Assembly (NCBI GenBank): GCA_945288535.1
Contig: CALYQQ010000001.1
Coordinates: 1-64,000 of the forward strand
DNA length: 64,000 nt
Source of the DNA: an uncultured Enterobacterales bacterium
Lineage (GTDB): Bacteria > Pseudomonadota > Gammaproteobacteria > Enterobacterales > CALYQQ01
Reading direction: 5' to 3'
The notes under the pieces are model-generated. The model searched no databases, was not told the DNA's origin, and saw only the letters and a program-made list of their open reading frames with translations. The position numbers were made by a program, and so were the translations under genes. Of the stretch, positions 1 to 64,000 are shown piece after piece. Every line of letters begins with the position of its first letter. Position 1 is the stretch's first letter.

Positions 1-114
1 TACGAATGTTACTTAAATCTGCCAAAGCGGGTCGGTGGTTATATGATTAAATCCCCGCATAGCAGGGTAACATTACATCACATTCAAATTTTAATATTTT
101 GGGCGCTTCAGTGA
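1..114 (+). CDS. C-terminal end of an unidentified protein (cut by window edge)
   Basis: Frame 1 is open from the window edge to a TGA at 112-114 and encodes 37 residues beginning YECYLNLPKRVGGYMIKSPH. The stop overlaps the GTG start of the next gene in a GTGA arrangement, typical of translationally coupled operon partners, and this is the main reason to believe the frame is real. I do not recognise the domain. In defence-type operons carrying a downstream HNH nuclease, the first gene is often an ATPase, so that is a guess for the missing part. Too little sequence is present to say more. Confidence 0.45.
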   Translation, partial: YECYLNLPKRVGGYMIKSPHSRVTLHHIQILIFWALQ

Positions 115-314
115 ATAAAATCACCATGAATACTTTCGGAAAAAGAGAAACTATTGGTGGTTATGCTCAAACATTATTAGATAAATTACAATCACGGTTT
201 GAAAAAGGTAAGCACGCAGAATCATTACTTAAAGAAATAGACCAAACATTGGGCGATTCGGTCGAAAAAATGTTGTTACTCAAAACGCTAAATGACAGGC
301 TGGAGGAGCAATAA
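111..314 (+). CDS. Small protein of unknown function, middle gene of HNH-type operon
   Basis: A 67-residue product if the GTG at 111 is used. That start overlaps the stop of the preceding frame, which favours it over the in-frame TTG at 99 or the ATG at 126. The protein is hydrophilic and probably helical, with an E/K/L-rich C-terminal half (KHAESLLKEIDQTL, MLLLKTLNDRLEEQ). There is no signal peptide or membrane segment. The broken HNH nuclease gene begins 33 bases downstream. I do not recognise the family. By position it is a small accessory subunit between an unknown upstream protein and a nuclease. Function unknown. Confidence 0.5.
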   Translation: MNKITMNTFGKRETIGGYAQTLLDKLQSRFEKGKHAESLLKEIDQTLGDSVEKMLLLKTLNDRLEEQ

Positions 315-346
315 TGCTTTTTGCTTATAAATAAGTTCCCCATACA

Positions 347-1367
347 ATGGATAAAATGCAGGAGTTTATCGATTTTATCTTTCTTGAGGTCTAGTGTAGG
401 CCTTCGACATATGGCACTTATAGCATGGCACTTTTCAATGCCAATCCAGAACTAAAACAAGTAATGAACGATTGTCACTTTAGTGATAGTAAATATGCTG
501 ATTTTTTTGCGAGCCATGTGGAGCAAATATATGTGTTATTTTCCCAACTAAACCCAACGACACTTTCACAATTACAAACATGGTATAGAAATAATAACAA
601 TATTGAACAAGTTTGTTCCAATGATCCGGCTACATCAATTGCCAAATATTCATGTTTATGTAATTTGCTCGCAAATAGTGATTTATATGAGAAACTCTCC
701 AGTTTTTTTAAGGAACTTTATAATAGCAAGTTATTAACCTTAAAAGTACTCAAAGATAAAATTGGTACTATTGATGAACACTATAAAGTATTTCGTAATC
801 GAAATTAGGATAACTAAGTGTCCATTTTGCGGTATTAATAGCATGAAAGGTTTTCATCATAGCTATCGTGACGCCTATGACCATTACCTACCTAAAGGTA
901 TTTATCCCTTCAACTCAATTAATTTTCGTAATCTAGTGCCAACTTGTCATGAATGCAATAGTTCTTATAAAACTCAAAAAGACCCATGCCATAATACTCA
1001 AGGTCGGCGCAAGGTTTTTTACCCTGATAATACCCAATCATATAACATAGAGTTAGCGATCAACTTAAAAAATAGAGATTGGCAAAATATTCAACCTGAT
1101 GATATTGATTTGATATTTGGCCCTGCCGTATTGAATGAAGAAATTGCAACATGGAAAGAAGCTTATGGAATGGAAGAACGTTATAAAGCCAAATGCTGTG
1201 CTGAAGACGATGGAAAAGATTGGATGGTTCAATTGCATGATGAATGGAAAAACAAAGGAAGAAATGTTCAAGAATTTATAGATATCCTAGCTACAAATAC
1301 CCAACGCTCACCTTATACTGATAACCATTTTTTAAAAAACTTTTTTAGAAGCATGGTTGCGAAGTAG
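347..1367 (+). pseudogene. HNH endonuclease gene broken by one stop codon and one frameshift
   Basis: The ATG at 347 opens a frame reading MDKMQEFIDFIFLEV, meets a TAG at 392-394, then continues in the same frame as CRPSTYGTYSMALFNANPEL to a stop at 806-808. The remainder lies in the +1 frame and carries a complete HNH core: CPFCG at 828, then DHYLPKG, FRNLVPTCHECNSSYK and a hydrophilic C-terminus ending at 1367. The two CxxC pairs bind zinc and the D-H-x-x-P motif is the metal-binding histidine region of HNH nucleases. The reading HYKVF...RITKCPFC shows the break just before the zinc site, near 800-810. Joined, the protein would be about 340 residues. Neighbouring genes suggest a phage-defence cassette. 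Either the gene is dead or two assembly errors fall in one gene; the independent nonsense codon argues for decay. Confidence 0.75.
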
Positions 1368-1381
1368 TTTGTTTAAAATAA

Positions 1382-1420
1382 CAAAAGAATTTATTAGTAT
1401 AACAAATTCTTTGTTTTTTA
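1382..1420 (+). terminator. Rho-independent terminator of the HNH operon
   Basis: AAAGAATTT (1384-1392) pairs perfectly with AAATTCTTT (1404-1412) across an 11-base loop and is followed by G and a run of T. It lies 15 bases after the HNH gene stop. Confidence 0.6.
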
Positions 1421-2544
1421 AAATTAAATTAAAATTCAATTAACTAACATAAACGCATCATTTTCTTTTACAATAGTGGGAAAGTCTATGCTGCTAATAG
1501 GCTGCATTCAATTAAATGAATATAAATTATCATAATATCAGAATTAAACTTACTTAGTATTGTTTGAATATTATAAAATATTTTCCAGCCTATTTTAGAT
1601 AGAATATTTTAATTTATCACTGGTTTTTAAAAAATTAGTAGTCTATTAATTATATGTAATCTTAAATAAATATCTTCATTCTATTCTTACTACTTATCAA
1701 AATAGTTTATGATAAAAAAGATATAAGTTAACATCGATAAATGTGCGTATTATTTTATAACTAAATAATATTGCATTTATTTGCTATTTAAGATAATAGC
1801 CTAACTATTATGATTAATTATGTTTTCCAACATTTTAAATTGATTGATGTTATAAACTTTTCAATTAATTTTTTAGCAGCAGAGTTTTTTAAAATTTATA
1901 TTGTTGACCTACTTGTCAACAAAGATAGGTCAATATCATGCTATTTTTTATAGCGGATTCTACACGTTAAATAAGCCCCGTTTTTAATAATACTTTGTAT
2001 CGCTTTTCGTTGTCGATATGATCAATAAAAAATATTGAGCTATTTTACGTTCTTTTTTATCTGGATAGTTTTCCATTAGATTCATTTTTGTCATTGTGAT
2101 AGCATAATGTATTAGGCTATAATTTATACATAGGTCATTTATTTGCTCATATTAAGTTGATATGATCGTGCTAACGCAATGATTGGTGATGGAAAAGTGA
2201 ATAATTTGTAATATTTTCTTAAGTTTTTATAGGTGCTTATTACATTTTATACAACAAAATATAATTATTTTTTTAGATTTTCGTTTTAACCTCAACAATT
2301 TGTTATTATAATACATACACTTTTTTGAGTTATAAAACACATTTAGCAGGACAGGCTATAAAATTTATGTTTGTTAATTTTATTTATACGATCAAAATGG
2401 TGATTACCTGTTCCTCATTATTTGGCCTTCATCTCCAGTCGTCATGGTACCCCATAGTATTAATTCATGACCTTAAAAAATCCTTTGGTGATAAGTGCCA
2501 CCTAACTGTATCAATTCATCATATATATATAAAGCTACTATCTT
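1421..2544. other. AT-rich intergenic region upstream of pykF
   Basis: About 1.1 kb with no credible coding frame. The only notable structure is a perfect 8-bp inverted repeat, TTGACCTA (1904-1911) and TAGGTCAA (1926-1933), with a 14-base loop. An open frame at 2325-2588 runs into pykF in a different frame and has no family features. The pykF promoter must lie here, but I could not place it with confidence. Confidence 0.6.
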
Positions 2545-3954
2545 ATGAAAAAGACAAAAATTGTTTGTACTATCGGTCCCAAAACTGAATCTGAAGAAAT
2601 GTTAACCCAATTATTAAATTCGGGTATGAATGTTATGCGTTTAAACTTCTCTCATGGTGATTATGAAGAGCATGGTAATCGCATTAAAAACTTGCGTTCT
2701 ATTATGGCATCTACAGGTCGTATAGCAGCCATTTTGTTAGATACGAAAGGACCTGAAATCAGAACGTTAAAATTAGAAAATGGCAATGATGTTAGTTTGG
2801 TTGCAGGACAAACCTTTACATTTACCACTGATCAATCAGTTATTGGTAACAATGAGCGTGTTGCGGTGACTTATCCAGGATTTGCACTTGACTTACAAGT
2901 AGGTAATACCATTCTTGTTGATGATGGTTTAATCGCAATGGAAGTACAAAGCACAACCGATAATGAAGTTGTATGTAAAGTCTTAAATAATGGTGATTTA
3001 GGTGAAAATAAAGGTGTTAATTTACCTGGTGTTTCAATTAATTTACCTGCCCTTGCCGAAAAAGATAAACGCGACCTGATTTTTGGTTGTGAGCAATCAG
3101 TTGACTTTATTGCAGCATCATTTATTCGTAAACGTTCTGATGTACAGGAAATTCGTGAACACTTAAATGCACATGGTGGTAACAATATCCAAATTATCTC
3201 AAAGATAGAAAACCAAGAAGGTTTAGATAATTTTGATGAAATTCTGGAGATTTCTGATGGTATCATGGTTGCTCGCGGTGATTTAGGTGTTGAAATCCCT
3301 GTAGAAGAAGTTATTTTCGCACAGAAAATGATGATCGAAAAATGTAATCGTGTAGGTAAGCCGGTTATTACTGCAACACAAATGTTAGATTCTATGATCA
3401 AGAATCCACGCCCTACTCGCGCAGAAGCAGGTGATGTTGCGAATGCTATTTTAGACGGTACCGATGCAGTTATGTTATCGGGTGAAAGTGCTAAAGGTAA
3501 ATACCCTGTCGAATCAGTCCGTATTATGGCAACAATTAGTGAACGTACTGATCGTATTATGCCAAGTAAAGTCCAACTTATGGATAATGGCCAATTACGT
3601 ATTACCGAAGCAGTATGTTGCGGCGCAGTAGAAACAGCGGAAAAACTTCACGCTCCTCTTATTGTTGTTGCTACACGCGGTGGGAAATCGGCTAAAGCTG
3701 TACGGAAATACTTCCCAACGGCAACCATTTTAGCTTTAACCAGCAATGAACTGACTGCACGTCAACTTAGTTTAAGTAAAGGTGTTATTCCTCAACTAGT
3801 TGAAGAGCTTGCTTCTACAGATGATTTTTACCGGATCGGTAAAGAAGCTGCATTAAATAGTGGATTAGCTAAAAAAGACGATGTTGTTGTTATGGTATCA
3901 GGTGCATTAGTTGCTAGTGGTACAACAAATACTGCATCAGTTCATAAATTATAA
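2545..3954 (+). CDS. pykF: Pyruvate kinase I
   Basis: Converts phosphoenolpyruvate and ADP to pyruvate and ATP in the last step of glycolysis; cytosolic homotetramer. The 469 residues match the E. coli PykF length (470) and begin [19 protein letters not shown], the usual N-terminus. Visible signatures are the MRLNFSHG substrate loop, LDTKGPEIR, the catalytic-lysine segment [10 protein letters not shown], the metal-binding [12 protein letters not shown] and the TATQMLDSM loop. The C-terminal allosteric domain (from about residue 350) is complete. There is no strong ribosome-binding site, but the start agrees with the family. It is followed by lpp and an L,D-transpeptidase gene, as in enteric bacteria. 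The E. coli enzyme of this type is activated by fructose 1,6-bisphosphate. Confidence 0.97.
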
Positions 3955-4063
3955 TAAACCTATTTTTTGCTATTATAATTATTATAGCGTGATAATGTGG
4001 GGTTAGTAATAATTGCAATTATTGCGTTAAATTGATTTATACATGAGTTCGAATAAAAAACTA

Positions 4064-4091
4064 TTCTTTTTATGCTGAACTTTTGTATACT
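4064..4091 (+). promoter_or_regulatory. Probable lpp promoter
   Basis: TATACT at 4086-4091, preceded by a TTTTG stretch, closely resembles the E. coli lpp -10 context. The -35 region (TTCTTT around 4064) is weak. The site lies 67 bases upstream of the lpp start. Confidence 0.4.
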
Positions 4092-4157
4092 TAACGTTGA
4101 CAACGCAGTCTTTGCAATGTCACTAATAACTAACTTAAGTTAATAAAGGTATTTACA

Positions 4158-4370
4158 ATGATCAAAATTAAAATGGTGGTAGGTGCAGTTATTTTGGCTT
4201 CAACAATGCTTGTTGGTTGTTCTTCACATGATGAAGCGACTAATACTACTTTGAATACTGTAGTATCTAAACTGAACCAAGTTCAAAGCGATGTTCAAGA
4301 AGCTAAAGCAGAAGCTGCCCGTGCTAACCAACGTCTGGACAATCTGACCCGTACTAGCTACAAGAAATAA
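4158..4370 (+). CDS. lpp: Major outer-membrane (Braun-type) lipoprotein
   Basis: A 70-residue lipoprotein precursor that trimerises and tethers the outer membrane to peptidoglycan. It has an N-terminal signal with lipobox LVGC (Cys21), then a mature 50-residue helix with heptad-like spacing ([30 protein letters not shown]) and a C-terminal Lys-Lys. The terminal lysine is the residue attached to diaminopimelate by L,D-transpeptidases. The E. coli protein is 78 residues, so this is a slightly shorter member. The ribosome-binding site is AAAGG. The order pykF-lpp-L,D-transpeptidase is the enteric arrangement. A strong terminator follows directly, as expected for a highly expressed monocistronic gene. 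Confidence 0.93.
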
Positions 4371-4389
4371 TCTTTTATATTCTTGTTCT

Positions 4390-4418
4390 AATGGCGCTTA
4401 AATGCGCCATTTTTTTAT
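4390..4418 (+). terminator. lpp terminator
   Basis: AATGGCGC (4390-4397) pairs with GCGCCATT (4404-4411), followed by a long T run. It lies 20 bases after the lpp stop. Confidence 0.9.
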
Positions 4419-4827
4419 TTTTTATTTCATTATAAAAAGATCATTGGTTATTTATTGTAAATAAATTCAACTTACTGTTTCTATTTTACTATAACTAGTT
4501 AATATTCTTCTGTGAGTAATAATATTGGATAAACAGCAATGGAGTGCAATAAATACCCTATTCTCAATATAAGAATAGATATTCTATAACTTAATGATGC
4601 CAAATTAATCCATTTAATGGAAATAAATAAAACAATATATTAAATAACAAATATTAATTTAATAATAAAAAATAGTTATTATTAATAAAATAAAACAATC
4701 AGGTCCATTATCGGACTGTATTTGCTGCGTACATAAAGACTATTAGTGCGTAAACATTACACTAATAGTCCATATTTCGTTATAACTAATAAAAATAGTA
4801 TATTAATACATTAGGATTTCAATAATA
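4419..4827. other. Convergent spacer with an 11-bp inverted repeat
   Basis: No coding frame. GACTATTAGTG (4738-4748) and CACTAATAGTC (4760-4770) form a perfect 11-bp stem with an 11-base loop. It lies 58 bases past the end of the leftward L,D-transpeptidase gene and is probably its terminator, although the T-tract on that strand (TTTATGT) is poor. Confidence 0.55.
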
Positions 4828-5757
4828 TCATTTTGAATGCGTTACCTCGATAGGATAACCTCGGCGATCAATAATGGCTTGCCTTGCTAACGTCTGATTG
4901 GTGTCTTTATCCGTTAAAAATAGATTTGCTGCCTGACTTAAAGGGATAGGTAATGTTTGTGGATCTTCAGATTCTGTTCTGGATAAAGGCTGATGTACTT
5001 CTATATAATGCCGTCCATCAGGCTCTATAGAATATTTTACTGGTTCATCAATAATATTAACAGGGATCCCTACCGGTACCATCTGAAATAATTCTTCAAT
5101 ATCAACAGGTCGTAAGCGAATACATCCTGAACTTACTCGTAATCCAATTCCAAAACTTGCATTAGTACCATGGATTAAATAAGTACCACTATCAACAGCT
5201 AAACGAATGGCAAATAATCCCATCGGATTATTAGGTCCAGCAGGTATGACGGCCGGTAATTGTATTCCCCGTTGTGCATAATTTTCTCTGATTTTTTCAG
5301 TCGGCGTCCAAGTTGGATTAGCGCGTTTACTGATCACCTTCGTTTTCGTTACGGGTGTTTCTCTCCCTAATTGACCAATACCTATGGGATACACATAAAC
5401 GACATTTTTATCACTAGGATAATAATAAAGTCGCAATTCCGATAGATTAAGTACAATACCTTCACGTGGTGTATCAGGGAGCAAAAACCAAGAAGGAATA
5501 GTTAACTCACTACCTGCTTTCGGTAAAAGTGGATCAACACCGGGATTGGCTGACATCATAGCAAGTAATCCAACGCTAAATTCAGCGGCGATGGTTTCTA
5601 ATGGACGACCATCATCAGGGACAACATAGCTAATCGGTTCACCGACTAAGCGACTATTGCTAGGAGGCAATGGATACACTTTAGCTTGTACGTTTGTCGT
5701 ACTTATTAGTAATAAGCTTGATAACAGCATGCCGCATAATGTAACTTTCGCACTCAT
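4828..5757 (-). CDS. ldtE: Periplasmic L,D-transpeptidase (YnhG/ErfK/YbiS family)
   Basis: A 309-residue exported enzyme that forms 3-3 peptide cross-links in peptidoglycan or attaches Lpp to it. It has a signal peptide ending around VQA (residues 1-25), then a LysM-like segment (about residues 43-92, with IAAEFSVGLLAMMSANPGVD) and a YkuD catalytic domain with HGTN and SSGCIRL, which carries the catalytic cysteine. Next to pykF-lpp in E. coli lies ynhG (ldtE), so position suggests LdtE. Sequence alone does not exclude the Lpp-anchoring paralogues (LdtA/B/C); if this is the only such enzyme, it may do both jobs. E. coli LdtE is 334 residues. Confidence 0.85.
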   Translation of the reverse strand: MSAKVTLCGMLLSSLLLISTTNVQAKVYPLPPSNSRLVGEPISYVVPDDGRPLETIAAEFSVGLLAMMSANPGVDPLLPKAGSELTIPSWFLLPDTPREGIVLNLSELRLYYYPSDKNVVYVYPIGIGQLGRETPVTKTKVISKRANPTWTPTEKIRENYAQRGIQLPAVIPAGPNNPMGLFAIRLAVDSGTYLIHGTNASFGIGLRVSSGCIRLRPVDIEELFQMVPVGIPVNIIDEPVKYSIEPDGRHYIEVHQPLSRTESEDPQTLPIPLSQAANLFLTDKDTNQTLARQAIIDRRGYPIEVTHSK

Positions 5758-6159
5758 ACTTATTTTTCCAAATATTTATCCTGAATAGTTGCGGCTAAAA
5801 TGAATTCAATAATATAAAAATTAAATCTGTCAATTGCTGCAACAGTAACAAATAAAGATTGAAACAAAATTAACGTTTCTTTATACATAAATATGAGCAT
5901 TCTTGTTCACACTTATGCTTACATATTCTATTGATAACAACAATTACAGATTATAACTGATGATGTATTAATATGCGTAGCAATATAAAGCATGATAATT
6001 GTAAATTAAAATATTTATTTGTTAATTTCATCATATCTATTTAATTTGACTTCACTGAATATATAATGACCCAATAATGAGTTACTTTTATACAAAATGC
6101 TATACTAGCACTATATACAATAATTTTAATAAGATATAAAAGATAAGATGAGGCAACAT
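5758..6159. promoter_or_regulatory. Divergent promoter region of ldtE and tpx
   Basis: About 400 bases between divergent genes. An extended -10-like element, TGCTATACT (-10 hexamer at 6101-6106), lies 54 bases before the tpx start and is the best tpx promoter candidate. No clear -35 and no OxyR or ArcA site could be identified by eye. Confidence 0.4.
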
Positions 6160-6663
6160 ATGTCAGAAACAGTTAAGTTAGACGGAAAAATTGTTAAAAT
6201 TAATGGCCACTTCCCTACTTTAGGTGAAAAAGCTGCGCCGTTTACATTAGTGGATAAATTATTGACAGATATTTCTCTGAGTCATTTTAGAGATAAAAAA
6301 AAGGTACTCAATATTTTTCCTAGTGTTGATACTGGCATTTGTGCCACATCAGTAAGGAAATTTAATCAATTAGCCAGCCAGATAGATAATTGCGTTGTTT
6401 TATGCATTTCTGCTGATTTACCTTTTGCACAGGCACGATTCTGTGGAGCAGAAGGTTTAGAGAATGTAGTAATGCTATCGACATTACGTGGTGGTGATTT
6501 TAAAAAAAATTACGGTGTTGATATTACTGATGGCCCAATGGCTGGATTAACTTGTCGTGCAGTTATTATTCTTGATGAACATGATAACGTTATTTACAGC
6601 GAGCGCGTTAAAGATATTAAAACCGAACCCGATTATGAAGCAGCATTAATGAAGATGCGTTAA
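6160..6663 (+). CDS. tpx: Thiol peroxidase (atypical 2-Cys peroxiredoxin)
   Basis: Reduces hydrogen and organic peroxides using thioredoxin; acts in the periplasm or cytosol of enterics. The ATG at 6160 gives 167 residues, matches the E. coli N-terminus (MSxTV) and is preceded by GATGAGG at 6148-6153. The upstream in-frame ATG at 6148 would place the ribosome-binding site inside the gene. The peroxidatic Cys61 sits in [14 protein letters not shown] and the resolving Cys95 in [11 protein letters not shown], exactly as in E. coli Tpx. An additional Cys78 (IDNCVV) is present. Convergent with tyrR, the same partner as in E. coli. Confidence 0.96.
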
Positions 6664-6702
6664 CAAGTCGTTTAGTATTACATTGAATATTTAGGCATTA
6701 CT

Positions 6703-6740
6703 TGCTGTAATTGCTAATGTTCTTTGATGCAATTACAGCA
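6703..6740. terminator. Stem-loop between convergent tpx and tyrR
   Basis: TGCTGTAATTGC (6703-6714) and GCAATTACAGCA (6729-6740) form a perfect 12-bp stem with a 14-base loop. On the + strand TATGTTTTG follows. It probably serves as terminator for tpx, and perhaps also for tyrR, although the T-tracts are imperfect. Confidence 0.55.
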
Positions 6741-6757
6741 TATGTTTTGCAAATCGT

Positions 6758-8323
6758 TTATTTGTCTTTTGGCGAAGTAAGGCCATATTCTCTTAATTTA
6801 TTTGCAATAGCGGTGTGTGATACTCCTAGACGTTTTGCTAATTTACGCGTACTTGGATAACTTTGATAAAAGTGCATTAACACATTACGTTCAAAGCGTT
6901 TATTTATTTCATCTAATGTTCCTTCCATTAGACTACCATCAAACTCTAATTCATTATTATAATTAGATAAAACAATATGTTTTGCTTCTAATAATTCGCC
7001 CTCTAGCTGTGTCATAGCGCGATAGATCACATTTCTTAATTGCCGAACATTACCAGGCCAACGATATTGTAACAAAACCTGTATTAATTCTGATGAAATA
7101 GCCGGTACAGGTATGGCTAATTGTCTTGCATATTCTTCAATAAAACATTGCGTTAATGGCATGATATCCAATTGACGTTGTCGTAATGCTGGAACAGTAA
7201 GTGTTAATACATTTAATCGATAATAGAGATCTGCCCGAAAGGTACCTTTATCGACAAGTTCAAGTAAATCTCGTTGTGTTGAACAAATTATTCTAACATC
7301 TACAAATATTTCCTGATCTTCACCTACTCGTCTAAATCGACCATCATTAAGAAAGCGTAAAAGTTTCGTTTGCATACGTGCTGACATTTCACTAATTTCA
7401 TCTAGTAATACTGAACCTCCATTTGCCTGTTCAAAAAAACCTTTTTTCTCATGAATTACATTAGGATAAGCTCCTGCCGCATGGCCAAATAGCTCACTTT
7501 CAACAACCTCATCTGGCAAAGCAGCACAATTTATGGCTAAAAATGGCTGCGTACAACGTTTACTATAAGAATGACATGCTTTTGCTATAATATCTTTACC
7601 TGAACCTGTTTCCCCTATAATCAGTAAAGGAACATCTAATAATGCGCATTTATGCATTTTATTAACAAGTTGTTGCATCATAGGGCTAACAGCAGAAATA
7701 GTGTCAAATGCGTTTTTTTCTTGTAAACATAACGAAGTTGCATCTTTTACCTTATTTAAAGGTAAAGTCATTAATATTAATGCCCCCTTTATTGTGTTTT
7801 CGGTTTGCTGATCACTTAATAAAGGTCTTATTAATAGATTATATTGTTGTTGATGAATTGTTATTGTTGATTGTAGACCATATATCTGATCATGTAGCTG
7901 ATATTGATTTCTCTCTAATGGTAAAGAATAACCAGGCAGAAACGCACTAATCGCGTGATTCTGATAATTTCCTTTTTTTAATTTAAGAAGAGCGAGTGCT
8001 GCATCATTTGCCCATGTTAGATTACCCTTATCATTTACTTGAATAGCAGCGTCTTTAATCAAATGACGTAAAAGGTTTATAGTCTCTTTTTGTATTTCGT
8101 TAGGTGTACATATTAGTGTACAAACGTCATTGACTCCATCAAGCAAACGAATGTCATCTAGTAGTTTATTAATGTGCGCATTATCAAGTTTAGCTAGCTT
8201 TAAATAAATAATGTTATCGACTGTGCATTCACTATGTATCAAATCAATACGATATTTGATTAACAATTGTAATACGTTAAGCATTACTACTGTTTTATCG
8301 TTGCCTTTCACCTGAATATACAT
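6758..8323 (-). CDS. tyrR: Aromatic amino-acid regulator TyrR
   Basis: DNA-binding regulator of aromatic amino-acid biosynthesis and transport genes. The 521 residues compare with 513 in E. coli. Order: N-terminal ACT domain (about 1-75), PAS domain (about 80-190), AAA+ domain with Walker A GETGSGKD and Walker B GGSVLLDEISEM, and a C-terminal helix-turn-helix, STRKLAKRLGVSHTAIANKL. The GAFTGA loop needed for sigma-54 contact is absent. In its place is a slightly longer stretch (GHAAGAYPNVIHEKKGFF) than in E. coli (GHAPEGKKGFF), so it should act on sigma-70 promoters as TyrR does. Convergent with tpx. No TyrR box (TGTAAA-N6-TTTACA) was found in the window. Confidence 0.95.
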   Translation of the reverse strand: MYIQVKGNDKTVVMLNVLQLLIKYRIDLIHSECTVDNIIYLKLAKLDNAHINKLLDDIRLLDGVNDVCTLICTPNEIQKETINLLRHLIKDAAIQVNDKGNLTWANDAALALLKLKKGNYQNHAISAFLPGYSLPLERNQYQLHDQIYGLQSTITIHQQQYNLLIRPLLSDQQTENTIKGALILMTLPLNKVKDATSLCLQEKNAFDTISAVSPMMQQLVNKMHKCALLDVPLLIIGETGSGKDIIAKACHSYSKRCTQPFLAINCAALPDEVVESELFGHAAGAYPNVIHEKKGFFEQANGGSVLLDEISEMSARMQTKLLRFLNDGRFRRVGEDQEIFVDVRIICSTQRDLLELVDKGTFRADLYYRLNVLTLTVPALRQRQLDIMPLTQCFIEEYARQLAIPVPAISSELIQVLLQYRWPGNVRQLRNVIYRAMTQLEGELLEAKHIVLSNYNNELEFDGSLMEGTLDEINKRFERNVLMHFYQSYPSTRKLAKRLGVSHTAIANKLREYGLTSPKDK

Positions 8324-8569
8324 ACTTATTGTCCGTTATTACATTCTTATACTTATGTTATATATTACCCGCCGATACACATTGTTTAAACCCATATGTA
8401 ATAAAAACGTTACGGCAACTGAAATAATATGCATACAAGTTTAGCACTACGATATTGCTCTTAGTGACTGTATTAATCTTTTATGATAATACACTGATAC
8501 TATGGTTGTTATTTTACTCATTTTTTATCTTTATTATGTTAATTACACATAAAATTAATATGTTATGAT
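8324..8569. other. Spacer upstream of tyrR
   Basis: About 250 bases without a gene between the tyrR start and the ndh terminator. The tyrR promoter must lie here. No TyrR operator could be recognised. Confidence 0.5.
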
Positions 8570-8610
8570 ATAAAAAAATAAAAGCACACAAGTACAACTT
8601 GGGTGCTTTT
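8570..8610 (-). terminator. ndh terminator
   Basis: AAAAGCACACAAG (8580-8592) pairs with CTTGGGTGCTTTT (8598-8610) with one mismatch. Read leftward, it is followed by a T-rich tract. It lies 25 bases beyond the ndh stop. Confidence 0.8.
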
Positions 8611-8634
8611 TAATTTGAATAAATCGCTTTCTGA

Positions 8635-9936
8635 CTAATCTAATTTAATTTTTGGCCTTAATATTCGATTAATATTACTCACCAATATGAATAAACTTGT
8701 CCGAAAATAACCGTGAATAACCAACTGATGCGTACGATATAGCATTTTGTACATTAATCGAACCAATGTGCCTTGCATCTTAATTGAATTTTTAAAGAAA
8801 GCCGTTAGTAGACTACCTACTGCATTATAATGAGATAAAGAGATCAAGGTTCCTTTATCAAAGAATTTGAAATTTTTTAAAGGTTTATTGTTCAATTTGG
8901 CAATAATATTTTTACTACACAATGTTGCCATTTGATGTGCAACCTGTGCACGAGGAGGAGCAACACCAACTTCAGTTTGACAATAAGCACAATCACCTAA
9001 GGCAAAAATCGCTTCATCCCTTGATGTCTGCAAAGTAGGTTTAACAACAAATTGGTTATTACGCATTGTTTCTAACCCATTCAACTCTTTCATTGAATCA
9101 GATACTTTTATTCCGGCTGACCATACCATAAGATCGGCACAAATTTCTTTACCTTCAGCCGTAATGAACTTATCCGACTCAGCCTTAACAACTCTAGTAT
9201 TAGTTAAAATAGTAATATCTAAATCTTCTAATTGTTTAGCTACAGCATTCGAAACTTTTTCAGGTAGTGCAGGTAAAATTCGGTCGCCTGCTTCGATGAG
9301 TATTAAATTAAGTGTATTATTATTTAAAGCGTTATATCCATATTTTTTACTTAAAATATCAACTGTACTGTGTAATTCTGCTGATAATTCAACACCTGTT
9401 GCACCCGCACCAACAATAGCCACATTAATTTTTGCATGATCAGCTTGAGGTTGATTAGAAAAACGTAAAAATAAGTCAAAGGCTTTATGATGAAATGTTT
9501 TTGCCTGATGGAAATCATCAAGAAATAAACAATTTTCTTTGATACCTGGCGTTGCAAAATCATTAGAAATACTTCCTACGGCGAGGACTAAAATATCATA
9601 AGATAATTGGCGTTCAGGTAATAATAATTGACCTTCTTGATCTAAGACGGCTTCTAGCTGTATGGTTTTCTTGTCTCGATTAAGGCTTTTTAACGCGCCT
9701 TGTTGGAATTCAAAACCATTGCGTTTACCATGTGCAAGATAATTTATGCTTTCAATATTACCATCAAGTGCGCCTGAAGCCAATTCATGTAATAGGGGTT
9801 TCCAAAAATACATATTATTTTTATCAACCAGTGTGACTTCCGCTTTATTTTTTCTTCCTAATTTGCGACCTAATCGGGTTGCTAATTCAATTCCGCCGGC
9901 GCCTCCACCTACAATTACAATTTTTTGTCGTGTCAC
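8635..9936 (-). CDS. ndh: Type II NADH:quinone oxidoreductase (NDH-2)
   Basis: Single-subunit, non-proton-pumping FAD enzyme that passes electrons from NADH to quinone at the inner membrane. I chose the GTG at 9936 (433 residues, E. coli 434). GAGGA lies 8 bases upstream, whereas the in-frame ATG at 9951 has no ribosome-binding site and would add five residues absent from the family. FAD-binding KIVIVGGGAGG is at the N-terminus, the second Rossmann motif VGAGATGVELSAEL lies mid-protein, and the WSAGI and ALGDCA motifs follow. The C-terminal amphipathic region (VRLMYKMLYRTHQLVIHGYF) is the likely membrane contact. A perfect FNR box upstream suggests repression without oxygen, as in E. coli. 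Confidence 0.95.
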   Translation of the reverse strand: MTRQKIVIVGGGAGGIELATRLGRKLGRKNKAEVTLVDKNNMYFWKPLLHELASGALDGNIESINYLAHGKRNGFEFQQGALKSLNRDKKTIQLEAVLDQEGQLLLPERQLSYDILVLAVGSISNDFATPGIKENCLFLDDFHQAKTFHHKAFDLFLRFSNQPQADHAKINVAIVGAGATGVELSAELHSTVDILSKKYGYNALNNNTLNLILIEAGDRILPALPEKVSNAVAKQLEDLDITILTNTRVVKAESDKFITAEGKEICADLMVWSAGIKVSDSMKELNGLETMRNNQFVVKPTLQTSRDEAIFALGDCAYCQTEVGVAPPRAQVAHQMATLCSKNIIAKLNNKPLKNFKFFDKGTLISLSHYNAVGSLLTAFFKNSIKMQGTLVRLMYKMLYRTHQLVIHGYFRTSLFILVSNINRILRPKIKLD

Positions 9937-10338
9937 AATGAATTTCCTCATAAAATTTATTCGTTATTGTTAAAGCAACACAAATTGTTGACTTAGCAGT
10001 AAGGAATAAAAAACTTGAAACATAAACTAAGTTTTATTGACTTCGACCTGCTTGAATTAAATAAGACAGGTTTACGTAAATTGATTTAAATCAAATTTAT
10101 TTTATCTTAATTTGATGATATTAATCTATACCAAAAGAGAAAAATACTTATTAATAGGTATAATTCGATATAATTGATGAGCAATGAACGATAAAATAAA
10201 TCATCGCAAAATTGCTACATTAGAAATGTCGAAACAAGGATTTAAATAAATTGAGGGAACGCTAAGCGTCATTAATTTGGAGCATCGCCTCTTATTTGGC
10301 GATAAATCAGGCTTAATAGTGACGAGCTAAATAATCAA
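9937..10338. other. Spacer between ycfP and ndh
   Basis: About 400 bases with no gene. It contains the FNR box at 10081-10094 and, near 10286-10305, a short stem (ATCGCC/GGCGAT) that may end the ycfP transcript. Confidence 0.5.
10081..10094. promoter_or_regulatory. FNR box upstream of ndh
   Basis: TTGATTTAAATCAA is a perfect match to the FNR consensus TTGAT-N4-ATCAA. It is centred about 150 bases upstream of the ndh GTG. FNR represses ndh in E. coli under anaerobic conditions, so the placement is meaningful. Confidence 0.75.
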
Positions 10339-10881
10339 TTATGCTGACATAAATAATTTAATTTTTGGTAGATGTTGCGCTATTTGTTTAAATTTATGAC
10401 ATTGCTGCTCGTCCCAGATAATTTGATAATAAGGAGACAATATATTTGCTGTACGTTGCGCATTCAGTTCTTTATCGTAGCGAGACAAAATAACTAAACA
10501 ACGTGCATTATTTTTCTGACGAAAATTTGTAATACATTTTGTTGCAATATCAATATACTCTTCTGAACGAGTAATACGCCCAATCATATTTTCATCTGGA
10601 AAGAGATTCGGGTTAAAAATAACTTGTTTTATACCACACAGAAAGCCGATGCGCTCGGCCCAATATCCTCCTAATCCTATACCAGAAATAATAATATTGT
10701 TATCTGTACTATGATGTGTTAGCAGTTTATTAATTTCATTAAGTAAATGTTGCATATCATGACGTGGATACAGCGTACTATAGCTAACAAGATTGACATT
10801 GGGATCGATTGCCTTAAATTGCAATATTTTTTCATGATTACTTGAACTAGTTGCTTCGAAACCATGCAAATAAATGATCAT
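10339..10881 (-). CDS. ycfP: YcfP-family alpha/beta-hydrolase-fold protein
   Basis: A 180-residue protein, the same length as E. coli YcfP. It starts [20 protein letters not shown] and contains the [17 protein letters not shown] segment, where the nucleophile-elbow serine of esterases is replaced by glycine or leucine, so classical hydrolase activity is doubtful. VIFNPNLFP and [15 protein letters not shown] are family hallmarks. The biochemical role is unknown. It lies between nagZ and ndh on the same strand, as in E. coli, and is probably cotranscribed with nagZ. The E. coli gene thiK, found upstream of nagZ there, is absent here. Confidence 0.92.
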
Positions 10882-10964
10882 ATCAATCTGTTACCTAATA
10901 AAATGTGTTGATAGTTATCACTATTAATTGTGCAATAATACTATTATTAGGCAATCAATAGGTT

Positions 10965-11987
10965 TTACGTTATCTGCTGTTTATATTCTTGCCATTGTTC
11001 ATTGAGTATAGCTAATTCTTTACTCACCTGCTGCCAACGTGATGACATGTGAATATCATGCTGTTGACGACGTTGAAATAAAGTACTTAAATCGATATTA
11101 ATTGTTTTAGGTAAACTATCTAATATAGAAATAGCCCCTTGTCGTTGATTACAAATTAATAATACGTCACAACCTGCCTGCATTGCACTTTTTGCACGTT
11201 GTGTATACGTTCCCATAACAGCGGCACCCACCATGGATAAATCATCTGAAAAAATGATCCCTTTAAAGCCTAATTGTTGACGTAGTACTTGTTTAATCCA
11301 ATATGATGATCCACTAGCGGGCTTTTCATCTACTTGTGAGTAAACAACATGCGCAGGCATTATACCATCAAGTAATTTATCCTTAATTAATTGTCGGAAA
11401 ACGGCTAAATCACATTGATTAATATCATCAAATGAACGATTATCTCTAGGCGTTTCCAAATGAGAGTCAGCAATTACCGCACCATGTCCAGGAAAATGTT
11501 TTCCTGTTGCTCTCATTCCACCCTGATGCATACCTTGGATAAAGTAACGCGTTAGGTTAATGACATCGTTAACATTATCATGAAAAGCGCGGTCACCAAT
11601 AGCAACATTATAATGTCCAACATCCAAAACAGGCGCAAAACTAATATCAATATCGAGTGCGGTTAACTCATACGCCATAAGCCAGCCAGCATCCTTTACT
11701 AGCCGTAAGGCTTCTGAAGCACTATTACATAGTGCAAACGATTGTGCAGCAGGTAATGGAGTAAATTGATGCCGAAAACGTTGTACTCGCCCGCCTTCCT
11801 GATCTACAGCAAGTAATAACCGTTGTCGACTTTCTGCTCTTATTTGACTTACTAATGCTTGAAGCTGTCGTCGATCATGATAATTACGGCTAAATAAAAT
11901 AATTCCACCCACGAGTGGATGTTTAATAATCTCTTTCTCTTCTGCATCCAATTCGTAGCCATGCAGATCCAACATAACAGGGCCCAA
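10965..11987 (-). CDS. nagZ: Beta-N-acetylhexosaminidase NagZ
   Basis: Cytosolic glycoside hydrolase family 3 enzyme. It removes N-acetylglucosamine from 1,6-anhydro-muropeptides during cell-wall recycling. I chose the TTG at 11987 (340 residues; E. coli 341). AGGAG stands 6 bases before it and the encoded start xGPVMLDLHGYELDAEE equals the E. coli N-terminus. The longer frame from 12044 would add 19 unconserved residues. Visible motifs: LAVDQEGGRVQRF, the GKHFPGHGAVIADSH loop with the catalytic His/Asp dyad, and FSDDLSM with the nucleophilic aspartate. It is part of a hinT-lpoB-nagZ gene run that continues to ycfP. Confidence 0.95.
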   Translation of the reverse strand: MGPVMLDLHGYELDAEEKEIIKHPLVGGIILFSRNYHDRRQLQALVSQIRAESRQRLLLAVDQEGGRVQRFRHQFTPLPAAQSFALCNSASEALRLVKDAGWLMAYELTALDIDISFAPVLDVGHYNVAIGDRAFHDNVNDVINLTRYFIQGMHQGGMRATGKHFPGHGAVIADSHLETPRDNRSFDDINQCDLAVFRQLIKDKLLDGIMPAHVVYSQVDEKPASGSSYWIKQVLRQQLGFKGIIFSDDLSMVGAAVMGTYTQRAKSAMQAGCDVLLICNQRQGAISILDSLPKTINIDLSTLFQRRQQHDIHMSSRWQQVSKELAILNEQWQEYKQQIT

Positions 11988-12055
11988 TTTAATCTCCTGT
12001 ATAACTAAAAGTATCCACGTTTTTCTAATGTTAAGGCTAGCCAATCATTAATAGT

Positions 12056-12823
12056 CTATTGTTCATCATTTTCTTGGGTGATTTTTTTTGTTTGAGACCA
12101 AAGTAACTCACCCGAACTCACTTGCATTAATTGCATAGTGATCTCTGGTGATTCATTACTTCCTGTGACAGAAGTAAATAAAATAAAAGGTGCTTTTAAA
12201 TGCCGGGCTACAGCAATACTTTTTGTACGCGTTTTAAGGCTATCTTGCCGTTCTAATTCTAAGGTTCTACGTGCTTGAGTAACTAAATTATTGTCAATAA
12301 CTGAAAAGCGCGAAGATGAACGAAGTTGTCGACTTAATATTTGTAAAAGTTGTCGAGTATCAATTTTTGTGCCTGTGTCATTTTTTATATCATCGACGAC
12401 AACTTTTATGGTTGAAGAAGGTAAATCTGTCGTTTTAATCAGTTGTTTACCCATTAGTTGTAAATTAGCTTGCCAGTTTATTTGTGGGCTTTTCTTTTTA
12501 TTTTTAGGTGTTACATCTTTAGGTTTAGCTGATTCAGCCATTGGCTCAGTTATTTTCAATACATCCGATGTAGATGGATCGGTTGTAGATGGGTCTGTTT
12601 CTCCTGATGATTCTGTTCTACTCGACGTCCTAGTTTCGATTGATGTTTCAGTTGTAGGTGATAATGCAATAATTTCCGGTGATTTAGTCATTTTTTGTTG
12701 TGAATAAACAGAAGCATCCTGCTCTTGATGCAATTGATTACATCCAGAAATAAGAAAAATTAATCCAGCACATCCTATTGCTAGTCCAGACAAATAAGAT
12801 GTCGTTTTATTATTCTTAAACAC
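12056..12823 (-). CDS. lpoB: Outer-membrane lipoprotein activator of PBP1b
   Basis: LpoB reaches from the outer membrane through the peptidoglycan to stimulate the bifunctional synthase PBP1b (MrcB). The 255 residues include a lipoprotein signal with lipobox LISGC (Cys28), a long disordered linker rich in Ser/Thr/Asp (about residues 45-115, with DPSTTDPSTSD), and a globular C-terminal domain beginning near INWQANLQLMGKQ and ending MQVSSGELLWSQ. E. coli LpoB has 213 residues and a Pro-rich linker, so this linker is longer and different in composition. The start is 8 bases after the hinT stop, indicating cotranscription. The E. coli gene ycfL, usually between hinT and lpoB, is missing. Confidence 0.9.
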   Translation of the reverse strand: MFKNNKTTSYLSGLAIGCAGLIFLISGCNQLHQEQDASVYSQQKMTKSPEIIALSPTTETSIETRTSSRTESSGETDPSTTDPSTSDVLKITEPMAESAKPKDVTPKNKKKSPQINWQANLQLMGKQLIKTTDLPSSTIKVVVDDIKNDTGTKIDTRQLLQILSRQLRSSSRFSVIDNNLVTQARRTLELERQDSLKTRTKSIAVARHLKAPFILFTSVTGSNESPEITMQLMQVSSGELLWSQTKKITQENDEQ

Positions 12824-12831
12824 ACTACCTC

Positions 12832-13182
12832 CTAACGAGTTAACATTGGGCCTAATGGTTTACCACCTAATAAATGCATATGAATATGATAAACTTCCTG
12901 ACCACCATGTTTATTGCAGTTTATAATTAATCGGTAACCATCCTCTGCAATATCTTGCTGTTTAGCTAATTTTGCAGCAACAGTGATCATTCGGCCTAAC
13001 GCTTGTTCATGTTCTTTATTCGTATCATTCACTGTCGGAATAAGTATATTGGGAACAATAAGAATATGTGTTGGTGCCTGAGGGTTTATATCATTAAATG
13101 CCGTAACAAGTTCATCCTGATAAATAATATCGGCAGGAATTTCTTTACGAATAATCTTACTAAAAATGGTTTCGTCAGCCAT
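12832..13182 (-). CDS. hinT: HIT-family purine nucleoside phosphoramidase
   Basis: Hydrolyses adenosine 5'-phosphoramidates and related aminoacyl-adenylates in the cytosol. The 116 residues compare with 119 in E. coli. It starts [20 protein letters not shown] and carries the histidine triad HIHMHLLGG at the C-terminal end. It heads the leftward hinT-lpoB-nagZ-ycfP cluster, an order conserved in enterics. Diverges from rluE across a 342-base spacer. Confidence 0.95.
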
Positions 13183-13524
13183 AAATATCCCTTCCTGAGT
13201 AAATAATAAAAGTATACGATATTAGTAAATAATATGATTATTAAATTTACTTATTTTTATGAAAATAACTTACTGTAATTAAGTATTATTTTTTTATTTC
13301 CTTCATGCGTCACTAATGAGATAGTTTTACTATAGAATGGTTACTCTATTTGCGCAATCATCAGTCAATCATATTGGCTTGAGAATAAAATAATTATGTA
13401 TTAAATAATATTGTTTTTAGTATAATCAATTAAGGATAACTACAAAGATAAAATGAGTTATTTTTATTTTATGATATAGTATAAAAATAATTCATTACCG
13501 TTATTACCTGCTCTAATAAGATTA
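13183..13524. promoter_or_regulatory. Divergent hinT/rluE spacer with long inverted repeat
   Basis: No gene. AATGAGTTATTTTTAT (13452-13467) and ATAAAAATAATTCATT (13481-13496) form a 16-bp inverted repeat with one mismatch. The 13-base loop contains the -10-like hexamer TATAGT. It begins 73 bases upstream of rluE and could be an operator or an mRNA stem. Confidence 0.4.
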
Positions 13525-14163
13525 ATGCATCCTATGTCTTATATAACTCAATCAAAACCAACCAATACCCGTATTCTTCGTCATCCTGCGCAGAAATCAA
13601 AAATAAAACAAGTATCATCGCAACGAATTATTTTATTTAATAAACCTTTTCACGTTATCACACAATTCAGCGAAAGTAATGGTAAAAAAACATTACGCGA
13701 TTATATTCCTTTTTCAGATGTTTATCCTGCCGGTCGATTAGATTATGATAGTGAAGGGTTATTAATCTTAACGAATAATGGTAAATTACAAGCTCAATTA
13801 ACACAGCCAAACAAAAAGACAGCTAAAACTTATTTAGTACAAGTTGAAGGTATTCCTGCTGAAAAAGATTTGCAACGTTTACGTAATGGCGTTTATCTTA
13901 AAGACGGGTTAACGCTACCCGCCCAAGTTGAAGTCATTGAAGAACCGAAATGGTTATGGCTAAGACATCCTCCTATTCGTTATCGCCTTACAATACCAAC
14001 TTGTTGGCTAAAATTAACGATTTACGAAGGGCGTAATCGTCAAGTTAGACGAATGACCGCGCATATTGGCTATCCTACCTTACGACTTATCCGCTATAGC
14101 ATTGGTGATTGGCGAGTACTACCATTACAACCTGGTGAATGGAGAGAAATTGATGAGATTTAA
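13525..14163 (+). CDS. rluE: 23S rRNA pseudouridine-2457 synthase
   Basis: Converts U2457 of 23S rRNA to pseudouridine. The 212 residues compare with 217 in E. coli. The catalytic motif [17 protein letters not shown] carries the essential aspartate, preceded by the family's [12 protein letters not shown] strand. Further conserved blocks are KTYLVQVEG and [19 protein letters not shown]. The N-terminal 30 residues are basic. An alternative ATG three codons in (13534) cannot be excluded, since neither start has a strong ribosome-binding site. Its 3' end overlaps the nudJ start by 11 bases, implying translational coupling. Confidence 0.93.
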
Positions 14164-14602
14164 ACCCCACGTAACAGTTGCTAATGTTGTTCAAGCTGCC
14201 GGCTATTTCCTCATGGTACGTCAGCAAATTAATGATAGATGGACACTCAATCAGCCCGCAGGACATATTGAAGCCAATGAAAGTTTACTTGATGCCGCTC
14301 AACGAGAACTTTGGGAAGAAACAGGCCTAGATTCTTCTCCGCAGGCTTTATTAAAGATATTTCAGTGGCGATCATCTGATAATATTGATTTTATCCGATT
14401 TACGTTTGTTATTGATTTGCCGAAAATGGTTAAAACAAAACCACAAACATCTGAGATCCACGATTGTATTTGGTTACCTTATGATGCACTTTTACAAGTC
14501 GATAATCTACGTTCTCCCCTCGTCAGAGAAAGCCTAATTTGTTATAATACACAAGAACGTTATCCATTATCTTTAATTGACTGTTTTCAAAACGTTGAAT
14601 AA
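14153..14602 (+). CDS. nudJ: Nudix phosphatase NudJ (HMP-PP / NTP pyrophosphatase)
   Basis: Hydrolyses thiamine-precursor pyrophosphate HMP-PP and nucleoside di/triphosphates. The ATG at 14153 gives 149 residues (E. coli 153), starts [13 protein letters not shown] as in the family, and has GGAGAG 6 bases upstream. The longer frame from 14066 lies inside rluE and is not supported. The Nudix box is complete: [23 protein letters not shown]. It overlaps rluE by 11 bases and is followed by mnmA, as in E. coli. A thiamine operon occurs in this window at 56.6-58.9 kb, though not linked. Confidence 0.93.
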
Positions 14603-14692
14603 TTATGCTCGTTATTGTTTTTTTAGTTAACGTGGTAAGATAGTCCTGCGTCGTTCTGCAATTTTTTATTTCTAAGGTAGATAAATAGTCTC

Positions 14693-15790
14693 ATGTCCAG
14701 TCAAAACAATCAAAAAGTAATTGTCGGTATGTCCGGTGGTGTAGATTCCTCTGTTTCTGCGTATCTTTTACAGCAACAAGGATATCAGGTGACGGGTCTA
14801 TTTATGAAAAATTGGGAAGAGGATGATACCGAGGAATATTGTTCTGCATCAGCAGATTTGATGGATGCGCAAGCTGTATGTGATAAATTAGGTATTGAAT
14901 TACTCACAGTAAATTTTGCCACCGAATATTGGGATCACGTCTTTTCTCACTTTCTTGCTGAATATAAGGCAGGTAGAACACCTAACCCAGATATTTTATG
15001 CAATAAAGAAATTAAATTTAAAGCATTTCTTGATTATGCGGCCGAAGATTTAGGTGCTGATTATATTGCTACAGGTCATTATGTCCGACGCCGTGATATT
15101 AATAAGCAAACACAATTATTACGTGGCATCGATACGAATAAAGATCAAAGCTATTTTTTATATACATTAAGTGCAAAACAACTTGCTAAAAGTTTATTTC
15201 CTATAGGTGAATTAGAAAAGCCTCAAGTAAGAAAAATCGCTGAAGACCTTGGTCTGGTAACAGCCAAGAAAAAAGATTCTACCGGTATTTGTTTCATTGG
15301 TGAACGGAAATTTCGCGATTTTTTATCACGCTATTTGCCTGCTCAACCTGGAAATATTATCACTACTGATGGTTTAGTTCTTGGTCAACATCAAGGTTTG
15401 ATGTATCACACACTTGGGCAACGTAAAGGATTGGGCATTGGTGGCTTAAAAGAGCAAAGCGATGAACCATGGTATGTTGTTGATAAAGACATAACGAATA
15501 ATACATTAATTGTTGTACAAGGCCATAATCACCCTAGACTCTTCTCTCGTGGGTTAATTGCGCAACAATTAGATTGGGTAGATAGACAACCACTTAATGA
15601 GGTTATTCATTGCAGTATAAAAACACGTTACCGACAACAAGATATTGGTTGTACTATTTATCCTAAAGAAGATAATGAAATTAGAGTAGAATTTGATCAA
15701 CCTATTTCAGCGGTTACACCCGGTCAATCCGCTGTATTTTACCAACAGGAGGTTTGTTTAGGTGGTGGTGTTATTGTTGAACGATTCTAG
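14693..15790 (+). CDS. mnmA: tRNA-specific 2-thiouridylase
   Basis: Thiolates U34 of tRNA for Lys, Glu and Gln using ATP and sulfur relayed from IscS and the Tus proteins. The 365 residues compare with 368 in E. coli. The PP-loop ATP site is [12 protein letters not shown] near residue 12. The two catalytic cysteines lie in [12 protein letters not shown] and [24 protein letters not shown] and GHYVRR are typical. It is followed 17 bases later by hflD on the same strand, the standard enteric operon. Confidence 0.97.
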
Positions 15791-15807
15791 TGTTTCGGAG
15801 AAGATAC

Positions 15808-16437
15808 GTGGCTAAAAATTTCTATGATATTACACTTGCGTTGGCTGGTGTTCATCAATCAGCACTATTGGTGCAACATCTTGCCCATAAAGGACAATGT
15901 AATACAACAGATTTAGCATCACTGTTAAATAGCGTTGTAATAACCAATCCTAAGACGGCACTAGACGTTTATGGCAAAGAAAGCAATTTAATACCTGGAT
16001 TAGAAACATTATTATCCTTGTTTAATAACAGTAAGTTAGCACAAGTGCAAAGTAATGAATTAATTCGTTATACGATGAGTTTATTAGTGTTAGGGCGTAA
16101 ATTATTATCACATAATCAGGCATTAGATCAACTTTCATTACGTATTACACAATTACAACGACAATTAACGCATTTTGATGTTGTATCGCCTCCCATTATT
16201 GGTGCAATGGCAGACATTTATATCGATGTTATTAGCCCATTACGTCCTCGTATACAAGTTACTGGCTCAGCAGATATTTTAACTCAAAGTGCAATCCAAT
16301 CTAAGGTAAGAGCAACTTTATTAGGTGGTATTCGTTCTGCAGTGCTTTGGCAACAAGTCGGAGGAAAGCAAATGCAATTATTATTTTCTCGCCGACGTAT
16401 CTTTGAACAAGCTAAACAAATCCGGTTAACGTGCTGA
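15808..16437 (+). CDS. hflD: HflD family lysogenization regulator
   Basis: A membrane-associated protein that in E. coli interacts with phage lambda CII; its normal cellular role is unclear. I chose the GTG at 15808 (209 residues; E. coli 213). The encoded start MAKNFYDITLALAGVHQSA equals the E. coli N-terminus and CGGAG ends 7 bases upstream. The GTG at 15790 overlaps the mnmA stop and would add six unconserved residues. The C-terminal VDVISPLRPRIQVTGSADIL and VRATLLGGIRSAVLW are family hallmarks. The protein is almost entirely helical, with no clear membrane segment. Lies between mnmA and purB as in E. coli. Confidence 0.94.
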   Translation: MAKNFYDITLALAGVHQSALLVQHLAHKGQCNTTDLASLLNSVVITNPKTALDVYGKESNLIPGLETLLSLFNNSKLAQVQSNELIRYTMSLLVLGRKLLSHNQALDQLSLRITQLQRQLTHFDVVSPPIIGAMADIYIDVISPLRPRIQVTGSADILTQSAIQSKVRATLLGGIRSAVLWQQVGGKQMQLLFSRRRIFEQAKQIRLTC

Positions 16438-17838
<1,401 letters not shown>

Positions 17839-17850
17839 TAATCTATATTC

Positions 17851-17886
17851 ACCTGATGCGTTTATTTACAACACATCAGGTATTAT
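17851..17886 (+). terminator. Probable purB terminator
   Basis: ACCTGATG (17851-17858) pairs perfectly with CATCAGGT (17874-17881), 12 bases past the purB stop. The following tract, ATTATTACATT, is only moderately T-rich. Confidence 0.55.
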
Positions 17887-18065
17887 TACATTTCAAATAG
17901 CGTCTATTATTTGTATTAGTAATATAGTGTATATTTATTTAAGTTTTATGTATCAATGCGCGAATTCTTGTCTATCATTCAATTGTTCCTATCGTAATAA
18001 CGATCACTTGATTTTTTATTTTTAAACTCCAATATTATTGATACTTTTAACCGAAAGGAGATACT

Positions 18066-18383
18066 ATGATCACAAGTAAATTTACTATAGGACAACATGT
18101 ACGGCATAAACTTCTGGGATGTTTAGGTGTTATCGTTGATGTAGATGCTGAATACTCATTAAATCGTCCTTCTCTTGATGATATAGCCATAAATGATTCA
18201 TTGCGAATGGCGCCGTGGTATCATGTTGTTGTTGAAGATGAAGAAGGTAAACCTATTCATACTTATTTAGCTGAAGCACAATTAGATGCCGAATTACATT
18301 ATGAATTTATAGAAGATAGCTCACTCGATGAAATTGCTGAATCAATTAAAAACGAGTTGCAATCTCCACGTTTACGTAATTGA
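18066..18383 (+). CDS. hspQ: Heat-shock protein / Lon specificity factor HspQ
   Basis: A 105-residue member of the HspQ (YccV) family, which binds hemimethylated DNA and enhances Lon proteolysis in enterics. It begins [27 protein letters not shown] and has the conserved [13 protein letters not shown] and [10 protein letters not shown]-like block ([10 protein letters not shown]). A very strong ribosome-binding site, AAAGGAGA, lies 5 bases upstream. E. coli HspQ is also 105 residues. The downstream neighbours yccT and mgsA are the E. coli neighbours too, in altered order. Confidence 0.95.
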
Positions 18384-18601
18384 TTCTTTATTAATACTAA
18401 AATAAATAAGCCATCTCGTACCATAATACAATTTTAAATGGCAACATATTAATCTGATAGAATTATGGAATACCTTGACACATAATGTACACAGAAAATT
18501 GGATAATATTGAAGATCAACGTATACTCAAAAGAAATATTTTGACACAATATGTCGAAAAGCTCAGAATAAGTGGTAATAATGTGATTTAGGAGAGCGTT
18601 A

Positions 18602-19264
18602 ATGAAATTTGGCCTTGTAGTTGTAGGTATTATTTTATCATGTATCAGTATATCTACGATGGCTACAACTTTAAAATTGTCACCAGAAATAAAAGTATTA
18701 GCTGTGGATGGCAAAAAAGTATCAAATTCTTTGCTAAAAGGATCAAATGGACTAGAATTCGCGAATGGTGAACATCAGATAGTATTTAAAATTGAAAAAG
18801 TCATAAAAACAGGTTCTCGTGATGAACAGCTTTATACTTCTCAACCTTTAATTACAAAATTTCACACATCACACGCAAAAATTGTCAATTTTTCTATTCC
18901 TAAGCTCACAAATGAACGAGAAAGCTTAAATTTTGAGCGTGAGCCTACCATTAATTTGCAGGATGAACAAGGAAACAATATCTCTTCAACAACCGATGTG
19001 CTCAAAATTGATGGTCTTCTTATTTTAGCTGATCTTGAAAAAGAAATAGCTAAATATAATCAGGAAAATAAGACAGCATCACTACCAATTTTGACATTAA
19101 AAAATCAATTGCCTACGCTAACACAAAATAAACATGTTGCTCAGACGACCATCGTGGTGAAAGGTGAAAATATTGCTGAACAAATGTTGCAATATTGGTA
19201 CCAACAAGCAGATAAAGAAACACAACAACGTTTTATAAAATGGACCAATAACCATAATAAATAG
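18602..19264 (+). CDS. yccT: Exported DUF2057 protein (YccT/CsgI-like)
   Basis: A 220-residue secreted protein, the same length as E. coli YccT. The signal peptide is MKFGLVVVGIILSCISISTMA, with cleavage probably after the alanine. The mature part starts TTLKLSPEIKVLAVDGKKVS, with the family's LEFANGEHQIVFKIEK block. E. coli YccT (CsgI) has been described as a periplasmic inhibitor of curli assembly. No curli genes are visible here, so that role is uncertain. GGAGAG lies upstream of the start. Followed by a strong terminator and the broken mgsA. Confidence 0.85.
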   Translation: MKFGLVVVGIILSCISISTMATTLKLSPEIKVLAVDGKKVSNSLLKGSNGLEFANGEHQIVFKIEKVIKTGSRDEQLYTSQPLITKFHTSHAKIVNFSIPKLTNERESLNFEREPTINLQDEQGNNISSTTDVLKIDGLLILADLEKEIAKYNQENKTASLPILTLKNQLPTLTQNKHVAQTTIVVKGENIAEQMLQYWYQQADKETQQRFIKWTNNHNK

Positions 19265-19283
19265 AGCTAATATCGGTTAATAT

Positions 19284-19320
19284 ATAATAAACCCTCAAAT
19301 AATGAGGGTTTATTATTGTT
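19284..19320 (+). terminator. yccT terminator
   Basis: AATAAACCCTCA (19286-19297) pairs perfectly with TGAGGGTTTATT (19303-19314) across a 5-base loop; ATTGTTT follows. Confidence 0.85.
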
Positions 19321-19362
19321 TAAAAATAGCAACAAAAATATTGTTAGTTAAAGAAACACGCA

Positions 19363-19819
19363 ATGCAATCAACAACTCAGATTATACCTCAATATAAGAA
19401 TATTGCGCTTATCGCCCATGATCACTGTAAGCAAGTATTAATTGATTGGCTCTCAACACATGTAGCTGTTTTATCAAAGTATACACTTTATGCTACGTGT
19501 ACTACTGGGAATATGATAGAACAAGCGACTAAATTAGTCGTAAATAATATGCTGAGTGGTCCATTAGGAGGAAAACAAGGAATTGGTGCATTCATTTCTG
19601 AAAAAAATAGATGTATTAATTTTCTTTTGGGATCCATTAAATGCAGTCTCTCATGATCCCGATGTTAAAGCGTTATTGCAATTAGCCGCTGTCTGGAATA
19701 GTTCTATTGCAGCTAATTTAGCTACGACTAATTTTCTAATTTTATTAACTCTGTTTAATGAGGAAAGTAAAACTATTATTCCATATTATCAGGATTATTT
19801 AGCAAAACATCTTCAATAA
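19363..19819 (+). pseudogene. mgsA: Methylglyoxal synthase gene, frameshifted and missing catalytic Asp71
   Basis: MgsA converts dihydroxyacetone phosphate to methylglyoxal. The first part, from the ATG at 19363, has IALIAHDHCKQ, YATCTTGNMI and [16 protein letters not shown]. It then shifts frame at a run of seven A (19601-19607) and stops as nonsense at 19656. The rest, [20 protein letters not shown] through [11 protein letters not shown], continues in the next frame to 19819. Losing one A or gaining two would restore a full-length protein of about 151-152 residues. In addition, the catalytic aspartate of the GGD motif (Asp71 in E. coli) is lysine here, and the phosphate loop TGTTG reads TCTTG. 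These substitutions argue for true decay rather than a sequencing error alone. Lies between yccT and yccS. Confidence 0.85.
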
Positions 19820-19842
19820 AATCATTAACATTAAGGTAGTAC

Positions 19843-21987
19843 GTGTATAAACAGCTTTCAGTATTACGCTATAATTTTTATAATAGTAATATTCTTTATG
19901 GAGTACGAATATTTATTGCTTTAGCAGGTACTACGTATATACCTTGGCTAATAAAGCAAACCCATTTAACTATCCCACTTACATTAGGTATGGTAGCAGC
20001 AGCATTAACAGATCTAGATAATCGATTTGCTAGACGCTTGCAAAATGTTTTACTCACACTAATTTGTTTCTTTATTGTATCAATATCGATTGAATTATTG
20101 ATGCCCTACCCTATTTTATTTGTTTTTGGTCTAGCAATTTCTACATTTAGTTTTATTATGCTAGGTTGTTTAGGACAACGTTATGCAACTATTGCATTTG
20201 GCTCATTATTAATTTCAATTTATACTATGCTTGGTTATGGTGTATACCAACCATGGTATATGCAACCCATATTACTTATTAGTGGCGCATTTTGGTATAA
20301 TATTATTACACTTTTAGGTCATTTACTTTTCCCTATTCGACCTATTCAAGATCAAGTCTCATTGTGTTATAAACAATTAGCAACTTATTTAGAAACCAAA
20401 GCAATGCTATTTGATCCGGATGAAGAAGGGAACTTCGATAAGCAGTTAATTACTCTGTCAACGGTAAATCGAAATTTAATAGCACAATTAAATCAAACGA
20501 AATCTTCATTATTGACACGCTTAAAAGCGCATCGGAGTCAAAGGGATTTACGCCATTATTTACATTATTATTTCATTGTCCAGGATATTCATGAACAAAC
20601 AAATTCAATACATATAAAATACCAAATTTTAAGTAACACTTTCCGCTATAGCGATATGCTTTTTCGTTTTCAACGTCTACTTACCGCCCAAGCAGATGCT
20701 TGCCGAGAGATTGCAAAATCTATAACGTATCATGAAAAGTATCATCATTCGACGAAATTTAATCGGATGTTAACTTATTTACACGATACATTATCTATTG
20801 AAAAGAGAAAATCAACCGCTGCGCCAGATTTACTTCACGCATTAAATTATTTGTTAGATAACCTACAACAACTTGATCGAAAATTTGTATCAATTGAATC
20901 TGAACAATTTGTTCTGGTATCAGAAAATCATGATGAACAATTAGCCGATGATAACACTATCAGTTTACCCTTTTGGCAATTTGTTAAACAACAATTTACA
21001 TTAAATTCATCACTTTTTCGTCATGCATTGCGTATGACAATCGTACTCGTCATAGGATATGGAATAATTCAATTTGCCCAATTAAAATATGGCTATTGGA
21101 TCTTACTCACAAGTTTATTTGTTTGCCAACCAAATTATTACACCACAAAACATCGACTGTTATTACGTGTAATAGGCACATTTGGAGGAATAATTGTAGG
21201 ATTGCCTATACTTTATTTAATTACGACACAAGAAGTTATTTTACTACTAATTATATTAAGTGGCTGGCTGTTTTTTATTTTTCGCAATAATCATTATGCC
21301 TATGCAACATTATTTATTACATTATTAGTTCTATTTTGTTTTAATTTATTAGGTAATCATACTAACATCATCATACCTCGTATATTTGATACACTTGTCG
21401 GCTGTATTATTTCCTGGCTGGCAGTAAATTATATTTGGCCTGATTGGAAATTTTGCCATTTACAAGATATAGTTAATAAAACATTAGTTAATAATGTGGC
21501 ATACCTTAACGCTATAACAACTCAATATCATTATGGAAAAAACAATAGTGTCGAATACCGACTCGCTCGGCGTAATGCTTATAATAGTGATGCTGAATTA
21601 TCATCTGTCATCACGTCTATGTCTGCTGAACCGAAAAAAAAACAACAATCCATTGCAATGAGTTTTAAATGGCTATACTTAAATCAACTCATTTTAGGTT
21701 ATATTTCTGCACTAGGTGCTCATCGCCAAAAATTACATAATGCTGAAATAGTTGCTATGTTAACGGAAATCCAATTCATTTTTTTAAAATTATTAGAGAA
21801 AAACATATCAAATCAAACAATAGATGAATTAATTATTTATCTTGAACAAAAAGCAACTAATAAAATTTTGGAAAGTAGTAATATTGAGCAATTCATAATT
21901 CAACAAATCATTGCCATATTAAATTTACTTCCTGAGTTAATTATATTAAAGAAAAAACATAAAGATAATGGTAGTTATAATATATAA
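19843..21987 (+). CDS. yccS: YccS family inner-membrane protein (FUSC/aromatic-exporter-like)
   Basis: A 714-residue membrane protein. Its GTG start is preceded by AAGGTAG. An N-terminal membrane block of about six segments (residues 15-170, LTIPLTLGMVAAALTDLDNR, LGQRYATIAFGSLLISIYTM) is followed by a cytosolic helical region, a second membrane block (about 390-530, GYWILLTSLFVCQPNYYTT) and a C-terminal soluble tail with YISALGAHR. This duplicated FUSC architecture is shared with AaeB efflux proteins, so it may export organic acids, but the substrate is unknown. E. coli YccS is about 717 residues and also lies next to sxy. Confidence 0.93.
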   Translation: MYKQLSVLRYNFYNSNILYGVRIFIALAGTTYIPWLIKQTHLTIPLTLGMVAAALTDLDNRFARRLQNVLLTLICFFIVSISIELLMPYPILFVFGLAISTFSFIMLGCLGQRYATIAFGSLLISIYTMLGYGVYQPWYMQPILLISGAFWYNIITLLGHLLFPIRPIQDQVSLCYKQLATYLETKAMLFDPDEEGNFDKQLITLSTVNRNLIAQLNQTKSSLLTRLKAHRSQRDLRHYLHYYFIVQDIHEQTNSIHIKYQILSNTFRYSDMLFRFQRLLTAQADACREIAKSITYHEKYHHSTKFNRMLTYLHDTLSIEKRKSTAAPDLLHALNYLLDNLQQLDRKFVSIESEQFVLVSENHDEQLADDNTISLPFWQFVKQQFTLNSSLFRHALRMTIVLVIGYGIIQFAQLKYGYWILLTSLFVCQPNYYTTKHRLLLRVIGTFGGIIVGLPILYLITTQEVILLLIILSGWLFFIFRNNHYAYATLFITLLVLFCFNLLGNHTNIIIPRIFDTLVGCIISWLAVNYIWPDWKFCHLQDIVNKTLVNNVAYLNAITTQYHYGKNNSVEYRLARRNAYNSDAELSSVITSMSAEPKKKQQSIAMSFKWLYLNQLILGYISALGAHRQKLHNAEIVAMLTEIQFIFLKLLEKNISNQTIDELIIYLEQKATNKILESSNIEQFIIQQIIAILNLLPELIILKKKHKDNGSYNI

Positions 21988-22276
21988 ATCAATATTTAAT
22001 TTAAGCTATCATACACAACTAAAATAGAAATTCTTTATTAATAATATTATTAAAAAATATAAGTTAATAGAACTTAATTTAATACATAATAAGCTAATGT
22101 TATTACCTAATATTAACCTTAAACTATCACTAATGGTTACCTGGATTAATATTATTTTCTATAATATTAAATAAATTGACTGAATTAATGAGTTAATAAT
22201 AAATGATTTTATAATAATGCCCCATATAATTCTTATTTTTAGTCTCTTAATTTCAATGGAAGATAAATAGTCACTA

Positions 22277-22897
22277 TTAATATCTATGTCGATTAGCATC
22301 AAGTTGCTCAAGTAATCGTTGTCTATAAGTTTTTGATAAAACAGCGACATGACATCCTTCAATTGCACCTGCAAGTGAAAATAGTAACTCAATACTAACA
22401 TTACAACATACATTTTTTATCTTTAAATAGGCGTTTACTGCTCCAATTTGCATTAACAATTCTCTATTTGTAATACCAACTTTAGATAATAGTCTTTCAG
22501 TTGAAAGACCTAAATTAGGTAAATCTTTTAAGCGCTGACTCTTCTGATTTTTCTTAAACAATTGCTCTGATAGCGCACTTTGTAATGCTCTATTCACGAG
22601 ATCTATAAAATATTTTTCACTATGCAAAATGGTTTCATCTATATGATAATAGCTAAGTAATACAGGCACACCACGGTTTTTATAAACAAATTGTTCAGCA
22701 TTTTTAGCTTCAAATTGTTTTTTTAGCAGCTCATCTGCCCGCAAAAAAAATTTACTTTCAGCAACTAAACCAAACATTACTTTATCATAACAAATACCAT
22801 AGCCACCAAACATCGATCTCGAACTAAGTTTCCCCAACCTTTGTAATTTATCTAAAATATTATTCACTAAACGCTTACTGTCTGTTGCGTCATACAT
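22277..22897 (-). CDS. sxy: Competence regulator Sxy (TfoX)
   Basis: Sxy acts with CRP at CRP-S promoters to switch on DNA-uptake genes. The ATG at 22897 gives 206 residues (E. coli 209), begins MYDATDSKRLVNNILDKLQ and is preceded by AAGGGAG. The longer frame to 22975 adds an unconserved hydrophobic stretch and lacks such a site. The N-terminal TfoX domain has SMFGGYGICYDKVMFGLV. The C-terminal domain has LPNLGLSTERLLSKVGI and ALAGAIEG-like SLAGAIEG. It converges on yccS, the E. coli neighbour. A 19-bp palindrome lies 117 bases upstream (23014-23032). The gene sulA, adjacent in E. coli, is not found. Confidence 0.92.
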   Translation of the reverse strand: MYDATDSKRLVNNILDKLQRLGKLSSRSMFGGYGICYDKVMFGLVAESKFFLRADELLKKQFEAKNAEQFVYKNRGVPVLLSYYHIDETILHSEKYFIDLVNRALQSALSEQLFKKNQKSQRLKDLPNLGLSTERLLSKVGITNRELLMQIGAVNAYLKIKNVCCNVSIELLFSLAGAIEGCHVAVLSKTYRQRLLEQLDANRHRY

Positions 22898-24261
22898 AAC
22901 ATCTCCCTTGCAAATAATATAGTGGGTCAAATAAAACAAATGAATAAACGTAAAGATACTTTTTAAGTTTACCATAAGCCAAGGGATTCATTCAGTTACA
23001 TAAGGAAATGAGATATACTTCAGTGAAGTATAAACAATATAGACATATACCTTGACACTATTAGTTAATATGTATATATAAAATATATTTATATATATAC
23101 ATTTACATTCTGATAAACCTAATTTGTTTATTCAAAGTTTTATCCTATGAATAGTATAAATAAATCTATAATTATAATCGTCTACTGCTGATTACATTTC
23201 TTAAATCATAACACTATGTTTATAATATCATTTAATTACCAACATTATAATTCGATTAGAGTACAAAGAGTGTATCAAATAAAAATACACAACTAGTTAC
23301 ATTTTCGAAACATAAAAATATAGCGTAATATTTTTTATCAAGTAAAGTAATCACAAGAACAACTAGTTATTATCATAGTGTATTATTTATTCATTCTATT
23401 GTTGAATATAAACTGCTATTCATTTGTAATATTTTTATATAAAACTAATTTTTATTTCTATAAAGTTTTAAGAAAATATCAAATATAAATAAAATAAATA
23501 ATTTTTAATAATCTACTATATGTAACATATACTTATATGTGTTAATTAAGATAAATAGTACTATTATAAGCTTAAAAATTAACGATAAACATATATCTAA
23601 TTACTATTAATAGTATTATTGTAATAATTTATTTTTTTAATCCAATTAAAATCATTTATAGATAAGTATAGCAAAATAATATGATAATATTTGTTTTAAT
23701 CTATTATAACTAATAAGGCATATTTTTATATTAGTAAAACTATCACATATAGTTATGTTACTATAATAGTAGTGATAAATATAGTTTTCATTAAAACTGA
23801 TAATATAATAAACTAAAATAAGTGATCAGTTATGAATGATATAACTATAGTTATGATATAATAAATAAAATTATTAAAAATTTTTTATTTATGATCGATT
23901 ATTTATTTAACTTATTACTTAATTAGTATTTTTATATCCTAATAAGAATATTATTTTTAAATTCATAAAAGATGCTTATTAAATTAGGTTAATAATATTT
24001 ATCTATAATAAATTGTTTAAAGATGAGGTATTATTTTATAATAAGTAGTTAAAAAATACTAGTTAAAATAAAATTGATTTTATATTGAGAAATAATTGTG
24101 CTTATCAATTCTAGATAATGTTTTAGTTCTTTTAATTTGTCTTTGCCATTTAACTTAATATAAAATATGATTATAATCATTACAGTATTTATAATAAATT
24201 AGTTAGTATCAACGTAATAAATTGGTTAAATAATACTCATATTGAGCGTAAGGCTTTTATA
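22898..24261. other. Very AT-rich 1.36-kb spacer
   Basis: No credible coding frame on either strand, and many stops. The 5' end holds the sxy promoter region. From about 23100 onward the sequence is extremely AT-rich with short AT-only repeats and no clear hairpins with T-tracts. It may be eroded former coding DNA, but no residual protein similarity was recognised. Confidence 0.6.
23014..23032. promoter_or_regulatory. Palindrome upstream of sxy
   Basis: TATACTTC-AGT-GAAGTATA is a perfect 8-bp inverted repeat with a 3-base centre, 117 bases before the sxy start. It could be an operator or, if transcribed, a leader hairpin. It does not fit the CRP consensus. Confidence 0.35.
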
Positions 24262-24675
24262 ATGGAAGAAGCATCGAATGTATCAATAGAACATGACGAC
24301 CTTGAGTTAATTCAAGATGTCATTATATTGAGACTCATTAAAGATAAAACAACATATACAGCGGGACTATTTTACCTTCATTTTTTACTATCAGATATAC
24401 CTGAAAAATTTTGGATGGGGTGTTTCGAGCAAGTTCAACTTAAGCTTTATAATAGTTCATCTGTTTTTATAATTAAAGACCAGCAATGCATGTTGACTGT
24501 TACTGAAGAAAATGCGCAAAAATATATAGATGAATTAAAAAAAGTGATAAATGAGGCAAATAAATTATTTCAACGTCAGATTTTTGAAGTTGAGATGGAA
24601 AGACGACAGTTTCTTGAAGAACAAAAAAGAATTGAGTTAAAAATAGAAAAATTACATGATAGCTTAATTATATAA
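24262..24675 (+). CDS. Orphan hypothetical protein with C-terminal coiled coil
   Basis: A 137-residue acidic protein that I do not recognise. There is no signal peptide or transmembrane segment. The first 80 residues look like a small alpha/beta domain (LIQDVIILRLIKDKTTYTAG, FLLSDIPEKFWMGCFEQVQL). Residues 85-137 are a continuous charged helix (EENAQKYIDELKKVINEANK, then EVEMERRQFLEEQKRIELK) expected to form a coiled coil. AAGG lies about 9 bases upstream of the ATG. It stands alone between a 1.36-kb AT desert and a bidirectional terminator shared with fabA. The intact frame in otherwise stop-rich DNA suggests it is real. Possibly lineage-specific or horizontally acquired. Confidence 0.6.
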   Translation: MEEASNVSIEHDDLELIQDVIILRLIKDKTTYTAGLFYLHFLLSDIPEKFWMGCFEQVQLKLYNSSSVFIIKDQQCMLTVTEENAQKYIDELKKVINEANKLFQRQIFEVEMERRQFLEEQKRIELKIEKLHDSLII

Positions 24676-24725
24676 TTTTTACTAATCGTGAGTTGAGATT
24701 AAATAATGCTACATCCTAATAATAT

Positions 24726-24756
24726 AAAAACACCGATATTCTAGTCGGTGTTTTTA
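24726..24756. terminator. Bidirectional terminator between the orphan ORF and fabA
   Basis: AAAAACACCGA (24726-24736) pairs with TCGGTGTTTTT (24745-24755) across an 8-base loop. It gives T runs on both strands and serves the two convergent genes. Confidence 0.88.
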
Positions 24757-24765
24757 TAACATTAT

Positions 24766-25290
24766 TTAAAATACACTAAAACTAGTATTAGTAAATAAGC
24801 CCACTTTTAAATCTTGTGCGACATAAATGAGATTACCATCAACATAAACTTCACCGTCAGCCAATCCCATAACAAGGCGACGATTAATGACTCGTTTAAA
24901 ATGGATTTTATAGCTTACATTTTTTGCACTGGGAAGTACTTGACCAGTAAATTTTACCTCACCAACACCTAAAGCTCTTCCTTTACCTTCACCACCTAGC
25001 CAACCTAAATAAAATCCAACAAGTTGCCACATCGCATCTAAACCTAGACAGCCTGGCATAACAGGATCATTAACGAAATGACAACTAAAAAACCATAAAT
25101 TAGGATTAATATCTAACTCAGCTTCAACATATCCTTTATCAAATTTTCCTTCATTTTCTGACATCTTAACAATTCGATCTATCATTAACATGTTAGGTGC
25201 TGGCAAGAGTGGTCCATTTTTGCCAAATAATTCGCCTCTACTTGAAGCTAGTAAATCTTCTTTACTATATGAATTACGCTTTTCAAACAT
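24766..25290 (-). CDS. fabA: 3-hydroxydecanoyl-ACP dehydratase/isomerase
   Basis: Introduces the cis double bond at the C10 stage of fatty-acid synthesis, the branch point to unsaturated fatty acids; cytosolic dimer. The 174 residues compare with 172 in E. coli. The active-site histidine is in [20 protein letters not shown] (His71) with the partner Asp85. [21 protein letters not shown] and [13 protein letters not shown] are conserved. A FadR-like operator 86 bases upstream suggests activation by FadR. Immediately downstream of lonH on the same strand, as in E. coli. Confidence 0.97.
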
Positions 25291-25375
25291 AGATTTTAAA
25301 TGTCCCGTTAACTAGTTAATCTCTCTTGCCAATTCATTTTTCAATTTAAATAGTCTAGCTTACAAGTGTACGCTG

Positions 25376-25392
25376 AACAAGTCCGATCAGCT
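25376..25392 (-). promoter_or_regulatory. FadR operator-like site for fabA
   Basis: AACAAGTCCGATCAGCT agrees with the FadR consensus AACTGGTCNGACCAGTT at 12 of 16 defined positions. A -10-like TAGACT (minus strand, 25352-25357) would put transcription start near 25345. That centres the site near -40, the position reported for FadR activation of E. coli fabA. It overlaps the last codons of lonH. Confidence 0.6.
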
Positions 25393-27165
25393 ACGGCTAA
25401 ACCAATTAAATAAACGGAACATTAATGATGGTGTATGTTTATTTTCCTGTAATAGTGAGTCTATACGCTCTTTAATCATGCATATAAGCGAATTACTGTC
25501 TGTTGATCTATATTTAATATTCATTACTATTGGTGATACCTCAGAAATATGGCGAACAGCCCAAATATGAAATTTATTCTGTTTAACAGCGTCAACAACA
25601 TCTTGTCGAAGTGATAAATGGCGCCTATTCGCATCAGGAATAATAACGCCTTGAGCTCCTGTAAGCCCTCGATTATCACAAATATCAAAAAATGCCTCTA
25701 TTTTTTCGTTAACACCACCAACCGGTTGAACATAACCATTTTGATCAACTGAGCCAGTTACTGCAATCTGTTGATTAATTGGACATTGAGCAAGAGCACT
25801 CATTAATACACAAAGTTCGGCTAAAGAAGCACTGTCGCCATCAACTTCACTATAGGATTGTTCAAATGTCAGAGAGGCAGAAAAAGGTAATTGATGTTCG
25901 GTTGCTAATTCAGATGCAATAAATGCCTGCATAATCATCATCCCTTTTGCATGAAGATTACCTGCTAGATCGACTTTACGATCAATATCAGTCACTTCAT
26001 TATCTCCCATATAAACTACACAACTGATACGAGAAACTTCCCCAAAAGATCTAGGATGTCCAGGATATTCTAGTACGGATAGACCATTAATGATGCCAAT
26101 ACGCTTGCCTTCAGTATTAATATAAATTTGATTATTCAGGATCTCATTCAATGAGCACGTTTGTAAATAATTTTCACGCCACTGCTTCTCTACAGCAGCT
26201 TGTCTAAACATCTCACCCGAAAGTTCATTTTCATCTTGCTGATAATAAGATGCAGAATTAAGTAATTGCTTAATCCATGATGGCGATAAAGGTAAGTAAA
26301 ATTGATCACCACTAAACCGTGTCGCTTGTAGAAGTAATTCACGATCAGCATTATTATTTATACTTACTAATTGTAATTGTTCAGTATAATAATTTAAATG
26401 ATTTAACCATAATGCAAAATCAGTATCATTTTTAGCAATTAATTCGGATTCGAATTCCCCATATAAGATCGAGTTAATAAGTTCTGGTTCTATTTCTTGA
26501 AATTCAGCCAAGCCATAATAATCTGTCACAATAATGAGCTTTAAACTAATAGGCATATCTGGAATATATAACGGTAATGGTTGCTTTTCATCAGGTGATA
26601 ACCATTTAAAGGAAGATTGCGTTATAATTTGTTTTAACCTGAACCAAAGTGAAGGTTGGCTAAGCAAGGTACGTCCGGATAAGATTAAAATACCACCATT
26701 AAGCTCATGGATCAGTCCTGGATATAAACTATACTCTTGTTTATATTGACGTAATCCACCAAATAATTGTTCCGCATTAACCCACTCCTCACAGCTACAA
26801 CGCTTTTTAGCGGCAAAATTATCTAATTTAGATGATGCAGGTACACAAGAAACGCTTTTTTCGTTTATCGTATAATGGTACCCCACTATTTCTGGTGAAG
26901 GAAGTTGACAAGAACGCACTGCTTCAGTTATTAGCGATAAATAATCATCACTCTCCTGCGCGTTAATTATCATAAAGGGGCTACTTTGTCGTTGTCGACA
27001 AAATTGCCTTATTGCTGACATGAGCCTGGGTTGCAAATCCATAGGATTTATACACTCAGACGCTATTACATTAGCCTGGAGAGTTGGTCGATTTAATTGT
27101 GACTGAAGTTGTTGCCAAGTTAATTTATTTTGTATTAATAGTGATTCTAAGTCGGGTCTAGTCAT
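25387..27165 (-). CDS. lonH: LonH/YcbZ-type Lon protease homologue
   Basis: A 592-residue protein with a C-terminal Lon-type Ser-Lys protease domain. The serine is in VDGDSASLAELCVLMSAL (about Ser447) and the lysine in PVGGVNEKIEAFF (about Lys488), with the family ending at HLSLRQDVVDAVKQ. The N-terminal part is a degenerate AAA region (LNGGILILSGRTLLSQPSLW) without a recognisable Walker A, as in E. coli YcbZ (586 residues). Its physiological substrates are largely unknown. It is flanked by matP and fabA exactly as in E. coli. It diverges from matP, and its 3' end carries the fabA FadR-like site. Confidence 0.93.
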   Translation of the reverse strand: MTRPDLESLLIQNKLTWQQLQSQLNRPTLQANVIASECINPMDLQPRLMSAIRQFCRQRQSSPFMIINAQESDDYLSLITEAVRSCQLPSPEIVGYHYTINEKSVSCVPASSKLDNFAAKKRCSCEEWVNAEQLFGGLRQYKQEYSLYPGLIHELNGGILILSGRTLLSQPSLWFRLKQIITQSSFKWLSPDEKQPLPLYIPDMPISLKLIIVTDYYGLAEFQEIEPELINSILYGEFESELIAKNDTDFALWLNHLNYYTEQLQLVSINNNADRELLLQATRFSGDQFYLPLSPSWIKQLLNSASYYQQDENELSGEMFRQAAVEKQWRENYLQTCSLNEILNNQIYINTEGKRIGIINGLSVLEYPGHPRSFGEVSRISCVVYMGDNEVTDIDRKVDLAGNLHAKGMMIMQAFIASELATEHQLPFSASLTFEQSYSEVDGDSASLAELCVLMSALAQCPINQQIAVTGSVDQNGYVQPVGGVNEKIEAFFDICDNRGLTGAQGVIIPDANRRHLSLRQDVVDAVKQNKFHIWAVRHISEVSPIVMNIKYRSTDSNSLICMIKERIDSLLQENKHTPSLMFRLFNWFSRS

Positions 27166-27392
27166 TACTTCACTGATTATAATGATGGATGAAATAAATA
27201 ATTATACAAAAAAAGATGCAGTTAACCTAAATAATTAACATAACCTTATCATGGATAATTAAACTGATAGTAATAAAATAAGCAGGTTATCATTATATAA
27301 TGATAATTTATGCGTTAATTCTTAGCTATTATTTGTATAGTTAAGCAATGATAAGCTAGTTATTATTTAAGATAAAGCGGTATACTTAGGTT

Positions 27393-27405
27393 GTTACAGT
27401 GTCAC
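27393..27405. promoter_or_regulatory. matS-like site in the matP leader
   Basis: GTTACAGTGTCAC matches the matS consensus GTGACRNYGTCAC at 12 of 13 positions. It lies 12 bases before the matP start codon, next to the GAGG ribosome-binding site, so MatP binding could affect its own expression. Confidence 0.5.
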
Positions 27406-27417
27406 AGAGGACCATTG

Positions 27418-27864
27418 ATGAAATATCAACAACTGACAAATCTTGAATGTGGATGGAAGTGGAAATATTTGATGAAAAAACACCAGGAAGGTGAGCAAAT
27501 TAGCCGTTATACAGAAAATAGCATGAATCAGCAGTATGTAACCCTATTAAAATCTATTGAAAATAAGCCAGAAGAGATTTTGCATTGGGTTCGCGAGCAT
27601 ATGAATACAAATTTAGATAATAAGATGAAACAAACGATTCGTGCTCGTCGTAAACGTTATTATAATTCTGAATTACAACATACTCGAAAAAAATCCATCG
27701 ATTTAGATTTTTTTGTCTGGCAACGTTTATCTCAATTATCAGAACGTAATGCTAAGACATTATCTGAAATGATTACTTATTTAATAGATGAAGCAGAACA
27801 AAAAGAACTTTATGAAAGTCAAATGACAAAGTTAAAGCAAGGTATACAAGATATTTTAAGTTAA
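27418..27864 (+). CDS. matP: Ter macrodomain organiser MatP
   Basis: Binds matS sites, compacts the chromosome terminus region and links it to the divisome. The ATG at 27418 gives 148 residues (E. coli 150), starts [21 protein letters not shown] as in the family, and is preceded by GAGG. The in-frame codon at 27391 lies upstream of the ribosome-binding site. The DNA-binding region has [14 protein letters not shown] and the ribbon-helix-helix [17 protein letters not shown]. The C-terminal coiled coil, [17 protein letters not shown], mediates tetramerisation. Its presence is typical of Enterobacterales, Pasteurellales and Vibrionales. Diverges from lonH and converges on ompA. Confidence 0.96.
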
Positions 27865-27919
27865 GTATTTTGCTTTAATTGTGATTATCAAAACAAACTA
27901 TAATATAAGATTTATCTTA

Positions 27920-27950
27920 TAAATAAGCCCCCATAAAAGGGGCTTATTCA
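27920..27950. terminator. Bidirectional terminator between matP and ompA
   Basis: AATAAGCCCC (27922-27931) pairs perfectly with GGGGCTTATT (27939-27948) across a 7-base loop. It sits between the convergent matP and ompA genes. Confidence 0.88.
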
Positions 27951-27965
27951 TAGTTATATTATAAC

Positions 27966-29060
27966 TTATTTAGAAATAACATCGGTAGAGCCTGTAATTT
28001 CAATTTCTACGCGACGATCTGGAGCTAAACAGTCAATAAGTGCTTTACGACGTTTGATATGATCACAGCTACTACCGGTTACAGGATCAGTTTTACCTAA
28101 ACCAACAGCTGAAATTTTATCAGATGGAATACCTTTAGCTATCATAAAGTCAACTACAGCTTGTGCACGATGTTGTGATAACTTCTTATTATACGCTGCT
28201 GAACCTATGCGATCAGTATAACCTTTTACAGTAATATGGCCATCTGTTGGTGATACATCGCGAATTTGTGCGAATAATTGACTTAATGCTTCTTGACCTT
28301 CTGGTTTCAAGGTTGCTTTATTAAAGTTAAATAACACATCCGATTTTAGAGAGAAATGCTTGGTTTCAACTCTAGGTGGAACTGGCGCAACAATAGCTAT
28401 AGGTGCTTCTTGTTGGCCAAAGCGATATGCCATACCCAAGCTTAACATACCATTATCTGGACGCGCGCCAACAGAATCATTATCACCAATATTCCAAACC
28501 CATTGATAGTCAAGACGCGTAGCAAGGCTCTTCGTCATAGCATACTCAATACCTGCAGCCGCCAGACCAGAAACACCTGTATCATGGTCTTTATATTCTT
28601 TCCTAACAGTTCCATCGTTTTTGGCACCTTCATGGAATTTGCTGTCAGCACGCCATGCCATACCACCTAAACGTGTGTATAAATCGAGACTATCAGTCAA
28701 TGGCACACCAAACTTAGCGGTAAGCTGTAAACCATGAGCTTTGAAAGCTCCTGTACCGTTTTTCACAGGATTATCACCTGCTTTATAAGGCATACGGCCT
28801 AACCAATCATAGCCCAACTCAAAACCAATATAACGATTTGCTTGATAACCAACATAACCACCGGCACCTAATTGGTTAGCACGGGCTTTGTCATTATCAG
28901 TCTTATAATCTTGTTGAACCCAAGTTGCAGGGCCTGTCTCAGAGAAACGAGACCAACCAACTTTAGCACCCAAATACCAGCTATCATCTTTTGGTGCTGC
29001 TTGTGCAACAGTTGCAAGGCTTGCAGCTGCAATTGCTAGTACGATTGCTGTCTTTTTCAT
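27966..29060 (-). CDS. ompA: Outer-membrane protein A
   Basis: Abundant porin-like protein linking outer membrane and peptidoglycan. The ATG at 29060 gives 364 residues (E. coli 346), with CGAGG 7 bases upstream. The frame from 29078 is not needed. Signal peptide [21 protein letters not shown], then an eight-strand beta-barrel (about 22-205), a Pro-rich hinge ([13 protein letters not shown]) and the C-terminal OmpA domain. That domain has [20 protein letters not shown], whose Asp and Arg bind diaminopimelate, and the cysteine pair [15 protein letters not shown]. Convergent with matP, with a strong terminator between them. Confidence 0.97.
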
Positions 29061-30443
29061 CGTATACCTCGTTATCATCCCAAAATGGGTAATATAATTT
29101 AAAGTTTATAACGCAACTATAAAAATTACAAAATAAGGTGCAGATAATTAACATTACATATTAATGATCACAATATTTCAACTTGCCAATTTTAATACAT
29201 TAATAAATGTATTGTAATTCTGCGCTATTAATCCACCTTATGACGCTAATTTTACAATGAGTTATAAAAGATACAAGTAGTATACTAAATTATATAGCAA
29301 AAATAGTTAAAAATATTCAATGGTTACTATTAATTTTCTATATGTTACTAATTGTTTCAAGATAAATGTTATATATAAATTATATACATTTATATATATG
29401 ATATATTTATTTTTTTATAAAAAATATAGTAAAATAATTATAACGTATTAAATAATAAATTAAAAATAAAAATACGTATTTTTTAAAGATAAACAAGTGA
29501 GAAATAACAAACAAATTTAATAATAATTTTTATTTTTATGCTAATTACATATTAATTTTTATAAATAAAATATTAATTATACATACTTTCGATCATATAA
29601 TTAATATGAGTAGAACAAGCCAAACTGTAACAAATAACTAGTAAACAGCATTTAAACAAATCAACTAAATAATTGATTATAAAGAATTATTAATAAACCT
29701 ATGCAATTGAGTCACTGATTAATAGCTCTTTATTTTAAATAGGTTTTATCCTATTTCATGATAAGTTTAGTAGAACATATCATAAAATTACATATTAATT
29801 ATATAAAAAGCTAACTAAGTAAATTAAATGTTTATTATTAAAATATTATGCTTGTGATTAATACCATAACATTTAGTTTTTCTATAAAAAAATTTTATTA
29901 AAAAATTATATTGTGGTATTTATCATTTGAAAAATGATATTAGTTTAAATGGATAAGAGCCACACTGATATATTGCTTATAAAGATCATATTTATATTAT
30001 ATTTATATTGATTAGTAATATTAGCTAGCTAGTTATTTATTGTAAGTTTAGATAGTCGTTTTCCTCATACAATTAAGCTTTGTATAAATGATATTTATAT
30101 TAACTCTCTTAACATGACATGCTTTTAAAAGAAACACATGTAAAAATAATAAAATAATGACTTATTATCATAAATAAAATAAGCTATTTTGTTTATTCAG
30201 CTTTTTCTAAATGCTATTTATTCTATTAATTACACACTATTATCTAAAAAAATAACCATAATATTGTCTTTATTATAGGCAATACATAGATAATATTTTC
30301 GTTTATAATTTGCATTGACTAATTAAGCAGTTAGTTAGTTAATCTATAAGAAATCACTAGCCAACTGCTCATAGCAACGATGTCGGAAATTAGCGATAAA
30401 CTCTTTTCCGACCTAGTGCTCACTTCAACTAGATGGTGTAAAT
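29061..30443. other. AT-rich 1.38-kb spacer between divergent ompA and ppk
   Basis: No coding frame. In E. coli the gene beside ompA is sulA, and no remnant of it is recognisable here. A perfect 8-bp stem, GTCGGAAA (30382-30389) with TTTCCGAC (30405-30412), lies 31 bases before the ppk start. No PhoB box was convincingly identified. Confidence 0.55.
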
Positions 30444-32525
30444 ATGAGTCAAGAAAAGCTATATCAGGAAAAAGAGTTAAGTTGGTTATCTTTTAATGAG
30501 CGTGTCTTGCAGGAAGCTGCAGATAAATCGAATCCATTAGTAGAACGCGTTCGCTTTCTTGGCATATACTCAAGCAATTTAGATGAATTCTATAAAGTTC
30601 GTTTTGCTGATGTAAAGCGGCGTCTATTAATAAGCCAAGAACGAGGCTCATCAGTTTCTGCTCGTAATCTTCTGAAGAAAATACAAAATAAAGTATCAAA
30701 AACAGAACGGGAATTTGATCACCTTTATAATGATTTATTGTTAGAAATGGCACGTAATCAAATTTTCTTAGTAAATGAAAAACAGCTTTCAGTCAATCAA
30801 CAAGAATGGTTAATACACTATTTTAAGCAATATTTGCGTCCTTACGTCACTCCCACCATTATTACGACTGATGTTCAATTATTGCAGTTTCTGAAAGACG
30901 ATTATACCTACTTATTTGTTGATATCATTAATAAACAACAATCAACTTATGCACTATTAGAAATTCCGTCAGATCAAGTTCCTCGTTTTGTTTCTTTACC
31001 TCCTGAACCGCCACGAAAACGTAAAGCAATTATATTGCTAGATAATATATTACGTTACTGCATGGATGATATTTTTAAAGGTTTTTTTAATTACGATACT
31101 TTAAATACTTATTCATTAAAAATGAATAGAGACGCAGAGTACGATCTGGTTCACGAAACTGAATCAAGTCTGTTAGAACAAATGTCATCTAGTCTCAAAC
31201 AGCGATTAACGGCTGAACCTGTTCGGTTAGTCTATCAAGGTGATATGCCTAAAGAATTAGTTAAATTTTTGTGTGATAAATTGGCAATTGGTTCCTACGA
31301 TTCTGTTATTCCTGGCGGACGGTATCACAATTTTAAAGATTTGATCAATTTTCCAAATATTGGTACAAAAAACATGGTAAATAGGCCATTACAACAACTA
31401 CGCCATCCTTGGTTTACTCATTTTCGTAATGGCTTTGATGCAATTAAAAAGCGCGATATTTTACTTTATTATCCTTATCATACCTTTGAACACGTATTAG
31501 AACTCCTACGCCAAGCCTCCTTTGATCCTAGCGTTCGATCAATAAAGATAAATATTTATCGTGTAGCTAAAGATTCACGTATTATTAAATCAATGATCCA
31601 TGCCGCACATAATGGAAAAAAAGTAACTGTTGTTGTTGAATTACAAGCGAGATTTGATGAAGAAGCTAATATTCACTGGGCTAAACAATTAACAGAAGCA
31701 GGCGTACGAGTCGTATTTTCTTTCCCCGGCTTAAAAATTCATGCCAAATTGTTCATTATCTCTCGCTATGAGAATAATCAGCTTTCGCATTATGCTCATA
31801 TTGGTACTGGTAATTTTAATGAAAAAACAGCACATATTTATACTGATTTTTCGCTATTAACAGCCAATCAAGAAATTACTGAAGAGGTTCGGCAGGTATT
31901 TAGTTTTATCGAAAAACCTTATCGCCCCGTAAATTTTCATTTATTATTAGTCTCGCCACAGAATACTCGGCAACGATTATATCAACTCATTGATCGTGAA
32001 ATTATCAATGCAAGGCTTGGATTATCTGCCGGGATCAGTTTAAAACTAAACAATCTTGTGGATAAAGAATTAATTGATCGTCTTTATGCAGCATCAACTG
32101 CTGGCGTTAAAATTCGACTATTAATAAGAGGAATGTGTAGTTTAATCCCGGGTATTACTGGTATAAGTGAAAACATTCAGGTGATTAGTATTGTTGACCG
32201 TTTTTTAGAACATTCCCGCATTTACGTTTTCAACAACAATAATATTCATGAAATCTATATTTCTTCTGCTGATTGGATGACAAGAAATATTGACTACCGT
32301 ATTGAAGTTGCAACGCGTATACTCTCTCCGGAGTTAAAACAACAAGTGCTTGATATTCTTGACATTCAATTTAGTGACACAGTAAAAGCCAGACTGATTG
32401 ATAAAGAGATGAATAATAATTATGTGGTTCGCGGTAACCGTAAAAAAGTCCGTTCCCAATATGCTATTTATGATTATTTGAAAGTATTAAAATATGAGTA
32501 TGACGATGTCACCGGAGAAAAATAA
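30444..32525 (+). CDS. ppk: Polyphosphate kinase 1
   Basis: Reversibly polymerises ATP gamma-phosphate into inorganic polyphosphate; membrane-associated homotetramer. The 693 residues compare with 688 in E. coli. The start [16 protein letters not shown] is typical. The autophosphorylated histidine is in [11 protein letters not shown] (E. coli His435) and the second essential histidine in [13 protein letters not shown] (E. coli His592). The phospholipase-D-like blocks [17 protein letters not shown] and [16 protein letters not shown] are intact. Followed after one base by ppx, forming the classical ppk-ppx operon. Confidence 0.97.
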
Positions 32526-32526
32526 C

Positions 32527-34089
32527 ATGCCTGATAATACTTTTCTCTGTCCTGACAAACTTTTGGACGAAAAACCACAAGAAATAGCTGTTATCGACTT
32601 AGGGTCAAATAGTTTTCATCTTCTCATCACGCGTATCGTCAATGAAACGTTTCAAGTTATCGGTAGAGTGAAAGAGCATATCCATTTAGCTGATGGATTA
32701 GATAGCTACAACTATCTAAGTGAAGATGCAATTGAACGTGGTTTAGCATGCCTGCGTTTATTCGCAAAGCGTCTTCAAGGTTTCTCTAAAGAAAATGTTC
32801 GTATTGTTGCAACATATACATTACGTCGTGCTACAAATTCTGCGTTATTTATTATGAAGGCACGTGAAATTTTACCTTATCCTATTGAGATCATCAGCGG
32901 CCAAGAGGAAGCACGCTTAATTTATATGGGTTTAGCGCATACCCAACCGGAAAAAGGTCGCAAATTAGTTATTGATATTGGCGGTGGATCAACTGAATTA
33001 GTCATTGGCGAAGAATTTGTCCCATTGCTCGCTGAAAGCCGCCATATGGGTTGTGTTGTTTATACCCAAAAATTTTTCCCAGACCATAAAATAACTAAAT
33101 TCCGCTTCATTAAAACTCAACTAACAGCGGAACAACAATTAGAAAATATTGCTTATAAATATCGGCAATGCGGTTGGAATTATGCCTTTGGCTCCTCGGG
33201 TACTATTAAAGCAATAATAAATATTCTTAATGAAATGGGATATAAAGATGGCTATATTACACGACAACGATTAGAAATCATTGTTAATAAGGTCATGAAT
33301 ACAGAAACGTTCGCAGAGCTTAAGTTTGCTGGACTATCAGATGCGCGACGAGATATATTTGTGGCGGGTTTAGCCATTTTATGTGCTATTTTTAACGCAT
33401 TAGAAATTAAAAAATTATATTTTTCTACTGGTGCATTACGTGAAGGCGTATTATATGAAATGGAACAAAGCCGTTTCCGTCATCATGATATTCGTAGTAG
33501 AACCGCTACCAATCTTGCTGAACATTACAATATCGATCGTGAACAAGCAGATCGTGTACTAACAACAACACGTTTACTCTATCAACAATGGTATAAACAA
33601 AATCAACATTTGGCTGACAGCCAATTAGAAACACTGTTAAATTGGGCAGCTTTATTACATGAAGTTGGGTTAAGTATCAATTATAGTAATATTCAACAAC
33701 ATTCAGCCTACATTTTACGTCATAGTAATTTACCTGGATTTAATCAAGAACATCAGTTAATTTTGTCTACTTTGGTAAAATTTCATCGCAAAGCATTAAA
33801 AATAAATGAAATTCCAGAGTTTAATCTATTTAGTAAAGAACAAATTCTTCCATTAATTCAATTATTGAGGCTAGCTGTACTTTTTAATAACCAACGACAA
33901 GCCTCTATAATGCCATACGAATACAAGCTGCACTGCGTTAATAATCACTTTACACTCACGTTACCAAATAAATTTCTTGCACAAAATAACTTGTTACATG
34001 CCGACCTAGAAAAAGAAAAAAAATATTGGGAAGCTATACAGGGAGGAAAATTATCTATTATTGCTGATGAACATACCATGATAAATTAA
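32527..34089 (+). CDS. ppx: Exopolyphosphatase
   Basis: Degrades long-chain polyphosphate from the ends; also related to pppGpp phosphatase. The ATG at 32527 gives 520 residues (E. coli 513) and has GGAG 9 bases upstream within the end of ppk. The earlier ATG at 32494 has no ribosome-binding site. ASKHA-type ATPase motifs: AVIDLGSNSFHLLI near the N-terminus, LVIDIGGGSTELVIG, and FGSSGTIKA. The C-terminal HD-like domain has LLHEVGLSINYSN and FNQEHQLILSTLVKFHR. One base separates it from ppk, so the two are cotranscribed and make opposing enzymes. Confidence 0.96.
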   Translation: MPDNTFLCPDKLLDEKPQEIAVIDLGSNSFHLLITRIVNETFQVIGRVKEHIHLADGLDSYNYLSEDAIERGLACLRLFAKRLQGFSKENVRIVATYTLRRATNSALFIMKAREILPYPIEIISGQEEARLIYMGLAHTQPEKGRKLVIDIGGGSTELVIGEEFVPLLAESRHMGCVVYTQKFFPDHKITKFRFIKTQLTAEQQLENIAYKYRQCGWNYAFGSSGTIKAIINILNEMGYKDGYITRQRLEIIVNKVMNTETFAELKFAGLSDARRDIFVAGLAILCAIFNALEIKKLYFSTGALREGVLYEMEQSRFRHHDIRSRTATNLAEHYNIDREQADRVLTTTRLLYQQWYKQNQHLADSQLETLLNWAALLHEVGLSINYSNIQQHSAYILRHSNLPGFNQEHQLILSTLVKFHRKALKINEIPEFNLFSKEQILPLIQLLRLAVLFNNQRQASIMPYEYKLHCVNNHFTLTLPNKFLAQNNLLHADLEKEKKYWEAIQGGKLSIIADEHTMIN

Positions 34090-34426
34090 AATAGTACGCA
34101 AAACATTACACGAATTTTTCCGATTTAAAGTAAAAATCGTTATAATAAATCGGGAAAATTATTGTTACGTTGAACAGTCTTCAATCATCTGTCCTATTAA
34201 CAGGTGGCTGCATGTTAACAAATCATTTTGATATAACCTTCGTGTATAGGTGTTATTCACTCTAGTGATTCATAACAACCTACTTAATCAATTATGTTAA
34301 CTATGATAGCAAATGGAAAATCATTTTATCTAAAATTTCATTATGTTGCGATGCTAAGAAAGCAATACAATATTTAATGATGATTATCCAATGCTTAATT
34401 CATCATTTTTCAAAACAGGAAACACC
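34090..34426. other. Spacer between ppx and rdgC with a 15-bp inverted repeat
   Basis: AATTTTTCCGATTTA (34113-34127) and TAAATCGGGAAAATT (34146-34160) form a 15-bp stem with one G-U pair and an 18-base loop, 24 bases after the ppx stop. It is probably the ppk-ppx terminator, although no long T-tract follows. No gene in the rest. Confidence 0.5.
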
Positions 34427-35353
34427 ATGCTTTGGTTTAAAAACTTAATGATCTATCGTTTGAATCGTCCACTAGGGATCTCAATCGATGAATTGGAACA
34501 ACATATGCGTTCCATGGCATTTTCACCTTGTGGCAGTCAAGATATTATGAAAACAGGTTGGGTATCGCCAATGGGTAGCAATAATGAGCTACTAGTACAC
34601 AGCGTTGCTCATCATATTATTGTTTGCGCTCGTAAAGAGGAAAAAATTATTCCTGCCTCTGTTATCAAACAGGCTTTACAAACAAAAATAGCTAAATTGG
34701 AAAATGAGCAGGATCGTAAACTCAAAAAAATTGAAAAAGAGAGTTTAAAAGATGAAGTTCTACATACATTACTTCCTCGTGCTTTCAGTAAATTTAGCCA
34801 AACCTTTATTTGGATTGATACAGCAGCTAACTTAATTATAGTGGATGCTGCCAGCGCAAAGCGAGCAGAAGATACGCTAGCATTGCTGCGTAAAAGTATA
34901 GGCTCCTTGCCTGTTGTGCCCCTTTCTTTAGAAGAGCCTATCGAACATTCGCTAACAAAATGGGTGTGTAGTGGTGCAGCGCCTACAGGCTTTATATTAC
35001 AAGAAGAAGCCGAATTAAAAGCACTATTTGAAGGTGGTGGAATAATTCGTTGCAAAAATCAAGAAGTAACAAGTAATGAAATAACTGCTCATATTGATGC
35101 TGGAAAAGTTGTCACTAAATTAGCTCTTGAATGGAATGAACGTATTCAATTTATTTTAGCTGATGACGCAAGTTTAAAACGTTTAAAGTTTACTGACACT
35201 ATTTTAGAACAAAATGAAGATATTGATAAAGACGATATAGCCCAACGTTTCGATGCAGATTTTACCCTTATGGCGGGTGAACTGAGTCAACTTATAAGTG
35301 AATTAATTATGGCATTAGGTGGTGAAAAATTAACTTTACATGAAACAACGTGA
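34427..35353 (+). CDS. rdgC: Recombination-associated protein RdgC
   Basis: A ring-shaped dimer that binds double-stranded DNA and limits RecA filament activity. The ATG at 34427 gives 308 residues (E. coli 303), starts [14 protein letters not shown] exactly like the family and is preceded by AGGAAA. The longer frame to 34391 is unsupported. Conserved blocks: [51 protein letters not shown]-like [11 protein letters not shown], and [16 protein letters not shown] near the C-terminus. Confidence 0.96.
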
Positions 35354-35474
35354 TAAGTTAACAATACGTGATCTTCATTACTAATCATAACGGATAAATT
35401 AATAATCTACTGTAATTTAATGTGTTATCTTATTTAAGACGGCACACTGACTTGAAATCAGATTGAGAAAATTT

Positions 35475-36836
35475 ATGTTTAAACCTGAGTTATTATCCCC
35501 TGCGGGAACATTAAAAAATATGCGCTATGCCTTTGCTTATGGTGCAGATGCTGTTTATGCTGGACAACCTCGTTACAGTTTACGTGTCAGAAATAATGAA
35601 TTTAATCATGAGAACTTAGCACTTGGTATTAATGAAGCTCATGCATTAGGTAAAAAGTTTTATGTTGTTGTTAATATTGCACCACATAATTCGAAAATTA
35701 AGACATTTTTACGGGATTTAAAACCTGTTATAGATATGCAGCCAGACGCGTTAATCATGTCTGATCCAGGTTTAATCATGTTAGTCCGCCAAAACTTTCC
35801 AACTATGCCAATTCATTTATCTGTTCAAGCAAATGCAGTCAACTGGGCAACAGTAAAATTTTGGAAAGAGTTTGGTTTAAGTCGAATTATTTTATCAAGA
35901 GAACTTTCTCTTGAAGAAATTGCGGAAATTCGTCAACAGGTACCCGATGTTGAATTAGAAATTTTTGTTCATGGCGCACTTTGTATGGCCTATTCTGGAC
36001 GTTGTTTGCTTTCTGGTTATCTTAATAAACGCGATCCAAATCAAGGAACTTGCACTAATGCTTGTCGATGGGAATATAAAGTAAAAGAAGGTGAACAAGA
36101 TAATATAGGGAATATTGTACCTCAACAAAAAATAATTCCTACTCAACAAGTTGAATCTACATTAGGAGAAGGTTGTACCACAAATAAACTTTTCTTGATT
36201 GAAGAAAGTCAACGTCCCGGAGAGTACATGACCGCCTTTGAAGATGAGCATGGCACTTATATTATGAACTCAAAGGATCTGCGCGCTATTCAGCATATTG
36301 AACGTTTAACACAACTCGGCGTACATTCATTAAAAATCGAAGGTCGGACAAAATCGTTTTATTACTGTGCCCGAACAGCCCAAGTCTATCGTAAAGCAAT
36401 TGATGATGCCGCTGCGGGTAAGCCATTTGATCCCAGTTTGCTAACAACATTAGAGTCGTTAGCGCATCGTGGTTATACTGAAGGTTTTTTACAGCGCCAT
36501 AAACATGAAGACTATCAAAATTATGATTATGGTTATTCCGTTTCCGATCGCCAACAATTTGTAGGTGAATTTACTGGTATACGTAAAGATAATTTAGCTG
36601 AAGTTGCTGTTAAAAATAAATTCTTATTAGGTGATAATGTAGAATTAATGACTCCAAAAGGAAATATACAATTTACTATTTCTGAATTAAAAGATAGAAA
36701 AGGGAATAATATTAATATTGCACCTGGTGATGGCCATATTATTTATTTAGCCGTACCAACTGATATTAATTTAGATTATGCACTGTTAATGCGTAATTTA
36801 ATCAATACAAATACAAGGAATCCACATATTAAATAA
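35475..36836 (+). CDS. trhP: Prephenate-dependent tRNA uridine(34) hydroxylase TrhP (YegQ, U32 family)
   Basis: Adds the 5-hydroxyl on U34 of several tRNAs, the first step to cmo5U/mcmo5U, using prephenate. The ATG at 35475 gives 453 residues, identical to E. coli YegQ, and GAG lies 6-9 bases upstream. Peptidase-U32 signature ELEIFVHGALCMAYSGRCLL, followed by the cysteine-rich NQGTCTNACRWEY. The conserved cysteines probably bind an iron-sulfur cluster. SLKIEGRTKSFYY and GYTEGFLQRHKHED are typical. Monocistronic, with a strong terminator. Confidence 0.94.
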   Translation: MFKPELLSPAGTLKNMRYAFAYGADAVYAGQPRYSLRVRNNEFNHENLALGINEAHALGKKFYVVVNIAPHNSKIKTFLRDLKPVIDMQPDALIMSDPGLIMLVRQNFPTMPIHLSVQANAVNWATVKFWKEFGLSRIILSRELSLEEIAEIRQQVPDVELEIFVHGALCMAYSGRCLLSGYLNKRDPNQGTCTNACRWEYKVKEGEQDNIGNIVPQQKIIPTQQVESTLGEGCTTNKLFLIEESQRPGEYMTAFEDEHGTYIMNSKDLRAIQHIERLTQLGVHSLKIEGRTKSFYYCARTAQVYRKAIDDAAAGKPFDPSLLTTLESLAHRGYTEGFLQRHKHEDYQNYDYGYSVSDRQQFVGEFTGIRKDNLAEVAVKNKFLLGDNVELMTPKGNIQFTISELKDRKGNNINIAPGDGHIIYLAVPTDINLDYALLMRNLINTNTRNPHIK

Positions 36837-36953
36837 TTCATTTTATTTTTTTTAGAAATTGATAGCATTTTTTATTTTATATACGATATAATATGCTTAG
36901 AACTAAAACGTAAAATATCTTACTCTATTAATTTTAATAGAAACCACCTCATT

Positions 36954-36986
36954 GCCAACCTAACCTCCCTTGGGTTGGCTTTTTTA
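36954..36986 (+). terminator. trhP terminator
   Basis: GCCAACC (36954-36960) pairs with GGTTGGC (36973-36979), followed by seven T. It lies 118 bases past the trhP stop. Confidence 0.8.
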
Positions 36987-37732
36987 ATGGTATTATATAA
37001 TTTTTCCTATTATTTAAGTTTTATGTTTTTTCTAGATAATGAAACATATACTTATTGATTAATACTATGTTATTTTAGTTTTATATCATTAAATCTCTAA
37101 ATTATTATCCTTAATGAGACAACATATATGCCTTTTATTAAAGAGGATTTTTGTTTCCTCTTCATTATCAAAATTTTTGCTAATCGACACCATATTCTTA
37201 TAGCCTATAGCGATCAATAGAATACTGCTTTATTCAATATTATTTACAAATAGTTAGTTAAAATAATTATCTAATTATAGTAATAACAGAACTTAACATA
37301 AGTAATAACAGACTTTAATATAAGTAATAACGTGCTTTATTAATATTATGTCAACAAGTTTAACTTTTATTTATCTAACTAAGATAATTCCTATTACTAA
37401 TAAAAGTTAATAATATAATTAAAATAATAAAATCTAAAAACAAAAAGCCAATACACGCCAGTTATTATGCATGAACACGCATCGTTTAATAGTAATTAAA
37501 TCATTTAATCATTACTAAATGAACATGAACTACACTGAAATGAATCACTATGATGCATCATTTATACAATGATTAACTCCACAATAATCATTATGTTATT
37601 TTGATAAAATACAACTTAACGCGAGCTATCGCAGTAAAATTTAATGAATAGTTAATAATGCTATTTTCCTTTCATCATATAAATAGTAAATAATAGTGAT
37701 ATAATGAAAAATCTTTATTTTATCCATATAAA
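36987..37732. other. AT-rich spacer between trhP and fadR
   Basis: About 750 bases without a gene. Contains a short stem (AAGAGGA 37141-37147 with TCCTCTT 37156-37162) and a three-copy 22-bp tandem repeat listed separately. Confidence 0.55.
37279..37344. repeat. Three imperfect 22-bp tandem repeats
   Basis: Units at 37279-37300, 37301-37322 and 37323-37344 all begin AGTAATAAC and continue with a diverging AT-rich half (first and second units: AGAACTTAACATA and AGACTTTAATATA). The exact 22-base spacing places each copy two helical turns apart. The units abut without spacers, so this is not a CRISPR array. Confidence 0.6.
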
Positions 37733-38449
37733 TTATGCATCTAACGTAAGATTTTCTGCAAAACGGTTTTGTATTTTATACCAAATATCGCCGCTATCTT
37801 GACCATATTTACGAACGAGTTCCATCACTTGGTCATATCTTTTTGTTAGACATAATTGCATAAGTTGTTGATAAAAATTTAAAGCAAGTTGTTGAGCTTC
37901 AAGGTTAGTAAAATAATAACGCCCTACTCGCTTATATAAGCCTTTTAATCCATTGAAAATTAAACCATAGATCGGATTTCCAGAAGCAAATGCCAAACCA
38001 CGGAAAATAGAAAAATCTAAATCAGCAAATGTGTCGGCATCATAATCTGTATTTTCAGCTTGTGCCAATATTTTTTTTGACGTCTCAGGATTATGTCGAA
38101 ATGCAGCACGAATAAAAATAGATGCAATATTTGTCCTAGCTGAAAGTAAATGACCAATTAATTGACTTTGGTTATCGTGATCAAGTTTAGCGACTGTTTC
38201 TAATAAGCTTAATCCTGATGTTTCCCAAATATTATTTACTTTCGTTGGTTTACCATGTTGAATCGTTAACCAACCATCACGTGCGAGACGTTGTAATACT
38301 TCTCGTAAAGTGGTACGTGTTATGCCAATAACTTCAGAAAGTTCACGCTCTGCTGGTAAAATGGAGCCCGGAGGAAATCGGTTATTCCATATACTTTCAA
38401 TAAGATATTGTTCAGCAAATCCAGCCGGTCCACGTGCTTTAATGATCAT
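37733..38449 (-). CDS. fadR: Fatty-acid metabolism regulator FadR (GntR family)
   Basis: Acyl-CoA-responsive repressor of fatty-acid degradation and activator of fabA/fabB. The ATG at 38449 gives 238 residues (E. coli 239) and starts [20 protein letters not shown], matching the family. The frame to 38464 adds five residues (MESKH). The winged helix has [20 protein letters not shown] and [20 protein letters not shown]. The C-terminal acyl-CoA domain has [20 protein letters not shown]-type sequence. A matching operator precedes fabA in this same window. Divergent from dsbB; the E. coli gene nhaB, normally between them, is absent. Confidence 0.95.
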
Positions 38450-38680
38450 ATGTTTAGATTCCATAACTGTAATAACTAATCTATAAAATCATACCAGAAC
38501 AAATAATACATAAATAGTCTTTATCACGTTTAACGCTATAGAATATCCGCAACTTATGAAAAGTAGTAAACTTATGTAAACCCGATTATATCAACTAGAT
38601 AACTCTCTTCACATGCTATATTATAACCACTTGACTATTAAAATAATATGAATGCAGGATCCCTGTATATCGAGGCAAAT

Positions 38681-39262
38681 ATGTTTCGTTTTTTAAATAG
38701 CTGGTCACATTGTCGCAGTTCTTGGTTGCTCCTTTTTATTAGTGCTGTGATCTTTGAATGTATTGCTCTATATTTTCAGCATGTAATGCAACTTTCCCCA
38801 TGTACACTTTGTATTTACCAGCGGTGTGCCATTTTTGGTGTTATGCTTGCTGCCTTGATAGCTATATGTGCACCAACCTTATTGTTAATAAGGCTGTTAT
38901 CTTTAGGTGTATGGATTTACAGTAGTTGGCAAGGTTTAAGTTTTGCTCGTGAGCAAACTAGTATGCAACTTAATCCATCACCTTTTGCAACGTGCGAATT
39001 ATTTGTCCAATTTCCGGATTTTTTACCATTGAATAAATGGCTTCCTTCTGTGTTTGAAGCTTATGGTGATTGTGCTTTAAAACAATGGGCGTTTATGTCA
39101 TTAGAAATGCCACAATGGATGATTATAATTTTTGTTATTTATTTGAGTATCGCTGGATCCGTTTTATTTAGTCAATTTTTAAAACAAGATTTTAATGCTG
39201 TTGTTCCACCAAATAATAATTTAGATACTAACAATAGATCCCTTCATAATGATCTAAAATAG
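38681..39262 (+). CDS. dsbB: Disulfide bond formation protein DsbB
   Basis: Inner-membrane quinone reductase that reoxidises DsbA. The ATG at 38681 gives 193 residues (E. coli 176), with GAGG 5 bases upstream; the in-frame ATG at 38648 is less likely. Four membrane segments are visible. The first redox pair is Cys41/Cys44 (SPCTLCIYQRC), and the second is Cys105 (PFATCELF) and Cys131 (YGDCALKQW). MPQWMIIIFVIYLSIAGSVL is the last membrane helix. The C-terminal tail is about 15 residues longer than in E. coli. Followed by a strong terminator shared with ihfB. Confidence 0.95.
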   Translation: MFRFLNSWSHCRSSWLLLFISAVIFECIALYFQHVMQLSPCTLCIYQRCAIFGVMLAALIAICAPTLLLIRLLSLGVWIYSSWQGLSFAREQTSMQLNPSPFATCELFVQFPDFLPLNKWLPSVFEAYGDCALKQWAFMSLEMPQWMIIIFVIYLSIAGSVLFSQFLKQDFNAVVPPNNNLDTNNRSLHNDLK

Positions 39263-39268
39263 AGTTAT

Positions 39269-39297
39269 AAAAAAACAGTGTTATACACTGTTTTTTT
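39269..39297. terminator. Bidirectional terminator between dsbB and ihfB
   Basis: AAAAACAGTG (39271-39280) pairs with CACTGTTTTT (39286-39295) across a 5-base loop. A and T runs on both sides serve both convergent genes. Confidence 0.88.
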
Positions 39298-39321
39298 ATT
39301 CTATCTATATAAATCACATCA

Positions 39322-39609
39322 TTATGATCCATAGATATTTACGCGATCGCGAAGCTCTTTTCCTGGTTTAAAGTGAGGAACATATTTACTACCTAGATCA
39401 ACTTGCTCACCTGTTTTTGGATTTCGCCCTAATCTTGGCGCGCGATAGTGAAGTGAGAAACTGCCAAAACCACGAATTTCGACACGATCACCTTCTGCTA
39501 ATGTTATCGCCATATGTTCCAACATTTCTTTTACAGCGTCTTCTATCACTTTAAATGGTAAATGTGTATATCTGCTAGCGAGTCTTCCGATCAATTCAGA
39601 CTTAGTCAT
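39322..39609 (-). CDS. ihfB: Integration host factor beta subunit
   Basis: DNA-bending nucleoid protein acting with IhfA. The 95 residues compare with 94 in E. coli. It begins [20 protein letters not shown] and contains the HU/IHF signature region [20 protein letters not shown], with the intercalating proline in [14 protein letters not shown] strong GGAGG stands 6 bases before the start. It lies 76 bases downstream of rpsA on the same strand, the standard enteric order. Confidence 0.97.
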
Positions 39610-39685
39610 TCATCCCTCCAGTCTTTGCAGCTTAACGATCACTAAACGGGGCAAAATAATTTACCCCATATCAATAGTGTAGAGC

Positions 39686-41365
39686 TTATTCGCCTTTAGC
39701 AGCCTTAAATGCTTCAGCCATAGCATTTGAGAAGCCTACATCTTCTTGTTTGCTATTGCTATTGACAGCAGCAACGGCCTCTTTCTCATCAGCTTCATCT
39801 TTAGCACGAATAGAAAGACTTATAATACGATTTTTACGATCAACACCAGTAAATTTGGCTTCTATTTCATCGCCAACATTTAACACTTGTGTTGCATCTT
39901 CGGTACGATCACGAGATGCATCTGAAGCACGGATATAACCCTCAACACCTTCAGTCAATTCAACTGTCGCACCTTTAACATCAACCGCTGTTACTTTGCC
40001 TTTAACAATCGCACCTTTTTTATTGGTTGCTAGATAGTTATTGAATGGATCTTCGGCTAATTGTTTAACACCTAAAGAGATACGTTCACGTTCTGCATCA
40101 ACTTGCAAAACAACAGCTGCAATTTCATCACCTTTCTTATATTCACGAACGGCTTCTTCACCCGCGACATTCCATGAAATATCAGATAAATGAACTAAAC
40201 CATCAATACCACCATCTAAACCGATAAAGATACCGAAATCAGTAATGGATTTAATCTTACCTTCGACACGATCACCCTTGTTATGGGTCTCAGCAAATTG
40301 TTGCCATGGATTAACTTTACATTGTTTTAAGCCTAAAGAAATACGACGACGCTCTTCATCAATTTCTAATACCATGACTTCAACAATATCACCAACACTA
40401 ACAACTTTAGATGGGTGAATATTTTTATTTGTCCAATCCATTTCAGATACGTGAACTAAACCTTCAACACCTGTTTCAATTTCAACAAATGCACCGTAGT
40501 CAGTAAGATTAGTTACACGACCAGTTAATTTTGTTCCTTCTGGGTAACGCTTAGCGATATCAACCCAAGGATCTTCGCCTAATTGTTTCAAGCCTAAAGA
40601 TACACGAGTACGATCACGATCAAATTTTAATACTTTAACGGTGATTTCATCACCTACATTAACAACTTCACTTGGATGTTTAACACGTTTCCATGCCATG
40701 TCAGTGATATGTAATAGGCCATCAACCCCACCTAAATCAACGAAAGCACCGTAGTCAGTTAGGTTCTTGACGATACCTTTAACTTCCATACCTTCTTGTA
40801 GATTTTCCAGTAATTGATCACGTTCAGCACTATTTTCTGACTCAATAACAGCACGACGAGAAACGACAACATTATTGCGCTTTTGATCTAGCTTAATTAC
40901 TTTGAACTCAAGCTCTTTGCCTTCCAGATGCAAGGTATCGCGCACTGGACGAACGTCAACTAATGAACCAGGTAAGAAGGCACGAATACCATTTAATTCA
41001 ACCGTGAAACCACCTTTCACTTTACCATTTATTATACCGGTAACTGTTGCAGCTTCTTCAGCAGCTTTTTCTAACGTAATCCATGCTTCGTGACGTTTAG
41101 CTTTTTCACGAGACAAGATTGTCTCACCAAAGCCATCTTCAATAGCATCCAATGCAACATCAATTTCGTCACCAACCTTAACCTCTAATTCCCCCTTAGC
41201 ATTTTTAAATTGCTCAGCAGGAATAGCGGATTCAGATTTTAGACCAGCATCAACTAAAACAACGTCTTTATCAATAGCAATGATTGTACCGCGAACAATT
41301 GAACCAGGGCGTGTTTCCAGTTCTTTTAGAGACTCTTCTAAGAGTTGAGCAAAAGATTCAGTCAT
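39686..41365 (-). CDS. rpsA: 30S ribosomal protein S1
   Basis: Binds mRNA and helps initiate translation on structured or weak-SD leaders. The ATG at 41365 gives 559 residues (E. coli 557), starting [20 protein letters not shown]; the frame to 41380 adds five residues not seen in the family. Six S1 repeats are visible, the most regular being [40 protein letters not shown] and [20 protein letters not shown]. As in E. coli, there is no recognisable Shine-Dalgarno sequence before the start, consistent with S1 autoregulation. Lies between cmk and ihfB. Confidence 0.97.
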
Positions 41366-41402
41366 ATTTATGATCTTCAATAAAATATAAATTTAACGTC
41401 CA

Positions 41403-41426
41403 TCTGACATCCCGCCGGATGGGGTT
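41403..41426 (-). promoter_or_regulatory. GC-rich hairpin in the rpsA leader
   Basis: CATCC (41408-41412) and GGATG (41417-41421) form a small GC-rich hairpin, with an alternative pairing CCATC (41403-41407 region) to GATGG. It stands out in AT-rich DNA about 45 bases upstream of rpsA. Leader hairpins without a Shine-Dalgarno are known for S1 autogenous control. Confidence 0.35.
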
Positions 41427-41504
41427 GTTATACATACTCCATTACATCCTATAATAGAGGTTAAATAATTGGATACTATGATATCATAGCCACAGATTAT
41501 TAAG

Positions 41505-42194
41505 TTATTTTTTTACCTGATCTAATAAACGTTCCGCATAATCAATAGATTGAGTAACAACCTCTGTAATGCTCATGGATGTGGTATCAATGATTAATGC
41601 ATCATGCGCCGCAACAAGTGGAGCAATAGGTCGATGCCGATCTCGTTGATCGCGTTCTTTTATTTCAGACAAAAGTCGTTCAAATTTAACACTATTCCCT
41701 CTATCCTGCAACTGTAACATACGTCGATTAGCACGTTCTTCTGGCGTAGCATCAAGAAAAAATTTAACTGGCGCGTCCGGAAATACAATTGTTCCCATAT
41801 CTCGCCCATCAGCAATCAAGCCTGGAAGCGCTCTAAAACTACGTTGTCGATGCAACAAGGCTTCTCTTACATTTGAAAATACAGCTATTTTAGAGGCAGC
41901 ATTTGCTACTATTTCATTGCGAATTGCTTGGCTAACATCTTTACCCTCAAGGATCACTGCAACATGTTTACCATTAGCAACAAATTTTACATCTAGATGT
42001 TGGGCGAGCAACACTAAAGCATCTTCAGAAGAAATATTTATATTATGATATTGTGCTGCAAATGCCAAAACACGATATATAGCCCCCGAATCTAATAAGT
42101 TCCAATTAAAATGAATAGCAAGTGCCTGGCATAACGTGCCTTTTCCTACACCACTTGGACCATCTACTGTTATAACAGGAGCAATGACCGACAT
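41505..42194 (-). CDS. cmk: Cytidylate kinase
   Basis: Phosphorylates CMP and dCMP to the diphosphates. The 229 residues compare with 227 in E. coli. The P-loop is GPSGVGKGT (residues 12-20). [15 protein letters not shown] and [20 protein letters not shown] are family motifs, and the CMP-binding [13 protein letters not shown] lies near the C-terminus. GAGG is 5 bases before the ATG. Upstream of rpsA and downstream of aroA on the same strand. The E. coli gene ycaL, between aroA and cmk there, is missing. Confidence 0.96.
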
Positions 42195-42361
42195 GCTTAC
42201 CTCTTTATATAGTCACATGCGTTAGTACAATTATAAAAATAACGCTAACAATGTATTAATTAATAATCAAAATAAGGTGTAAATGATGATATAGATAAAT
42301 TGTAACCTTAATCAGTACTAAATGTGCTTATTTTAACATGATATCATGTGCAATTACTTTT

Positions 42362-43648
42362 TCATCGTTTACTTAATTGTTCAAATAATTGAAAATAATT
42401 AGGAAATGTCTTTGCTGTGCAGTCTGGATCACAAATTGTAACGGGTGTATTAGATAAGGCAACTAACGAAAAACACATTGCCATACGATGATCATTATAT
42501 GTTTCAATTTCAGCATGTTTTAATTGGCTGGGTGGTAAAATACGAATATAATCATTACCTTCTTCTACCGTGGCCCCTACTTTGCGTAATTCAGTTGACA
42601 TTGCCGCTAATCTATCCGTCTCTTTCACGCGCCAGTTATAAATATTACGAATAACTGTTTCACCTTTAGCAAAAAGTGCTGTCGTTGCAATAGTCATTGC
42701 TGCATCAGGAATATGATTCATATCCATATCAATTCCTGTTAGAGTCGCACGTTGACATTCGATAAAATCCTTACCCCAATGAATTTTTGCACCCATTTTT
42801 TCAAGGACTTTAGCAAAATAAATATCTCCTTGAACACTTTGCTTACCAATTCCTGTTACACGAACGGTACCACCAGCAATAGCAGCTGCGGCTAAAAAAT
42901 AGGATGCAGATGATGCATCACTTTCAACTAAATATTCTCCAGGAGAAATATAGTGTTGTTTTCCTTTAATGATAAAGGATTGATAATTATCATTTTCTAT
43001 TGTGATACCAAAATCACTCATCATCTTTAATGTAATATCAATATAAGGTTTAGAAACCAATTCACCTATAATATGGATAATACTATCCTGCTCAGCTAAA
43101 GGTGCCATCATTAGTAATGCCGTTAGGTATTGGCTTGAAATAGTCCCTTCTATCGCTATTTCGCCACCACGATAACCACCTTGCAAATGCAATGGTGGAT
43201 AATTGGTATGCTCAATATAATTAATTTGAGCATCACCTTGACGTAGTGCATCAACGAGATGCCCTATTGGGCGTTCTTTCATTCTTGGATCACCCGTCAG
43301 AATGACATCACAATGCGAACATAAACTTAACGCAGCAGTTAATGGCCGCATCGCCGTACCTGCATTACCCAAAAATAATTCGATAGATGTAGATAGAGAA
43401 AAAATTTTACCTGTTCCCTGGATTTCACAATGTGTTCGATCTGCCGATAATTGGTATTGAACACCTAAAAGTGACAACGCATTTAACATATGACGTACAT
43501 CATCACTGTCTAACAAATTCACTAGTGTGGTTGTTCCTTTAGCTAATGCAGCTAATAATAAAGCTCGGTTAGAAATACTTTTAGAACCAGGAAGATTAAT
43601 TGTACCCTCAAACAAGTTTATGGGCTGAAGAGTTAGAGATACCTGCAT
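42362..43648 (-). CDS. aroA: 5-enolpyruvylshikimate-3-phosphate synthase
   Basis: Sixth step of the shikimate pathway; transfers enolpyruvyl from PEP to shikimate 3-phosphate. The 428 residues compare with 427 in E. coli. Signatures: [18 protein letters not shown] (Lys22 region), [54 protein letters not shown] and [12 protein letters not shown]. The glyphosate-relevant [10 protein letters not shown] segment is the standard class I form. In the same strand order serC-aroA-cmk-rpsA-ihfB as E. coli. The 213-base gap after serC is longer than usual for this operon. Confidence 0.97.
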
Positions 43649-43861
43649 AATTAAGCGTATTTCTCCATAAAATAAATAAAGAAGTAAAGCGGCATTACAT
43701 TAAGTCAGCATCATAGCAGATTAATTAATCAATAGATGATTAATACTGTTATGGTATTTAAGATAGCTATAACAGTATTAATTGACCCAATCTAATCTAT
43801 TTTTTCTGAATATATATGATTATTCTTTATCAGCACACATACATTTAAATTGAGTAAGATA

Positions 43862-44950
43862 TTAGCCATATTGTCGTTCAAAATCTGCCATAAATGAAGT
43901 CAACGCTTTAACACCTTCTAATGGCATCGCATTATAGATAGAGGCTCGCATACCTCCAGCAATTTTATGACCTTTTAAAGCATGTAATCCTGCATTTTCT
44001 GAAGCTTTTAAAAATAAAGGTTCAAGTTTGCTATCTGCTAAATGAAATGGCACATTCATCCATGAACGATTTGCACTGGCTACAGTGTTAATATAAAAAT
44101 CGCTATTATCAATAGCCTTGTATAATAAATTTGCCTTTTCCTGATTGCGCTTTGCCATCACATCCATTCCTCCTTGTGCCTTTAACCATTTAAAAACCAA
44201 TGCAGCCATGTACCAAGGAAAAGTTGCTGGGGTATTAAACATAGAATCACGCTCAGCCTGTACTTTATAATTAATAACGGAAGGTGTTTCTTTACGTGCA
44301 TAACCAATAAGATCTTCCCTAATAATTACAACCGTGATGCCTGAAGGACCAATATTTTTTTGCGCACCAGCATAAATTAAACCGAATTTACTTACATTAA
44401 TAGGCCGAGAAAGAATAGAAGATGAATAATCAGCAATAATAACTTTATCTTTGAAATCAGGCATTTCATTAATCGCAATGCCATCGATCGTTTCATTTGG
44501 ACAATAATGCACATAGGCTGCATTATCACTTAATTGCCATTCAGACATGTGGCTCACTGCCCGAATACCTTTTTCTTGTTCATATAGCACATTAATCACA
44601 TTTGGTGTGCAATATTTTTCTGCTTCTAATGCGGCACATTGTGACCAATAACCACTATGAATATAATCAGCTACACTATAATCTCTTAACAAATTAAGTG
44701 GTACCGCTGCATGCTGCATTCGTCCACCACCATGAAAAAATAATACTCGATAGTTATCAGGAATATTCAACAAATCACGTAGGTCACTTTCCGATCCTTC
44801 TGCGAGTTCAATAAATGCCTTACCACGATGACTAACTTCCATTACCGAAGTTCCTTTTCCTTGCCAGTCACATAATTCCTGTTGCGCCTGATGTAATACT
44901 TCTGCCGGTAACATGGCCGGACCTGCACTAAAATTGAATACCTGAGTCAT
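43862..44950 (-). CDS. serC: Phosphoserine/phosphohydroxythreonine aminotransferase
   Basis: PLP enzyme of serine and pyridoxal 5'-phosphate biosynthesis. The 362 residues are the E. coli length. It begins [19 protein letters not shown]. The PLP lysine is in [37 protein letters not shown] and [20 protein letters not shown] are typical. AGGTGA lies 6 bases upstream of the ATG. First gene of the serC-aroA cluster. Confidence 0.97.
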
Positions 44951-45579
44951 TACCGATCACCTATTAGGTTAAAATTATTGTTAATTATGCATAAAGTTTT
45001 ATCACTCGCGCTATTGTTAAGCAAGAGTAATCCCATCATATAAGTAAATTAAATCGTAATTTAATACATGATATCAGGAGGCTAAATTCTTTATAGATTG
45101 GTGTTATTTATAAGGTAGCTATTTACATAACCCTGTTAATTTTTCTAATTTATGTGATAGTACATTTTCATTGATTACAGTATTAAATAGGGTGAAGATT
45201 ATCATTCATTTGTAAACATTAGCCAGCCTAAAAAAGTTTAATTTATTATTATGCATATCCGTATTTGTCTTACTGAATTAAGTTATATATATTGATCTAG
45301 TAAGATGCAAAACAGATATTTCTATTAAGTTATTTAGTCAAGTATTTTTATACTATTTATTTTATTTTTTTAGTTAGGTGTACATTCATTAATATAAAGT
45401 GTTATGAGACATAATAAGTCCATTGATTATTCCATTATCCCCTAAAAATGAATACTATTTCATTCACTACTCCTAACGATATAATATATTAATAACAATA
45501 ATCACAAGTGTTAATTTAACATTTGATTAATTTAGCAACATTCTTAATTATATTCACTATGACCACAGGTTTTTCCTTA
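44951..45579. other. Divergent spacer between serC and ycaO
   Basis: About 630 bases, AT-rich, with no coding frame. An inverted repeat, TAAATTA-AATCG-TAATTTA, occurs near 45046-45064. Promoters for both genes should lie here; none could be assigned confidently. Confidence 0.5.
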
Positions 45580-47337
45580 ATGAAAACATATATTCCTGGT
45601 AAAGATGCTGCATTGGAAGATTCCATTAGCTTTTTTGAACAACAATTAAAGAAATTAGGTTTTGAGATAGACATTGTTTCTTGGTTAAATCCTGTACCTA
45701 ATGTCTGGTCAGTCCATATTAGAGATAAACACTGCCCACTCTGCTTTTCTAATGGTAAAGGCGCATCTAAAAAAGCCGCACTGGCATCTGCACTGGGTGA
45801 GTACTTTGAACGTTTATCGACAAATTATTATTTTGCCGATTTTTACCTTGGCCCAAAAATAGCGAATAGTGCATTTGTTCATTATCCAAATGAAAAATGG
45901 TTTCCGATAACAGATAATACAACTTTACCTGAAGGGTTACTCGACCCGTATTTACGTGCGTTTTATGATCCAGAAAATAAATTATCAGCAGATATGCTCA
46001 TCGATTTACAATCCGGCGCAACAACGCGTGGCATCTGTGCCTTGCCGTTTATTCGTCAGTCAGATCAAAAATGTGTTTTCATTCCTGTGAATATTATTGG
46101 TAATTTATATGTATCAAACGGTATGTCAGCAGGAAATACTCGTGCAGAAGCAAACGTGCAAGCCATGTCGGAAATATTTGAACGTTTCGTGAAAAATCGC
46201 ATTATTGCTGATGCGATTAGCTTACCATTAATACCCGATACTGTTTTATCACGTTATCCCGCTATCGTCGAAGCAATTGATGCATTACAACAACAAGGAT
46301 TTCCAATACGTTGCTATGATGCTTCACTTGGAGGCCAATTTCCTGTCATTTGTGTGGTACTGTTTAATCCGCAACATATTGGTTGTTTTGCTTCTTTCGG
46401 TGCTCATCCTGATTTTGGTGTTGCATTAGAACGTACGGTAACAGAATTGCTTCAAGGCCGTAGTCTATTAGATTTAACAGCTTTCCCTTCTCCAGAGTTT
46501 GATAACGATGCCATTGCTGAGCATGCTAATCTTGAGACCCATTTCATTGATTCCAGTGGCGTTATTTCTTGGGATCTCTTTAATGAGGAGGCTGATTATC
46601 CATTTACTGATTGGTCATTTAAAGGCACAACAAGTGATGAATTTGACCGTTTACTGGCTTTATTCCGTCAACAGAATGTCGACGTTTACATCGCAGACTA
46701 TCAACATTTAGGTGTACATACTTGCCGTATTTTAGTTCCAGGCTTATCTGAGATATATCCTGTAGATGATCTAACTTACGCCAATAATACAATGGCGGTA
46801 CATTTACGTGAATCCGTATTATCACTGCCAAGTACCGTTCAGCCGGCTGAATATTATCTTACATTACTTAATCAATTAGATGAAGAAGGTCTTGATGATT
46901 TTGCGCGCATAAGAGAATTATTTGGTATTGCAACAGGTGTCGATAATGGCTGGTATACATTGCGAATTGGTGAACTCAAAGCATTACTTGCATTGGCTGG
47001 AGGAGATCTTGAACAAGCTTTAGTCTGGACTGAATGGACAGTTGAGGTAAATGGACTCAATTTTGCGCCACATCGTTTAAACTTTTATCGCTGCTTATTA
47101 ACACTATTACAATTCGCTACTTGCCGGGATATTACTAAATTCGAATGTTATAATAATGCATTTAATGCTATGTATGGTAAAGAAACTGTTTTACTGGCGT
47201 GGGAGCATATACAAAAGAAACGCTTTTTTTACGATTTATTTGATATAGATCAAGATTTACAACCCTTGAAAAATCATCATCAATTACTGGCAGTTTATGA
47301 AAAATTACAACTTACCAAACAACACTTTTTGAAATAA
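45580..47337 (+). CDS. ycaO: YcaO ribosomal S12 methylthiotransferase accessory factor
   Basis: In E. coli YcaO assists RimO in beta-methylthiolation of Asp88 of ribosomal protein S12. It has an ATP-dependent cyclodehydratase fold. The ATG at 45580 gives 585 residues (E. coli 586) and starts MKTYIPGKDAALEDSISFF; the longer frame from 45523 adds a hydrophobic stretch not found in the family. ATP-binding motifs of YcaO proteins: SNGKGASKKAALASALGEYF and VSNGMSAGNTRAEANVQAMS. The C-terminal TPR-like region has GGDLEQALVWTEWTVEVNGL. Precedes focA-pflB, as in E. coli. Confidence 0.95.
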   Translation: MKTYIPGKDAALEDSISFFEQQLKKLGFEIDIVSWLNPVPNVWSVHIRDKHCPLCFSNGKGASKKAALASALGEYFERLSTNYYFADFYLGPKIANSAFVHYPNEKWFPITDNTTLPEGLLDPYLRAFYDPENKLSADMLIDLQSGATTRGICALPFIRQSDQKCVFIPVNIIGNLYVSNGMSAGNTRAEANVQAMSEIFERFVKNRIIADAISLPLIPDTVLSRYPAIVEAIDALQQQGFPIRCYDASLGGQFPVICVVLFNPQHIGCFASFGAHPDFGVALERTVTELLQGRSLLDLTAFPSPEFDNDAIAEHANLETHFIDSSGVISWDLFNEEADYPFTDWSFKGTTSDEFDRLLALFRQQNVDVYIADYQHLGVHTCRILVPGLSEIYPVDDLTYANNTMAVHLRESVLSLPSTVQPAEYYLTLLNQLDEEGLDDFARIRELFGIATGVDNGWYTLRIGELKALLALAGGDLEQALVWTEWTVEVNGLNFAPHRLNFYRCLLTLLQFATCRDITKFECYNNAFNAMYGKETVLLAWEHIQKKRFFYDLFDIDQDLQPLKNHHQLLAVYEKLQLTKQHFLK

Positions 47338-47390
47338 CTTGCTCTATGATGAGTAAGTCTATTGAACAAAAAGTAGCCAAATAATATCTT

Positions 47391-47404
47391 TTAACAAAGA
47401 TCAA
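47391..47404. promoter_or_regulatory. FNR-like site upstream of focA
   Basis: TTAACAAAGATCAA matches TTGAT-N4-ATCAA at 8 of 10 defined bases. It lies about 66 bases upstream of the likely focA -35 element. FNR activates the focA-pfl operon in E. coli. Confidence 0.4.
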
Positions 47405-47469
47405 TATAAAATAAGCAATATTGCTATATATTATCGCTAGTTAAAAATATTTTGAAATTTTTAAAAAAA

Positions 47470-47498
47470 TTTTCATTCGTATGTAAACAGGTTATAAT
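47470..47498 (+). promoter_or_regulatory. Probable focA-pflB promoter
   Basis: TTTTCA (47470-47475), a 17-base spacer, then a perfect TATAAT (47493-47498). The flanks carry an AACAGG/CCTGTT inverted repeat (47486-47491, 47517-47522) spanning the start region. It lies 124 bases before the focA start codon. Confidence 0.5.
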
Positions 47499-47622
47499 AT
47501 ATTCTCATGTATTAAGCCTGTTAGGTTATATGAAATAGTAACAACGGATAGTTTACATTTGTCATTATGTTATACGCTTTAGTCAATGCATGACAGCGTA
47601 ATTCGTTCCAGAGAGTATCATC

Positions 47623-48474
47623 ATGAAAGCAGATAATTCTGTTACACTACTTTCCCCCGCAGAAATGGCCCAAACTGCAGAAGATATTGCAGTGTATAAA
47701 ACAAACAAAAAGCCTTCTACTACTCTTTTATCCGCTATGTTAGCGGGTATTTTTATTTCTATTGCGTTTGCTTTTTATATTACAGTAACAACAAGTTCAA
47801 CCGATGCGCACTATGGTATGACCAAATTAGTTGGCGGTTTATGCTTTTCACTTGGATTGATTTTAGTGGTTATTATGGGAAATGACCTGTTCACTTCCAC
47901 GATTTTAACGAGTGTTGCAAAAGCCAGCCAACGTATCCGATTAAGCAAAATGTTTAAAAACTGGATACTTGTTTATTTAGGTAATTTTATTGGTGCATTA
48001 TTATTTGTTCTATTAATTTGGTTCGCTGGACAAACGATGGCAATAAATGGTTTGTGGGGATTATCTATACTAAATACAGCAAGTCATAAATTACACCATA
48101 CCTTTTTAGAAGCTTTTTGTCTGGGTATTTTAGCGAATTTAATGGTTTGTTTAGCCGTGTGGATGAGCTATGCTGGCCGAACTTTAATAGAAAAAGCCTT
48201 TATTATGATTTTACCTGTTGCTATGTTTGTTGCTAGTGGTTTCGAACATAGTATCGCGAATATGTTTATGATACCTCTCGGTATTATAGTAAAAAACTTT
48301 TCATCCGCAGAATTTTGGCATCTTATTGGTGCTACATCTGAACAATTTTCTGATTTAACACTCCAACATTTTATTACAAATAATTTAATACCAGTTACGC
48401 TAGGAAATATTGTGGGTGGCTTAGCTGTGGGATTACCTAACTGGCAACTCTATTTACGTAATAAGTATCATTGA
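47623..48474 (+). CDS. focA: Formate channel FocA
   Basis: Pentameric inner-membrane formate/nitrite transporter that exports, and at low pH imports, formate made by PflB. The 283 residues compare with 285 in E. coli. Six membrane segments are visible. FNT signatures: MTKLVGGLCFSLGLILVV with the omega-loop neighbour GNDLFTSTILTSVAKAS, ANLMVCLAVWMSYAGR, and VASGFEHSIANMFMIPLG with the gating histidine. Followed by pflB after 62 bases in the conserved focA-pflB operon. Confidence 0.97.
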   Translation: MKADNSVTLLSPAEMAQTAEDIAVYKTNKKPSTTLLSAMLAGIFISIAFAFYITVTTSSTDAHYGMTKLVGGLCFSLGLILVVIMGNDLFTSTILTSVAKASQRIRLSKMFKNWILVYLGNFIGALLFVLLIWFAGQTMAINGLWGLSILNTASHKLHHTFLEAFCLGILANLMVCLAVWMSYAGRTLIEKAFIMILPVAMFVASGFEHSIANMFMIPLGIIVKNFSSAEFWHLIGATSEQFSDLTLQHFITNNLIPVTLGNIVGGLAVGLPNWQLYLRNKYH

Positions 48475-48536
48475 TATTGACTTTGATTGTTGGACTAATT
48501 TAATCGATTTTTTAATATATAAAGGTAGGTATTAGT

Positions 48537-50819
48537 ATGACCGAACTAAACGAAAAACAACAGAAAGCCTGGGAAGGTTTTACTGGTAATGACTGGCAAC
48601 AAAAAGTCGACGTACGCGATTTTATTCAACAAAACTACACTCCTTATGATGGTGATGAATCATTCCTTGCTGGTGCAACTAAAGCAACAGATACGTTGTG
48701 GCAACAAGTAATGGAAGGCATTAAGGTTGAAAACCGCACTAAAGCACCTTTAGACTTTGATACAGATCTTCCTTCAACAATCACATCTCACGATGCGGGT
48801 TATATTAATAAAAATTTAGAAAAAATTGTTGGTCTACAAACCGATGCTCCTCTCAAACGAGCCATTATGCCGTTTGGTGGTATTAAAATGGTAGAAGGTT
48901 CATGTAAAGTCTATGGTCGTGAACTTGATGCTGAAGTGAAAAAAATCTTTACTGAATATCGCAAGACACATAACCAAGGGGTTTTCGACGTTTATACACC
49001 AGATATTTTACGCTGCCGTAAATCAGGTGTAATAACAGGTTTGCCAGATGCTTACGGTCGTGGTCGTATTATTGGTGATTACCGTCGCGTTGCGTTATAC
49101 GGTATCGACTATTTGATGCAAGACAAATTTGCTCAATTTACCTCTTTACAAAGCAAAATGGAAAATGGTGAAGATCTCGAAGCAACAATTCGTTTGCGCG
49201 AGGAGATCACTGAGCAGCATCGTGCATTGCAACAGATGAAAGTAATGGCTGCAAAATATGGCTTTGATATTTCTGGTCCTGCAACAACGGCTGCTGAAGC
49301 TATTCAATGGACCTATTTCGGCTATTTAGCTGCCGTTAAATCTCAAAATGGTGCAGCTATGTCATTTGGTCGTGTATCAACCTTCCTCGATATTTATATT
49401 GAGCGTGACCTGAAAAAGGGGCTGATCTCAGAACAAGATGCACAAGAATTAATTGACCATTTGGTTATGAAATTACGTATGGTTCGTTTCTTGCGTACTC
49501 CTGAATATGATCAACTATTTTCTGGTGACCCAATATGGGCAACAGAATCTGTTGCTGGTATGGGATTAGATGGCCGTACATTAGTGACCAAAAATAGCTT
49601 CCGTTTCCTAAACACGCTATACACGATGGGTCCATCACCTGAGCCAAATATTACTATCCTGTGGTCAGAGCAGTTACCAATCAACTTTAAAAAGTTTGCT
49701 GCAAAAGTATCAATTGACACATCATCTATTCAATATGAAAATGATGACTTGATGCGTCCTGACTTTAATAATGACGACTATGCTATTGCATGTTGTGTTA
49801 GTCCAATGATCGTCGGTAAGCAAATGCAGTTCTTTGGTGCACGTGCTAACTTAGCAAAAACATTGCTTTATGCGATCAATGGTGGTGTTGATGAAAAACT
49901 AAAAATGCAAGTCGGCCCTAAACAAGCCCCCATTACAGATGATATATTAGATTTTGACACAGTGATGTCAAATCTTGACCACTTTATGGACTGGTTGGCA
50001 AAACAATATGTAACTGCATTAAACATCATTCATTATATGCATGATAAGTATTCTTATGAAGCTTCATTAATGGCATTACATGACCGTGATGTTTACCGTA
50101 CTATGGCGTGTGGTATCGCTGGTTTATCTGTTGCAGCTGACTCACTTTCTGCTATCAAATACGCTACTGTAAAACCTGTACGTGACGAAGATGGTTTGGC
50201 TATTGACTTTACAATCGAAGGTGAATATCCACAATTTGGTAATAACGACCCTCGTGTTGATGAAATTGCATGTGATTTGGTTGAACGCTTCATGAAGAAG
50301 ATCCAACAACTAAAAACATACCGTAAAGCTGTACCGACCCAATCCGTATTAACTATTACATCTAACGTCGTTTATGGTAAAAAGACAGGTAATACACCTG
50401 ATGGCCGTCGTGCAGGTCAACCTTTTGGCCCAGGTGCCAACCCGATGCATGGTCGCGACCAAAAAGGTGCAGTTGCTTCATTAACATCTGTTGCTAAATT
50501 ACCTTTTGCCTATGCTAAAGACGGTATCTCTTATACCTTCTCGATCGTACCAAATGCATTAGGTAAAGATGATGACATTCGTAAAACAAACTTAGCAGGT
50601 TTGATGGACGGTTATTTCCACCATGAAGCATCTATCGAAGGCGGTCAACATCTGAATGTCAATGTAATGAATCGTGATATGCTCCTTGATGCAATGGAAC
50701 ATCCTGAGAAATATCCTCAATTGACTATTCGTGTATCAGGTTATGCTGTGCGCTTTAACTCATTAACTAAAGAGCAACAACAAGACGTGATTACACGTAC
50801 ATTTACACAATCTATTTAA
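48537..50819 (+). CDS. pflB: Formate acetyltransferase 1 (pyruvate formate-lyase)
   Basis: Glycyl-radical enzyme that splits pyruvate with CoA to acetyl-CoA and formate during anaerobic growth. The 760 residues are the E. coli length. The two catalytic cysteines are in [14 protein letters not shown] (about residue 420) and the radical glycine in [14 protein letters not shown] (about 734), both intact. Codon use looks typical of a highly expressed gene. Activated by PflA, encoded just downstream. The terminator between them suggests separate or read-through expression of pflA. Confidence 0.98.
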
Positions 50820-50875
50820 TATAAATAAATGATTGTTGTGATAGATATCATATTATTATTAAATAGCATAAAATG

Positions 50876-50904
50876 AAAAGGCTCCTTTATGGAGCCTTTT
50901 TATT
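50876..50904 (+). terminator. pflB terminator
   Basis: AAAAGGCTCC (50876-50885) pairs perfectly with GGAGCCTTTT (50891-50900) across a 5-base loop, followed by TATTG. Confidence 0.88.
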
Positions 50905-51041
50905 GATGATAACGGGATAAGGTATGCAATGATTACTTTATTTTTTATCTAATCTATCCCTAAATAATAATATTTTTATAAAGTAGAAATTAATTTAGAC
51001 GCTAAGAATAAGCTAATAATGCGACCAACTAGGAGTGCATG

Positions 51042-51782
51042 ATGTCATTAAAAGGCCGAATTCATTCATTTGAATCATTTGGTACCGTGGATGGACCGGG
51101 GATCCGTTTCATTGTCTTTTTTCAGGGATGTTTAATGCGTTGTCTTTATTGCCATAATCGTGATACATGGGATTTACAAGGTGGTAGAGAAGTTACTGTA
51201 AGTGAATTAATGAAAGAAATTGTCACTTACCGTCATTTTATTAATGCTTCAGGCGGTGGGGTGACTGCTTCAGGTGGTGAGGCTTTACTACAAGCTGAAT
51301 TTGTTCGTGATTGGTTCCGAGCTTGTCATGCGGAAGGTATCAATACCTGTCTTGATACTAATGGTTTTGTACGCCGTTATGATCCTATAATTGATGAATT
51401 ATTGGATGTTTCTGATTTAGTTATGCTCGATTTGAAACAACTTGATAATAGTATCCACCAAAATTTGGTGGGAGTATCAAATCATCGTACCCTAGAGTTT
51501 GCACGTTATCTGGCTAAACGTAACCAGCGAACATGGATTCGTTATGTCGTTGTTCCTGGATATTCCGACGACGAAAAATCCGTGCGTTTATTAGGGGAAT
51601 TTACTCAACCAATGAAAAATATTGAGAAAATTGAGTTGCTACCCTACCATGAACTAGGTAAACATAAATGGGCTGTAATGGGAGAAGAATATAAATTAGA
51701 AGGCGTAAAACCCCCAAGTAAAGTACTTATGGATTCTCTTCAATCAATATTACAGGAATATGGTCATAAGGTTGTGTATTGA
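51042..51782 (+). CDS. pflA: Pyruvate formate-lyase-activating enzyme
   Basis: Radical-SAM enzyme that generates the glycyl radical of PflB. Two adjacent ATGs occur. The second (51042) has AGGAG 6 bases upstream and gives 246 residues, the E. coli length; the first (51039) is only 3 bases from that site. The CxxxCxxC motif is Cys30-Cys34-Cys37 ([16 protein letters not shown]) and the SAM-binding [16 protein letters not shown] follows. [16 protein letters not shown] and [12 protein letters not shown] are conserved. Confidence 0.97.
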
Positions 51783-51827
51783 TTGTCACCCCATTAACGT
51801 GATGAAAAAGATAAGAAATATATAGCT

Positions 51828-52145
51828 ATGGACATTAATTGTAAAAATGATGCTCTACTCGATATTATACAAGTCATTAATCTTTACCGTTGATACGTCC
51901 TTGGTAATTGACGACCTATTGATAATAAAACTACCTATGAAAAAATGATTAATAATGCCAACTTTATGATTACTATATGGCATGAGGAGCATTTGGTTAG
52001 TCTGGTACGCTGTTTAGCTAATTCAGTTTATGTAACCTATTTGGCTAATCTTCATGCAAATGAAGCCTTTTAGCACCAGCAGCAAAATGAATACTATCCT
52101 AAAGTAGGTTTCGAACATACGCCTTACGCTTGGATCTTTAATTAA
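51828..52145 (+). pseudogene. GNAT N-acetyltransferase remnant with three stops and an internal deletion
   Basis: From an ATG at 51828 a single frame runs to TAA at 52143-52145 with stops at 51891 (TGA), 51909 (TGA) and 52071 (TAG). Between them it reads as a small GNAT acetyltransferase: MDINCKNDALLDIIQVINLY, RPIDNKTTYEKMINNANFMI, ITIWHEEHLVSLVRCLANSV, YVTYLANLHANEAF and finally NEYYPKVGFEHTPYAWIFN. The terminal YYPK-GF-H-AW block is characteristic of the family. The central acetyl-CoA loop (R/Q-x-x-G-x-G) is missing between the third stop and the terminal block, so part of the gene has been deleted. Frame preservation indicates decay by point mutation and a frame-neutral deletion. Confidence 0.75.
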
Positions 52146-52989
52146 ATCTTTGTGAACTAATTTAATCATAACGTAACGGTATGATCCTTAAAATAGCCTA
52201 TAACGAATATAGTTAGTATACTAAATGCATAGAACAATTAGAATATAAAGCTAGCGACCTGCCCCGCATAGTTTTTTTATTATCTAAGCTATAGCTATTC
52301 GTTTTGTTATAACACCAATAATTAGGATCGAGTCGAATCCCTATTGCATAAGAATGATATCATGAACTAATTTTATGCATAATGGTTGCTCTTATAGATC
52401 GCCAAGCGATTCACTCAAAGGTAAATAAATAAAAATAGCATCATTATCACAAGGTTTTTGATCGGTACCGGCAATAAAATAATGGCTATTGTCACTAGCA
52501 TGATAAATTTTTGTTTATGATAGTGGTAAATGGAACAGCTACAGATCAATAAACGACACTTTTTATAGACTAAAATTTTGGTCACGTTTTATTTAGCATA
52601 ATATGCTGATCTTTTCCTAATAGAATAATTATTCATTTCTTTTATTCCTATCATGTTATTTCTATGCCTAATTTATAAAACTAATTAAGGTTAGTTATGC
52701 AGCGATTAGAGAAATAAGGTAAAAATAAGAAACGAGGAAAAGTATGAATGCTAAAAATAAATTATATTGATACGTTAAGACTTACTAAAGCTTACTACTC
52801 GACTCGATATTTTATTCGATTTATAGCTAATTCCTTTACAACTTATGTAAGTAACTCATCATTTATGATGTATCTTTTATAATAACATGATTATGATTAT
52901 TTAAAAGTTCTACAATAATTCCTTTTATTTACTTTCATGTACTGTCATAGTAGTGATATATTTATCTAAATGACAATAAGGATTTTATT
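52146..52989. other. Stop-rich spacer, possibly eroded coding DNA
   Basis: About 840 bases with no intact gene. On the minus strand, 52392-52514 is open for 41 codons with protein-like composition (listed separately). The rest is featureless by eye. Confidence 0.5.
52392..52514 (-). pseudogene. Possible remnant of an unidentified gene
   Basis: A 40-residue open stretch without a start codon reads TKIYHASDNSHYFIAGTDQK then PCDNDAIFIYLPLSESLGDL. Its amino-acid composition looks coding rather than random. Further protein-like but stop-interrupted sequence continues in the same frame on both sides. I do not recognise the family. It may be chance. Confidence 0.3.
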
Positions 52990-53238
52990 ATGAAAAAATA
53001 TATTGCCTCAATTATTCTAACAATATTGGCTATCTCCTCACTTTCTGCGTGTAGTAATCCATATAGTGATAATTCTGCCGCAGGTAATGTAAGTGCAGGT
53101 GCTGTTACAGGCGCAATAATTGGTGCGGGTGTAGGTGCATTATCATCTTCGCATAAAGACTATAAAAAAGGCGCCATAATTGGTGCTGGAGCGGGCGCAG
53201 CCTTAGGTGCTGCAACAGGAGTAGCCGCAAGCCAATAA
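52990..53238 (+). CDS. Small glycine-zipper lipoprotein (OsmB-like)
   Basis: An 82-residue lipoprotein precursor with signal peptide and lipobox LSAC (Cys21). The mature protein is dominated by glycine-zipper repeats, GAVTGAIIGAGVGAL and KGAIIGAGAGAALGAATGVA, which form paired membrane-inserting helices. E. coli OsmB (72 residues) and SlyB/Pcp-type lipoproteins share this design, and OsmB is the closest by size. A role in envelope stress is therefore an inference. AAGG lies upstream of the ATG. Stands alone between the eroded region and the gyrA terminator. Confidence 0.75.
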   Translation: MKKYIASIILTILAISSLSACSNPYSDNSAAGNVSAGAVTGAIIGAGVGALSSSHKDYKKGAIIGAGAGAALGAATGVAASQ

Positions 53239-53484
53239 TTTTTATCGTTATGTAACGTAATAAATGTATTCTTTACTACATTGATTTTATAGTATTGTCA
53301 CTATCATTATATTGGTGACAGTGCTAAAGAGATTTTAAAATAGAATTATAATAATTAATCTATATTTATATTATTTAATTAGGTCCGCAAAAATTTAGCT
53401 ATTTTCATGAATCGATGCTAAGTGTTATTCTAGATAACAATTTGATTATTTTATTGTTATTAGGATACAAAATATTGAGAAGTT
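53239..53484. other. Spacer between the lipoprotein gene and the gyrA terminator
   Basis: About 250 bases without a gene. A small stem, TGTCAC (53296-53301) with GTGACA (53315-53320), may end the lipoprotein transcript, but no T-tract follows. Confidence 0.4.
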
Positions 53485-53516
53485 AAAAAAGCCCTACAAT
53501 AAAGTAGGGCTTTTTT
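53485..53516. terminator. Bidirectional terminator, mainly of gyrA
   Basis: AAAAAAGCCCTAC (53485-53497) pairs perfectly with GTAGGGCTTTTTT (53504-53516) across a 6-base loop. It lies 43 bases past the leftward gyrA stop. Confidence 0.9.
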
Positions 53517-53559
53517 ATTCCATAATAAATTGGTTAACAACATATCATCTGTTACTAAG

Positions 53560-56166
53560 TCAACTCTTCTCTGTATCGTCCAATTGTTCAATATCTGTTT
53601 CGTTGACAGGTAACAACTCTGTTAGCTCAGCGTCATCCGCTGTTTCAGCAACACGTTGTAGACCAACAACATTTTCGATATCAGATGTACGAATTAAACG
53701 AACACCCTGGGTGTTTCGCCCAATAATACTGACTTCTGAAACGCGCGTTCTTACTAATGTTCCTGCATCGGTGATTAGCATAATTTGATCTGTTTCATCA
53801 ACCTGAACAGCGCCTACAACCGAACCATTTCGTTCACTAACCTTAATTGAAATAACACCTTTAGTTGCTCTAGATTTGGTTGGATATTCTTCTTGCATTG
53901 TCCGTTTACCAAAGCCATTTTGGGTTACTGTCAATATTGCGCCTTTACCACGTGGAACAATAAGCGAAACAACACGATCATTATCATCAAGATTAATACC
54001 ACGAACACCGATCGCATTACGCCCAACAGGTCTTACATTTTCTTCAGAAAAACGAACGACTTTGCCTTGAGCAGAAAACAGCATAATTTCATTAGTACCG
54101 TCAGTTAAATCAACGCCGATTAACTCATCGCCTTCATTCAAATTAACCGCAATGATCCCTGCCGTACGCGGTCGACTAAATTCAGTAAGTGCTGTTTTCT
54201 TCACCATACCATTTGCTGTTGCCATAAAGATATTTAAGCCATCTTTATAGGCTTTCACAGGTAATATCGCCGTGATCCGCTCGTTTTCTTCTAATGGTAG
54301 TAAATTAACAATAGGACGACCTCGGGCACCTCGAGTAGCTTCTGGTAATTGATAGACTTTCATCCAATATAATCGACCGCTACTTGAGAAACATAAAATC
54401 GTATCGTGCGTATTAGCAACTAATAGTTGATCAATAAAGTCTTCTTCTTTAATACGCGCCGCCGACTTACCTTTACCACCACGACGCTGTGCCTCATAAT
54501 CCGTAATAGGTTGATATTTTACGTAGCCTTGATGAGATAACGTTACGACGACATCTTCTTGATTAATGAGATCTTCAATATTGATATCAGCTGTATTTGC
54601 CGTAATCTCTGTACGACGTGCATCACTGTATGAGTCCCTAATAGTTTCAAGTTCTTCACGGATCACTTCCATCAATCGATCAGGGCTTTCCAAAATAAAA
54701 ATTAATGCTGCAATCTCACCAATAAGCTCTTTATATTCATCAAGCAGTTTTTCATGCTCAAGATTTGTCAATTTTTGCAATTGCAAATTCAAGATAGCTT
54801 GTGCTTGCTGCTCTGTTAAATGATAGTAACCGTCATGAACACCATATTGACTTTCAAGCCATTCAGGACGTGTATTATCGCTACCAGCCCGCGATAGCAT
54901 TTTTGAAACATTACCTAATTGCCATGGTTGCGACAATAAACCTACTTTCGCTTCTGCAGGTGTTGGCGCACGGCGAATCAATTCAATGATGGGATCTATA
55001 TTTGCCAACGCGATGGTTAACCCTTCTAATAAATGGGCTCGTTCACGCGCCTTACGTAATTCAAAAATCGTTCTACGCGTCACCACTTCCCGACGATGAC
55101 GTATAAATGCTTCCAGCATATCTTTCAGTGTTAATAATTTTGGTTGGCCTTGAGATAACGCCACCATGTTAATACCAAAAGTCACCTGTAATTGTGTTAA
55201 TGAATAAAGATTATTTAAAACAACTTCAGCCACCGCATCACGTTTGATTTCAATGACTATACGCATGCCGTCTTTATCTGACTCATCACGTAAGCCACTA
55301 ATACCTTCGATACGTTTATCTTTTACTAATTCGGCTATTTTTTCAATCAGACGTGCTTTATTAACCTGATAAGGGATTTCATGAACAATAATTGTTTCAC
55401 GTTGACTTTTTTCATCAACTTCAATTTCAGCACGCGCCCGAATATAAATCTTGCCACGTCCAGTACGATAGGCTTCTTCAATACCACGTCGACCATTTAT
55501 AATCGCTGCTGTTGGAAAATCTGGCCCAGGAATATGTGCCATTAAATCTTCAATGCTAATATCTTCATCATCAATATACGCTAGACAACCGTTGATTACT
55601 TCACGTAAATTATGTGGCGGAATATTCGTAGCCATCCCTACAGCAATTCCCGATGAACCATTTACTAACAAATTAGGTATTTTGGTTGGCAATACATCTG
55701 GGATCTGCTCTGAGCCATCATAGTTAGGAACATAATCTACCGTCTCTTTTTCCAGATCGGCCAGTAATTCACAAGTAATTTTTGCCATGCGAACTTCGGT
55801 ATAACGCATCGCAGCGGCAGAATCCCCATCAATTGAACCAAAATTACCCTGCCCATCTACTAAGGTGTAACGCAAAGCAAATGGTTGCGCCATACGAACA
55901 ATTGTGTCATAAACAGCGGAGTCACCATGTGGATGATATTTACCTATAACATCACCCACTACACGGGCAGATTTTTTGTAGGGTTTATTCCAATCATTAC
56001 CCAGGACATTCATGGCAAACAAAACTCGGCGGTGGACCGGTTTTAAACCATCGCGAACATCAGGTAATGCCCTTCCGACAATGACTGACATTGCGTAATC
56101 GAGATATGAACTTTTAAGTTCTTCTTCGATATTAACCGGTGAAATTTCTTTGGCCAGTTCACTCAT
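53560..56166 (-). CDS. gyrA: DNA gyrase subunit A
   Basis: Cuts and reseals DNA to introduce negative supercoils with GyrB. The 868 residues compare with 875 in E. coli. The catalytic tyrosine is Tyr122 ([10 protein letters not shown]). The quinolone-determining region reads [14 protein letters not shown] with Ser83 and Asp87, the susceptible residues in E. coli numbering. The GyrA-box [17 protein letters not shown]-type sequence is present at the start of the C-terminal beta-pinwheel, which ends in an acidic tail. GAGGAA lies about 12 bases before the ATG. Confidence 0.98.
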
Positions 56167-56452
56167 AGAGCGGTTATTCCTCTATTGCTTTAGCTATAAC
56201 ATTAAGTCCCAAATTATACCACATCTAACTAAGTTGTGAAAAATAACTCTTATATTATTAGCAAAATACACCATACAATAAGATGTATATGATATTAAAT
56301 ATTATTAAAATGCTATACATCGCCACCATCAACATATAATGCATTACTACATTAATAATTCTATTTTGTTTGTTATCCGCGTAATGTGACGAATAAAAAA
56401 TAGTATTCAATCCTACTAGCCAATAATAACAATTAAGAATAGTATAGTTGTT
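56167..56452. other. Divergent spacer between gyrA and the thi riboswitch
   Basis: About 285 bases without a gene. TATAGT at 56443-56448 is a likely -10 element placing the thi transcript start just before the aptamer at about 56453. No clear -35. The gyrA promoter must also lie here. Confidence 0.4.
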
Positions 56453-56530
56453 GACTCGGGGTGCTGCTTATAAAAGCGGCTGAGAATTACCCGTACTACC
56501 TGATCTGGATAATACCAGCGTAGGGAGGTC
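56453..56530 (+). promoter_or_regulatory. TPP riboswitch (thi box)
   Basis: The conserved TPP aptamer core is present: CTCGGGGTGC, then GGCTGAGAA, TACCCG, ACCTGATCTGGATAAT and CCAGCGTAGGGA. GAC (56453-56455) pairs with GTC (56528-56530) as the base of P1. The 3' part of the aptamer contains GGGAGG (56523-56528), a Shine-Dalgarno 7 bases before the ATG at 56536, so ligand binding could directly hide a ribosome-binding site. It should lower thiMED expression when thiamine pyrophosphate is plentiful. Confidence 0.93.
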
Positions 56531-56595
56531 AATAGATGAATGCACATCACTGTCTGTCACTATTTTCTTCTACTATGCTAACCAGGAGAATAAAT

Positions 56596-57408
56596 GTGAC
56601 TTATCCAACTTTATCATTAGATATAATTAATTCTTTTTCTGATTATATGCAACACCAACAACCTTTGGTACATTGCATGACCAATGAAGTTGTCCAATCA
56701 CTTACAGCAAATATTTTATTGGCAGCAAATATGTCACCAGCGATGATCGTCGCACCACAAGAAGTTGAACAATTTGTTTCTATGGCTGATGCACTGCTTA
56801 TTAATATTGGTACCTTATATTCTGCTCGAGCGGATGCTATGTTATTAGCAGTACAAACAGCACAACGTCTCCAAAAACCCTGGGTTTTAGATCCAGTAGC
56901 CATTGGTTCATTAAACTATAGAACGTCATTTGCGCATAAATTATTAGGTTATCATCCTACAGTAATTCGTGGTAATGCCTCAGAAATTATGGCATTAGCG
57001 GGGTTATCAGAAGGAGGTAAAGGCACTGATAGTACAGTCTGCTCAACAACCGCCTTACCTGCCGCAGAAAAATTAGCCTTAACATATAAAGCTATTGTTG
57101 CCGTTACCGGTAAAATTGATTTTATTACTGATGGTAAACAAGGTTGGTCAATTCCTTGGGGAAGTTCATTAATGACCAAAGTAGTTGGATGTGGTTGTGC
57201 ACTTTCTGCGTTTATTGCAGGTTATATTGCTAAATCAGAAGATCATTTTACAGCTACTGCCTGCGCTTGTGCGGTTTACGCTTTAGCCGGTCAGTATGCC
57301 ACAACCAATAGTGAGGGGTCCGGCAGCTTCTTACCTAAATTTATCGATGCACTTTATAATCATTCTTATCAATATATGGCAATGTCATCATATGAAAAAA
57401 ATTCTTGA
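56596..57408 (+). CDS. thiM: Hydroxyethylthiazole kinase
   Basis: Phosphorylates the thiazole moiety for thiamine salvage. The GTG at 56596 gives 270 residues (E. coli 262). AGGAG ends 7 bases upstream, and the distance from this start to the conserved PLVHCMTNEVVQSLTAN block equals that in E. coli. The in-frame ATG at 56536 is also preceded by a good ribosome-binding site inside the riboswitch and would add 20 residues, so both starts are possible. Motifs: VLDPVAIGSL-type WVLDPVAIGSLNYR, VIRGNASEIMALAGL and the anion hole VVGCGCALSAFIAGY. First gene of the thiM-thiE-thiD operon. Confidence 0.93.
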   Translation: MTYPTLSLDIINSFSDYMQHQQPLVHCMTNEVVQSLTANILLAANMSPAMIVAPQEVEQFVSMADALLINIGTLYSARADAMLLAVQTAQRLQKPWVLDPVAIGSLNYRTSFAHKLLGYHPTVIRGNASEIMALAGLSEGGKGTDSTVCSTTALPAAEKLALTYKAIVAVTGKIDFITDGKQGWSIPWGSSLMTKVVGCGCALSAFIAGYIAKSEDHFTATACACAVYALAGQYATTNSEGSGSFLPKFIDALYNHSYQYMAMSSYEKNS

Positions 57409-58078
57409 TCTTAGCCTTTATTTGATTCTAGATCCTATACGGTGTCACGATATTACTGGTATGCTCGCCACGACACGACTAGCGATTGATAATGGAGTTA
57501 CCCTTGTACAATTACGCGCTGGCCATGAATGGAAAAAACGGCAATGCTATGAAGCCGCTGCTGCAATAAAACAACTACTACTTACCTATTCTATTCCATT
57601 AATTATTAACGATCATGTGGATATTGCTTTAGCCGTTGATGCTGATGGATTACATATTGGTCAGTGTGATTTACCGCCTAAAATTGCCCGACGTTTATTA
57701 GGTAAACATAAATGGCTTGGACTATCTGTATCAAATCAACAGCAACTTATGGATGTTCCTCTTAATATTATTGATTATGTTGGTATTGGGCCGATATTCC
57801 CGACCCATTCTAAAGCTGATGCTGATCCAGCGTGCGGTCTAATAATGTTACGCCAGCTTGTTACGCTAAAGCAGTGTCCAGCCGTCGCTATTGGTGGCAT
57901 TAATTCAACTAATGCCGTTGACGTTATAAGTACAGGCGTTGACGGTATCGCCGTTATTTCCGCTATCTGTGGTACACCTGATCCGGCTAAAGCGACACGA
58001 CAACTTAGCCAACAAATTCATTTAGGACGACAATATTTAGATCAATCTCACTTATCTAATAAAGAAAAAGGAAGATAG
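57392..58078 (+). CDS. thiE: Thiamine-phosphate synthase
   Basis: Joins HMP pyrophosphate to thiazole phosphate to make thiamine monophosphate. The ATG at 57392 gives 228 residues and starts MKKILDLSLYLILDPIR. It overlaps the thiM end by 17 bases, so the two are translationally coupled. The frame continues upstream to 57296 inside thiM without reason to use it. Motifs: VTLVQLRAGHEWKK, IPLIINDHVDIALAVDADGL, HIGQCDLP and YVGIGPIFPTHSKADADPA. Two bases separate it from thiD. This thiM-thiE-thiD order differs from E. coli, where thiE belongs to thiCEFSGH. Confidence 0.95.
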   Translation: MKKILDLSLYLILDPIRCHDITGMLATTRLAIDNGVTLVQLRAGHEWKKRQCYEAAAAIKQLLLTYSIPLIINDHVDIALAVDADGLHIGQCDLPPKIARRLLGKHKWLGLSVSNQQQLMDVPLNIIDYVGIGPIFPTHSKADADPACGLIMLRQLVTLKQCPAVAIGGINSTNAVDVISTGVDGIAVISAICGTPDPAKATRQLSQQIHLGRQYLDQSHLSNKEKGR

Positions 58079-58080
58079 TA

Positions 58081-58875
58081 ATGATACCTAATGTGTTAAC
58101 GATTGCAGGCTCAGATCCAAGTGGTGGTGCTGGTATTCAGGCAGATTTGAAAACTTTTTCTGCATTAGGATGTTACGGTATGAGTGTCATAACCTCATTA
58201 ACTGCACAAAATACACAAGGCGTTAGAGGCATTTATCCAATTCCATCTGATTTTGTTGTTGCACAATTAACAGCCATTTTAGAAGATATTCGTATTGACG
58301 GTATTAAGATTGGCATGTTAGCAAATCATACAATTTGTTCAGTACTAGCCACAATATTACGTAAACATCCCGCGCCTTTTACTGTCCTTGATACCGTGAT
58401 GATAGCTAAAGGCGGACATCCTTTATTAGAAGAAGATGCTATTGACGTCATTCGTCAACAATTATTACCTTTAGTCGACATGATTACGCCAAACTTACTT
58501 GAAGCCGCCGCATTACTTGGATGTTCCCCTGCAACAACAGAGGAGGATATGTGCGAACAAGGTCGACAACTACTATCATTAGGCTGTAAATCTGTTTTAA
58601 TGAAAGGAGGTCATTTAACCAGCCCTAATAGCCCAGACTGGTTGATTTCATCTAAGGGTCTGCACCGATTTACAAGCAAACGATATAATACTTGCAATTG
58701 TCATGGTACAGGATGCACACTTTCTGCAGCAATTGCAGCCTTAAAACCGCAGCATGATTTAATCGATACAATTAATTTAGCAAAAAATTATGTTTCCACT
58801 GCTTTACAAAAGGCAGATCAACTCGATGTTGGTCAGGGAATAGGGCCTACCCACCATTTTTTTCATTGGTGGTAA
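58081..58875 (+). CDS. thiD: Hydroxymethylpyrimidine/phosphomethylpyrimidine kinase
   Basis: Phosphorylates HMP and HMP-P to HMP-PP for thiamine synthesis. The 264 residues match the usual ~266. It begins MIPNVLTIAGSDPSGGAGIQ with the conserved N-terminal substrate loop. GIKIGMLAN, ITPNLLEAAALLGC and the ribokinase-type anion hole CNCHGTGCTLSAAIAALKP follow (usually NTHGTGCTLS; the residue before His is Cys here). Starts two bases after thiE. No clear terminator follows. Confidence 0.96.
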   Translation: MIPNVLTIAGSDPSGGAGIQADLKTFSALGCYGMSVITSLTAQNTQGVRGIYPIPSDFVVAQLTAILEDIRIDGIKIGMLANHTICSVLATILRKHPAPFTVLDTVMIAKGGHPLLEEDAIDVIRQQLLPLVDMITPNLLEAAALLGCSPATTEEDMCEQGRQLLSLGCKSVLMKGGHLTSPNSPDWLISSKGLHRFTSKRYNTCNCHGTGCTLSAAIAALKPQHDLIDTINLAKNYVSTALQKADQLDVGQGIGPTHHFFHWW

Positions 58876-59855
58876 GAATTAAAGATATAGATGCTATTTT
58901 ATAAAATAAAGGGTCATAAAAAGATATTTCGTTCATGTGTAGTTTAACAATATATACTTATTTTTAATGATGACATTTAAATAAGATTTATGTTAAAGGA
59001 CTCTTTTCTTTTTATACCATGGTAAAACCATTGTTTTTAAAATGGTAGTGTTATCTATTTACCTATTATCGTGACTAAAGAGTATTTAGTCGCTTCTTAT
59101 CTAAGGGCTATTCATTGTAGCCTCTTATTTTATAAGTTGTATTAAATTGATAAGATAATGACCACAAACTTAGTCACAATGAAATTACGATGCTACAGTC
59201 TTTTTCTCTAAAGAATTTTAGTTATATCAATTTAAAAAAACAACTTTGGTATATGGAAATCAAATATAAATAAATCGTCTAAAAGTAGTAAATAACCCGT
59301 TGGTACGCCATAGATAAATTAAACTCTTACTCAGAAAATAGCCAGTCTGAACAGGCTGTTAACTCAACACTTACATCCGGTATGAAATACTGAATGAAAG
59401 CTAATGCTCCACAGTAGGTTTAAATTCAGCCTATTTTATCTAATAATATTTAACTTAAACCATACAGTAAACATTAACGCTATCAAAAACATCAAACAGC
59501 ATAGGTTTGATGACCTACCTTTATATTAGCCAAAAAAATAAGAGTAATCATAACTTTTCCACTTTATCTTTTATTTCAGTCATGAAACTTTAATTAGTTT
59601 ATTTATCTTTTTGTCAATATTCATTGCATTTTCCATTTAATAACTAAGTTAATCAAGCCAACAAGCTTTATTTTTTTATAAATATCCTAAAATTCAACTA
59701 GTCAGATAAACACTTAATAAAAAATGATGAGAGAAAATGTAAGCAAGTTGTTATCACTAATAACGGATATAACCTTTTATGAAGGCTATATAGAAAGACG
59801 TCCTATTCTACAAATACTATTTTTTTATTAATCAATGCATTTATGTTGGTGAAAC
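58876..59855. other. AT-rich spacer after the thi operon
   Basis: About 980 bases without a credible gene. A perfect 7-bp stem, GACTAAA (59073-59079) with TTTAGTC (59085-59091), might end the thi transcript but lacks a T-tract. In E. coli ubiG lies between gyrA and nrdA; no trace of it was recognised here. Confidence 0.5.
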
Positions 59856-60194
59856 ATGATTCGTATTTTAATAATGATCACTCTCTTATTTATATCAATT
59901 ATTGTTATGTTTACAAAACTTATAAACTACTTAAGTAATCGCTCTGAGTTAATACAATTAACCCCTGTTATCACCTCAATTAATTATTATTATCAAGAAA
60001 ATCATAAAATCCCAGATACAATCAATGATATTGCTGACTATTCAGTAGGATATATGGCAAAAAATCCAGTTTACTATAATAAATGTAATGAAAAGCGTTA
60101 TTTGGTGACGATTATCATCAATTCGTCAAAAGATATGACATACGATTCTAGAGATAGACGTTGGCACAGTAATAATACAACCTGTCAGAATTGA
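59856..60194 (+). CDS. Hypothetical membrane-anchored protein
   Basis: A 112-residue protein I do not recognise. Residues 2-24 form one hydrophobic segment (IRILIMITLLFISIIVMFTK) that would anchor it, with the remainder probably periplasmic. The soluble part has ELIQLTPVITSINYYYQENH, YSVGYMAKNPVYYNKC, and two cysteines (NKCNEK and TTCQN) that could form a disulfide. An N-terminal hydrophobic helix followed by a small soluble domain with a C-terminal cysteine pair is reminiscent of minor pseudopilins, but no prepilin cleavage motif is visible. A poor ribosome-binding context leaves the start uncertain. Confidence 0.5.
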   Translation: MIRILIMITLLFISIIVMFTKLINYLSNRSELIQLTPVITSINYYYQENHKIPDTINDIADYSVGYMAKNPVYYNKCNEKRYLVTIIINSSKDMTYDSRDRRWHSNNTTCQN

Positions 60195-60326
60195 TCATAA
60201 ATAACCGACGATATTAACAATAGCTAACATTGTTAAGTTGACATCAGCCAATAGCATGTGCAATTAATAATCAAATCGTGTAAAACTAATCAGTCAAATT
60301 CTTAACGACTGCAATGGAGTAACATA

Positions 60327-60779
60327 ATGAACAAAAAATGGTTCGATTTTAATCAACACTCATTTGAATTCAATCTAGCCTGCTATTGGTACAATGCTGA
60401 TGGTGGACTCCATCTCTACTTTATTACTTCTGCAGCTAAGCGATTTATGGTATTTAATGGTAACGATTTTTTTATTAAATCACTTGCAACATTACCTGCA
60501 CAAGATACTTTACATCCACTTACGACACTGAGCGAAATGTCACTTCCGACACACATTAAAAATGTTCGCCAAAATGAAGATAATGATTTTTATCTACTAC
60601 TTAAAGATAATTTTATTTTAAAAATTTATTCTGCTCCTGACGATGTTTATGATAACCGCTTTACACAATTAATCACGCTAATTGAACCTAAAAAAAGTAA
60701 TCAACAATATTTAGATACTATGATGGATTATCAATATTATTCTCACAAGTATCCAGTTATTTATCAATTAGATATATAA
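60327..60779 (+). CDS. Hypothetical protein
   Basis: A 150-residue protein I do not recognise. It has no signal peptide or membrane segment. It is rich in aromatic residues (WFDFNQHSFEFNLACYWYN, DTMMDYQYYSHKYPVIYQL) and has a beta-rich appearance (GLHLYFITSAAKRFMVFNG, DFYLLLKDNFILKIYSAPD). TGGAG lies 9-10 bases before the ATG. It follows the preceding membrane-anchored ORF by 132 bases on the same strand; whether the two are functionally linked is unknown. It could be lineage-specific. Confidence 0.55.
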   Translation: MNKKWFDFNQHSFEFNLACYWYNADGGLHLYFITSAAKRFMVFNGNDFFIKSLATLPAQDTLHPLTTLSEMSLPTHIKNVRQNEDNDFYLLLKDNFILKIYSAPDDVYDNRFTQLITLIEPKKSNQQYLDTMMDYQYYSHKYPVIYQLDI

Positions 60780-61184
60780 TTTCCAGCCACTTCCGTTTAC
60801 TTTCAACATAGTTAGCAAAATAATTCTATGCTATCATTAAATAAGTTTTGATATAGATCATTATTTGCCATCCAATTAAATTTACTAAAAATTATGTATA
60901 TCCCATTTAGATCAAATTAACTGATTAAAAAAAAGGCATTTAAACTATTTTGGATCAACTAATTCATCTTATCATTTACTATCAGGTTCCTTAATAAATA
61001 GATAGTTTCGCCAATATGATAAAAAATTAAATGCAAATAAAACTCAAAAAAACCCATCTATAGATACTTGCAAAAAACCGATAACAACATTATCTTGATG
61101 CAAATTAAAAAAAAAATACTATATATTGTGTTTTACTATAATTATTTATATCGCTCATTCACTTCAAATAATAAGAGTTAAATT
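60780..61184. promoter_or_regulatory. nrdA upstream region
   Basis: About 400 bases without a gene. Besides the NrdR-like box it contains TTGATATAGATCAT (60848-60861), which matches the FNR consensus at 9 of 10 defined bases but is over 300 bases from nrdA. A weaker second NrdR-like element (61085-61100, 9 of 16) lies 31 bases upstream of the first, the usual helical spacing for paired NrdR boxes. Confidence 0.4.
61116..61131. promoter_or_regulatory. NrdR box
   Basis: ATACTATATATTGTGT matches the NrdR-box consensus ACACWATATATWGTGT at 15 of 16 positions. It lies 54 bases upstream of the nrdA ATG, so it would allow NrdR to repress ribonucleotide reductase. Confidence 0.7.
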
Positions 61185-63473
61185 ATGAATCATGCTCTGG
61201 TTGTTACTAAAAGGGACGGACGCCAAGAAAAGATAAACTTGGATAAAATTCATCGCGTCATTAATTGGGCTGCAGAAGGACTTAATAATGTTTCTGTATC
61301 ACAAGTTGAATTAAGATCACATATTCAATTTTATGATGGTATTCGTACATCTGATATTCATGAAACAATCATTAGAGCCGCCGCTGACCTGATCAGTAAA
61401 GAATCGCCAGACTATCAATATTTAGCAGCTAGATTAGCTGTTTTTCATTTACGCAAAAAAGCATATGGTCAATTTGAACCGCCCCATTTGTTTCAACACG
61501 TAAAGCAAATGGTTGCCCTTAATAAATATGATGCTCATCTACTTGAAGATTATAGTGAAGATGAATTCAATCAAATGAATAGTTTTCTTGATCATAATAG
61601 GGATATGAATTTTTCATATGCTGCTGTTAAACAATTGGAAGGAAAATATTTTGTGCAAAACCGAGTAAATGGTAAAATTTATGAAAGTGCACAATTTCTT
61701 TATATTCTTGTCTCAGCATGCCTTTTTTCTAAATATCCTCATAATACTCGGCTTGATTACATTAAACGTTTTTATGATGCGATTTCGACGTTTAAAATTT
61801 CGTTACCTACACCTATTATGGCGGGTGTACGTACACCTACGCGTCAATTTAGCTCATGTGTACTTATTGAGTGTGGTGATAGCTTAGATTCTATTAATGC
61901 TACTGCGAGTGCAATTGTGAAATACGTTTCACAACGCGCAGGTATTGGTATTAACGCAGGTCGCATACGTGCACTAGGAAGTGCTATTCGTGGTGGTGAA
62001 GCCTTTCATACTGGTTGCATTCCTTTTTATAAATATTTCCAAACTGCAGTTAAATCTTGCTCTCAAGGCGGAGTACGCGGTGGTGCTGCAACTATTTTTT
62101 ATCCTTTATGGCATCTTGAAGTAGAAAGTTTACTCGTATTACGTAATAACCGTGGTGTTGAAGAAAATCGCGTTCGTCATTTGGATTATGGTGTGCAAAT
62201 TAATCGTCTTATGTATCAACGTTTAATTAATAATCAAAATATTACACTATTTAGTCCTAGTGATGTTCCCGGTTTATATGAAGCCTTTTTTGCTGATCAA
62301 GCGGAATTTGAACGGCTTTATATCCAATATGAGAACGATGAAACTATACGTCAACGCCAAATTAAGGCCGTTGAACTATTTTCATTAATGATGCAGGAAC
62401 GAGCATCAACAGGACGTATTTATATCCAAAATGTTGATCATTGCAATACACATAGCGCGTTTGATCCGGCTATTGCGCCTATTCATCAATCCAATCTTTG
62501 CCTTGAAATTACGTTACCTACAAAACCCTTAGATAATATAAATGATGAAAGAGGTGAAATAGCACTTTGTACCCTATCAGCATTTAACTTAGGTGCTATC
62601 GATCATCTTGACGAATTAGACGAGCTAGCTAATCTTGTTGTTAGAGCATTAGATGCTTTATTAGATTATCAAGAATATCCTGTACCCGCAGCGCAACGAG
62701 GAGCGATGGGGCGAAGAACACTTGGAATAGGTGTTATTAATTTTGCTTATTACTTAGCCAAAAACGGTATGCGTTATTCTGATGGTAGTGCCAATAATTT
62801 CACCCACAAAACATTTGAAGCTATACAATATTATTTGCTAAAAGCCTCAAACCAATTGGCAAAAGAGTATGGCGCCTGCCCTTGGTTTGAACAGACTCGT
62901 TATGCTCAAGGAATATTGCCTATTGATAGCTATAAAAAAGAGGTTGATAGCTTGCATAATGAATCGTTGCATTATGATTGGGATATGTTACGTACCGAAA
63001 TTAAGCAATATGGATTACGTAACTCAACATTGTCTGCATTAATGCCTTCTGAAACATCTTCACAAATTTCTAATGCGACTAATGGTATTGAGCCGCCTCG
63101 AGGACTTATCAGCATTAAAGCATCAAAAGACGGAATTTTACGTCAAGTCGTACCTGATTATGAGCAACTAAAGACGCAATATGAGCTATTATGGGATATG
63201 CCAGCAAATGATGGTTATTTGCATCTTGTTGCAATTATGCAGAAATTTATTGATCAGGCTATTTCTGCTAATACAAACTATGATCCAATCCGTTTCCCTA
63301 ATGCAAAAGTGCCTATGAAACAATTATTAAAAGACTTACTTACGGCATATAAATATGGCTTAAAAACACTTTACTACCAGAATACGCGAGATGGTGCTGA
63401 AGATCATCAACAAGATTTACAGCAAGTCGTACCGGAAGATGATGGTTGTGAAAGCGGTGCTTGTAAGATTTAA
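61185..63473 (+). CDS. nrdA: Ribonucleoside-diphosphate reductase 1, alpha subunit (class Ia)
   Basis: Reduces ribonucleoside diphosphates to deoxy forms; partners with NrdB. The 762 residues match E. coli (761). The N-terminal ATP-cone, MNHALVVTKRDGRQEKINLD, gives allosteric activity control. Active-site elements: FSSCVLIECGDSLDSINATA (first redox cysteine), HQSNLCLEITLPTKPL with the thiyl-radical Cys and catalytic Glu, and ALCTLSAFNLGAI (second redox cysteine). The C-terminal tail ends CESGACKI, the thioredoxin-reducible pair. The SALMPSETSSQISNATNGIE phosphate loop is intact. Probably under NrdR control. Confidence 0.98.
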   Translation: MNHALVVTKRDGRQEKINLDKIHRVINWAAEGLNNVSVSQVELRSHIQFYDGIRTSDIHETIIRAAADLISKESPDYQYLAARLAVFHLRKKAYGQFEPPHLFQHVKQMVALNKYDAHLLEDYSEDEFNQMNSFLDHNRDMNFSYAAVKQLEGKYFVQNRVNGKIYESAQFLYILVSACLFSKYPHNTRLDYIKRFYDAISTFKISLPTPIMAGVRTPTRQFSSCVLIECGDSLDSINATASAIVKYVSQRAGIGINAGRIRALGSAIRGGEAFHTGCIPFYKYFQTAVKSCSQGGVRGGAATIFYPLWHLEVESLLVLRNNRGVEENRVRHLDYGVQINRLMYQRLINNQNITLFSPSDVPGLYEAFFADQAEFERLYIQYENDETIRQRQIKAVELFSLMMQERASTGRIYIQNVDHCNTHSAFDPAIAPIHQSNLCLEITLPTKPLDNINDERGEIALCTLSAFNLGAIDHLDELDELANLVVRALDALLDYQEYPVPAAQRGAMGRRTLGIGVINFAYYLAKNGMRYSDGSANNFTHKTFEAIQYYLLKASNQLAKEYGACPWFEQTRYAQGILPIDSYKKEVDSLHNESLHYDWDMLRTEIKQYGLRNSTLSALMPSETSSQISNATNGIEPPRGLISIKASKDGILRQVVPDYEQLKTQYELLWDMPANDGYLHLVAIMQKFIDQAISANTNYDPIRFPNAKVPMKQLLKDLLTAYKYGLKTLYYQNTRDGAEDHQQDLQQVVPEDDGCESGACKI

Positions 63474-63479
63474 GTTTAT

Positions 63480-63497
63480 GGATAGCATATGCTATCC
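63480..63497. other. Perfect 18-bp palindrome between nrdA and nrdB
   Basis: GGATAGCATATGCTATCC is fully self-complementary. As RNA it forms a 7-bp stem with an ATAT loop, 8 bases before the nrdB ribosome-binding site AGGAGA. Without a T-tract it is unlikely to terminate; it may stabilise the nrdA 3' end or adjust nrdB expression. Confidence 0.6.
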
Positions 63498-63515
63498 TAC
63501 TTTTAGGAGAATACC

Positions 63516-64000
63516 ATGGGTTATACTACTTTTTCTCAACATAAGAATAATCAACTTAAAGAACCAATGTTCTTTGGTCAGCCAGTAAATGTTGCGCGTT
63601 ACGATCAACAAAAATACGAAATATTTGAAAAACTTATTGAAAAACAATTATCTTTTTTCTGGCGTCCCGAAGAGGTTGATGTATCACTTGACCGAATTGA
63701 TTATCAAGCATTACCTGATCATGAAAAACATATTTTTATTAGTAATTTAAAATATCAAACATTACTTGATTCTATTCAAGGAAGAAGTCCAAATGTTGCA
63801 TTACTTCCTTTAATTTCATTGCCAGAGCTAGAAACTTGGATAGAAACTTGGTCTTTTTCTGAAACAATCCATTCTCGTTCATATACACATATTATTCGTA
63901 ACATTGTTAATGATCCGTCAATCGTTTTTGACGATATCGTCACAAACCAAGAAATACTTGAACGCGCAAAAGATATTTCTGCTTATTATGATGATCTCAT
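63516..64000 (+). CDS. nrdB: Ribonucleoside-diphosphate reductase 1, beta subunit (5' part)
   Basis: Class Ia small subunit carrying the diiron-tyrosyl radical cofactor. The window holds the first 161 codons. It begins [20 protein letters not shown] and continues [20 protein letters not shown] and [19 protein letters not shown], almost identical to E. coli NrdB. The iron ligands Asp84 (in [13 protein letters not shown]), Glu115 and His118 (in [12 protein letters not shown]) and the radical Tyr122 (SRSYTHI) are present. AGGAGA stands 5 bases before the ATG. Continues beyond the window edge. Confidence 0.97.

Follow-up and report, generated by a model that had tools for sequence, protein, structure and literature searches.

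The window, a stretch of DNA of 64,000 nucleotides, comes from a draft genome of 2.52 Mb in 29 contigs that is 96.6% complete (G000), and its base 1 is base 1 of contig C1. By alignment, the window begins at a contig end and inside a gene of the DUF1493 family, of which the last 15 residues and the stop codon TAA (48–50) occupy positions 1–50 of the forward strand in frame 3. Bases 1–55 are all identical to the 55 bases at the end of contig C7, where a complete gene of the DUF1493 family (PF07377, E = 2e-19) ends in this stretch, and bases 3–79 share 88% identity with a copy on contig C13 in a pairwise alignment. The gene tail is followed by an intergenic stretch (51–71, forward strand), delimited by the sequence itself and by the alignment to C13, which holds an imperfect C-rich/G-rich hairpin (CCCCGC ATA GCAGGG). 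The similarity to the C13 copy runs up to about base 79, and the junction between the DUF1493 region and the remnant of an ATPase gene lies at about 72–79. Beyond the junction lie, on the same strand, the stump of the ATPase gene (72–314) and an HNH nuclease pseudogene (314–1367).

This genome has four or more whole or partial copies of a two-gene unit that encodes a predicted membrane protein of about 150 amino acids and a DUF1493 protein (window 1–50; C7:1–374, reverse strand; C13, about 85.6–86.0 kb; C1, about 192.4–192.9 kb). These units lie at or near three contig ends and may be the cause of the assembly breaks.

The ATPase stump and the HNH pseudogene

Positions 72–314 of the forward strand encode the C-terminal stump, about 80 amino acids long, of a restriction-system-associated AAA ATPase. 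In a six-frame search, bases 78–299 matched positions 493–566 of the 568 positions of the NCBIfam model TIGR04435 (E = 2.5e-21), and by tblastn residues 512–585 of an intact 596-residue ATPase aligned with bases 78–296 at 62% identity over 74 residues; against a Shewanella protein, the tail shows 55% identity overall in the aligned part. The stump scores 77.2 bits, below the family cut-off of 300 bits, because only this end of the model remains, and by this match it is a fragment of a TIGR04435 member and not a functional member. About 86% of the length of the ATPase is gone from the locus, including both Walker motifs, so that the part of a Septu PtuA-type ATPase that bears Walker A and B is absent from the window; the intact ATPases of relatives carry GPNGSGKS and LLDEPETHFNP. 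Full-length homologues in Escherichia coli, Kovacikia and Priestia are annotated as restriction system-associated AAA family ATPases. A profile search revealed no second TIGR04435 sequence anywhere else in the 96.6% complete genome.

This assignment alters the gene count at the left edge. The homology to the ATPase sets in at about base 72–78, in the same frame and upstream of GTG 111, and positions 111–314, which the earlier note had read as a small helical protein of 67 residues, are therefore part of the truncated ATPase and not a separate gene. As bases 1–50 in frame 3 encode the DUF1493 tail, frame 1 up to position 114 is without gene support, and the reading of it as an upstream protein of unknown function is wrong. 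The letters GTGA are present at 111–114 as described, but the coupled gene pair drawn from them is rejected, since the ATPase homology spans the putative start and frame 1 contains no supported gene. What had been taken for three genes amounts to one truncated gene (ATPase) and one broken gene (HNH).

Homology defines the HNH pseudogene (314–1367, forward strand) as running in frame 2 from ATG 314 to about 805 and then in frame 3 to the stop codon at 1365–1367. The ATPase stop codon (312–314) overlaps the HNH start codon (ATG, 314–316), and the order of ATPase followed by HNH is as in relatives. Read through from ATG 314, the product can be aligned over its whole length with intact proteins that have 352–366 residues, and its residues 1–332 share 49% identity with an intact relative of 366 amino acids (E = 1e-106), so the similarity is not due to chance. 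Three lesions interrupt the gene: an in-frame TAA at codon 7 (332–334), where all 31 intact relatives in the alignment have Tyr; an in-frame TAG at codon 27 (392–394), where all 31 have Trp; and a frameshift zone (790–815) between DEHYKVFRN in frame 2 and ITKCPFCG in frame 3, in which the tblastn segments break at 805 and 792. The TAG and the frameshift before CPFCG had been recognized previously, and both are confirmed; the TAA, counted from the homologous start ATG 314, is an additional stop that was absent from that description. The view that the nuclease is the broken part is correct for the HNH gene but incomplete, as most of the ATPase is lost and the restriction genes are missing from the locus.

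The HNH core (816–985) is retained, with CPFCG ... AYDHYLPK ... YPFNSINF ... NLVPTCHECNSSYK kept as judged by conservation in the 31 relatives. Across the whole protein, and with positions that read X in the read-through excluded, the consensus residue is kept at 46 of the 47 positions that are at least 97% conserved among these relatives. Apart from the two stop positions, almost every invariant residue is thus retained, those of the complete HNH core among them, and this suggests that the decay of the HNH gene is recent. Searches of the HNH part against Pfam and NCBIfam gave no match above cut-off, the best NCBIfam model being TIGR02646 (retron HNH) with 17 bits against a cut-off of 52. The intact HNH protein matched no phage records, and hence there is no sign of phage carriage; four plasmid matches were obtained, one of them full-length. 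Between the HNH wreck and a pyruvate kinase gene lies a stretch of 1.2 kb (1368–2544) with a G+C content of only 24% and no convincing gene.

An artefact of assembly or sequencing, by which an operon that is intact in the living strain would appear broken through a contig edge and base errors, is improbable. The position of the window at a contig end and the 55 bases common to the end of C7 are signs of a repeat that breaks the assembly graph; however, the DUF1493/ATPase junction lies beyond this overlap and within one contig, and the genome has no other TIGR04435 sequence. The three lesions, moreover, fall within about 490 bases of one gene, whereas the neighbouring pyruvate kinase gene (2545–3954) has no stop.

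The intact operon in relatives and the remaining restriction genes

A pattern scan of GTDB genomes identified 145 relatives, 80 of which were fetched. The scan was queried with four intact sequences and the window only, and its patterns favour close relatives, so the following counts describe this subfamily only. Among loci with enough upstream sequence, the ATPase lies directly upstream of HNH in 75 of 76, HsdS is found upstream in 70 of 71, HsdM in 61 of 62 and HsdR in all 56, which gives the gene order HsdR–HsdM–HsdS–ATPase–HNH. The operon occurs in Pseudomonadota, Cyanobacteria, Bacillota, Planctomycetota and others. The suggestion in the earlier note of an inactivated defence system with an intact form in relatives is supported by these loci, in which PtuA-like and HNH/PtuB-like genes lie directly behind type I restriction genes. 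At the window locus, the place directly upstream is taken by the DUF1493 gene tail instead of HsdR, HsdM and HsdS.

Type I restriction–modification (RM) operons with a TIGR04435 ATPase and an HNH gene are exemplified by those of Shewanella profunda (L051/L053) and E. coli strain 3045 (L048). These resemble the window in the ATPase C-terminus (55–62% identity), in the HNH protein (49%, full length), in gene order and in spacing; the window copy differs in being without HsdR, HsdM, HsdS and the greater part of the ATPase, and in the three lesions of its HNH gene. A partial DNA match was obtained in 85 of 5,426 complete E. coli genomes, and the three E. coli loci inspected have the order HsdM–HsdS–ATPase–HNH with no annotated HsdR adjoining and with conjugation-type genes beside them, so that the ATPase–HNH pair can travel without HsdR. 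The four-gene form is also found in Priestia, with a DUF2075 gene further upstream. Next to the E. coli four-gene form (L048 3485–9565, L137, L138) are an ArdC gene and T4SS/mobilization genes. In Acidithiobacillus marinus (L123 5008–8878), an insert of about 2 kb apparently divides the ATPase gene, which makes this a second example of a decaying module.

Restriction genes remain elsewhere in the genome. Contig C13 encodes an intact HsdR (73% identical to that of Shewanella), an intact HsdM (74%) and an HsdS of 400 codons; these genes lie near the contig end behind a DUF1493 gene and belong to the same lineage as the five-gene operon (C13:86582–92320; L135 1071–6821). No ATPase or HNH remnants were found by tblastn behind HsdS on C13. 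C13 and C1 represent either halves of one former operon or the remains of two. By eye, the sequence after the C13 HsdS looks degraded and includes EYDFLKKLIIEKLADGRL, a stretch similar to the extension seen at the C-terminus of other HsdS proteins, and a fragment with a Fic-like motif (HPFLDGNGR) is visible between the DUF1493 gene and HsdR (L135, about 850–1000).

The intact HsdR, HsdM and HsdS on C13 also bear on whether the pieces in the window could still function, namely whether translation of the 201-codon frame at 762–1367 from an internal start yields a product that is active by itself or together with HsdRMS from elsewhere in the genome. This frame is open, spans the whole HNH core and keeps nearly all of its invariant residues. 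Its product would, however, be without the approximately 160 N-terminal residues that are conserved in all relatives, no ATPase is left in the genome, and the PtuAB pairs tested need both proteins (PMC11555353, PMC13096335); we consider residual function quite unlikely. Recoding at the stops and the frameshift, with production of the full protein, is scarcely credible, since, well conserved as the residues around the lesions are, two different stops (TAA and TAG) and a frameshift would have to be recoded, none of them occurs in the 31 relatives aligned there and the partner ATPase is truncated as well.

Interpretation and comparison with known systems

The window very probably holds the degraded 3′-end remnant of an HsdR–HsdM–HsdS–ATPase–HNH operon, in which the intact ATPase and HNH proteins probably act as a PtuAB-like effector pair within a type I RM operon; the locus is most likely a Septu/PtuAB-like module that belonged to a type I restriction operon and has been inactivated. 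Through a deletion or rearrangement, the sequence that follows a DUF1493 gene became fused to the final ~80 codons of the ATPase gene, after which the HNH gene gained two stop codons and a frameshift. As read from one draft assembly, the truncation of the ATPase and the stops and frameshift of the HNH gene mean that neither the ATPase stump nor the HNH product can work. Loss of the ATPase may have left the nuclease unregulated or useless, and inactivation of the nuclease would then have been favoured. The wreck itself is a routine pseudogene, and its value is as a pointer to an operon that is strikingly conserved in many phyla.

Intact ATPases of this family are hit by PADLOC's PtuA1 model (6.5e-53 and 4.9e-51), and their closest solved structures are PtuA, AAA family ATPase and retron I-A PtuA chains (E from 2e-5 to 7e-3). 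For the C-terminal part of the HNH protein in the window, the PADLOC models PDC-M01B (4e-13) and PDC-M62B (1e-12) outscore PtuB1 (5e-9), and each of the 31 intact HNH relatives is hit by PDC-M01B and PDC-M62B and, less strongly, by a PtuB1 model, with matches confined to the HNH core. Profile comparison of the HNH protein with solved structures, that of PtuB included, gave no meaningful match. When the intact protein was modelled with AlphaFold (mean pLDDT 85, falling to 60–84 in the HNH region), Foldseek and VIA-align yielded no convincing relative, a weakly informative result. The resemblance to anti-phage cassettes claimed at the outset holds in outline, though not for the gene anatomy proposed. 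The likeness to PtuB is limited to HMM matches to the HNH core, as solved PtuB was matched neither by sequence nor by fold.

PtuAB requires both the Walker motifs of its ATPase, PtuA, and the H-N-H motif of its nuclease, PtuB, and tRNA-Tyr is cleaved upon infection (PMC13096335); nicked DNA was reported for another Septu, and the target may vary (PMC11555353). By analogy, the intact pair is probably an ATPase-controlled nuclease effector: the ATPase would sense that the cell is infected or that the restriction complex has failed, and would then switch on the HNH nuclease, which would cut nucleic acid (tRNA or DNA) and so stop phage growth. PrrC has been cloned together with HsdR, HsdS and HsdM (PMC11555353), and the presence of DarTG2 inside a type I RM operon demonstrates that effector modules do occur in such operons (PMC12255303). 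The ATPase–HNH pair has a fixed place behind HsdRMS, which points to a connection with restriction like that of PrrC. A more tentative proposal, which we regard as possible though the less likely outcome, is that the five genes together make up one defence machine, with the PtuAB-like pair bound physically and functionally to HsdRMS. The pair might, for instance, be a guard that is set off by phage inhibition of type I restriction, similar to PrrC but equipped with another nuclease; the window would then record the loss of this pair with HsdRMS kept. Were the pair a backup weapon of this kind, standing guard over type I restriction, it would correspond to PrrC in a two-protein form, and a guard role would account for the association of PtuAB-like pairs with other defence genes.

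In the literature searched, no experiments on any member of the operon were found, nor any report on the family name, TIGR04435 or the combination of HNH, hsdM, hsdS and AAA ATPase; a preprint on embedded defences (Payne et al., 2024, cited by PMC12255303) might describe the operon. The intact five-gene operon seems under-described in this literature, although its ATPase is already covered by an NCBI family model.

Septu (PtuA and PtuB), including the retron I-A effectors, shares with the operon the arrangement of an AAA/ABC-type ATPase followed directly by an HNH nuclease. In contrast to Septu, the pair described here is located in a type I RM operon, its nuclease has PDC-M01B and PDC-M62B and not PtuB as best HMMs, and the HNH protein is larger than PtuB (about 350–366 amino acids), with a helical N-terminal region of ~160 residues. 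Both halves also match, at the domain level, the PADLOC candidates PDC-M01 and PDC-M62 (ATPase A and HNH B; M01A/M62A and M01B/M62B), but these matches cover only the C-terminal half of the ATPase and the HNH core, and PtuA1 is a far better match for the ATPase. Compared by arrangement, PrrC of type I RM operons (EcoprrI, PrrC170) is likewise an ATPase-regulated nuclease effector in an hsd operon; PrrC, however, combines ATPase and anticodon nuclease in one protein, whereas the operon described here encodes two proteins and an HNH nuclease.
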